Part shown: one piece after another, positions 1-32,434 of the stretch
Position numbering within the stretch: position 1 is the stretch's first letter
How the letters are laid out: each line of letters opens with the position of its first letter
DNA from: an uncultured Chloroflexota bacterium
Lineage (GTDB): Bacteria > Chloroflexota > Chloroflexia > Chloroflexales > Chloroflexaceae
DNA length: 32,434 nucleotides
NCBI GenBank assembly: GCA_937120965.1
Contig: CAKZKA010000185.1
Span: 1-32,434 of the forward strand
Direction of reading: 5' to 3'
Notes under the pieces: generated by a model
Told to the model about the DNA's origin: nothing
The model's input: only the letters and a program-made list of their open reading frames with translations
The model's database searches: none
Position numbers and translations under genes: made by a program

Positions 1-55
1 GAAATGGGCCAACGAATGGGAAACGAATAAACGAATGCGCAAGGTGTGCCTGCCT

Positions 56-153
56 CTGAGGTGAACATAGCCCGCCCGCGGGGAGGGTTTGGGAGGGCGA
101 AGCCCTCCCAGGAACAAACATTTTCATTCTGGTGTTGTGCGGCGCAGTCGCAG
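56..153. repeat. Composite intergenic repeat, copy A
   Basis: The stretch opens with CTGAGGTGAACATA. It then carries a GGGAGGGC-GAA-GCCCTCCC hairpin (91-109), and closes with TTTTCATTCTGG followed by a GTGCGGCGCAGTCGCA hairpin-like tail. The same order of parts recurs at 1617-1763, 14110-14322 and 27066-27210, and in part at 23221-23461. In the better copies TGAAAATA at the start and TATTTTCA near the end form an 8-bp inverted repeat, as in a small non-autonomous element. Together with the palindrome at 205-237 it fills the space before the first gene; I see no coding signal in 1-286. Bases 12-36 also hold three ACGAAT motifs, of unknown meaning. Confidence 0.7.
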
Positions 154-204
154 GGATGACGACGCCCCTGCCTGCCGGGGCGCCGGGCGCCCCCACCAGC
201 GGTT

Positions 205-237
205 GAGAAATGGGAAACCCGGGGTTACCCATTTCTC
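205..237. repeat. Imperfect palindrome related to the GGGGAAACC family
   Basis: Arms GAGAAATGGG (205-214) and CCCATTTCTC (228-237) pair perfectly around a core resembling AAACCCGGGGTT. It is a diverged member of the 19-bp palindrome family found throughout the window. It lies about 50 bases before the ABC permease start, so it could form a hairpin in that gene's leader. Confidence 0.55.
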
Positions 238-286
238 TGCATCGGCCCTGGCAGCCGGATGCCTGCTACGAGGAGACAACCAGGCG

Positions 287-1537
287 ATGACCTTTCACGA
301 TATGCTGCAAACGGCCCTGGAGAACCTGGGCCGCCGTAAGGTACGCACCGCCCTGACCTCGACCGGCGTGATTGTTGGGATTCTGACCATTGTGACCATG
401 GTGTCGCTGGGCGTGGGGGTGCAGCGTGAGATTCGCGACCAGTTCGCCGCCCTGGGGCTGGAGAACGTGTTTGTGCGTCCCGGTCAGCCGCAGGAGCAGG
501 ACTTCTTCACCCAGTTCAGCGCCCCGACACCCGCTCAGCCGATCACCCCGGAGGTGGCAGCGCGCTGGAGGCAACTGCCCGGCGTGCGCGACGTGACCAC
601 GCGGGTGAACCTGGACCAGGTCACCACGCTGCTGGAATTGCCCGATGGGGGGACGCGGCGGGTGCGGGTCACCGGGTTGGACCTGATCGCCAACCCTTTT
701 CGGGCGCCGCCTGCGGCCCTGGCCGGCACCCTGGGCCCGCTCGAGCAGCCGGGTCAGGTGGTGCTGGCCGCAGGCGCCCTGCCGGCGGGCGCGCGCCCCG
801 AGGAACTGCTGGGCCAGGAGGTGGCAATCGTGCTGCGCAGCCCGCGGGGCGAAAGCGAACGCTTTCCGCTCACCGTGGTGGGCATCAGCGATGGAGCCGA
901 CAATGAAGTGCAGGCAACAACGGCAGATATGGCGGCGATGAAAGCCTGGTGGTTCAACGCTCCCGACTACCTGGAGCGTTACGGCTATGACGAAGCGGTG
1001 ATACGGGCCGGCGACGTCGCAGCGGCCGCGGAGATCGTGCGCGCGCTGCGGAGCGAGGGCTTCCGGGTGCAATCGCTCGAACTCATCCTGCAGCAGGCCA
1101 ACCGGGTCTTTGCAGTGATCAACGTCATGCTGGCGTCGGTGGGAGGGCTGGCGCTGTTCGTGGCAAGCCTGGGCATCGTCAACACCATGATCATGGCGAT
1201 CTACGAGCGCACCCGCGAGATCGGCACGTTGAAGGCCATCGGCGCCTCGCGCGGCGACATCCGCGGCATCTTCATGCTCGAAGCCGGGCTGATCGGGCTG
1301 ATCGGCGGCGCGCTGGGGATTCTTGGCGGCTGGCTGATCGGCATCCTGCTCAACCATATCATCAACTGGTACATCGCGCGCGAGCGCCTGCCGATCGAAG
1401 GCACCTTCTTCGTCACCCCCTGGTGGCTGGCCCTGGCCGCGCTGGGCTTTGCAGCTCTGGTGGGGATTGTGGCTGGCCTCTATCCCGCCGCCCGTGCCGC
1501 GCGCCTCGACCCCCTGGTGGCCCTGCGGTACGAGTAG
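287..1537 (+). CDS. ABC transporter permease, MacB/FtsX type
   Basis: Integral membrane permease subunit of a MacB/LolC-like ABC system, 416 residues. These subunits act with a cytoplasmic ATPase in exporting lipoproteins, peptides or antibiotics, or in envelope mechanotransmission. The sequence shows a first membrane helix at about residues 22-45, a large extracytoplasmic MacB_PCD-type domain to about 280, then three helices of an FtsX domain (about 283-310, 335-360, 385-410). The coupling stretch YERTREIGTLKAIGAS and the C-terminal PAARAARLDPLVALRYE are hallmarks of this family. The reading frame stays open upstream to 89, but that part is repeat sequence. ATG 287 is preferred because it follows AGGAG (271-275) and gives the usual MacB N-terminus. 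The ATPase gene is not visible and is expected left of the window. Substrate cannot be told. Confidence 0.93.
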   Translation: MTFHDMLQTALENLGRRKVRTALTSTGVIVGILTIVTMVSLGVGVQREIRDQFAALGLENVFVRPGQPQEQDFFTQFSAPTPAQPITPEVAARWRQLPGVRDVTTRVNLDQVTTLLELPDGGTRRVRVTGLDLIANPFRAPPAALAGTLGPLEQPGQVVLAAGALPAGARPEELLGQEVAIVLRSPRGESERFPLTVVGISDGADNEVQATTADMAAMKAWWFNAPDYLERYGYDEAVIRAGDVAAAAEIVRALRSEGFRVQSLELILQQANRVFAVINVMLASVGGLALFVASLGIVNTMIMAIYERTREIGTLKAIGASRGDIRGIFMLEAGLIGLIGGALGILGGWLIGILLNHIINWYIARERLPIEGTFFVTPWWLALAALGFAALVGIVAGLYPAARAARLDPLVALRYE

Positions 1538-1616
1538 GGCCAGAGCACTGGACCGGCTCCTGCGCTACCCCTGCGGCGCCGGTAGCCGATGACGCGTGTT
1601 CGCCACGTTCAGCACC

Positions 1617-1763
1617 CTGAGGTGAAAATAGCCCGCGCGCGGGAGGGTTTGGGAGGGTGAAGCCCTTCCAGGAACCAACCCGCCAGCGGGAAGGGTTTGG
1701 AAAGGCTTTGCCCTCCCAAGAACAATACTATTTTCATTCTAGCTTTGTGCGGCGCAGCCGCAT
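1617..1763. repeat. Composite intergenic repeat, copy B
   Basis: It starts CTGAGGTGAAAATA and contains two successive GGGAGGGTTTGGGAGGG-type hairpin modules. It ends ACTATTTTCATTCT followed by GTGCGGCGCAGCCGCAT. This copy shows the TGAAAATA/TATTTTCA inverted repeat intact. It lies 80 bases after the ABC permease stop. The duplicated inner module, compared with copy A, suggests the GC-rich core expands while the ends stay fixed. The 1538-2250 interval has no gene that I can support. Confidence 0.7.
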
Positions 1764-1783
1764 GGATTGCTGATGTGAAAATC

Positions 1784-1887
1784 GGGGGAAACCCGGTTTC
1801 CCCCTACCCCCGCCTACGGGATGGCAAGCCCTCCCAGGAGAAACCCTGTCTGCATCTTGTCAGAGAATGGGGAAACCGGGTTTCCTC
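1784..1887. repeat. Two copies of the 19-bp palindrome
   Basis: Positions 1784-1804 are a perfect palindrome with arms GGGGGAAACC and GGTTTCCCCC around a single C. Positions 1869-1887 are GGGGAAACCGGGTTTCCTC, one base off perfect. A further perfect 16-bp palindrome, CACCCTCCGGAGGGTG, follows at 1912-1927. These lie between the ABC permease 3' end and the dnaE promoter and could act as terminators of the former. None has a T-tract. Confidence 0.75.
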
Positions 1888-1967
1888 CTACCCCTGCCCG
1901 CCGGGGTAGCGCACCCTCCGGAGGGTGGGGGAGGTCTCTCAAACCCTGAGTTGATGCCTTTACACTC

Positions 1968-1995
1968 TTTACGCGCGCCTGGCCTGTGCTATAAT
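1968..1995 (+). promoter_or_regulatory. Predicted sigma-70 promoter of dnaE
   Basis: The -10 hexamer is a perfect TATAAT at 1990-1995. With a 16-base spacer the -35 is TTTACG (1968-1973). Transcription would start near 2002, leaving a leader of about 250 bases before the dnaE start codon. It lies in a locally AT-richer stretch right after the repeat block, as expected of a real promoter. Confidence 0.65.
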
Positions 1996-2218
1996 AGAAC
2001 CTGCATACCGAAAACCTGTTCGCACCACGCATTATGTTTATTCATGCCATTGTAATGCGGATCTGCTGACAGCGTATTGTGGAAAACATACGTTTTTCTT
2101 CTCTCCAGAACGTCCGGCCGTTGCATCAACTGTAAAGAATTTCTGGTACACCGGGCGTGTAGCCAGCCCGGGCGCAAGGCCCGGCGGCCTGCACAGGCCT
2201 GGAGTGCGTCACATCAGC

Positions 2219-2235
2219 GGCCCGCGGAGCGGGCC
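2219..2235 (+). other. Leader hairpin just before the dnaE ribosome-binding site
   Basis: GGCCCGC (2219-2225) pairs with GCGGGCC (2229-2235) over a GGA loop. It ends directly before GGGAG (2236-2240), the likely Shine-Dalgarno sequence of dnaE. The rest of the leader, about 2002-2218, has no recognised riboswitch and no convincing leader peptide. The hairpin could affect translation but there is no direct evidence. Confidence 0.35.
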
Positions 2236-2250
2236 GGGAGCGTGAGTGCT

Positions 2251-5200
2251 ATGAAGGACTTCGTCCACCTGCACGTCCACTCAGAGTACAGCCTGCTCGA
2301 CGGCTACGCCTCGACAGCGGCAATTGCCGCGCGGGCCGCCGAGCTAGGAATGGATAGCATTGCGCTCACCGATCACGGCGTGATGTACGGGGCGATCGAG
2401 TTCTACGAGGTGGCGAAGAAGGCCGGCATCAAGCCGATCATCGGCATGGAGGCCTACCTCGCCCCCGGATCGCGCAGCGACCCCATGGTTCGCGGCGGAA
2501 AGAACTACTACCATCTCCTGTTGCTTGCCAGAAACGAGACCGGCTATCGCAACCTGGTCCGGCTCACCACCCGCGCCCACCTCGATGGGATGGGCAAGGG
2601 CGTCTTTGCCCGCCCGCGGATTGACCGCGACTTGCTCGAACAGTACCACGAGGGGTTGATCGTTACCTCGTCGTGCATTGCCGGCGAGGTGATCAGCCAG
2701 ATCCAGGCCCACCAGGCTGATGAGGCGCGCCGGACGGCGGCCTATTTTCGCGATCTGCTGGGGCCGGAGAACTACTATCTGGAGTTGCAACTCCACGACA
2801 ATGCCCCTGAACTCGAGGCCATCAACGACGAACTGGTGCGCATCAGCCACGAGCTGGGCATCCCCATGGTGGTGACGAACGATACCCACTTTGTGCGCCC
2901 GGAGGATCGTGAGACCCAGCACATGGTTATGGCGATGGGCATGAACCTCACCTACCGTGAGTTCTGCGCCAGAGACTTTGCCATGGACGACAGCTACCAC
3001 ATTATGTCCGGCGAGGAGATGTGGGCGAAGTTCAAGCGCTACGGTACGGCGCCGCTGGAGAATACCCGCCGCATCGCCGAGTTGTGCAACCTGAAGCTGG
3101 AGTTCGGGCGCGTGCAGTTGCCGCAGTTCGATCTGCCCGAGGGGCACGACGCCGCTTCGTACCTGCGGCTGGTGTGCGAAGAGGGCTTGATGCGGCGCTT
3201 CAACGGCAACCCGCCCGAGCACTACGTCGCCCGCCTCCGTGACGAACTGGATGTGATCAACGCTACCGGCTTCCCCGACTACATGCTGATCGTCTGGGAT
3301 TACGTGAAATATGCCCGCTCGCGGGGCATCCCCTGCCTGCCGCGCGGCTCCGCCGGGGCCTCGCTGGTGCTCTACTGCCTGGGCATCACCGATGTGGACC
3401 CGGTGAAGAACAAGTTGCTCTTTGAGCGCTTCCTCTCCCGCGAGCGCCTGGAGATGCCCGATATTGATACCGATTTCGCCGACTCGCGCCGCCAGGAGGT
3501 CCTTGACTATTTGACCCACAAGTACGGGCGCGAGAATGTGGCGCAGATCATCACCTACGGCACTCTGGGGGCCAAGGCCGCCCTGCGCGATATGGGCCGC
3601 GTGCTCGATCTGCCGCTCAGCGAGGTGGATCGGGTCGCCAGGTTGATCCCCTCGCTGCCGGTGGGTATCACGATCGCCCAGGCCATGGAGCGGGTGCCGG
3701 AATTGAAGCAGATCTACGAGACCCAGCCTGAACTCCGCAGGTTGATCGATGCCGCGCAACGGGTCGAGGGGCGTATGCGCTCGGTGGGCACCCACGCCTG
3801 CGGCGTGGTGGTGAGCCGCACGCCGCTGGAAGAGATTGTGCCGCTCCAGCGCACCACGAAGGACGAAAACGCCCTGATGGCCGCCTACGAAGGCCCTACC
3901 CTCGCCAAAATGGGCCTGCTCAAGATGGATATCCTTGGCCTCACTAACCTCTCGGTGGTGGCCGAGGCGCTTATGTATATCGAGCAGACCACCGGGCGGC
4001 GCATGTGGCTCGATGATATTCCCACCAATGACCCCAAAGTCTTTGAGAGTCTCAGCCGCGGCGAAACCAGAAATGTCTTCCAACTGGAGTCGCCGGGCAT
4101 GACCCGCTACCTCATGCAGTTGAAACCCACCCGCGTCGAGGATCTCTATGCGATGGTGGCCCTCTACCGCCCCGGCCCGCTCGAGCAGATCCCGGTCTAT
4201 ATCCACAATAAGCACCATCCTGACCAGATCCGCTACCTCCACCCGATTCTCGAGCCGATCCTCGAGGATACCTACGGGGTAATTGTCTACCAGGAGCAGA
4301 TTATGCAGTTGCTCCAGACGGTGGCCGATTATACCCTGGGCCAGGCGTACATCGTTATCAAGGCGATTAGCAAGAAGAATAAGGCCCTGATGGCCGAGCA
4401 CGAGGCGATCTTCAAAACGGGGTGCCTCAACCGGGGTATCAGCCAGGAGATCGCCGACCAGTTGTGGGAATTGATTCTGCCCTTCGCCGGCTATTCCTTC
4501 AACCGCCCCCACGCCACGCTCTACGGTTTGCTCAGCTATCAGACCTGCTGGCTGAAGGTGAATTACCCGGTGGAGTATATGGCCGCCGTGCTCACCGGCG
4601 CTGGCGGCGCGCTCGAAGATGTGACCAAGGGCGCCCTCGAGGCGCGCCGGCTCGGAGTGGCAGTGCTCGGCCCCGATGTGAATCGCTCGCGCAAGGGCTT
4701 TACCATCGAACCCCTCGACCCCGGCCAGCCCCTGCCGCCCGATGTGCTCCACCAACGCGGTATTCGCTTCGGCCTGGCGGCGATCAAGAATGTGGGCGAA
4801 GGCCCCGTTGAGGCGATTATCGCCGAACGTGAGGCTAATGGCCCCTTCCAGTCGCTCGAGGATCTCTGCGCGCGAGTGGACCGCCACGCCCTCAATAAGC
4901 GCCTCCTGGAGAGCCTGATCAAGGCCGGCGCGCTTGACTCCCTCCCCGGCTCCCGCCGTCAGAAACTGGCCATTCTGGACCAGGCGGTAAGCGCCGCCGC
5001 GGAGGCCCAGAAGGCGCGCGATGTTGGTCAGAGTTCTCTGTTCGATGTCTTTGGCGAGCAGAGCGACGGGGTGGCTGGCCTGCACGTCCCGCGTATCCCT
5101 ATGCCTTCCATTCCTGCCACGGCTGCCGATAAAAAAGAAGAACTGCTCTGGGAGAAAGAACTGCTTGGCCTTACCCTCTCCGAAGATCCGATTGCCAGGG

Positions 5201-6015
5201 CGCTCGAAGGGATGGATCGCGCCGGGGTGAGTAATCTGGGCGATATTACCGAGGAGAGCGTCAGTACGCTGATGACTTTCCTCGGGGTGCTGAGCGGCGT
5301 CCGTCGCATCACCACCAGGAAGGGTGAGGCGATGCTGGTCGCTACGCTTGAGGATCTCACCGGCGCGATCGAACTGGTGGCCTTCCCCAAGTCGCTGGCG
5401 AAGTACGGCGATCTGCTGCGCGATGATGCCGTGGTGAAGGTCACCGCGCGGGTGGATAACCGCCGCGATACGACCCAACTGGTGGTCGAGACGGTTGAGG
5501 CGGCTACCGCCCTGGCGCCCCTGGACGAGCCAGCGCCGGCTGTGAGCGAGATGGACCTTGAAGGGCTTGGGGATCTGCCGGAGCCTGCGCCGCCTGCCCC
5601 GAACCTGGAGCCGGCGCCTGTCGTGACCCCGCCCATTGCCCCGACGCCTGTGGCGACCGCGGCGCCCGTGCGCGCCCGGCGGCAGGTGAAACTCAACCCC
5701 AACGGTCACGGAGGAGGGAGCGCTATGAGTGGGAATGGCCATCACCACGAGATACCCGCCCGCTCGCCCGCCGCCGGGCGCATGCTGCGGCTCTACCTGC
5801 CCCGCACCGGCGACCACGAAGGCGATGTGCGGCGCATGCAGGACGTGTACAGCGTGCTCCGCGATAGCAGCGGCCCCGACCAGGTGACGCTCTACCTGCC
5901 GAACGGTGTGGGTACGGTGGTCCTCGAATCGCAGCACACGATCGCCGTATCGCCGGCGTTACTCGAGGCGCTGCGGCAGGTGCTGGGGCCGGAACGGGTG
6001 GTGGTGGAGGGGTAA
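2251..6015 (+). CDS. dnaE: DNA polymerase III subunit alpha
   Basis: Replicative polymerase catalytic subunit, 1254 residues. An N-terminal PHP domain (about 1-210) begins MKDFVHLHVHSEYSLLDGY with the metal-binding HxH. The palm carries PDIDTDF, with D404 and D406 matching E. coli D401 and D403, and KMDILGL with D560 matching the third catalytic aspartate. Helix-hairpin-helix and beta-clamp regions follow, then an OB fold at about 1000-1085. A Pro/Ala-rich linker (about 1090-1165) leads to a C-terminal domain of about 90 residues beginning near RMLRLYLPRTGDHEGD. The frame is open upstream to 2077, but ATG 2251 is the family start and has GGGAG 10 bases before it. The TAA stop directly abuts a 102-bp repeat. 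No neighbouring gene is a replication partner. Confidence 0.97.
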   Translation: MKDFVHLHVHSEYSLLDGYASTAAIAARAAELGMDSIALTDHGVMYGAIEFYEVAKKAGIKPIIGMEAYLAPGSRSDPMVRGGKNYYHLLLLARNETGYRNLVRLTTRAHLDGMGKGVFARPRIDRDLLEQYHEGLIVTSSCIAGEVISQIQAHQADEARRTAAYFRDLLGPENYYLELQLHDNAPELEAINDELVRISHELGIPMVVTNDTHFVRPEDRETQHMVMAMGMNLTYREFCARDFAMDDSYHIMSGEEMWAKFKRYGTAPLENTRRIAELCNLKLEFGRVQLPQFDLPEGHDAASYLRLVCEEGLMRRFNGNPPEHYVARLRDELDVINATGFPDYMLIVWDYVKYARSRGIPCLPRGSAGASLVLYCLGITDVDPVKNKLLFERFLSRERLEMPDIDTDFADSRRQEVLDYLTHKYGRENVAQIITYGTLGAKAALRDMGRVLDLPLSEVDRVARLIPSLPVGITIAQAMERVPELKQIYETQPELRRLIDAAQRVEGRMRSVGTHACGVVVSRTPLEEIVPLQRTTKDENALMAAYEGPTLAKMGLLKMDILGLTNLSVVAEALMYIEQTTGRRMWLDDIPTNDPKVFESLSRGETRNVFQLESPGMTRYLMQLKPTRVEDLYAMVALYRPGPLEQIPVYIHNKHHPDQIRYLHPILEPILEDTYGVIVYQEQIMQLLQTVADYTLGQAYIVIKAISKKNKALMAEHEAIFKTGCLNRGISQEIADQLWELILPFAGYSFNRPHATLYGLLSYQTCWLKVNYPVEYMAAVLTGAGGALEDVTKGALEARRLGVAVLGPDVNRSRKGFTIEPLDPGQPLPPDVLHQRGIRFGLAAIKNVGEGPVEAIIAEREANGPFQSLEDLCARVDRHALNKRLLESLIKAGALDSLPGSRRQKLAILDQAVSAAAEAQKARDVGQSSLFDVFGEQSDGVAGLHVPRIPMPSIPATAADKKEELLWEKELLGLTLSEDPIARALEGMDRAGVSNLGDITEESVSTLMTFLGVLSGVRRITTRKGEAMLVATLEDLTGAIELVAFPKSLAKYGDLLRDDAVVKVTARVDNRRDTTQLVVETVEAATALAPLDEPAPAVSEMDLEGLGDLPEPAPPAPNLEPAPVVTPPIAPTPVATAAPVRARRQVKLNPNGHGGGSAMSGNGHHHEIPARSPAAGRMLRLYLPRTGDHEGDVRRMQDVYSVLRDSSGPDQVTLYLPNGVGTVVLESQHTIAVSPALLEALRQVLGPERVVVEG

Positions 6016-6117
6016 TACCATTTTGGATTTTAGATTCTGGATTGTGGATTGCCACGCTGGGCAGCACAACGCCTGAAATCGCTTCAGGCAATGCGGCATC
6101 ATCAACGGTAATTGGTA
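6016..6117 (+). mobile_element. 102-bp MITE-like element, copy 1
   Basis: The element runs from TACCATTTTGG to GTAATTGGTA, with TACCA/TGGTA terminal inverted repeats. It is flanked on both sides by TAA (6013-6015, the dnaE stop codon, and 6118-6120), which looks like a 3-bp target duplication. Internally it has a 7-bp hairpin, GCCTGAA (6071-6077) with TTCAGGC (6083-6089). Copy 3 (28931-29032, opposite orientation) differs at 11 of 102 positions by hand count. Copy 2 (17799-17900) shares the outer parts. It has no coding capacity, so it would depend on a transposase elsewhere, if it moves at all. Confidence 0.75.
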
Positions 6118-6214
6118 TAAGCGCCCGGAGAAGGGATGGGGTGGTGAACCCCTTGCAGGTGTAGAGTTTTTGGCGGATGGCCTCCTGATGCGCTGCTGGT
6201 CCTCACCCCCCCAT

Positions 6215-6245
6215 CCCCCCTCTCCACCTACGGTGGAGAGGGGGG
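6215..6245. terminator. Perfect 14-bp hairpin between convergent genes
   Basis: CCCCCCTCTCCACC (6215-6228) pairs perfectly with 6232-6245 over a TAC loop. It lies between the 3' ends of dnaE and the convergent gene ending at 6483, so it could end transcription from either side. There is no T-tract, so intrinsic termination is uncertain. Confidence 0.5.
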
Positions 6246-6339
6246 CGGGAGTTGGCGTTACGATGCACTTCCCCAATGTTCATATCAGCTCCGGCATCTC
6301 CACGTGGAGAGGGGGGCGGGAGTTGGCGTTACGATGCAC
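6233..6339. repeat. 36-bp direct repeat, two copies 71 bp apart
   Basis: The 36 bases at 6233-6268 recur without change at 6304-6339. The repeat begins GTGGAGAGGGGGGCGGG and ends TTACGATGCAC. The first copy overlaps the right arm of the 6215-6245 hairpin, while the second has lost the matching left arm. This is most simply read as a partial duplication of a hairpin element. Confidence 0.8.
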
Positions 6340-6374
6340 CGGCTCCGCTGACCTAGCGCAACGACAGATTCTGA

Positions 6375-6399
6375 CCCTCTCCCCTGGCAGGGGAGAGGG
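6375..6399. terminator. CCCTCTCCCC hairpin in convergent interval
   Basis: CCCTCTCCCC (6375-6384) and GGGGAGAGGG (6390-6399) form a perfect 10-bp stem, or 11 bp if the T/A beside the loop pair. It is a second strong hairpin in the 467-base gap between dnaE and the gene ending at 6483. That gap otherwise holds only repeats. Confidence 0.45.
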
Positions 6400-6459
6400 T
6401 AGGGGGTGGGGTATGCGGGACCCGGGGGTTGCGCCCCAAAAACTCTCCACTTGAGAGGT

Positions 6460-6478
6460 GGAGAACCCCGGGTTCCCC
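6460..6478. repeat. Palindrome variant GGAGAACCCCGGGTTCCCC
   Basis: This is a variant of the 19-bp palindrome in which AAACC/GGTTT is replaced by AACCC/GGGTT, identical in its core to 30628-30646. It ends 4 bases from the stop codon of the minus-strand gene at 6483. It could therefore form a hairpin at the very end of that mRNA. Confidence 0.65.
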
Positions 6479-6482
6479 GGTG

Positions 6483-7880
6483 TCAGGGCAATTCTTCCAG
6501 GCGGAAGTTATCGAAGCGCGCGCGAACACCGGAGGTGTCTGCACCCTGAATGACCAGCCCCGCTCGCCCGTGCAGGCTGACGCCGTCGGTAAACTCGAGT
6601 TCGGCCAGCACCTCGTCGTTAATGCTGATCGCCAGCCGCCGGTCGCGCACTTCGAGCTTGATCCGATTGGTGACGTTGAGGCCGGTACGCACCACGGGCG
6701 CCGCAACCGGGGGAATGACCAGGCCGCTATCGGCGCCGTTTCGGTAGAGCATGTAGCCGCCCTCGGGAAAGACGATCAGCGCGAAGAAGTTGAAGGCGGC
6801 ATCGTCGCCGAACATCAGGCCGTAGCCGCTGCCTCCGCCCTCTCCCTCCACCATCGTCGCGTCCACCTCCAGCACAAAGTCGCCCTCGACCCGTGAGGAG
6901 CCAACCGGCAGCGGTTGCTGCCACGACACCACCTGGCCGCCCACAAAGACTTCGTAGGCCTCCTGCACAACGGTGGCCCCGCCGATGCTCCACTGCGCGC
7001 GCTCAGGATTGCTGAAATCCTCACGCATATCGATCCATTCGTCGCGTGGCGCATCAATGATGGGTGCCACCGCGCCCTCGATATTGTCGAAACGTACCGT
7101 CAGATCACCCTGGTCGAACGTTACCAGACCCAGGGTAAGCTGGCCGACCTGCTGGCGCTCGTCGGTGTACTCCAGCACCTGCTCACCGTTGATGAAGCCC
7201 CGGATGGACGCGCCCTCGGCGACCACCTGCAGCCGGTTGCTCACCCCCAGGCCCCTGCGGATACGCGGGTCGCGGGTCCAGGGCACGAGGGAAGTGTAGG
7301 TCTCATCGCGCACCTGGGCAAGCCGGAAGTAGCCGGAGGGGCTGATCGAGAAGAGCAGGTGGTCATCAGGGGCGGCCTGGCGGAAGCGAATGCCGATCTC
7401 GGAGGTAAGGTCGCCGCTGACCGGCAGCACGTCTACGGCCATGTCGAAGTCGCGCACATCGGGCACGCCCAGGTAGAGACCGTAGGAGTCGAAGTGCGGC
7501 AGTTCGAGCGTTAGCTCGTAGGCGCCGCCGCTGATGCGGGTCTGCGAGCGATCCCAGCGGTTGGAGGGCTGGCTGAAATCGTCACTGATCGCCACGGGAC
7601 CATCGGGCACGGCAACGAACTTGTTGGGGCCCTCAGGCGGCGGGCCGACCTGGCCGACGGTGAGCGAGGCCAGCCGGCCCCGCAACACCGGGTTGGTGAG
7701 GACCACCAGGAGCAGGCCGATACCGGCGACGACGACAAAGGCGCTCAGGGCCGCGGCCAGGAGGATCAGCAGGCGTCGGCGGCCACGCGGCTCAGGTGGT
7801 GAGGGTGGCGATGCCTGCCAGGTCGGGCCAGGGGGCTGGCTCTCGACCGGCGGAGGCAGGGAAGTCTCGGGATCGGACAT
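6483..7880 (-). CDS. Membrane-anchored protein with two lectin-like (LamG/DUF1080-type) domains
   Basis: A 465-residue protein of unknown specific role. The first 35 residues are Pro-rich and cytoplasmic (MSDPETSLPPPVESQ...). RRR and one hydrophobic helix (about 36-61) follow, then an extracytoplasmic region with two similar jelly-roll-like halves. Each half opens with an acidic-aromatic motif (SDDFSQPSNRWD near 100, REDFSNPERAQWS near 285) and carries a closing INGEQVLEY or INDEVLAELEF strand followed by VRFDN or ARFDN. Such repeats resemble LamG or DUF1080 carbohydrate-binding folds; binding of glycans at the cell surface is inference. The start is ATG 7880 with GGAGAG just upstream (7884-7889). 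Longer upstream reading is repeat-derived. Only about 40 bases separate the start from an 80-bp tandem array, so its promoter must be in or beyond that array. Confidence 0.85.
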   Translation of the reverse strand: MSDPETSLPPPVESQPPGPTWQASPPSPPEPRGRRRLLILLAAALSAFVVVAGIGLLLVVLTNPVLRGRLASLTVGQVGPPPEGPNKFVAVPDGPVAISDDFSQPSNRWDRSQTRISGGAYELTLELPHFDSYGLYLGVPDVRDFDMAVDVLPVSGDLTSEIGIRFRQAAPDDHLLFSISPSGYFRLAQVRDETYTSLVPWTRDPRIRRGLGVSNRLQVVAEGASIRGFINGEQVLEYTDERQQVGQLTLGLVTFDQGDLTVRFDNIEGAVAPIIDAPRDEWIDMREDFSNPERAQWSIGGATVVQEAYEVFVGGQVVSWQQPLPVGSSRVEGDFVLEVDATMVEGEGGGSGYGLMFGDDAAFNFFALIVFPEGGYMLYRNGADSGLVIPPVAAPVVRTGLNVTNRIKLEVRDRRLAISINDEVLAELEFTDGVSLHGRAGLVIQGADTSGVRARFDNFRLEELP

Positions 7881-7938
7881 TGGTCTCTCCACGTACCACG
7901 AGTACGTAACTAACGATTCCTCCCGGAGGGAGGGGAAT

Positions 7939-8207
7939 GGGGAAACCCGGTTTCCCCATATGAGCAAGTCTCCAGGGAGGGCTGTGCCCTCCCAAACCCT
8001 CCCCACAGGGAGGGGGATGGGGAAACCCGGTTTCCCCATATGCATATGAGCAAGTCTCCAGGGAGGGCTGTGCCCTCCCAAACCCTCCCCATGGGGAGGG
8101 GAATGGGGAAACCCGGTTTCCCCATATGAGCAAGTCTCCAGGGAGGGCTGTGCCCTCCCAAACCCTCCCCACAGGGAGGGGGATGGGGAAACCCGGTTTC
8201 CCCATAC
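7939..8207. repeat. Tandem array of about 80-bp units, each with two hairpins
   Basis: The 19-mer GGGGAAACCCGGTTTCCCC occurs at 7939-7957, 8019-8037, 8105-8123 and 8185-8203, with spacings of 80, 86 and 80 bases. The 86-base unit has an extra TGCATA. Between successive copies lies AGCAAGTCTCCAGGGAGGGC with its partner GCCCTCCC, a second hairpin, then a variable CCCCACAGGGAGGGG or CCCCATGGGGAGGGG. The array separates the 3' end of prmA (stop at 8215) from the 5' end of the lectin-like gene. The near identity of units implies recent expansion or gene-conversion-like homogenisation. Confidence 0.9.
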
Positions 8208-8214
8208 GGTCACC

Positions 8215-9195
8215 TCAGTGACCATCGCGCCTGTGCACCAACGCCACCCATTCACCCTCGGCATAGCGTTCGAGCAGGCGCAGGCCGGCGCTGGCGAAGG
8301 CGGCCTCAACCTCGGCTGTGCGGGTTTCGAGAATGCCGCTGCTGATCAATACCCCGCCCGGCGCCAGGGCCGCAGCCAGGTCGGCGGCGAGGATCATCAG
8401 CACCCGGGCAATCAGATTGGCAACAATGAGGTCGAAGCGCCCGACCCCGGGCACGGCGTCGCCGGGCGCAGCGGCCTCGGGCGGGCCAGAGCCGCCGCTC
8501 AGCCAGTGGCCCATTGGCGCTCCGGCGCCCAGGCTACCCTCGGCCACGGTCACCCGGTCGCACACCCCGTTGCGGGCGACATTCTCGGCAGCCACCGCGA
8601 CGGCCACGGGGTCGTTGTCGAGGGCCAGCACCTGGCCCGCGCCCAGGTGAGCGGCGGCGATTGCCAGAATGCCGCTGCCCGTCCCTAGATCGAGCACCTG
8701 CTGGCCGGGGCGCGTGTAGTGCTCCAGCAGCCGCAGGCAGAGCCGGGTGGTGGGATGCAGCCCGGTGCCGAAAGCCATCCCCGGATCGAGATGCAGCACG
8801 ACATCAGCAGGCGCAGGCTGATAGTCGAGCCACGAGGGCGCAATCACGATGCGCTCGCCGACCCGCAGCACCGTGTAGTGCTGCTTCCAGGCATTGGCCC
8901 AGTCCTCCTCCTGCAGGGCGCGCGTCTGGAGGGGGCCAACCGGGCGCATCTGGCCGAGGTGCCAGAGGGCCTGCTCGATGCGTTGCCGCGTCTCCTCGGC
9001 CTGCCCGTCAAGGGGCAGGTAGGTGCGCAGCACACTGGGGCGAGTGGTATCGTAGCTAAACTCCGGCCCTTCGCCGCCCGGCGTCCAGGCCGGCTCAACC
9101 ACCACCCCGCCGTTGTAACCGTAGCGCGCCAGCACCTCGGCGACCGCCTCGACCGCCTCGCTGTCAACCTCAACCGAAAGCTCGAGCCAGTTCAT
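8215..9195 (-). CDS. prmA: Ribosomal protein L11 methyltransferase
   Basis: Cytoplasmic SAM-dependent enzyme that trimethylates ribosomal protein L11; 326 residues, slightly longer than the roughly 290-300 of E. coli PrmA. The N-terminal L11-recognition domain begins [18 protein letters not shown]. The catalytic domain has [14 protein letters not shown] (138-150), SAM motif [10 protein letters not shown] (167-175), the acidic LALDND loop, and [10 protein letters not shown] in place of the usual N-P/I-L-A motif. ATG 9195 is chosen over an upstream GTG at 9207 because it overlaps the cysS stop in a four-base ATGA, which points to translational coupling. It is the last gene of the fmdB-cysE-cysS-prmA run. 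Confidence 0.93.
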
Positions 9196-10607
9196 GACAG
9201 TTTCCACCGTGTGCCCTGGGGGCCATCTTCAAGGGTCACGCCGAGATCGGCCAGGCGACTGCGCACCAGGTCGGCCAGGGCAAACTGGCGGGCCTTGCGT
9301 AACTCGGTACGCACCTCCACCAGCAGATCAACGAAGGGCGCCACGTCCTGGAGTTTACCCCTGGGGCGGGGGCTGAGGCGTAGCCCGAGGACGCCGGCCA
9401 GTTCGCGCAGCGTGGCCTGGGCCGCGGCGAAGGGCGCGCCGCTGACACCGGCGTCGCGGGCGCTGTTGATAGCCCGCACCAGCTCGAAGAGCGCCGCCAG
9501 CGCGCCGGCGGTATTGAAATCGGCGTCCATCGCCGCGACGAAGTGCGCGCGGGCCGTAGCGACGGCATCGGCGAGGGCCGCGACAGCCGGGCCCTCGGTG
9601 AGGGCGCCGGTAGCCGGCTGCAGGCCGGTGAGCAGACGCTCGAGCTTACGGGCGTTGTCGGCGGCAACCTCGTCGTTGTAGGTGAGCGGGCTGCGGTAGG
9701 AACTGCTCAGCACAATCAGCCGGAACACATCGGCGTCGTAGCGTTCCAGAAAACTCGCCACCGTCACCACGTTACCGAGCGACTTCGACATCTTCTCAAC
9801 CTGCCGCGTCTCGGGGTTGACCAGTTGCAGCATACCGTTATGGACCCAGTAGCGCGCAAAGGGCTTCCCTGTGAGGCACTCGCTCTGGGCGATCTCATTT
9901 TCGTGGTGAGGGAAGATCAGATCGGTGCCGCCGCCGTGGATATCGATCTGCTCGCCGAGGTGCTGCATACTCATCGCCGAGCACTCGATGTGCCAGCCCG
10001 GGCGCCCCGGACCCCAGGGGCTATCCCAGGCCGGTTCGCCGGGTCGGGCGGCCTTCCAGAGGGCAAAATCCGCAGGCGACTCCTTGCGCGGGTCCACCTC
10101 AAAGCGCGTGCCGGCGAGCATATCCTCGAGCGAGCGCCCGGAGAGCTTGCCATAGTCGGGATCGCTGGCGACGCGGAAGTACACATCGCCGTCCACAACA
10201 TAGGCGTGCCCGCGCTCGATCAGCCCCTGGATAAAGGCGATGATTTCGGGGATGGTGCGGGTGACGCGAGGATAGGCGCTGGCGGGCAACACATTGAGCG
10301 CCTGGAGCTGGCCCAGGAACTCCTCGGCCAGTTCAGAGGACAACTCCAGGGGATCGCGCCCGAGCTGCGCGGCGCGGGCAATCACCTTATCGTCCACATC
10401 GGTGAAATTGACGATGTGCCGCACGCTATAGCCCCGGAACTCCAGGTACCGACGGATCACATCAAAGACCACCGCCGACATTGCGTGGCCGATATGGGCC
10501 TCATCGTAGGGCGTTACGCCGCAGACATACATGCGCACCACGCCGGGTTCAAGCGTCTCAAACGGCTCGGTGGTGCGGGTGAGTGTGTTGTAGATAGTGA
10601 TTGGCAA
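9192..10607 (-). CDS. cysS: Cysteinyl-tRNA synthetase
   Basis: Class I synthetase charging tRNA-Cys, about 471 residues, the usual length. It shows [18 protein letters not shown] with zinc ligand C29 and the HIGH signature (38-41), the [10 protein letters not shown] zinc/substrate segment, [12 protein letters not shown], and EKMSKSLGN (KMSKS at about 272-276). The C-terminal DALR-type helical domain is present. Start choice is unusual. No ATG fits: the family-typical N-terminus [10 protein letters not shown] follows a TTG at 10607, with AGGGA (10614-10618) 6 bases upstream and the cysE stop one base away. GTG 10622 or TTG 10625 would add 5 or 6 residues. It is tightly linked to cysE, an arrangement also known in Firmicutes, joining cysteine synthesis to its use. 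Confidence 0.95.
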
Positions 10608-10608
10608 T

Positions 10609-11382
10609 TTAGATCCCTGCACCAAGATTGTACTCTTCGTCCTTCCCGTTCCACGGGCTATCGTAGAGAATGCGCCAGAGGCTCTCGGGGAGCGCGTCGT
10701 AGGTCAGGCGGTGCTCGGCGTGGTGGGTATGCGTCGCCTCTTCCAGGTCACTGAGACGGGCCTCCAGTTCGAGCACCTTATCGTGCAGGCCGCGGAGCAT
10801 CTCGCCTTCGGGGTCAGGCAGCATCTCGACGCGACGGGTCAGGCCGGTGCGCGGATCGCGGGTTGCGACAATGCGGGCCGGAACGCCGACGGCCGTGGCG
10901 TGGGGCGGCACGTCTTTGACCACCACTGCGCCGCCGCCGATACGAGCGCCCTCGCCGATAGTTATATCGCCAAGCACAATCGCGCCGACCCCCACCACCA
11001 CATGGTCGCGGAGGGTAGGGTGGCGCTTCCCCTTCTGCTTGCCGGTGCCACCGAGGGTCACCCCCTGGTAGAGCACGACCCAATTGCCGATCTCGCTGGT
11101 CTCGCCGATCACCACACCCATACCGTGGTCAATAAAAAAGCCGCGGCCAATGCGGGCGCCGGGATGGATCTCGATCCCGGTAAGGAAGCGCGAGATCTGG
11201 GAAATGAGACGGGGGATGAAGGGCACGCCCCGGCGATGGATGGCGTGGGCCATACGATGGAGGATAATCGCATGCAGGCCGGGGTAGAGCAGCACCTCGG
11301 CCAGGTTACGCGCAGCCGGGTCATTCCGAAAGATCGCGCGCACATCATCGCGCAGCACGCGCAGGGCGCTGGAGAGGGACAT
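10609..11382 (-). CDS. cysE: Serine O-acetyltransferase
   Basis: Makes O-acetylserine from serine and acetyl-CoA, the first step of cysteine synthesis. It has 257 residues. A helical N-terminal region ([19 protein letters not shown]) precedes a left-handed beta-helix of hexapeptide repeats. [14 protein letters not shown] (H86) and GKRHPTL (H121) carry the catalytic histidines of the family, and VGVPARIV ends the helix. The C-terminal tail of about 70 residues contains a heptad-like segment ([17 protein letters not shown]). ATG 11382 is preferred to an upstream start at 11418 because the family begins there and AAGG lies 8 bases before it. It is transcribed together with cysS, one base apart. 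Confidence 0.94.
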
Positions 11383-11542
11383 AGCACAACCTTCCGCTAG
11401 GGTGAGTTCGGGCGACAACAGGCGACCGAAACGCTTTCTGGGGCGCCGCGGTATGCGACGCCCCTAGCTACAGCTACACCCAGGGCGAGAAGGCATGCGC
11501 CGGCAGGCAAAGGCCTCCGGCCGGGCGAGGCGGTGGGCGGGT

Positions 11543-11782
11543 TCAAGCGTCAGAATTGGCAGCAGCAGACTCACTCGTTGCGCTCTTCTCGCTCGTGTCG
11601 GGCTTTCGGCTATCGGTAATGTACCAGCCGGACCCCTTGAAGACGATGCCTGCCGGTTGGATCAGCCGGCGTACCTTTCCCGCCTGGCCACAGCGACACA
11701 CGGTAAGCGGTTCATCCTTGAAGCTCTGGAACTGCTCGAACTGCTTGCCACAGGCATCACAGGCGTAAACGTACGTTGGCAT
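11543..11782 (-). CDS. FmdB-like zinc ribbon protein
   Basis: A 79-residue protein of the FmdB/CxxC_CxxC_SSSS regulatory zinc-ribbon family. The N-terminus MPTYVYACDACGKQFEQFQ is diagnostic. C8 and C11, with C29 and C31, make a four-cysteine zinc site, here with a shortened C-R-C second knuckle. A short GIVFKGSGWYITD motif follows, then a low-complexity Ser/Ala/Asp tail. The function of these proteins is poorly defined; FmdB was named from a methylotroph amidase regulator. ATG 11782 is supported by the family N-terminus, with GGGAGGG upstream at a long spacing. A predicted promoter lies about 100 bases upstream. The 160 bases to cysE hold no strong terminator, so read-through is possible. Confidence 0.9.
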   Translation of the reverse strand: MPTYVYACDACGKQFEQFQSFKDEPLTVCRCGQAGKVRRLIQPAGIVFKGSGWYITDSRKPDTSEKSATSESAAANSDA

Positions 11783-11884
11783 AGCTTCGTACACCCTCCC
11801 TGGTTCTGGATCGGTACCTGGTGAATTACGGAGGGAGGGCCTGGCCCTCCCCGTAGTCAACCTTGACACGCTGTTGTGTTCTGT

Positions 11885-11913
11885 ATTGTACCTGAAGGCG
11901 GCGGACTTCGCAA
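11885..11913 (-). promoter_or_regulatory. Predicted promoter for the fmdB-like gene
   Basis: Read on the minus strand it is TTGCGA, 17 bases, TACAAT (plus-strand 11908-11913 and 11885-11890). The leader would be about 95 bases. It may serve the whole fmdB-cysE-cysS-prmA cluster. Confidence 0.5.
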
Positions 11914-11964
11914 TTAGAGAGATGTTAGCACGTGTTCACATGTGGGGTAAGGCGTCACCCCGGG

Positions 11965-12016
11965 AGCGCGGGCGTCCCGCCCGCAAGGGCCTGGATGCGG
12001 GCAAGCTGCCCGCGCT
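11965..12016. repeat. GC-rich inverted repeat before the tRNA genes
   Basis: AGCGCGGGC (11965-11973) and GCCCGCGCT (12008-12016) bracket inner complementary pieces (GCGGGC 11997-12002 with GCCCGC 12008-12013, and CCGCCCGC). The wording GGGAGCGCGGGCGTCCCGCC is of a kind widespread as an interspersed repeat in several GC-rich phyla. It fills the gap between the divergent fmdB and tRNA promoters. Confidence 0.55.
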
Positions 12017-12030
12017 ACACGTTGCGAGAT

Positions 12031-12059
12031 TTGACAAAGCTCCCCCAACGTCGTATAAT
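12031..12059 (+). promoter_or_regulatory. Consensus sigma-70 promoter of the tRNA pair
   Basis: A perfect TTGACA (12031-12036) and a perfect TATAAT (12054-12059) are separated by the ideal 17 bases. The start point would be near 12066, about 19 bases before tRNA-Leu. It is the strongest promoter in the window, as fits a stable-RNA unit. Confidence 0.92.
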
Positions 12060-12084
12060 GCGCGATGGTAAGCCAAGACCGTAT

Positions 12085-12171
<87 letters not shown>

Positions 12172-12177
12172 TCCCGT

Positions 12178-12251
12178 TGGGGGATAGTTTAACGGTAGAA
12201 CGCCTGATTCTGGCTCAGGTAGTTGGGGTTCGAGTCCCTGTCCCCCAGCCA
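12178..12251 (+). tRNA. tRNA-Gln (anticodon CTG)
   Basis: The 74-base gene has acceptor stem TGGGGGA/TCCCCCA, discriminator G and encoded CCA. The anticodon stem CCTGA/TCAGG encloses TTCTGGC, with anticodon CTG at 12210-12212. The D-arm contains AGTTTAACGGTAGAAC and the T-arm GGGGTTCGAGTCCC. It lies 6 bases after tRNA-Leu, so both are cut from one transcript. Confidence 0.96.
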
Positions 12252-12260
12252 GAAGATCTG

Positions 12261-12290
12261 CCGCCACGCGCCTGCGTGGCGGTTTGTGTT
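12261..12290 (+). terminator. Rho-independent terminator of the tRNA operon
   Basis: CCGCCACGC (12261-12269) pairs with GCGTGGCGG (12274-12282) over GCCT, followed by TTTGTGTT. It lies 9 bases after tRNA-Gln and overlaps by two bases the stop codon of the convergent gene, so it may also act on that transcript. Confidence 0.85.
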
Positions 12291-12660
12291 AGCGCGCTGT
12301 TTCGTAGGCCCGGGCCACAACAACGAGCAAGAGCAGACAGATGGTCGCGAACATCAGCGCCTCTCCCCGGCCTGTGCGCCCGCGGTTGTAGGCGATGACG
12401 CCGGGCAACAACAGCACGGCCACAGCTCCGTAGATGATGTGCAAAGCCAGCGGCCCTGCCAGCGCCAGGTTGCGCGCCAGCAGCAGGGCTCCCAGGGCGC
12501 ACTGCGCCACGATGAGCAACTGCGCCACCCACAACGACCCGATGTAGCTCTGGCCCACCCGCCCGCGCAGGGCGCATACCAGCGCCCAGATGACAAGCAC
12601 GGCCATCAGTGCCGTCAGGGTGAGTTGCAACCGGCTGTGGAGTTGAGCGATGCGATCCAT
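12289..12660 (-). CDS. Small four-helix membrane protein, unknown function
   Basis: A 123-residue protein with four predicted membrane helices (about 14-33, 42-61, 70-88 and 99-117). Two conserved-looking features stand out: the loop motif GQSYIGSLWVAQLLIVAQ, and a histidine-containing third helix, ALHIIYGAVAVLLLPGVIAYNRG. Histidines in helices (also LHSRLQ near the start) recall small haem-binding or CtaA/b561-like proteins, but the evidence is too thin for a call. ATG 12660 has no good Shine-Dalgarno. A possible minus-strand -10 (TACAAT, plus 12786-12791) lies about 130 bases upstream. I do not recognise the family. Confidence 0.75.
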   Translation of the reverse strand: MDRIAQLHSRLQLTLTALMAVLVIWALVCALRGRVGQSYIGSLWVAQLLIVAQCALGALLLARNLALAGPLALHIIYGAVAVLLLPGVIAYNRGRTGRGEALMFATICLLLLVVVARAYETAR

Positions 12661-13158
12661 GGGCGCGTTTGTTTGCCGGTTGTCTGCCCGGCCCCATAGC
12701 GGGTGGCTGGCCCCGGAACGGGCCGCGGCACCGGAGCGGCTGCGCCAGCGCCCGCAGCGGGCCGGGCGCCCGCCTGCACCCCGTCATTGTAGCGCAGTCC
12801 CGGGCCGACGATGGCACGAGCACGCACCGTACCGGCGCGACGCTCACAAAGATGGGAGGCTCCCCTCAGGGAGGGGTATGGGAAACCCGGTTTCTCCATA
12901 CCCTGATCGGTGCCGGGGGCGCCTGGCGCCCCGAACGCAAACAATTTGTTCGTGGGGGTCGAAGCCCTCCCAGGAACAGGCGCTTGCATGCTGGTGTTGC
13001 GGGCCCCGCGAGTGGCGCATGCGCGTAGCGACGGGCGTAGCCGAAGAGGTGCGGGGGTGAGGGCCTTTATGGCGTCCCCAGGCCCTATCTCCCGCATGTG
13101 CCCACATGTTCTGTCCGCTCCTGAAACCGACAGTGGCTCAGGGAAACCGCGTTGCCAC
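12661..13158. other. Intergenic region with a palindrome and remnant composite repeat
   Basis: There is no supportable gene in this 500-base stretch. At 12875-12902 a GGTATGG...CCATACC palindrome with a GGAAACCCGGTTTC core belongs to the 19-bp family, with one unpaired base. Positions 12964-13005 carry the GAAGCCCTCCCAGGAAC and GCATGCTGGTGTTGCGGG pieces of the composite repeat, without its left end. The rest is GC-rich and featureless. Confidence 0.6.
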
Positions 13159-13164
13159 TATAAT
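13159..13164 (+). promoter_or_regulatory. -10 element of the microprotein/EamA operon
   Basis: A perfect TATAAT lies 16 bases before the ATG at 13181, so the transcript leader would be only about 10 bases. No good -35 is visible 16-18 bases upstream. AGGA (13168-13171) is a plausible ribosome-binding site just inside the predicted transcript. Confidence 0.5.
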
Positions 13165-13180
13165 TTACAGGATTAGCGCG

Positions 13181-13282
13181 ATGAGTATCGGCTGGATCGA
13201 ATGTCTGATCATCCTGGCGCTGGTGGTACTGGTGGCGGCCGTGGCCTTTCGGGCGGGGTACTTTCGAGGCAGAGGGCACTGA
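13181..13282 (+). CDS. 33-residue single-span membrane microprotein coupled to EamA gene
   Basis: The protein is MSIGWIECLIILALVVLVAA followed by VAFRAGYFRGRGH: one hydrophobic helix (about 7-25) and a basic C-terminus, the usual layout of a small inner-membrane protein. AGGA lies 9 bases before the ATG. Its TGA overlaps the next start (TGATG, 13280-13284), so translation is probably coupled. A strong -10 sits directly upstream of this ORF rather than of the transporter gene. I do not recognise a family. It could be a transporter-associated microprotein, or a leader ORF whose only job is coupling. Confidence 0.55.
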   Translation: MSIGWIECLIILALVVLVAAVAFRAGYFRGRGH

Positions 13283-14118
13283 TGGGCGTCATCTTCGGGT
13301 TGCTGGCGGCCCTGGGGTGGGGCGGCGGCGATTTTGCTTTGAGCCGCGTCTCGCGTCGCATCGGGCCGCTGGCGACGTTGCTGTACATCCAGGCCGCCGG
13401 TGTGCTCAGCATCGGCCTGGTGTTGCTGGTCCGCCGGGACCTGCCTCCGCTTGACCCGGCGCTCTGGGCGCTGGGGGTGGCGGTGAATCTGCTGAACGTG
13501 GCCGGGACGCTGTTCCTCTACCGGGCGCTGGCAGTGGGCACGGTGATGATCGTCTCGCCCATCGCTGCCAGTTTCGCCGTCGTCACGGCCACCCTGGCGA
13601 TGCTGGGCGGCGAACGGCTCGCGCCGCTGACGCTGGCGGGCGTGGCGCTGGTGATGGCGGGTGTAGTGGTGGTCTCGCGAGGCGAGGGGCGGGAACCCCT
13701 CGCGCTCAACGGCGTGCCGGCGGCCCTCGGCGCGGCTCTGGCCTACGGGGTCTTCTTCTATCTGCTCGGCCCGGTAACGGCGGGCCTGGGCATCGCCTGG
13801 CCGATACTGATCGGCCGGGTGATGGCCTGTAGCCTCGCCGCTGTCGCCCTGCTCTGGCGGCGGCAGCGTCCTGCGCCGCTCTCGCCGCGTCTCCTCGCGC
13901 TGATCGTGATTGCCACGTCGCTCGATACCCTCGGTTTCCTGGCCTACAACACCGGCATCGCTACGGCCTACGTCACCGTGGTGACGGCCCTGGCCTCGAT
14001 CTTCAGCGCCGTCACCGTGCTGCTGGCATGGGTGCTGCTGCGCGAGCGCCTGGTCAGGGCGCAATGGGCAGGGGTCGTAGCGGTGCTGGTGGGCGTGTTG
14101 CTGGTGAGTCTGAGGTGA
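13282..14118 (+). CDS. EamA/DMT-family transporter
   Basis: A 278-residue inner-membrane protein of the drug/metabolite transporter superfamily, with ten predicted helices in two EamA halves. The first half starts MGVIFGLLAALGWGGGDF; the second spans about 145-278 and ends with a VRAQWAGVVAVLVGVLLVSLR motif typical of EamA C-termini. RERLVRAQ and GGERLAPLTLAGVALVMAGVV are the paired half-end motifs. Substrate is unknown; relatives export amino acids, nucleosides or other metabolites. ATG 13282 is chosen because it overlaps the preceding microprotein stop and has GAGGG 5 bases upstream. The last two codons and stop (CTGAGGTGA) are the first nine bases of a composite repeat, so the repeat supplies the end of the gene. 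Confidence 0.9.
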   Translation: MGVIFGLLAALGWGGGDFALSRVSRRIGPLATLLYIQAAGVLSIGLVLLVRRDLPPLDPALWALGVAVNLLNVAGTLFLYRALAVGTVMIVSPIAASFAVVTATLAMLGGERLAPLTLAGVALVMAGVVVVSRGEGREPLALNGVPAALGAALAYGVFFYLLGPVTAGLGIAWPILIGRVMACSLAAVALLWRRQRPAPLSPRLLALIVIATSLDTLGFLAYNTGIATAYVTVVTALASIFSAVTVLLAWVLLRERLVRAQWAGVVAVLVGVLLVSLR

Positions 14119-14322
14119 AAATACGGGGAAACCGGGTTTCCCCACCTGCGGTGAGCCTGTCGAACCGCACCCCTGCCTGTGGGGGGCGCCAGCCGCTCCC
14201 AACCGCGGTTGGGACATGGGGAAACCGGGTTTCCCCAACCCCCTCCCTGCGGGGAGGGTTTGGGAGGACGAAGCCCTCCCAGGCATAGGTATTTTCATGC
14301 TGGCGGTGTGCGGCGCAACCGC
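14110..14322. repeat. Composite intergenic repeat, copy C, overlapping the EamA stop codon
   Basis: It starts CTGAGGTGAAAATA, whose TGA is the EamA stop. It holds two 19-bp palindromes (14125-14143 and 14218-14236), a GTGAGCCTGTCGAACCGCAC spacer and a GGGGGCGCCAGCCGCTCCCA block, both shared with 23221-23461. It continues with a GGGAGGGTTTGGGAGG hairpin, then ends TATTTTCATGCTGG and GTGCGGCGCAACCGC. It fills the interval between two convergent genes. Confidence 0.75.
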
Positions 14323-14353
14323 TCCATTGTCAAGGCCCATAACCCATACAGGA

Positions 14354-15595
14354 TCAATCTGCGGCCGGGGCGGGAACCGGGGTGCGGCGGATACCGAGTG
14401 AAAGCCCGGTGGCAGCGATTGCCAGCGCCCCCGCCACCAGGAAGGCCACCGCATAGCCACCGGTGAGGTCGCGGGCGACGCCGCCGAGCCAGGCGGCGAG
14501 GGCCGCGCCGATCTGGTGGGCGCAGAAGACCCATCCAAAAACCGTCGCGGCGTTGTGGCGCCCGAAACTGTCGGCAACCAGGGCCGCGGTGGGCGGCACG
14601 GTGGCAATATAGTCCAGGCCAAACAGGATCGCGAAGAACGCCAGGCCAGGCGGGCTGGTCACAAAAGGCAGGAACAGCAGCGAGATCCCTCGAAAGCCGT
14701 AGTAGATCGCCAGGAGCGTGCGCGGGTCGTAGCGGTCGGTGAGCCAGCCCGAGCCGAGCGTGCCGACGAAGTTCATCAGGCCCATGAGCGCCAGTGTGCC
14801 GGCCGCAGTGGCGTGGGCAATGCCGTGGTCCACGGCGTGGGGCACAAAATGGGTGCCTACCAGGCCATTAGATGTGGCGCCGCAGATGAAGAAGGTTGTT
14901 GCCAGCAGCCAGAAAGCGGGAGAACGCAGGGCCACGCCCATGACCGCAAGGGCCGAAGGCGGCGCGGCCGGCGCCGGGAGCGCCGGCGTCAGCCCGTAGG
15001 GCAGCGCGCCGACATCGGCAGGGGTGTTGCGCATGAGCAGGAAGACCAGGGGCAGCAGAGCTGCCGCCAGGGCGGCGAGCAGCACACTGGCGCCGCGCCA
15101 GCCCACGCTGACCGCGGCGAAGGCAACGGCGGGCAGAAAGATCAACTGGCCCGCCGAGGTGGCCGCGCCAAAGATGCCCAGCACCAGGCCGCGCCGGGCG
15201 TAGAACCAGCGGTTCGCCACCGCCGTGCCCATCACTGCCCCTACTAGCCCTGTCGCCAGGCCGCTCACCGCACCCCAGAACAGCAGCATCTGCCAGGGCG
15301 CGCGCATCAGGGCGCTTGCGACCATGCTCGCGGCCATGAGCGCCAGTCCACCAAGCATCACCGGGCGGGGCCCCAGGCGATCCAGTAGCCAGCCGGCAAA
15401 GGGCCCGGCAAAGCCAAAGAGCAGTAACCCGACCGAGATGGCCGTGGCGATCAGCGTGCGACTCCAGCCGGTGTCCTGCTCGAGCGGGACGATCAGCACG
15501 CCGGGGGCGGCGCGTACCCCCGCCGAAACCAGTAGCGCCAGGACCGTAATGGCGACCACCACCCAGCCGTACCCGGACTTGTTCTCATCGTGCAT
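14354..15595 (-). CDS. MFS transporter, oxalate/formate or monocarboxylate-like
   Basis: A 413-residue, 12-helix major facilitator. The N-terminus MHDENKSGYGWVVVAITVL with APGVLIVPLEQDTGWSRTLI resembles the oxalate:formate antiporter/monocarboxylate porter group, which shares a GYGW...F..PL..E.GWSR pattern. LLDRLGPRPVMLGGL is the loop 2-3 MFS motif, and GWLTDRYDPRTLLAIYY is its repeat in the second half. The start at ATG 15595 has AGGGGA 8 bases upstream; longer reading frames begin in the divergent intergenic region. It is divergent from a molybdopterin oxidoreductase 142 bases away, so the two may share control and perhaps a small-acid substrate. That last point is inference. Confidence 0.88.
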   Translation of the reverse strand: MHDENKSGYGWVVVAITVLALLVSAGVRAAPGVLIVPLEQDTGWSRTLIATAISVGLLLFGFAGPFAGWLLDRLGPRPVMLGGLALMAASMVASALMRAPWQMLLFWGAVSGLATGLVGAVMGTAVANRWFYARRGLVLGIFGAATSAGQLIFLPAVAFAAVSVGWRGASVLLAALAAALLPLVFLLMRNTPADVGALPYGLTPALPAPAAPPSALAVMGVALRSPAFWLLATTFFICGATSNGLVGTHFVPHAVDHGIAHATAAGTLALMGLMNFVGTLGSGWLTDRYDPRTLLAIYYGFRGISLLFLPFVTSPPGLAFFAILFGLDYIATVPPTAALVADSFGRHNAATVFGWVFCAHQIGAALAAWLGGVARDLTGGYAVAFLVAGALAIAATGLSLGIRRTPVPAPAAD

Positions 15596-15737
15596 GATGC
15601 GTTCCCCTGCAATGCTCCGTATGCTGTAGTATGCCTGTGAATGGCTGCGGAGGCAAGGTACGGAGAGGCACGGTACCGCATCCACGACCGCCGCGCCGGG
15701 CCACCAGCGTGATCTTGCAGATAGACAGGAGACCCCG

Positions 15738-17798
15738 ATGATGCGTATTCGTGGCTGCTGCCCGCACGACTGCGCCGACACCTGCGCCACCATCACCGAG
15801 GTGCAGGAGGGTCAGGCGCTGCGTTTCTACGCCGATCCCGACCATCCGGTGACCCGCGGCTGGTTATGCGCCAAGGTGCGCCCCTACCTCGAGCGGGTCT
15901 ACAGCCCTGACCGGCTGCTCTACCCTTTGCGGCGGGTGGGGCCGAAGGGGGCGGGCCAGTGGGAACGCATCACCTGGGACGAGGCGATTGCCACCATCAC
16001 GGCTCGCTGGCGCGAGATTATCGCCACCTACGGCGCCGCGGCCATTCTGCCCTACTCCTACAGCGGCACCCTGGGCCTGTTGCAGATGGTCATCTGCAAC
16101 CAGCGCCTGTGGAACCGTATGGGCGCCAGCGGATTGGATCGGGCGATCTGTAGCGCGGCGGCACAGGCTGCCGTGGCGGCTACCCTGGGGGCCAGGTATG
16201 GCCCGGATTACGCCGATGTGCTCTACAGTCGCCTGGTAATCCTCTGGGGACATAACCCGGCCAGCACTGCGCCCCATTTCATGCCCTTTCTACGCCAGGC
16301 CCAGAAGCAGGGCGCCTATGTGGTGGTCATTGACCCGCGTCGCACCCTTACCGCTCGCTCGGCTGATGAGCACATTCAGCCGCGACCGGCCACCGATGCG
16401 GCTCTGGCCCTGGGCCTGATGCAGGTGATGTTCAGCGAAGGGCTGCACGACGAGCCCTGGCTGGAAGCGTACAGCCTGGGCTGGCAGGCGCTCCGCGAGC
16501 GGGCCATGCAGTACCCCCCCGAGCGGGCCGCCGCGCTGACCGGCGTCCCCGCCGAGACGATTGTGGCCCTGGCGCGCCGGTATGCTACGACGAAGCCTGC
16601 CCTGCTCAAAACGGCCGATGGCGTGCAACGGCACCAGAACGGCGGGCAGACTTTCCGCGCCCTGTGTTGCCTGCCCGCCGTGGTGGGGCAGTACGGCGTG
16701 CGGGGCGGCGGGCTGGCCTTCTCCACTGGCGGCTATGTCGCCTGGAACGGCGCGGCGGTGGGGCATCACCAGGATTGCCCACCCATGCCGCGCATCGTCA
16801 ATATGAATCGCCTCGGCGCCGCGCTTACCGGCGAGGTGCGCGACCCGCCGATCATGGCCCTCTATGTCTATGGCGCCAACCCGGTGACCTCTGCGCCCAA
16901 CGCCGGCCTGATCGTCCAGGGTCTCTTGCGCGAGGACCTCTTTACGGTGGTCCACGAGCAGTTTCTCACCGACACGGCCCGCTATGCCGACCTGGTGCTG
17001 CCGGCGACGACCCAGCTCGAGCATGTTGACCTGCACACCGCCTACGGGCATCGCTACTTGCAGTACAACCACCCCGCCATTGCGCCCCGCGGCGAGGCCA
17101 GGAGCAACTGGGACGTTATGCGCCTGCTGGCCGCGGGTATGGGCTACACCGAGTCCTGGCTCCACGAGAGCGCCGAGGAAGCCATTCGCGGGGTGATTGA
17201 CGCGACGCGCGCCCGGAACCCGTTCCTTGCCGGGATCACGCTGGAGCGGTTGCAGGCCGAGGGGACGGTGCGCCTGAACCTGGAGGGCGCCGAGGTGCCG
17301 TTCGCCAATGGCGTCTTTCCCACCCCGTCGGGCAAGGTGGAGCTGTACAGCGCAGCGATGGCCGCCCAGGGCCTCGACCCGCTGCCCGACTATGTGGAGC
17401 CGCCGGCCCTGCGCGAGCGGGCCGCGCGCCCCGATGACGAACGCCTGCTGGTCCTGTCGGGCGCGTCGCACCACTTCGTCTCGTCCAGTCTGGCTAACCA
17501 GCCGGGGCTACGGGCAAAGGAAGGCCCGCCGTACATCGAGATCAACCCCGGCGACGCCGCGGCGCGGGGGATCGTCACGGGTGACGAGGTGATGGTGGAA
17601 AATGAGCGGGGCTGGTGTCGCCTGCGCGCCGTTGTAACCGACGATGTGCCTCCCGGCGTTGCCGTGGCTCCCAAGGGCCACTGGGGCAGCCTCTCGCCCG
17701 ACGGGCGCAACATCAACTGGACCACGCCCGACGATCTGGCCGATCTGGCCGGGCAAAGCACCTTTCATACCAACCTGGCGCGGGTGCGGCGGGCGTAA
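15738..17798 (+). CDS. Molybdopterin oxidoreductase, MopB_2-like, with one [4Fe-4S] cluster
   Basis: A 686-residue member of the DMSO reductase superfamily. The N-terminal iron-sulfur site is C8-x3-C12-x3-C16 plus C44, followed by the DHPVTRGWLCAKV motif. The molybdenum-ligand region reads RAICSAAAQAA, making C138 the likely metal ligand. WGHNPASTAPHFM and DPRRTLTARSADEHIQPRP are cofactor-binding motifs. The C-terminal dinucleotide-binding domain (about 565-686) includes SGASHHFVSSSL and GVAVAPKGHWG. No Tat signal is present, so it is cytoplasmic, and no electron-transfer partner is adjacent. It fits the uncharacterised single-subunit group often annotated only as molybdopterin oxidoreductase; the substrate is unknown. 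AGGAG (15727-15731) supports ATG 15738; ATG 15741 is also possible. The TAA stop abuts a 102-bp repeat. Confidence 0.93.
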   Translation: MMRIRGCCPHDCADTCATITEVQEGQALRFYADPDHPVTRGWLCAKVRPYLERVYSPDRLLYPLRRVGPKGAGQWERITWDEAIATITARWREIIATYGAAAILPYSYSGTLGLLQMVICNQRLWNRMGASGLDRAICSAAAQAAVAATLGARYGPDYADVLYSRLVILWGHNPASTAPHFMPFLRQAQKQGAYVVVIDPRRTLTARSADEHIQPRPATDAALALGLMQVMFSEGLHDEPWLEAYSLGWQALRERAMQYPPERAAALTGVPAETIVALARRYATTKPALLKTADGVQRHQNGGQTFRALCCLPAVVGQYGVRGGGLAFSTGGYVAWNGAAVGHHQDCPPMPRIVNMNRLGAALTGEVRDPPIMALYVYGANPVTSAPNAGLIVQGLLREDLFTVVHEQFLTDTARYADLVLPATTQLEHVDLHTAYGHRYLQYNHPAIAPRGEARSNWDVMRLLAAGMGYTESWLHESAEEAIRGVIDATRARNPFLAGITLERLQAEGTVRLNLEGAEVPFANGVFPTPSGKVELYSAAMAAQGLDPLPDYVEPPALRERAARPDDERLLVLSGASHHFVSSSLANQPGLRAKEGPPYIEINPGDAAARGIVTGDEVMVENERGWCRLRAVVTDDVPPGVAVAPKGHWGSLSPDGRNINWTTPDDLADLAGQSTFHTNLARVRRA

Positions 17799-17900
17799 TA
17801 CCATTTCAGATTGTAGATTTTGGATTGCAGATTGTCGCGCAAGGCGTCCAGGTGCGCGTTGACGCAACGCTGCTTGCGGAGCGTTCAAGTGAAATTGGTA
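17799..17900 (+). mobile_element. 102-bp MITE-like element, copy 2
   Basis: It runs from TACCATTTCAGATTG to GAAATTGGTA and is exactly 102 bp, like the other two copies. TAA lies on both sides (17796-17798, the oxidoreductase stop codon, and 17901-17903). The first 36 or so bases and last 10 match copy 1 well, while the middle is largely different. The middle still forms a stem (AACGCT with AGCGTT) near where copy 1 has its hairpin. It lies between convergent genes, and the remaining bases to 17978 hold nothing I recognise. Confidence 0.7.
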
Positions 17901-17978
17901 TAATACCACATCTTTGCCCCGCCTCTGGTATGCGGGGCGCAGCCGCGGCGTTATGCGGTCGCAGACAACCGGGCGCGG

Positions 17979-19040
17979 TCAGGGGAGCGGGACGGTCGCC
18001 GCCACGCGGGTGCCCCGCCCGATGGCGCTCTCAATGCCAAACTCGCCGCGGAGCAGCACCTCGATCTGCTGGCGCATACTGGCGATGCCCATATGCCGGC
18101 GGGCGTTCAGGTTGTTGAGCGTCTCGCTGACGTGGAAGCCGCTGCCGTCGTCCTCGACCAGGATCTGCAAGGCGCTTCCCGAGCCATCGAGGAGCACACG
18201 CACCTGATTGGCGTTGGCGTGGCGAGCGACGTTGTTGAGCGCCTCTTGCAAGAAGCGGAAGATCGTTACTTCATACAGGCTGGGCAGCCGCTGCTCCAGT
18301 CCCTGTACCAGCAGGTTAACCTCCAGGCCGCTCTTCTCACCAAACTGCTGGGTGTAGCGGCGCAACGTCGGGATAAGACCGAGGTCGTCGAGGGTCATCG
18401 GGCGCAGGTCGAAGATGAGTTTGCGCGTATCCTGGAGCGTCGTATTGATCGCCGTCTTCAAGCTGTTCAGCTCGGCGCGGGCCTGTTCCAGATCGTGATC
18501 GAGCAGGCGCTGGCAGATCTCGGCCCGCAGGACCAGATTGCTCATCGCCTGGGCCGGGCCGTCGTGCATCTGGAGCGAGATCCGCAGGCGTTCGCTCTCC
18601 TGAGACTGGATGATACTGGCGATCATGCTCTCGGTATCGAGACCATTGTCGGCGGCGTGGGTTACGCCGTGTTTGAGGCTGTCGCGCACCTCTTCGAGCA
18701 GCGCCACGACATCGGCAAGCTGGGTCTGGCGGATGCGCAGAGCTTCGCGGCGCAGTTGCACCTGATCGAGCTGGCCGCGCATAATCTGGAGGCGCATCTG
18801 CATCTCCTGAGCAGCGGCATAGAAGCTCTTGATTTCTTCCTTGCTGTAGCGGTCGAGATTGACCTCCAGATCCCGCACCCGGCTCGAGACCGCCAACTCG
18901 CGCTGACCGAGCTTCTCCACTTCTCCGGTGCTCTGGCGCACAAGGATTTCCACTTCCTGCGCCTCGCGGCGCGTGCGCTCGAGTTCTTCGCGGTAGGCGC
19001 TCACAAACTGGTCAATTTTTTCGGCGATGTCGGCTGTCAC
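17979..19040 (-). CDS. DegS-like soluble sensor histidine kinase
   Basis: A 353-residue cytoplasmic kinase of the NarL/DegS class, which normally phosphorylates a LuxR-type response regulator. The first 135 residues are almost all helical with heptad character (long coiled coil) and have no membrane segment. QSQESERLRISLQMHDGPAQ carries the phosphorylated H159 in the HisKA_3 motif. The ATPase domain has the N-box LQEALNNVARHA, the G-box EDDGSGF and a C-terminal GRGTRVAATVPLP. GTG 19040 is preferred over ATG 19067 because GGAGG stands 5 bases before it, while the ATG has no ribosome-binding site. No response regulator is adjacent, so its partner is unknown. Confidence 0.88.
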   Translation of the reverse strand: MTADIAEKIDQFVSAYREELERTRREAQEVEILVRQSTGEVEKLGQRELAVSSRVRDLEVNLDRYSKEEIKSFYAAAQEMQMRLQIMRGQLDQVQLRREALRIRQTQLADVVALLEEVRDSLKHGVTHAADNGLDTESMIASIIQSQESERLRISLQMHDGPAQAMSNLVLRAEICQRLLDHDLEQARAELNSLKTAINTTLQDTRKLIFDLRPMTLDDLGLIPTLRRYTQQFGEKSGLEVNLLVQGLEQRLPSLYEVTIFRFLQEALNNVARHANANQVRVLLDGSGSALQILVEDDGSGFHVSETLNNLNARRHMGIASMRQQIEVLLRGEFGIESAIGRGTRVAATVPLP

Positions 19041-19129
19041 AGGTTCCTCCAGGGGTTCACGGTTCATCTGGCGCGTGGTTGAGCCGGAGTATGGAGGGCC
19101 GCGCCCTTGCAGTTCTCCGGCAGGCGAGT

Positions 19130-19148
19130 GGGGAAAGCCGGTTTCCCC
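19130..19148. repeat. 19-bp palindrome GGGGAAAGCCGGTTTCCCC
   Basis: A single palindrome with one mismatch, between the 5' end of the kinase gene and the 3' end of the GT2 gene. It ends 20 bases beyond the GT2 stop codon, so it would form a hairpin at that transcript's end. Confidence 0.7.
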
Positions 19149-19168
19149 ATCGATTTGCATCCCCGAGT

Positions 19169-19924
19169 TCAGATCAGGCCAAAGCGGAGCTTCCACACAT
19201 TAATCAGCGCCTCGAACACGATCCGGCGCGACATTTTCGAGCGGCCCACGCGCCGATCGGGAAAGATGATCGGCACTTCGGCTATGCGAAACCCGGCCCG
19301 ATGGGTGCGGTAGGCCATCTCGATTTGAAAGGCGTAGCCATTCGAGCGCACGGCGGCCAGATCGAGCTGTTCGAGCACCCGGCGGCGGTAGCAGCGAAAG
19401 CCGCCGGTGGCGTCGGCGACGGGCAGGGCGAGGATCAGGCCAGCGTAGAGATTGCCGCCGCGGCTGATGATCTGGCGCACCAGGCCCCAATCGGTCGTGC
19501 CGCCGCCGGGCACGTAGCGCGAGCCGATAACCAGGTCGGCCCCGGCTTCGGCGGCGGCGCGGAGATCGGGCAGATAGCGCGGATCGTGGGAGAAGTCGGC
19601 GTCCATCTCGAAAATATACTCGGCCCCTTCGTCCAGGGCGCGCCGAAAGCCGGCGATGTAGGCCGTGCCCAGGCCCAGTTTGCCCGGCCGCGCCAGCAAG
19701 CCCACCCGTGGTTCGGCGCGGGCCAGTTCGGCCACCAGTGCCCCGGTGCCGTCGGGCGAGGCATCATCCACCACCAGTACCCGGCAGCGGGGATCGGCCA
19801 GCAGGAGCTGGATCAGCTGCGTGATGTTCTCCGCCTCGTTGTAGGTCGGCACAACCACCGTGCAATCGGCGACGACGGAGGCCGGGCGAGGGGAGAGTTG
19901 TGGACCGGCTGGTACTGCAAGCAT
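19169..19924 (-). CDS. GT2 glycosyltransferase, polyprenol-phosphate mannose synthase-like
   Basis: A 251-residue family 2 glycosyltransferase of the Dpm1 type, which moves mannose from GDP-mannose to a polyprenol phosphate on the cytoplasmic face. VVVPTYNEAENI, VVDDASPDGT, GLGTAYIAGFRRAL, the metal-binding DADFSHDP (DAD at 108-110) and GSRYVPGGG are present in family order. So are ISRGGNLYAG, DATGGFRCYRR, IEMAYR and the closing RRVGRSKMS. No C-terminal membrane domain is present, so it is the soluble catalytic form. ATG 19924 has GAGG at a long spacing. It is divergent from two large membrane proteins that could use its lipid-linked product. Confidence 0.9.
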   Translation of the reverse strand: MLAVPAGPQLSPRPASVVADCTVVVPTYNEAENITQLIQLLLADPRCRVLVVDDASPDGTGALVAELARAEPRVGLLARPGKLGLGTAYIAGFRRALDEGAEYIFEMDADFSHDPRYLPDLRAAAEAGADLVIGSRYVPGGGTTDWGLVRQIISRGGNLYAGLILALPVADATGGFRCYRRRVLEQLDLAAVRSNGYAFQIEMAYRTHRAGFRIAEVPIIFPDRRVGRSKMSRRIVFEALINVWKLRFGLI

Positions 19925-20056
19925 AGTGGCTGGGGCCTCGCTTCCGAAAACAGCGGTGACGGTGACCGGGTGAGGCGCGCCCGGCGCGCCCGTAATGACC
20001 GGATGCTATTATACCCTTGCGCGCGTACCAGATGGTATGGAAACGAACGGAAACCT

Positions 20057-21613
20057 ATGGAAACCAACGCAGCCGCAGATGTCACACCTTCGCGAGCGAT
20101 GCCCCGCGCCCTGCCGGCTCTGCGCCTCGACCACCTGTGGGTGCTGCTGGCTCTGAGCGTCATTGCGGCCTGCATCAGCCTGGTGCCGACCTCGCCCAAC
20201 GATTTCTGGTGGCACCTCAAGGCTGGCGAGCTGATCGCGACGAGCGGGTTGCCCACTACCAATCTGTTCGCCTGGACGCTGCCGGTCGATCACCCCTATG
20301 TCTATCAGAGCTGGTTGGGCGAGTGGTTATTCTACCAATTGTACCGCCTGGGTGGCTTTCCGCTGGTGGTATTCGCGCGCAACCTGCTGGGCGCGGCGGT
20401 CTTTGCCCTGGTTGCGGTCGAGGCGCAACGGCGCAGCGGGTCGTGGCGACTGGCGGCGCTGGCCGCTTTTGCTGCGGCGGCAATGGCGATTAACAATGTG
20501 CTGCTACGCACCCAGATCTGGTCCTGGCTGCCCTTTATGGCGGTGTTCATGCTCGTGAGCCGCTATGTTGAAGGGCGCCTGGCCCCGCGCTGGCTGGTGG
20601 CGCTACCGCTGATTATGGCGGTGTGGGTGAATCTGCACGGGGCCTTTGTGCTGGGCCTGCTGGTAACGGCCACCTTCGTTGTCGGGGAGAGTCTGCGGCG
20701 GGCGCTGCGGCAGCCGCGCGCGCTGCCGTGGTCGCGCCTGCGCGCGCTTGGGGTGGCGGCGGTGGCGATGCTGGCGGCGACCATGCTCAACCCGCTCGGG
20801 CCGGGGGTGTTTGGCTATGTGCGCGATATGCTCGGCAACGCTCCCAGTCAGCAATTGATCGGCGAGTGGCAATCGCCGGCGCCCCGCAGTGTGGCCGGGG
20901 CAGCCTTCTACCTGGGTGTGCTGGGCGTCATCGCCGCGTTCGCGTTTGCCCGCCGTCGGCCGACCATCACCGAGGTGCTGCTGGTCTGTGGCCTGGGGTG
21001 GCAGGCCTTCGTGGGGATGCGCTACGTGATCTGGTGGGGGATGGTGGCGATGCCGATCGCCGTTCAGGCCCTGGCGGCGCCGCGCCCGAGCCTGGGGGCG
21101 CCGCGGCGCTCGCCGCGGGAGCGGGGCGCGGGTGGCCTAGCCAATCTTGCCGTGGCGCTCGGGTTGCTGGCGCTGGTCGCGGCGCTGCAACCCTGGAGCA
21201 AGCCCTTGCTCAATCTGCCGCAGGCCTATCGCGATCTGTTTGTGGATCTGCCTGGCGCGCCGTTGCTGTTCACCACCGAGACGCCGGTGGCTGCCGTGGA
21301 GCACCTGCTGGCGACACCCTGCCGGGGCCGGATCTTCAATGAGATGGGCTATGGCTCATACATGGCCTGGGCGCTCTACCCTGCGGCGCAGCATTTTATC
21401 GATCCGCGGGTGGAGTTGTTTCCGCTGGAGTTGTGGCAGGAGTATCGCGCGGTGAGCGAGGGACGGGATGTGCCCGGCTTTTTCGACCGGCACGACATAG
21501 CCTGCGCGGTCATTGACAGGGAGTTGCAGCCCGAACTGGCCCGGGCGCTGCCGGCCCTGCCCGGCTGGCAGCGCACCTTTGGCGATGGGCGCACCGAGGT
21601 GTGGCGCAGATGA
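20057..21613 (+). CDS. Multi-span membrane protein, GT-C-like, paralog 1
   Basis: A 518-residue protein with about ten to eleven predicted membrane helices and a soluble C-terminal tail (about 390-518). The first extracytoplasmic loop holds PTSPNDFWWHLKAGELI, then YQSWLGEWLFYQLYRLGG. GT-C transferases place their acidic catalytic residue in this loop, so a role as a polyprenol-sugar-dependent glycosyltransferase is plausible but unproven. The tail contains GYGSYMAWALYP and IDPRVELFPLELWQEY. The next gene encodes a paralog with the same motifs. ATG 20057 matches the short N-terminus of its paralog; the frame is open further upstream but overlaps the divergent GT2 gene. No strong ribosome-binding site is seen. 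Confidence 0.85.
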   Translation: METNAAADVTPSRAMPRALPALRLDHLWVLLALSVIAACISLVPTSPNDFWWHLKAGELIATSGLPTTNLFAWTLPVDHPYVYQSWLGEWLFYQLYRLGGFPLVVFARNLLGAAVFALVAVEAQRRSGSWRLAALAAFAAAAMAINNVLLRTQIWSWLPFMAVFMLVSRYVEGRLAPRWLVALPLIMAVWVNLHGAFVLGLLVTATFVVGESLRRALRQPRALPWSRLRALGVAAVAMLAATMLNPLGPGVFGYVRDMLGNAPSQQLIGEWQSPAPRSVAGAAFYLGVLGVIAAFAFARRRPTITEVLLVCGLGWQAFVGMRYVIWWGMVAMPIAVQALAAPRPSLGAPRRSPRERGAGGLANLAVALGLLALVAALQPWSKPLLNLPQAYRDLFVDLPGAPLLFTTETPVAAVEHLLATPCRGRIFNEMGYGSYMAWALYPAAQHFIDPRVELFPLELWQEYRAVSEGRDVPGFFDRHDIACAVIDRELQPELARALPALPGWQRTFGDGRTEVWRR

Positions 21614-23211
21614 AGGTAGCAGCCCGACAGGGTGGGAGGACGGCGCTGGCGGGGTTGAGCCTCGACCAGGTGTGGTTGTTCGCGGCGGTGGCCTTTATCG
21701 CGCTGCGGGCCTTACTGACGCCCATTCCACCCCACGACTTCTGGTGGCACATGGCCACAGGCCGGCTGATCGTCGCCAGTGGGCAGATCCCCGCCGTTGA
21801 TAGCTTCTCGTACACCCGCGCGGGCGAGCCGTTCTACAACCAGAGCTGGCTGGCCCAGGTGCTGCTCTACGTGCTCTACCAGGCCGGTGGGACGCCGCTG
21901 ATCATCGTGGCGCAGGCGCTGGTGCTGGCGGGGGCCTACGGGCTGCTGCTGCGCCTGTGTGTGCAACGCAGCGGGTCGGCGCGCCTGAGCGCGGGCTTTC
22001 TGCTGCTGGCCACCATGCCGGCCTCGTTCGATAACTGGATCGTGCGCCCGCAGACCTATGCCCTGCCGCTGTTCATCGCCTCGCTCTACGTGCTGAGCGC
22101 CTGGCGTTTGCCCGCCCTGCGCGGCGCCCGGTTCGCGCCGGGGCGTTTTTACTGGCCGCTGTTGCTGTTGCCGCTTTCTGGCGTGGTATGGGTGAACCTG
22201 CACGGCTCGTTCGTTCTCGGCGGGGCGCTGATCGCCCTGGTGTTTGTGGGTGAAGCGGCGCGTCGCCGGGCCGAGGAGTGGGCTGAAGCGCGGGCCTGGG
22301 CCAGCCGGCCGGTCGGTCGGGCCGAGGATGTGCTGACCCGGCCTGTGCCGCCTGCGCGCCCGCCGCTCTGGCACCTGGCCCTGGCCGGCGCGCTCACGGG
22401 CGTGAGCTGGCTGCTCAACCCCGGCGGTGTGCAGGTACTCGGCTACGTGCGCAACCTCCTGGGCAGTTCCCAGGTCACCAGCCTGGTCACCGAATGGGCC
22501 CCGCCGACCATCCGCGACCCGAACGGGGCAATCTTTTTTCTCTTTCTCATAGCCGGGATCGTGATCCTGGCCTATGCCCGCCGCTCACCCGACCTGGTGG
22601 ACATGGTGACAGCCGGGGCCTTCCTCTGGCTGGCCCTCGGCGCGGTGCGAAACAACATCTGGTTCACCGCGGCGGCCACGCCGCTGCTGGTGGTCCAACT
22701 AACTGTCTGGCGCGCCGAAGGCGCCCCGGCGCGGCGCGCCTACCAGGGGCTGCCGGCGCTGAACGCGGTCCTGGCAGGCGTCATCGCCCTGCTGCTGGTG
22801 CTGTCCCTGCCGTGGGTCAAGCCGGCCCTGGGGCTGCCGCCCCAGCTCGGCGCCCTGGTGGACCCCCAGACGCCCGTGGCGGCAGTGGAACGCCTGCGCC
22901 TCGATCCGCAGCGCCCGGCGCGCCTGTTCCACGCTATGAGCTACGGCAGTTACCTGATCTGGGCGGCGCCTGAGCAACCCGTGTGGGCCGACCCGCGGAT
23001 CGAGCTGTACCCGCTGGAGCAGTGGCGCGACTATCAACTGCTCAACAGCGCTCTGGAGGTCGAACGGCTGCTGGCCGCCTACGAGGTAGACGGGCTGCTC
23101 TTGAGCAACACCGAGCAGGAGCCGCTGGTCGCCTGGGCGCGAGCGCGCCCCCAGGAGTGGCACCTGCGCTTCGCCGACGAGGAGACGAGTTATTTCGCGC
23201 GCCGCCGATAG
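21610..23211 (+). CDS. Multi-span membrane protein, GT-C-like, paralog 2
   Basis: A 533-residue paralog of the preceding protein. It shares PIPPHDFWWHMATGRLI, YNQSWLAQVLLYVLYQAGG, a VWVNLHGSFVLGG motif matching VWVNLHGAFVLGL in paralog 1, LNPGGVQVLGYVRNLLG matching LNPLGPGVFGYVRDMLG, and a tail with SYGSYLIWA and DPRIELYPLEQWRDY. The ATG overlaps the previous stop in ATGA (21610-21613), so the two are translationally coupled and probably form a pair. In both proteins the acidic residue of the first loop precedes FWWH, but the residue before it differs (N or H). A short insertion of about 20 residues with charged character (EWAEARAWASRPVG) distinguishes this copy. Confidence 0.86.
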   Translation: MKVAARQGGRTALAGLSLDQVWLFAAVAFIALRALLTPIPPHDFWWHMATGRLIVASGQIPAVDSFSYTRAGEPFYNQSWLAQVLLYVLYQAGGTPLIIVAQALVLAGAYGLLLRLCVQRSGSARLSAGFLLLATMPASFDNWIVRPQTYALPLFIASLYVLSAWRLPALRGARFAPGRFYWPLLLLPLSGVVWVNLHGSFVLGGALIALVFVGEAARRRAEEWAEARAWASRPVGRAEDVLTRPVPPARPPLWHLALAGALTGVSWLLNPGGVQVLGYVRNLLGSSQVTSLVTEWAPPTIRDPNGAIFFLFLIAGIVILAYARRSPDLVDMVTAGAFLWLALGAVRNNIWFTAAATPLLVVQLTVWRAEGAPARRAYQGLPALNAVLAGVIALLLVLSLPWVKPALGLPPQLGALVDPQTPVAAVERLRLDPQRPARLFHAMSYGSYLIWAAPEQPVWADPRIELYPLEQWRDYQLLNSALEVERLLAAYEVDGLLLSNTEQEPLVAWARARPQEWHLRFADEETSYFARRR

Positions 23212-23220
23212 CCGATGACC

Positions 23221-23461
23221 CTGAGGTGAACATACGGGGAAACCAGGTTTCCCCACCTGCGGTGAGCCTGTCGAACCGCACCCCTGCCTGTGGGGGCGCC
23301 AGCCGCTCCCAACAGGGGGTGGGCCATGGGGAAACCGGGTTTCCCCACCCCCCTGCCTGTGGGGGCGCCAGCCGCTCCCAACAGGGGTTGGGCCATCGGG
23401 AAACCGGGTTTCCCCACCCCTCTCCCTGAGAGGAGGGTTCGGGAGGGCTACGCCCTCCCAG
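23221..23461. repeat. Composite repeat, copy D, with tandem palindrome units
   Basis: It starts CTGAGGTGAACATA, 9 bases after the paralog 2 stop. Palindromes lie at 23236-23254 (centre A), 23328-23346 and 23397-23415. The last two belong to a tandem unit of 69 bp (GGGGGCGCCAGCCGCTCCCA plus palindrome) that occurs once in copy C. It ends in a GGGAGGGCTACGCCCTCCC hairpin and lacks the TATTTTCATT end of the other copies. It lies between convergent genes. Confidence 0.75.
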
Positions 23462-23484
23462 AAAACACCCCATCCTGTCTGCTC

Positions 23485-23509
23485 ATGGCTACGGCTTCGC
23501 CGTAGCCAT
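23485..23509 (-). terminator. Hairpin overlapping the 3' end of the coiled-coil gene
   Basis: ATGGCTACGG (23485-23494) pairs perfectly with CCGTAGCCAT (23500-23509) over a five-base loop. The stop codon (23489-23491) lies within the stem, so the last codons of the gene are part of the hairpin. No T-tract follows. Confidence 0.5.
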
Positions 23510-24226
23510 AGCCGTATCCAGCACGCGCCTGAAGGTGTCCATATCACTCTTGAGGTCGCTCAGGCGCTGGGCGATCTCGTCGCTGGCGGGGCTGGCGCTG
23601 ACCACATCGGCGGCGCGCAGGCGCACCGTTTCAGCCAGAACGTTGTCGAGACTGGCCTGGATGTTCTCGAGCTGGGCCTTGATGCGCTCGATGTAGGTCG
23701 TGAGGTCAGCGGCGTTGCGCTGCTTTTCCAGCAGCGTTGCGCGGGTTGCTTCGAGTTGCTGGCGGGTGTAGGGATCGGCCGTGCTGGAGATCTGCCAGTT
23801 GAGTTTCGTGATGCGATCCTCCAGCGCCTGGGGGTTGCTCTGAGCCAGGTAGGCTTCGATTGTCTGGCCGCGCTCGGCCAGGGCGTAGGCCTGCTCGGCC
23901 AGTTCGCGGGTCTGGTCGGTTACGCGGGTGAGCAGGCCGGCCAGGGGCGGGCCGCTCCCGACCACGGTGCGCTCGATTTCGCGTTGCGCGCGTTCGATGG
24001 CGTTGAGTTGAGCGCGGAAGGTTGCGCTGCTCAGGCGTGGCCGCGCGGGTCGCTGGCTGGCGGCGATCACCACCGGGCTGCGCCCGCCAATCAAGACCAT
24101 GGCGCCGTAGGCCAGCAGGCCCAGGGGCAGGAGCCACCAGTAGAGCAGCAGGCCGCTCACAAGAGCGGTGAACAGCACCGTCAGCGCAAGGGGTTGTCGG
24201 GCAGCATAGGCGTAGGCCTGGCGCAT
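23489..24226 (-). CDS. Coiled-coil membrane protein downstream of a solute-binding protein
   Basis: A 245-residue protein with two closely spaced membrane helices near the N-terminus (about 10-30 and 33-55: VLFTALVSGLLLYWWLLPLGLLAYGAMVL in sequence). About 180 mainly helical cytoplasmic residues follow, with heptad patterns (IERAQREIERTVV, RVTDQTRELAEQAYALAERG, YIERIKAQLENIQASLDNVLAETVRLR). Start ATG 24226 is firmly set by AGGAGG 6 bases upstream. It lies 39 bases after the solute-binding protein gene on the same strand, so the two are likely co-transcribed. The helical part recalls scaffold proteins near TelA/XpaC-type genes, but I cannot assign a family. The 3' end merges into a hairpin. 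Confidence 0.82.
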   Translation of the reverse strand: MRQAYAYAARQPLALTVLFTALVSGLLLYWWLLPLGLLAYGAMVLIGGRSPVVIAASQRPARPRLSSATFRAQLNAIERAQREIERTVVGSGPPLAGLLTRVTDQTRELAEQAYALAERGQTIEAYLAQSNPQALEDRITKLNWQISSTADPYTRQQLEATRATLLEKQRNAADLTTYIERIKAQLENIQASLDNVLAETVRLRAADVVSASPASDEIAQRLSDLKSDMDTFRRVLDTAMATAKP

Positions 24227-24265
24227 ATTGCTCCTCCTGGAGTTGAACACCTCGGTTCGTTCGGG

Positions 24266-25519
24266 TCACCTGGCCGGGATCAGCGAGCGGATCTCCTGTT
24301 CCCAGACTTCGAGCAGCGCCATCAACACCTCGGTCGAGGGTGACTCGACCGGGGCGGCGACGGTAAGGCTGATGCCATTGCCGGCGTACCGAGCGAAGGG
24401 ATTGGTGGCATCATCGCCACTGATGATCACATCGGGGTCAATAGGTCGAAAGCCGAACTGCAATGCCAGTTCTTGCTGCGGGCGCTGGAGCAAAAAGTCA
24501 CGGAAGCGCCGGGCGGCTTCGCGCTCCTCGCGGCTGGTCAGCGGGGCGTCGAGTATGGCATAGGGATGGTCGCTGAAGATCGTCGCCGGGGGGTAGTAGA
24601 CGCGCAGCGGCTGGTTCCAGCGTTGCTCGGCGCTGGCTATGTATTCAATGGCCAGGTTCTCGTAGACCAGCACGATGTCGTAGCTGCCCGGGCCGAGCTG
24701 GACCATGTTTTGCATCAGCGCGCTGGTGTTTGAGCCGGGGTCGTACACGCCGGCTTCGATGGTCTCAAGCCAGTCCAGGAAATCCAGATCCTCCACATCG
24801 GCAACGCGAAGGCCGGCAGTTTTGTTGTGGAAGGCGTAGACCATGAGCACGAGGGCCTGGGCGCCGCTGTTCGAGGTGAGCGGCGAGGTATGACCGAGTT
24901 TCACCAGGCCCCAGCGGCTGGCCTGTTGTCCTTCAGGAGTATCCGGGCCAGAGCCGCGAGCCCCGGCCACGGCGCTCCAGCCCCTCTCGTCGGCGATAGC
25001 GTCGTGCAGGTCACTCCAGAAACGGGCAGCGCCGTTGGGCCAGAGCAGGCGGGCGCGCTGTTCCCACGCCACGGCGACCAGGGGCGTCAGCGCCAGGGGG
25101 GCCGGCTCGTCGGCGAAGATCCGTTCCCCGGTGAAGGCGGCCCACTCATCGGCGAGCGCGTCAGTCCAGAGGCGACTGGCGGGGCTGATCACCGTGGGGC
25201 GCGGGGCGTAGCTCCAATCCTCGCGGGCGACCCGGTCGGCGATCTCGCCTGATCCCATGCCCACCAGGCGGAGGGTGATTGGACTGATGCCAACGGTTTC
25301 GCCGCGGGCCTGGAAGCGGCGCGCGGCCTCCTCCAGCCAGGCCTGCTTCTCGGTGCTGTACCAGATCACCACTTCGACCGGTGTGACCCGTGGGCCGATG
25401 CCCACATCAACCGGCGCATAGCCGAGCAGCCCGGGCAGCGGTACCAGCAACCGGAGCGCCAGGGCGATGAGGCAGCAGGCGAGAAAACCCATCCCAACCG
25501 CGCGGTAAAGAAATGGCAT
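24266..25519 (-). CDS. Extracellular solute-binding protein, membrane-anchored
   Basis: A 417-residue protein with an N-terminal hydrophobic anchor (about 7-27, FLACCLIALALRLLVPLPGLL) followed by an ABC-type periplasmic-binding fold. Family-like segments include VVIWYSTEKQAWLEEAARRF, PTVISPASRLW, WGLVKLGHTSPLTSNSGAQAL, GSYDIVLVYENLAIEY, YYPPATIFSDHPYAIL and REAARRFRDFLLQRPQQELALQFGFRP. This matches the SBP_bac_11-type proteins that often carry or accompany a VWA domain; no VWA domain is present here. The cysteines at 15-16 do not make a clean lipobox. ATG 25519 has TTGAGG 5 bases before it. No permease or ATPase is nearby, so it may not be a transport component. Confidence 0.85.
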   Translation of the reverse strand: MPFLYRAVGMGFLACCLIALALRLLVPLPGLLGYAPVDVGIGPRVTPVEVVIWYSTEKQAWLEEAARRFQARGETVGISPITLRLVGMGSGEIADRVAREDWSYAPRPTVISPASRLWTDALADEWAAFTGERIFADEPAPLALTPLVAVAWEQRARLLWPNGAARFWSDLHDAIADERGWSAVAGARGSGPDTPEGQQASRWGLVKLGHTSPLTSNSGAQALVLMVYAFHNKTAGLRVADVEDLDFLDWLETIEAGVYDPGSNTSALMQNMVQLGPGSYDIVLVYENLAIEYIASAEQRWNQPLRVYYPPATIFSDHPYAILDAPLTSREEREAARRFRDFLLQRPQQELALQFGFRPIDPDVIISGDDATNPFARYAGNGISLTVAAPVESPSTEVLMALLEVWEQEIRSLIPAR

Positions 25520-25810
25520 ATGAGCCTCAACAGTAAAGCCGAGCGCCTGGAGACAGCCCGGAGCCACTTCTATTCTAGCCCAGGGGAGGAACCGGGGGAA
25601 GAGGCAGAGGCGAGGATGGGCCACGCGGTAGAGCCGATCCCGGCAGTGTGCGGCGCAGCTCCACGGAGATCTGACCCGAAACGTCGTGGATAGTCGCCGT
25701 TTCATCACCCGGCGGGAGCCGTAGATTAACGGCAGCCGGCGGGCGCCGCTATATACTACGGCAAGTGTTGGGATTATGCAGTACAGCTTGCTGGGAAGGC
25801 GAGGTGGCGT
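25520..25810. other. Divergent intergenic region between solute-binding and radical SAM genes
   Basis: It holds a candidate minus-strand -10, TAGAAT (plus 25572-25577), for the solute-binding gene and a plus-strand -10, TATACT (25752-25757), for the radical SAM gene. Neither has a convincing -35. The phrase CAGTGTGCGGCGCAGCTCCA near 25645 is a remnant of the right end of the composite repeat. There is no gene. Confidence 0.4.
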
Positions 25811-27064
25811 ATGGGAACTCTTCCGAGCGCATGGGCCGAAGTAGACGCGGAGGGCCGGCTGGTTATCCCGCCGGAACTGGCCGCGCGCCTGGGGCTTGAG
25901 CCTGGCGCCCAGGTGCGTCTGGAGGTCGGCGCGAACGACCTGCGCCTTCATCGCCCCGTCACCCACCTCAACAAGGTGTACATCGAACCAACGAACCTCT
26001 GCAACATCGCCTGTCGCACCTGCATGCGCAATAGCTGGGAAGTTGACGAAGGGCGGATGAGTGAGGCGACCTTCGCCCGCGTCCTGGAAGGGCTGGGTGC
26101 GCTCACGCCGCCGCCCTCGGTCTTCTTCGGCGGTATCGGCGAACCGCTGGCCCACCCGCGGATCATCGAAATGGTGGCGCAGGTCAAGGCGCTGGGCGCC
26201 TGGACCGAGCTGATCACCAACGGCACGCTGCTCGACGAGCGGCGCGCCCGCGGGCTGATCGCCGCGGGCCTCGATGTGTTGTGGGTTTCGATTGACGGGG
26301 CCACGCCCGAGAGCTACGCCGACGTGCGGCTCGGCGCGGAGTTGCCCCGGGTGCTGGCGAATATGGCGCGCTTCCGCCAGTTGCGCCCGGCCGGGCACCA
26401 CGCCAAACCCGAGATGGGGATCAACTTCGTGGCCATGCGGCGCAATATCGCCGACCTGCCCACGGTGATCGCCACCGGGCGGCGGCTCGGCGCAACGCGC
26501 TTTATGGTCAGCAACGTGTTACCCTACACCGCCGAGCTGTGCGACGAGGTGCTCTACAACCGCACATTGCGCGACATCACCTATCTGCCCTCGGCGTGGC
26601 TGCCGCGGCTGAGTTTCCCCAAGATGGATCTGAACGACGACACCGAGGAAGCCTTCCTGCGCGCCCTGCGCAGCGGCGCTAACGTCACTTTCGCCGGCAA
26701 CAACCTGGGTGGGGCCAACGACGTGTGTACCTTCATCGAGCACGGCTCGATGACCGTCGGCTGGAACGGGAACGTCAGCCCGTGCCCGCCGTTACTCTAC
26801 GACCACGTCAGTTACCTGCACCGTCGCCAGCGCATGTCGTACCGGCACATCATCGGCAACCTGGCCGAGCGCGATCTGCTCGACCTGTGGAACGATCCCG
26901 AGTACGTGGCCTACCGCCAGCGGGTGCAAACCTTTGCCTTCGCGCCCTGCACCGCCTGCGGCGGCTGCGATCTGTCGGAGGCCAACCTGGAGGATTGTCT
27001 GGGCAACGAGTTCCCGGTGTGCGGCGGCTGCCTGTGGGCCCAGGCGGTGATTCAGTGCCCGTAA
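25811..27064 (+). CDS. Radical SAM/SPASM enzyme with N-terminal AbrB-like domain
   Basis: A 417-residue protein. Residues 6-48 (AWAEVDAEGRLVIPPELAARLGL...) form an AbrB/MazE-type swapped-hairpin domain. The radical SAM core follows, with C64-x3-C68-x2-C71 (IEPTNLCNIACRTCMRNSW), the GGIGEPLAHP SAM motif and ITNGTLL. The C-terminal region has nine cysteines (306, 325, 380, 383, 386, 396, 404, 407, 416), enough for two auxiliary [4Fe-4S] clusters of SPASM type. Architecture and sequence resemble the maturases normally encoded beside tungsten-containing aldehyde oxidoreductases. That identification is from memory of the family, and no such oxidoreductase is in this window. ATG 25811 has GGCGAGG about 6 bases upstream. 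The TAA stop is one base from a composite repeat. Confidence 0.88.
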   Translation: MGTLPSAWAEVDAEGRLVIPPELAARLGLEPGAQVRLEVGANDLRLHRPVTHLNKVYIEPTNLCNIACRTCMRNSWEVDEGRMSEATFARVLEGLGALTPPPSVFFGGIGEPLAHPRIIEMVAQVKALGAWTELITNGTLLDERRARGLIAAGLDVLWVSIDGATPESYADVRLGAELPRVLANMARFRQLRPAGHHAKPEMGINFVAMRRNIADLPTVIATGRRLGATRFMVSNVLPYTAELCDEVLYNRTLRDITYLPSAWLPRLSFPKMDLNDDTEEAFLRALRSGANVTFAGNNLGGANDVCTFIEHGSMTVGWNGNVSPCPPLLYDHVSYLHRRQRMSYRHIIGNLAERDLLDLWNDPEYVAYRQRVQTFAFAPCTACGGCDLSEANLEDCLGNEFPVCGGCLWAQAVIQCP

Positions 27065-27065
27065 C

Positions 27066-27210
27066 CTGAGGTGAAAATAGTCCCCGCGCGGGAGGGTTTG
27101 GGAGGGCACAGCCCTCCCAGGAAACAACCCGCCCGCGGGGAGGGTTTGGGAGGGCGAAGCCCTCCCAAGAATAATTATTTTCATTCCGGCGTTGTGCGGC
27201 GCAGCCGCAT
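27066..27210. repeat. Composite intergenic repeat, copy E
   Basis: It begins CTGAGGTGAAAATA one base after the radical SAM stop. It contains two GGGAGGGTTTGGGAGGGC modules, each with its GCCCTCCC partner, and ends TATTTTCATTCCGG and GTGCGGCGCAGCCGCAT. A second, abortive start, CTGAGGTGAAACT, follows at 27216. It is the cleanest copy after B. The remaining bases to 27337 carry a possible -10, TACAAT (27269-27274), for the next gene. Confidence 0.75.
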
Positions 27211-27337
27211 AGATGCCTGAGGTGAAACTGCGCCAGGTCTCCGTGGCGGCGGCTGCGGCGGGGTATGCTACAATCTCTGCCGTCAGAATAATGGTTCGTG
27301 CCGCTGCCACGCGGCTGCCGACAAAGGAGTCCTGGCC

Positions 27338-28756
27338 ATGACCGAGAGCTTCCGGATCGAGAAAGACTCGCTCGGCGAGATGCAGGTGCCGGCCAACGCC
27401 CTGTATGGCGCGCAGACGCAGCGCGCCGTACTCAACTTCCCCGTCTCCGGAATGAAGCCCTACCCGGCCTTTGTATGGGCTCAGGGGGTAATCAAGCGGG
27501 CCGCTGCCGAGGTGAACCGCGACCTGGGCCTGCTCGAGGCGCGCCTGGCCGACGCGATTATTCAGGCTGCCGACGAGGTGCTTGCCGGCAAGCACGCCGA
27601 CCAGTTTGTGGTCGACCCCTTCCAGGCGGGCGCGGGTACGTCGCACAATATGAACCTCAACGAGGTCATCGCCAACCGCGCCAACCAGATCCTCGGCTTC
27701 GCCCTCGACGACCCCAACAAACCGGTCAGCCCGAACGACCACGTGAACATGGCCCAGTCCACCAACGACACCATTCCGACCGCCATCCGGCTGGGGTGTC
27801 TCTGGCGGATTGATGAGCTGCTGGCGGCGATTGACGGCCTGGCTGACGCGCTGGAGGCCAAGGCTCAGGAGTTTGACGACGTGGTGAAGTCGGGGCGCAC
27901 GCACCTGCAAGACGCGGTGCCGGTGCGCCTGGGGCAGGAGTTCGGGGCCTACGCCCTGGCGGTGCGGAACGACCGCGAGCGCATTGCCACTGCCGCCGAG
28001 CGCATGCGCCGGCTGGGTATCGGCGGCACTGCCACCGGCACCGGGCTGAACGCCCATCCCGAGTACCATCAACGTATGGTCGAGACGCTCAGCAGGCTCA
28101 CCGGTCAGAGCCTGCGGAGTTCGGGCAATCTGTTCGAGAGTATGCAGAGCATGGCCGACCCGGCCGACTTCTCCGCGGCAATGCGTACCCTCTGCATTAC
28201 TCTGACACGGATCGCCAACGACTTCCGCCTGCTCTCCTCGGGACCGGCCACGGGCCTCGATGAGATCCGCCTGCCGGCAGTGCAACCCGGGTCGAGCATT
28301 ATGCCCGGCAAGGTCAACCCGGTGCTGGCCGAGATGCTCAACATGGCCTGCTTCCACGTGCAGGGCTGCGATCTCACGGTGAGCCTGGCGGCGCAGGCGG
28401 GGCAACTCGAGCTGAACGTGATGATGCCGATCATCGCCCACAACCTTTTCGAGATGATGCACGTGTTAATCGGGGCGATCAACGCCTTTACGACGAAGTG
28501 CGTGGTGGGCATTACCGCCAATCGCGAGAAGGCCGAGGGCTGGCTGGCCAAGAACGCCATTCTGGTGACGGCGCTCAATCCGGTGATCGGCTACCTGAAC
28601 GGCGCCGCGGTGGCCAAGGAGGCCATGGCCACGGGCAAGACGATCAAAGAGGTGGTTGTCGAGAAGGGCCTGCTCAGCGCCGAAGAGGTGGACCGGCTCA
28701 TCGACGCTCGCAAGATGACCGAGGGCGGTATTCAGGGCATTGCCGCCGCAGGCTAG
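27338..28756 (+). CDS. Aspartase/class II fumarase family lyase, probably aspartate ammonia-lyase
   Basis: A 472-residue homotetrameric lyase that interconverts fumarate with aspartate plus ammonia, or with malate. AGAGTSHNMNLNEVIANRA, PNDHVNMAQSTNDTIPTA, SGRTHLQDAVPVRLGQEF and GTGLNAHPEY are present. The superfamily signature GSSIMPGKVNPV lies at 318-329, with the catalytic serine loop. Two details favour aspartase over fumarase: NPV rather than NPT after the signature, and AGQLELNVMMPI rather than the GNFELNVF of fumarases. Still, some Chloroflexota fumarases may share them, so substrate is not settled. AAAGGAGT 7 bases before ATG 27338 is the best ribosome-binding site in the window. A 14-bp hairpin terminator follows. 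Confidence 0.92.
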   Translation: MTESFRIEKDSLGEMQVPANALYGAQTQRAVLNFPVSGMKPYPAFVWAQGVIKRAAAEVNRDLGLLEARLADAIIQAADEVLAGKHADQFVVDPFQAGAGTSHNMNLNEVIANRANQILGFALDDPNKPVSPNDHVNMAQSTNDTIPTAIRLGCLWRIDELLAAIDGLADALEAKAQEFDDVVKSGRTHLQDAVPVRLGQEFGAYALAVRNDRERIATAAERMRRLGIGGTATGTGLNAHPEYHQRMVETLSRLTGQSLRSSGNLFESMQSMADPADFSAAMRTLCITLTRIANDFRLLSSGPATGLDEIRLPAVQPGSSIMPGKVNPVLAEMLNMACFHVQGCDLTVSLAAQAGQLELNVMMPIIAHNLFEMMHVLIGAINAFTTKCVVGITANREKAEGWLAKNAILVTALNPVIGYLNGAAVAKEAMATGKTIKEVVVEKGLLSAEEVDRLIDARKMTEGGIQGIAAAG

Positions 28757-28786
28757 GGACGAAGTGGCCCGCCTTCAGCGTGGCGA

Positions 28787-28819
28787 GGGGCGCGGAGGAA
28801 CCGGCTTCCTCCGCGCCCC
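28787..28819 (+). terminator. Terminator hairpin of the aspartase-like gene
   Basis: A perfect 14-bp stem, GGGGCGCGGAGGAA (28787-28800) with 28806-28819, over a five-base CCGGC loop, 30 bases after the stop codon. CTTCAT follows rather than a T-tract. Position and stability still favour a terminator. Confidence 0.65.
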
Positions 28820-28902
28820 CTTCATGGTAGCGCACGACCACCGCATGCATAGCCGCGGCGGGCGGGAGCGTAGGGGTTGCCAGAACGCTCCGGCCAGGCG
28901 CG

Positions 28903-28934
28903 GGTATAGGGAAACCAGGTTTTCCCATTATACC
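28903..28934. repeat. Palindrome variant abutting MITE-like copy 3
   Basis: GGTATA...TATACC arms enclose GGGAAACCAGGTTTTCCC, a member of the 19-bp family with longer flanking arms. Its right end overlaps by four bases the left end of the 102-bp element, so the element seems to have landed at the edge of a palindrome. Confidence 0.6.
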
Positions 28935-29032
28935 AATTACCGTTGATGATGTCGCATTGCCTGAAGCGGTTCTGGGTGTTGTGCTACCCAGCGTGGCAAT
29001 CCGTAATCCAGAATCTAAAACCCAGAATGGTA
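28931..29032 (-). mobile_element. 102-bp MITE-like element, copy 3 (reverse orientation)
   Basis: On the minus strand it reads TACCATTCTGGG to GTAATTGGTA, 102 bp, with 11 differences from copy 1 by hand count. The left flank is TTA, but the right flank is TTT, so the 3-bp duplication seen at copies 1 and 2 is imperfect or decayed here. It is not adjacent to a stop codon; the nearest upstream gene ends 174 bases away. Confidence 0.72.
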
Positions 29033-29303
29033 TTTTTTCATATCGACACCACCAGTATAGCACCGCCTCACAGCATATCAATGATAATATGAAGCATAGT
29101 TTAATCAATATTTTAACGTTGATTTACCAAAATGTAACCTTCTGGTAGTACTATATCCTCCGTGCCAATCTCGTAGAGGACTGCGCGACAGGAGTAAGCC
29201 GCGGGGTTGCCAGGCGGCAATCGGGCGTTTCTCCAGGTCGAGGGCGCGCCAGCGCTTCGTGGGCGCTGGCGGCTTACCCTGCTGCGCAACACGGAGGCCA
29301 GGT
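29033..29303 (+). promoter_or_regulatory. AT-rich upstream region of the phytase-like gene
   Basis: Positions 29033-29160 are conspicuously AT-rich against the GC-rich surroundings. They contain two dyads: AATCAA (29103-29108) with TTGATT (29119-29124), and TACCA (29125-29129) with TGGTA (29143-29147). They resemble operator half-sites next to a promoter, and TACTAT (29149-29154) could be a -10. No matching -35 is evident. There is no gene. The mRNA leader would be about 140 bases. Confidence 0.4.
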
Positions 29304-30596
29304 ATGCTTCAGCGAGTCGCGTTTGGTCACCAATGGCTGCTGCTCGTGGTCGTGGCACTCCTGGCGCTGGCGGCCCTGCCCGCCGCCGCGCCTGCCGCTC
29401 AGGCTCAGACGGCTCCCTATGTGGAGTTGCGCGGCTGGGCCATGCTGCCCGCCGACACCTTCGCTGCCGGTCCGCCCTCGGGCTTTGCCATCGGCCCGGC
29501 GAATGGCCGGCGTCCGCCCTTTGCCCAGCAGCCGGTGCAGGGCTTCAGCGCCGTGCTGCCCCTCTGGAACGGCAACTGGCTCGGGCTCTCCGACAACGGT
29601 TTTGGCGCCAAGGGCAATAGCCCCGACTACCGTCTGCGCTGGTATGAACTCAAGGCCGATTTCCGACGCGGTAGCGTCAGTGTTGTCGGCTACACCGAGA
29701 TGAGCGACCCGAACCGGCTGGCGCCCTTCCCGATTGTCAACGCTGCCGGCGACCGGGTGCTCACCGGCGGCGACTTCGATCCCGAGTCGTTCCGCCAGGC
29801 CCCCGATGGCACCTTCTGGGTCGGTGACGAGTTCGGTCCCTACCTGCTACACCTCGATGCCCGGGGCCGCTTGCTCGAGCCGCCCTACCCCACGCCCGTG
29901 CCGCCCGCGCTGCGCCCCTTCGCCCGCGGCCTTGATGTGGTGAAGTCCCCCGAACACCCTGACTTTGTGGCGCTGCCCACGCCCGAGGCGCGCCGCGCGG
30001 CGGCCAATCTGCCCACCAGCCGCGGCTTCGAGGGCATGGCTCTGAACACCAGCGGCACGCGCCTCTACCCCCTGCTCGAAGGGCCGCTCTTCGACGACCC
30101 GGTGCGCAACCGCCTGCTGCTGCGCGAGTTTGATCTGGCAACGAAGCAGTACACCGACCGGATCTGGTTCTACCCGATGGAGGCGCCTAACAACGCCATC
30201 GGCGAACTGACGGCGATCAACGACCGCGAGTTTCTGGTCATCGAGCGCGACGCTGGCGAAGGGCCCAATGCCCTCTTCAAGCGCATCTACCTGGTGAGCC
30301 TCGACCGGGTGAGCGAGGGCAGCCTGCTGCAGAAGGAACTGCTGGTTGACCTGATGCAGATCACCGACCGCAACAGGCTGACCCGGGCCGAAGAGGGCGC
30401 TTTCGGCTTTGGCCCGATCTTCAAGTTCCCCTTCGTTACCATCGAGGCCGTCTACCCGGTGGATAGCCGCACGCTCCTGGTGCTCAACGACAACAACTAC
30501 CCCTTCAGCGCGGGCCGGCGCCCGGGGCTGGCGCCCGATGACAACGAGTTCATTCTGGTGTACCTGCCAAAGAGTCTGAATCTGAGGCGATCGTAG
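29304..30596 (+). CDS. Secreted esterase-like protein of the phytase family
   Basis: A 430-residue exported protein. The signal peptide covers about 1-34 (basic start, LLLVVVALLALAALPAAAPA, AQA cleavage). The mature part has the Phytase-like/esterase-like pattern: FSAVLPLWNGNWLGLSDNGFG, LTGGDFDPESFRQAPDGTFWVGDEFGPYLLHLD, RGFEGMALN, LLREFDLATKQYTDRIWFYP, AIGELTAINDREFLVIERDAG and a final LVLNDNNYPFSAGRRPG. These are beta-propeller blades rich in acidic loops. Enzyme activity for this family is poorly established; phosphatase or phytase activity is only an inference. ATG 29304 is supported by GGAGG 6 bases upstream. It is convergent with the lipase. Confidence 0.9.
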   Translation: MLQRVAFGHQWLLLVVVALLALAALPAAAPAAQAQTAPYVELRGWAMLPADTFAAGPPSGFAIGPANGRRPPFAQQPVQGFSAVLPLWNGNWLGLSDNGFGAKGNSPDYRLRWYELKADFRRGSVSVVGYTEMSDPNRLAPFPIVNAAGDRVLTGGDFDPESFRQAPDGTFWVGDEFGPYLLHLDARGRLLEPPYPTPVPPALRPFARGLDVVKSPEHPDFVALPTPEARRAAANLPTSRGFEGMALNTSGTRLYPLLEGPLFDDPVRNRLLLREFDLATKQYTDRIWFYPMEAPNNAIGELTAINDREFLVIERDAGEGPNALFKRIYLVSLDRVSEGSLLQKELLVDLMQITDRNRLTRAEEGAFGFGPIFKFPFVTIEAVYPVDSRTLLVLNDNNYPFSAGRRPGLAPDDNEFILVYLPKSLNLRRS

Positions 30597-30627
30597 GGGC
30601 CGGAGGGTTGCCTCTGGGGATGGGTGC

Positions 30628-30646
30628 GGGGAACCCCGGGTTCCCC
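30628..30646. repeat. Palindrome GGGGAACCCCGGGTTCCCC
   Basis: Perfect 9-bp arms around a single C, the same core as 6460-6478. It lies in the 51-base gap between convergent genes, one base from the lipase stop (30648-30650) and 31 bases from the phytase-like stop. It is the only candidate terminator for both. Confidence 0.75.
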
Positions 30647-30647
30647 G

Positions 30648-31808
30648 TCACTCCAATCCAAGCGCCGCCAGGCGCTGCAGCAGGCGCTGGTAGAAGCGCC
30701 GCTGCCGACCAAACTGGGTGAGCTGCGGCGTGATGCAGATATCCAGGTGGTCCATGCCGCGCTCCCAACTGATGTACCACCGCCCCGGCGTGAAGGCGCT
30801 CACCGGGGCGCTTGCGTCGAACTCGCCGCCGACCGGATGGCTGCCATTGGTGAAGGGGTAGCGCTGCGAGTACGTCGGCGCCATACCGTCGTTCTCCCAC
30901 CAGTCGGCGCTGCGGAAGTTGGTCAGCGGGATGGGCGGGTAGGCAAACTCCTTGCGCCCGATATAGGTTGAGAGACCCAGCAACGCCGGATTCATACGGA
31001 AGTCGGGGTAGTGGCGGCCGCTGATCAGGCCCTCGGTGGTCTGCTCGGTGATGTAGGCGAAGTAGTAGGTCGCGGGGTGAGTTTGCCAGACGCCGTTGTC
31101 GGCGTAGGCGCCCTGCAGCGAGAGACTGTAGGCGGCGTTGTCCTCGCCCCAGAAGAAGGGTGACCCGGCCACGCGGTTGAGATAGTCGAGCAGCGTTTCA
31201 TCGGCGCGCCGGCTGAAGCCCCAGTGCTGCAGGTCGAAGTCGTAGAGCACCTCCAGGAAGCGTCCGGTAGCGGTGGTGAAGAGTTCGAGCATCAGCGCGA
31301 TCGGAACGATGCCATTCTCGGGTTTGAGCCGCCCGCTCTGCTCGTCCACCCCGAAGAAGTAGGTTAGTGTGCTGCCATTGAGCACACCGGAGATCGCGCT
31401 GATCGAGGCGATCCAGCGGGCGTCACTGCCCCAACCCCAGGAATCGCTGGCCAGCAGGTGCTGCAAGCAGCGGATGGTCTGCGCGCCCAGGCTGTGGCCC
31501 ACCAGGTGCACCGGGTTGCTGGCGCTCCAGTTCGGAACGAAGCCCTTGCCGCTGTAGTCGCGCCCGAAGCGGGCGTGACCGGCCCCGGCGGCGTGTTCGG
31601 CTCCGTAGTCCACCTGCGCGCCCTTGATCTGCGCTGCCAGCTCGCAGGCGCGGTCGTAGGCCGAGCTGATCGGCCCCACGCTGGCCTCAAAGCGCGGCAG
31701 CGGCGAAGGTATCATAAACGCGCTGCCCCAGTAGTTCAGCGGACCCAGCTCGTTGGGGCCAAAGCCAAACAGTCCGTGGACGAAGATGACCGGTTGATGG
31801 TTGGGCAT
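30648..31808 (-). CDS. Lipase, family I.5-like
   Basis: A 386-residue alpha/beta hydrolase matching the Geobacillus/Staphylococcus-type lipases. The oxyanion motif VIFVHGLFGFGPNE starts at residue 7. The nucleophile is S106 in VGHSLGAQ, with D307 (ENDGMAP) and H354 (GMDHLD) completing the triad. SVGPISSAYDRACE (D52) and VDYGAEHAAGAGHARFG (H72, H78), with the ED of GEDNAAYSLSL, match the zinc site of the thermoalkalophilic enzymes. The nucleophile elbow is GHSLG, where the classic family has AHSQG. There is no signal peptide: the protein starts MPNHQPVIFVHG and no upstream in-frame start gives one. It is therefore either cytoplasmic or exported in an unusual way. GGGAG lies 7 bases before ATG 31808. 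Confidence 0.92.
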   Translation of the reverse strand: MPNHQPVIFVHGLFGFGPNELGPLNYWGSAFMIPSPLPRFEASVGPISSAYDRACELAAQIKGAQVDYGAEHAAGAGHARFGRDYSGKGFVPNWSASNPVHLVGHSLGAQTIRCLQHLLASDSWGWGSDARWIASISAISGVLNGSTLTYFFGVDEQSGRLKPENGIVPIALMLELFTTATGRFLEVLYDFDLQHWGFSRRADETLLDYLNRVAGSPFFWGEDNAAYSLSLQGAYADNGVWQTHPATYYFAYITEQTTEGLISGRHYPDFRMNPALLGLSTYIGRKEFAYPPIPLTNFRSADWWENDGMAPTYSQRYPFTNGSHPVGGEFDASAPVSAFTPGRWYISWERGMDHLDICITPQLTQFGRQRRFYQRLLQRLAALGLE

Positions 31809-31932
31809 TGGTTATCTCCCTGGTGTTGGGGGTGTGGAGGTGTGGAGGTATGGTAGCCCGCAGCTTGAGCCGCCGGGCGTGGGCCGGGCGGCCCGTGGCG
31901 CAGAGAAGGCGCTTCTGGCGGAACAGCCACCC

Positions 31933-31969
31933 ACCCGTCGGGCGAAGGCAGCGCCTTCGCCCGACGGGT
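31933..31969 (-). terminator. Perfect 17-bp hairpin after the beta-propeller gene
   Basis: The arms at 31933-31949 and 31953-31969 (ACCCGTCGGGCGAAGGC and its complement) pair without mismatch around AGC. It lies 5 bases past the stop codon of the minus-strand gene at 31975. It is GC-rich with no T-tract. The rest of the gap to the lipase start shows nothing recognisable. Confidence 0.7.
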
Positions 31970-31974
31970 GATAC

Positions 31975-32434
31975 TCAGCGTCGAGTCAGCGGCAGGAAGA
32001 CGATGCTCAACCCCGACACATACGCCATGCCGGTCGTGGCGCCAGGGCTGTCGTTACTGTTGCACGTGCTGCTAATCGGCAGGGTCGAAACGCCGCTCAG
32101 TTCGCCTGTCGCTGCGTTGATTGCATACGATGTGATATTGCAGTCAAAACCGTTCGCGGCGAACAGGAACGCGCTGCTCCGGTTGAACGCCAGAATGTTC
32201 GTGTACGACCCGCCCGATGCGAACGGCGAGCCGCTCACCACTGCCAGCATCGTGCCCGCCCCGCTGCCGTTGATGCGGTACACCCCGACGCGATTACCGG
32301 CCCGATCGGCCACCATGTAGTAGCCTGCCGGGTGGAGCACGCCGTGAACGGCGCCCGTCAAACCGGACGGGGAAAAGAGGTGCACCTGGCTGGGCACACC
32401 GCCGCTGGTGGTAAAGACGCGCGCCTGGCCGGAA
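31975..32434 (-). CDS. Beta-propeller protein, 3' part only (runs off the window)
   Basis: About 153 residues of the C-terminal end are visible, and the frame is open through the right edge (SGQARVFTTSGGVPSQVHLF). It shows repeating blade motifs: HPAGYYMVADRAGNRVGVYRI, RSSAFLFAANGFDCNITSYAI and NAATGELSGVSTLPISSTC. This pattern fits YncE or 6-phosphogluconolactonase-like seven-blade propellers. Two cysteines (in GFDCNI and SSTCNS) could form a disulphide, hinting at an exported protein. The function cannot be given from this fragment. A strong hairpin follows the stop. Confidence 0.7.
   Translation of the reverse strand, partial: SGQARVFTTSGGVPSQVHLFSPSGLTGAVHGVLHPAGYYMVADRAGNRVGVYRINGSGAGTMLAVVSGSPFASGGSYTNILAFNRSSAFLFAANGFDCNITSYAINAATGELSGVSTLPISSTCNSNDSPGATTGMAYVSGLSIVFLPLTRR

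Follow-up and report, generated by a model that had tools for sequence, protein, structure and literature searches.

The window protein (P0001) is read here as a radical SAM/SPASM maturase for an AOR1-type tungsten aldehyde oxidoreductase (AOR), acting in trans, with its target enzyme encoded at another place in the genome, with a probability of roughly 0.58. The window is the whole 32,434-nucleotide stretch of DNA analyzed, which is the entire contig C185 in a 307-contig assembly of its own genome (G000). This reading is based on the domains and conserved cysteines of the protein, the family-wide link to AOR genes, an AOR1 start with its neighboring genes in the same genome, and purifying selection. 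In the proposed mechanism, the C64/C68/C71 cluster would cleave AdoMet to give a 5'-deoxyadenosyl radical, while the SPASM domain would hold auxiliary Fe-S clusters. The radical would then change a putative target, either AOR1 as apoprotein or the pterin cofactor of AOR1, and the AbrB-like N-terminus would act as a dimerization or docking module.

Domain architecture and family placement

The window gene is an ordinary, functional gene in a subfamily beside the known tungsten-AOR maturases (Table 1). Its dN/dS is 0.054 against the same-genus orthologue of G004 and 0.072 against that of G002, so it is no chance ORF, and within its genus the gene is under purifying selection. Between positions 24000 and 29000, no RNA element was matched by Rfam at gathering scores. 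At 23236–23418 of the window, a GC-rich intergenic repeat is made up of a 69-nt tandem whose palindromic arms are of the GGGGAAACC type. A roughly 140-bp repeat element, also GC-rich and intergenic, has at least tens of matches per genome in G002–G004; no copies of one G002 intergenic element were found in the window, with a query stretch that may be badly placed.

Table 1 Features of the window discussed in the text, with positions counted from its first nucleotide.
Feature	Positions	Strand	Basis
Maturase, AbrB-like/radical SAM/SPASM, 417 aa	25811..27064	+	Intact ORF (ATG at 25811, stop ending at 27064); Pfam; homologues 96, 94, 86 and 81% identical (full length or nearly)
AbrB/MazE-like N-terminal domain, residues 8–52	25832..25966	+	PF04014 at residues 12–49; structure model
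Radical SAM core, residues 58–191, C64-X3-C68-X2-C71	25982..26383	+	PF04055; conserved cysteines
SPASM domain and cysteine-rich tail, residues 306–417, nine cysteines	26726..27061	+	PF13186; conserved cysteines
Solute-binding protein, upstream neighbor; its start is one edge of the G003 empty site	24269..25519	-	PF13531; synteny
Class II fumarase (fumC), downstream neighbor; other edge of the G003 empty site	27338..28756	+	PF00206, PF10415; synteny
DMSO-reductase-type molybdopterin oxidoreductase, not AOR	15738..17798	+	PF00384, PF01568, PF04879

The original prediction of an AbrB-radical SAM-SPASM fusion with nine C-terminal cysteines is borne out by the ORF, the Pfam matches and the conservation of the cysteines. 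Radical_SAM scores 55 bits (cut-off 29.5) at residues 58–191, and SPASM scores 47.9 bits (cut-off 21.5) at residues 306–386. In a 104-sequence alignment that includes the window protein, two incomplete sequences and three identical pairs, the triad C64/C68/C71 is Cys in 103 to 104 rows, and each of the nine C-terminal cysteines (C306, C325, C380, C383, C386, C396, C404, C407 and C416) is Cys in 102 to 104. The SPASM-type radical SAM motif is present, with the CX3CX2C triad followed by C306-X13-G320-X4-C325, which fits the pattern CX(9–15)GX4C, and a CX2C-rich tail, whose cysteine spacing we take to be unlike the canonical seven-cysteine SPASM motif. The structure model, for which 21 sequences were used, reaches a mean pLDDT of 80.7, and its best PDB matches by Foldseek are SuiB, DesII, BlsE, anSME and PqqE, with SkfB also among the top.

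Kinship with tungsten-AOR maturases, as originally suggested, stands in part. The best curated (NCBIfam) model is TIGR04317 W_rSAM_matur (tungsten cofactor oxidoreductase radical SAM maturase), matched over its full length at E 1.4e-81 (residues 52–417 on model positions 2–349 of 349), and the family shows an association with AOR genes. Membership did not hold: the score of 274.4 bits lies below the curated cut-off of 380, and we therefore place the window protein in a sister subfamily. Two relatives, L101 (60% identical, 287 bits) and L110 (46%, 274 bits), also fall below this cut-off, and L080 (36% identical), which adjoins an AOR gene, passes it at 402 bits. No protein of G000 other than P0001 resembles TIGR04317 strongly; the next, at 62.6 bits, is the mycofactocin protein MftC. 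A tree built by a quick method from 103 homologues, with SH-aLRT supports, groups the window protein with those of G002 and G004 (support 99), then with the AOR1-linked proteins of G051 and G032 (99), and then with L156 and L157 (95).

The N-terminus carries the motif VDxxGRLVIPxEL..LGL.PG. PF04014 (MazE/AbrB) matches residues 12–49 at 21.7 bits in the whole protein, against a cut-off of 24.7, and at 28.5 bits in the isolated N-terminus (first 60 residues; 29 bits in a second run). Of 26 family N-termini searched, 18 match the same model with E values of 0.01 or lower. In the structure model, this region has a helix with two short strands before it and another two strands after it, with pLDDT mostly 74–87. 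A profile of the N-termini matches AbrB and SpoVT structures weakly (E about 0.08–0.15), among others such as Ufd1, and all its PDB matches have E 0.03 or worse. In a set of at least 80 homologous loci named from the GTDB collection, many of them short, the match begins at query residue 1–10 in 79 of the 80 listed; the exception is L232 (residue 32). Judged by these alignments, the region N-terminal to the TIGR04317-modeled part belongs to the subfamily, and the AbrB-like part recurs through it. The fusion had been called rare, a description that finds no support here: beyond this recurrence and the at least 80 named loci, a clear homologue occurs in 24 of 400 genomes from the phylum. Among six distant homologues, Pfam finds nothing in the first 45–46 residues of L076, L077, L080 and L107, and a PF04014 match below its cut-off in those of L075 and L078.

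An N-terminus that binds DNA, with the protein regulating itself or the transcription of AOR1, would fit the PF04014 match and the weak profile matches to AbrB and SpoVT. It is also compatible with the charge of the N-termini, which are net positive in 48 of 88 relatives (median +1, range −3 to +3; 16 of the 104 sequences were dropped where the motif was not found). However, AbrB residues K9, R15, R23 and R24, which we take to be of the DNA-contact type, align with E10, R16, A24 and A25 of the window protein, so that only R15 is kept; acidic side chains outnumber basic ones by 7 to 5 in residues 1–52, and the net charge across the family is small. Charge decides nothing alone, since 48 of the 88 relatives are net positive. 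DNA binding by the AbrB-like part appears unlikely, transcriptional control of this kind is highly improbable, and a role in dimerization or docking is the one we would prefer.

A probable AOR1 in the window's genome, and the linkage of AOR1 to the maturase

The original prediction saw no AOR adjacent to the gene and no visible partner. A tblastn search of the window with an AOR query agrees with the former, giving nothing above 60 bits and no AOR1 remnant beside the gene. The molybdopterin enzyme of the window does lie 8 kb away on the same strand, as had been stated; given its type (Table 1) and this distance, we rejected it as the partner. The partner is absent from the window and apparently not from the genome: the impression of a missing partner arose because one contig of a fragmented assembly was viewed. 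G000 does have an AOR-family gene, AOR2, which is split in two, with one part at an end of contig C242 and the other at an end of C87; it also has 11 codons of an AOR1-like start on contig C154.

A protein search for AOR1 in G000 did not find it. The DNA upstream of AOR1 in the same-genus genome G002 matches G000 C154:31730–33088 at 85%, and C154 breaks off after the first 11 codons of an ORF, MNLGGFANRIA, that is identical to the AOR1 start at 9 of 11 positions. The MoaD-like gene downstream of G002 AOR1 matches G000 C176:20085–20506. C176 ends about 117 nt before the start of this MoaD-like gene, with a DUF1952 gene next, and the distance from the end of AOR1 to the MoaD-like gene in G002 is about 115 nt. 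Because of the 11 codons and the synteny on both sides, AOR1 followed by the MoaD-like and DUF1952 genes is probably present in G000. From these contig ends, the most likely account is that G000 AOR1, presumably a complete gene, was lost in an assembly gap, with the maturase elsewhere in the genome. Pieces of AOR1 likewise sit at contig ends in the same-genus genomes G001, G002, G003 and G004. In G002, the maturase lies about 195 kb from an AOR1 piece on one contig, and in the window's genus the maturase is unlinked to AOR1.

AOR2 is unlikely to be the cognate partner: a similar-scoring AOR occurs in many maturase-less genomes of the order, and same-genus AOR2 pieces are 27–37% identical to AOR1. 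The second outcome that the original prediction named as refuting, an AOR gene paired with its own maturase elsewhere in the genome, did not turn up in G000.

A mycofactocin cluster lies immediately before the AOR1 start (L145, G000 C154:17000–33356), and this flank is shared by L147 (G002) and L152 (G003). Over their cut-offs are MftC (617 bits), MftF (426), MftE (180) and one OYE-type oxidoreductase; MftM-like and ETF-beta-like genes score below theirs, and the MftF gene adjoins AOR1 upstream. We count the position of AOR1 directly behind this cluster against the main reading.

Outside the genus, the closest relatives are G051 (86% identical) and G032 (81%). Both carry AOR1, DUF1952 and the maturase in this order on one strand, and the maturase follows AOR1 by 348 nt in G051 and 427 nt in G032. 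Within the 80 named loci listed, AOR1 is found within 8 kb in 37 and a thioredoxin-like gene within 1.5 kb in 11; none has both and 32 have neither. Of the listed loci, 41 have 4 kb or more of flank on each side; among these, 24 have AOR1, 7 a thioredoxin-like gene and 10 neither. A MoaD-like gene, whose product ends in GG, lies within 6 kb of the maturase in 39 of the 80 and DUF1952 in 22.

Co-occurrence extends to the phylum. Thirty of the 400 sampled genomes match P0001 at E 1e-25 or better. Six weak matches were set aside (best E 4.8e-26 to 9.3e-28, starting at residues 35–56 and ending by 252), leaving 24 clear homologues at E 2.3e-44 or better. An AFOR_C gene is present in all 24 genomes with a clear homologue versus 154 of the 376 others (178 of 400 overall; Fisher p 1.4e-9, in a test that ignores kinship, with 13 of the 24 genomes coming from one family, f13). 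One of the six weak-match genomes (G306) has an AFOR_C match. The best homologue in several of the 24 is 37–49% identical and has no AOR1 beside it. Among 61 relatives, all five maturase genomes have AOR1 or its start (p 0.001).

DUF1952 (PF09189) recurs beside AOR1 and its MoaD-like gene, in L095, L096, L098, L099, L101, L103, L104, L081, L087, L091 and L144; two of these proteins were assigned by Pfam, and the others were grouped by BLAST or by eye (L144). L156 (74% identical) offers a third neighborhood (L156:5691–9254), where the genes preceding it encode an archaeal-type AdoMet synthetase (PF01941) and a further radical SAM protein. No AOR1 was found near it within the 8 and 4 kb of flank.

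AOR1 without the maturase, and maturase homologues in arsenic-type operons

AOR1 is more widespread than the maturase. Seventeen of the 61 relatives have it (G000–G004, G007, G011, G017, G022, G026, G028, G029, G032, G036, G051, G056 and G060), a count that leaves out an AOR of G059 (376 bits) and includes an AOR1-protein fragment search of 8 of the 61 genomes. The maturase is found at E 1e-40 in 5 of these 17 and was not found in 12, including the same-genus G001 and G003; some of the 12 are incomplete drafts, and G003 is 99% complete. The G003 site is empty (L236, C8), with 291 bp between the flanking matches versus 1721 bp in the window (25520–27241), so that presence and absence of the maturase alternate within one genus at the interval between the solute-binding protein and fumC. 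Because 12 of 17 relatives are without the maturase and the G003 site is empty, AOR1 can evidently exist without it. AOR1 may do without the maturase or use something else, and the action of the maturase may be conditional, redundant or directed at something else.

The empty site in G003, together with the failure to find the gene in G001, would also suit a passing relic in this genus, its AOR1 link lost and the gene disappearing. This is scarcely probable, as the gene is full length, and the three same-genus copies have dN/dS of 0.054–0.094 and 94–96% protein identity.

A comparison of 38 maturase-linked AOR1 sequences with 10 from maturase-less genomes, the latter 72–88% identical to G051 AOR1, found no column that separates the two exclusively. 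Seven columns pass a loose threshold. A diagnostic, possibly modified AOR1 residue was rejected as a candidate on these counts, the nearest being His95 and Val143 (each 38 of 38 versus 3 of 10).

Other maturase homologues lie in arsenic-type operons, which counts against the main reading, as do the 10 well-flanked loci with neither AOR1 nor a thioredoxin-like gene. The locus L177:2262–7804 encodes ArsR, an ArsP permease, the maturase, an ArsE-family thioredoxin-like protein, an ACR3 arsenite efflux protein (TIGR00832, 463 bits) and VKOR. At L163:5180–10592, ArsR-like (by tblastn), GcvH-like, DGC-domain and OsmC-like genes accompany the maturase, a thioredoxin-like gene and ACR3. Partial layouts of this type occur at L159, L161, L164, L167, L168, L171, L172, L173, L226, L110 and L112. 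Scoring ACR3, ArsP and thioredoxin-like genes within 6 kb as arsenic-type, the 80 named loci listed divide into 36 with AOR1 only, 14 with an arsenic-type gene only, 1 with both and 29 with neither. In 8 of the 11 listed loci with a thioredoxin-like gene near, it stands 21–63 nt from the maturase. The 6 kb around the window gene gave no arsenic-type gene. On the tree, homologues linked to AOR and those linked to thioredoxin or arsenic genes are interspersed, and the AOR label changes 6 times, which is fewer than the shuffled mean of 15.

This setting suggests that the chemistry is perhaps broader than tungsten. We put forward, tentatively and at well under even odds, a family in which an AbrB-derived N-terminus turned from a DNA reader into a docking or dimerization module and the maturase swaps neighbors for two tasks of related chemistry: completing a tungsten AOR in some lineages, and modifying an arsenic-operon thioredoxin-like or OsmC-like protein in others. 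Somewhat less likely, the modified partner would be a small protein rather than AOR. At AOR loci this would be the MoaD-like or DUF1952 protein, at arsenic loci an ArsE-like thioredoxin or an OsmC-like protein, and the AbrB-like part would recognize it. MoaD-like and DUF1952 genes follow the maturase in many AOR loci, the thioredoxin-like gene is tightly coupled to it in arsenic loci, and the top Foldseek matches include the peptide and protein maturases SuiB, anSME, SkfB and PqqE, all of which speak for such a partner. Yet five inspected maturase-less AOR1 loci keep a MoaD-like gene near AOR1 in 5 of 5 cases and DUF1952 in 2 of 5, and no single small partner recurs in every context.

The intermingling in the tree, with its several context changes, and the single listed locus with both AOR1 and an arsenic-type gene would also agree with a generalist that carries out a thiol or metal-oxyanion handling step common to tungsten and arsenic systems. 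We consider this improbable for the window protein, whose gene has no arsenic-type neighbor within 6 kb, whose nearest relatives outside the genus are AOR1-linked, and whose clear homologues in the phylum are accompanied by AOR in 24 of 24 genomes. A maturase acting in trans on AOR1 is the reading we prefer.

How AOR-family tungsten enzymes acquire a functional cofactor is little understood, and the radical SAM gene found beside some of them has so far had no more than a proposed role. This subfamily provides a natural comparison, with similar AOR1 enzymes with and without the maturase, even in one genus, that amount to natural knock-outs. The effect of the maturase on AOR is directly testable because similar AOR1 enzymes occur in both states and the empty site is at the same place. 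We rate the overall interest as moderate; it lies in these knock-outs, the recurrent AbrB-like module and the arsenic-operon context.

Comparison with known systems

Literature searches on the TIGR04317 names, on DUF1952 and on the AbrB, radical SAM and SPASM arrangement returned nothing relevant. Kletzin et al. are said to have described, in 1995, a 'cmo' gene beside aor of Pyrococcus. Term searches found no 'radical SAM' in PMC12096430 and no 'radical' in PMC9246946. In a study of the Aromatoleum AOR operon, the MoaD-like aorD and aorE are putative maturation factors (PMC6365974). A classification of tungsten oxidoreductases gives WorX a supposed role in processing the pterin cofactor, and leaves out SAM-like and ThiS genes as probably belonging to pterin biosynthesis (PMC13328260).

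The closest parallel in gene arrangement is the Thermococcus kodakarensis cluster tk1066 (AOR), tk1065 (MoaD family) and tk1064 (radical SAM), where AOR, MoaD-family and radical SAM genes are likewise together; the likeness considered here is one of gene arrangement. In contrast to that cluster, the maturase of the window's genome is unlinked, and DUF1952 is an extra member of the AOR1 cluster. The T. kodakarensis radical SAM enzyme, it has been suggested, might take part in AOR cofactor maturation (PMC11323500).

With TIGR04317 proteins, the window protein shares its best curated match and, in its close relatives, a nearby AOR gene. It differs in that its own gene is not near an AOR, its score is below the cut-off and an AbrB/MazE-like N-terminus precedes the modeled part; L080, which passes the model, also has ~45 residues before this part, but without a Pfam match there.

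The SPASM peptide and protein maturases SuiB, anSME, SkfB and PqqE combine a radical SAM core with SPASM as the window protein does (SuiB 5v1s, E 2.5e-12, TM 0.54), but Foldseek identities are 14–20% and the N-terminus here is AbrB-like. This N-terminus is presumably not of the RRE type, unlike that of SPASM peptide maturases, and we know of no precursor peptide for the window protein. With the swapped-hairpin domains of AbrB, SpoVT and MazE, the N-terminus has the motif in common, and PF04014 matches 18 of 26 N-termini of the family, but its key basic residues are replaced and it is fused to an enzyme.
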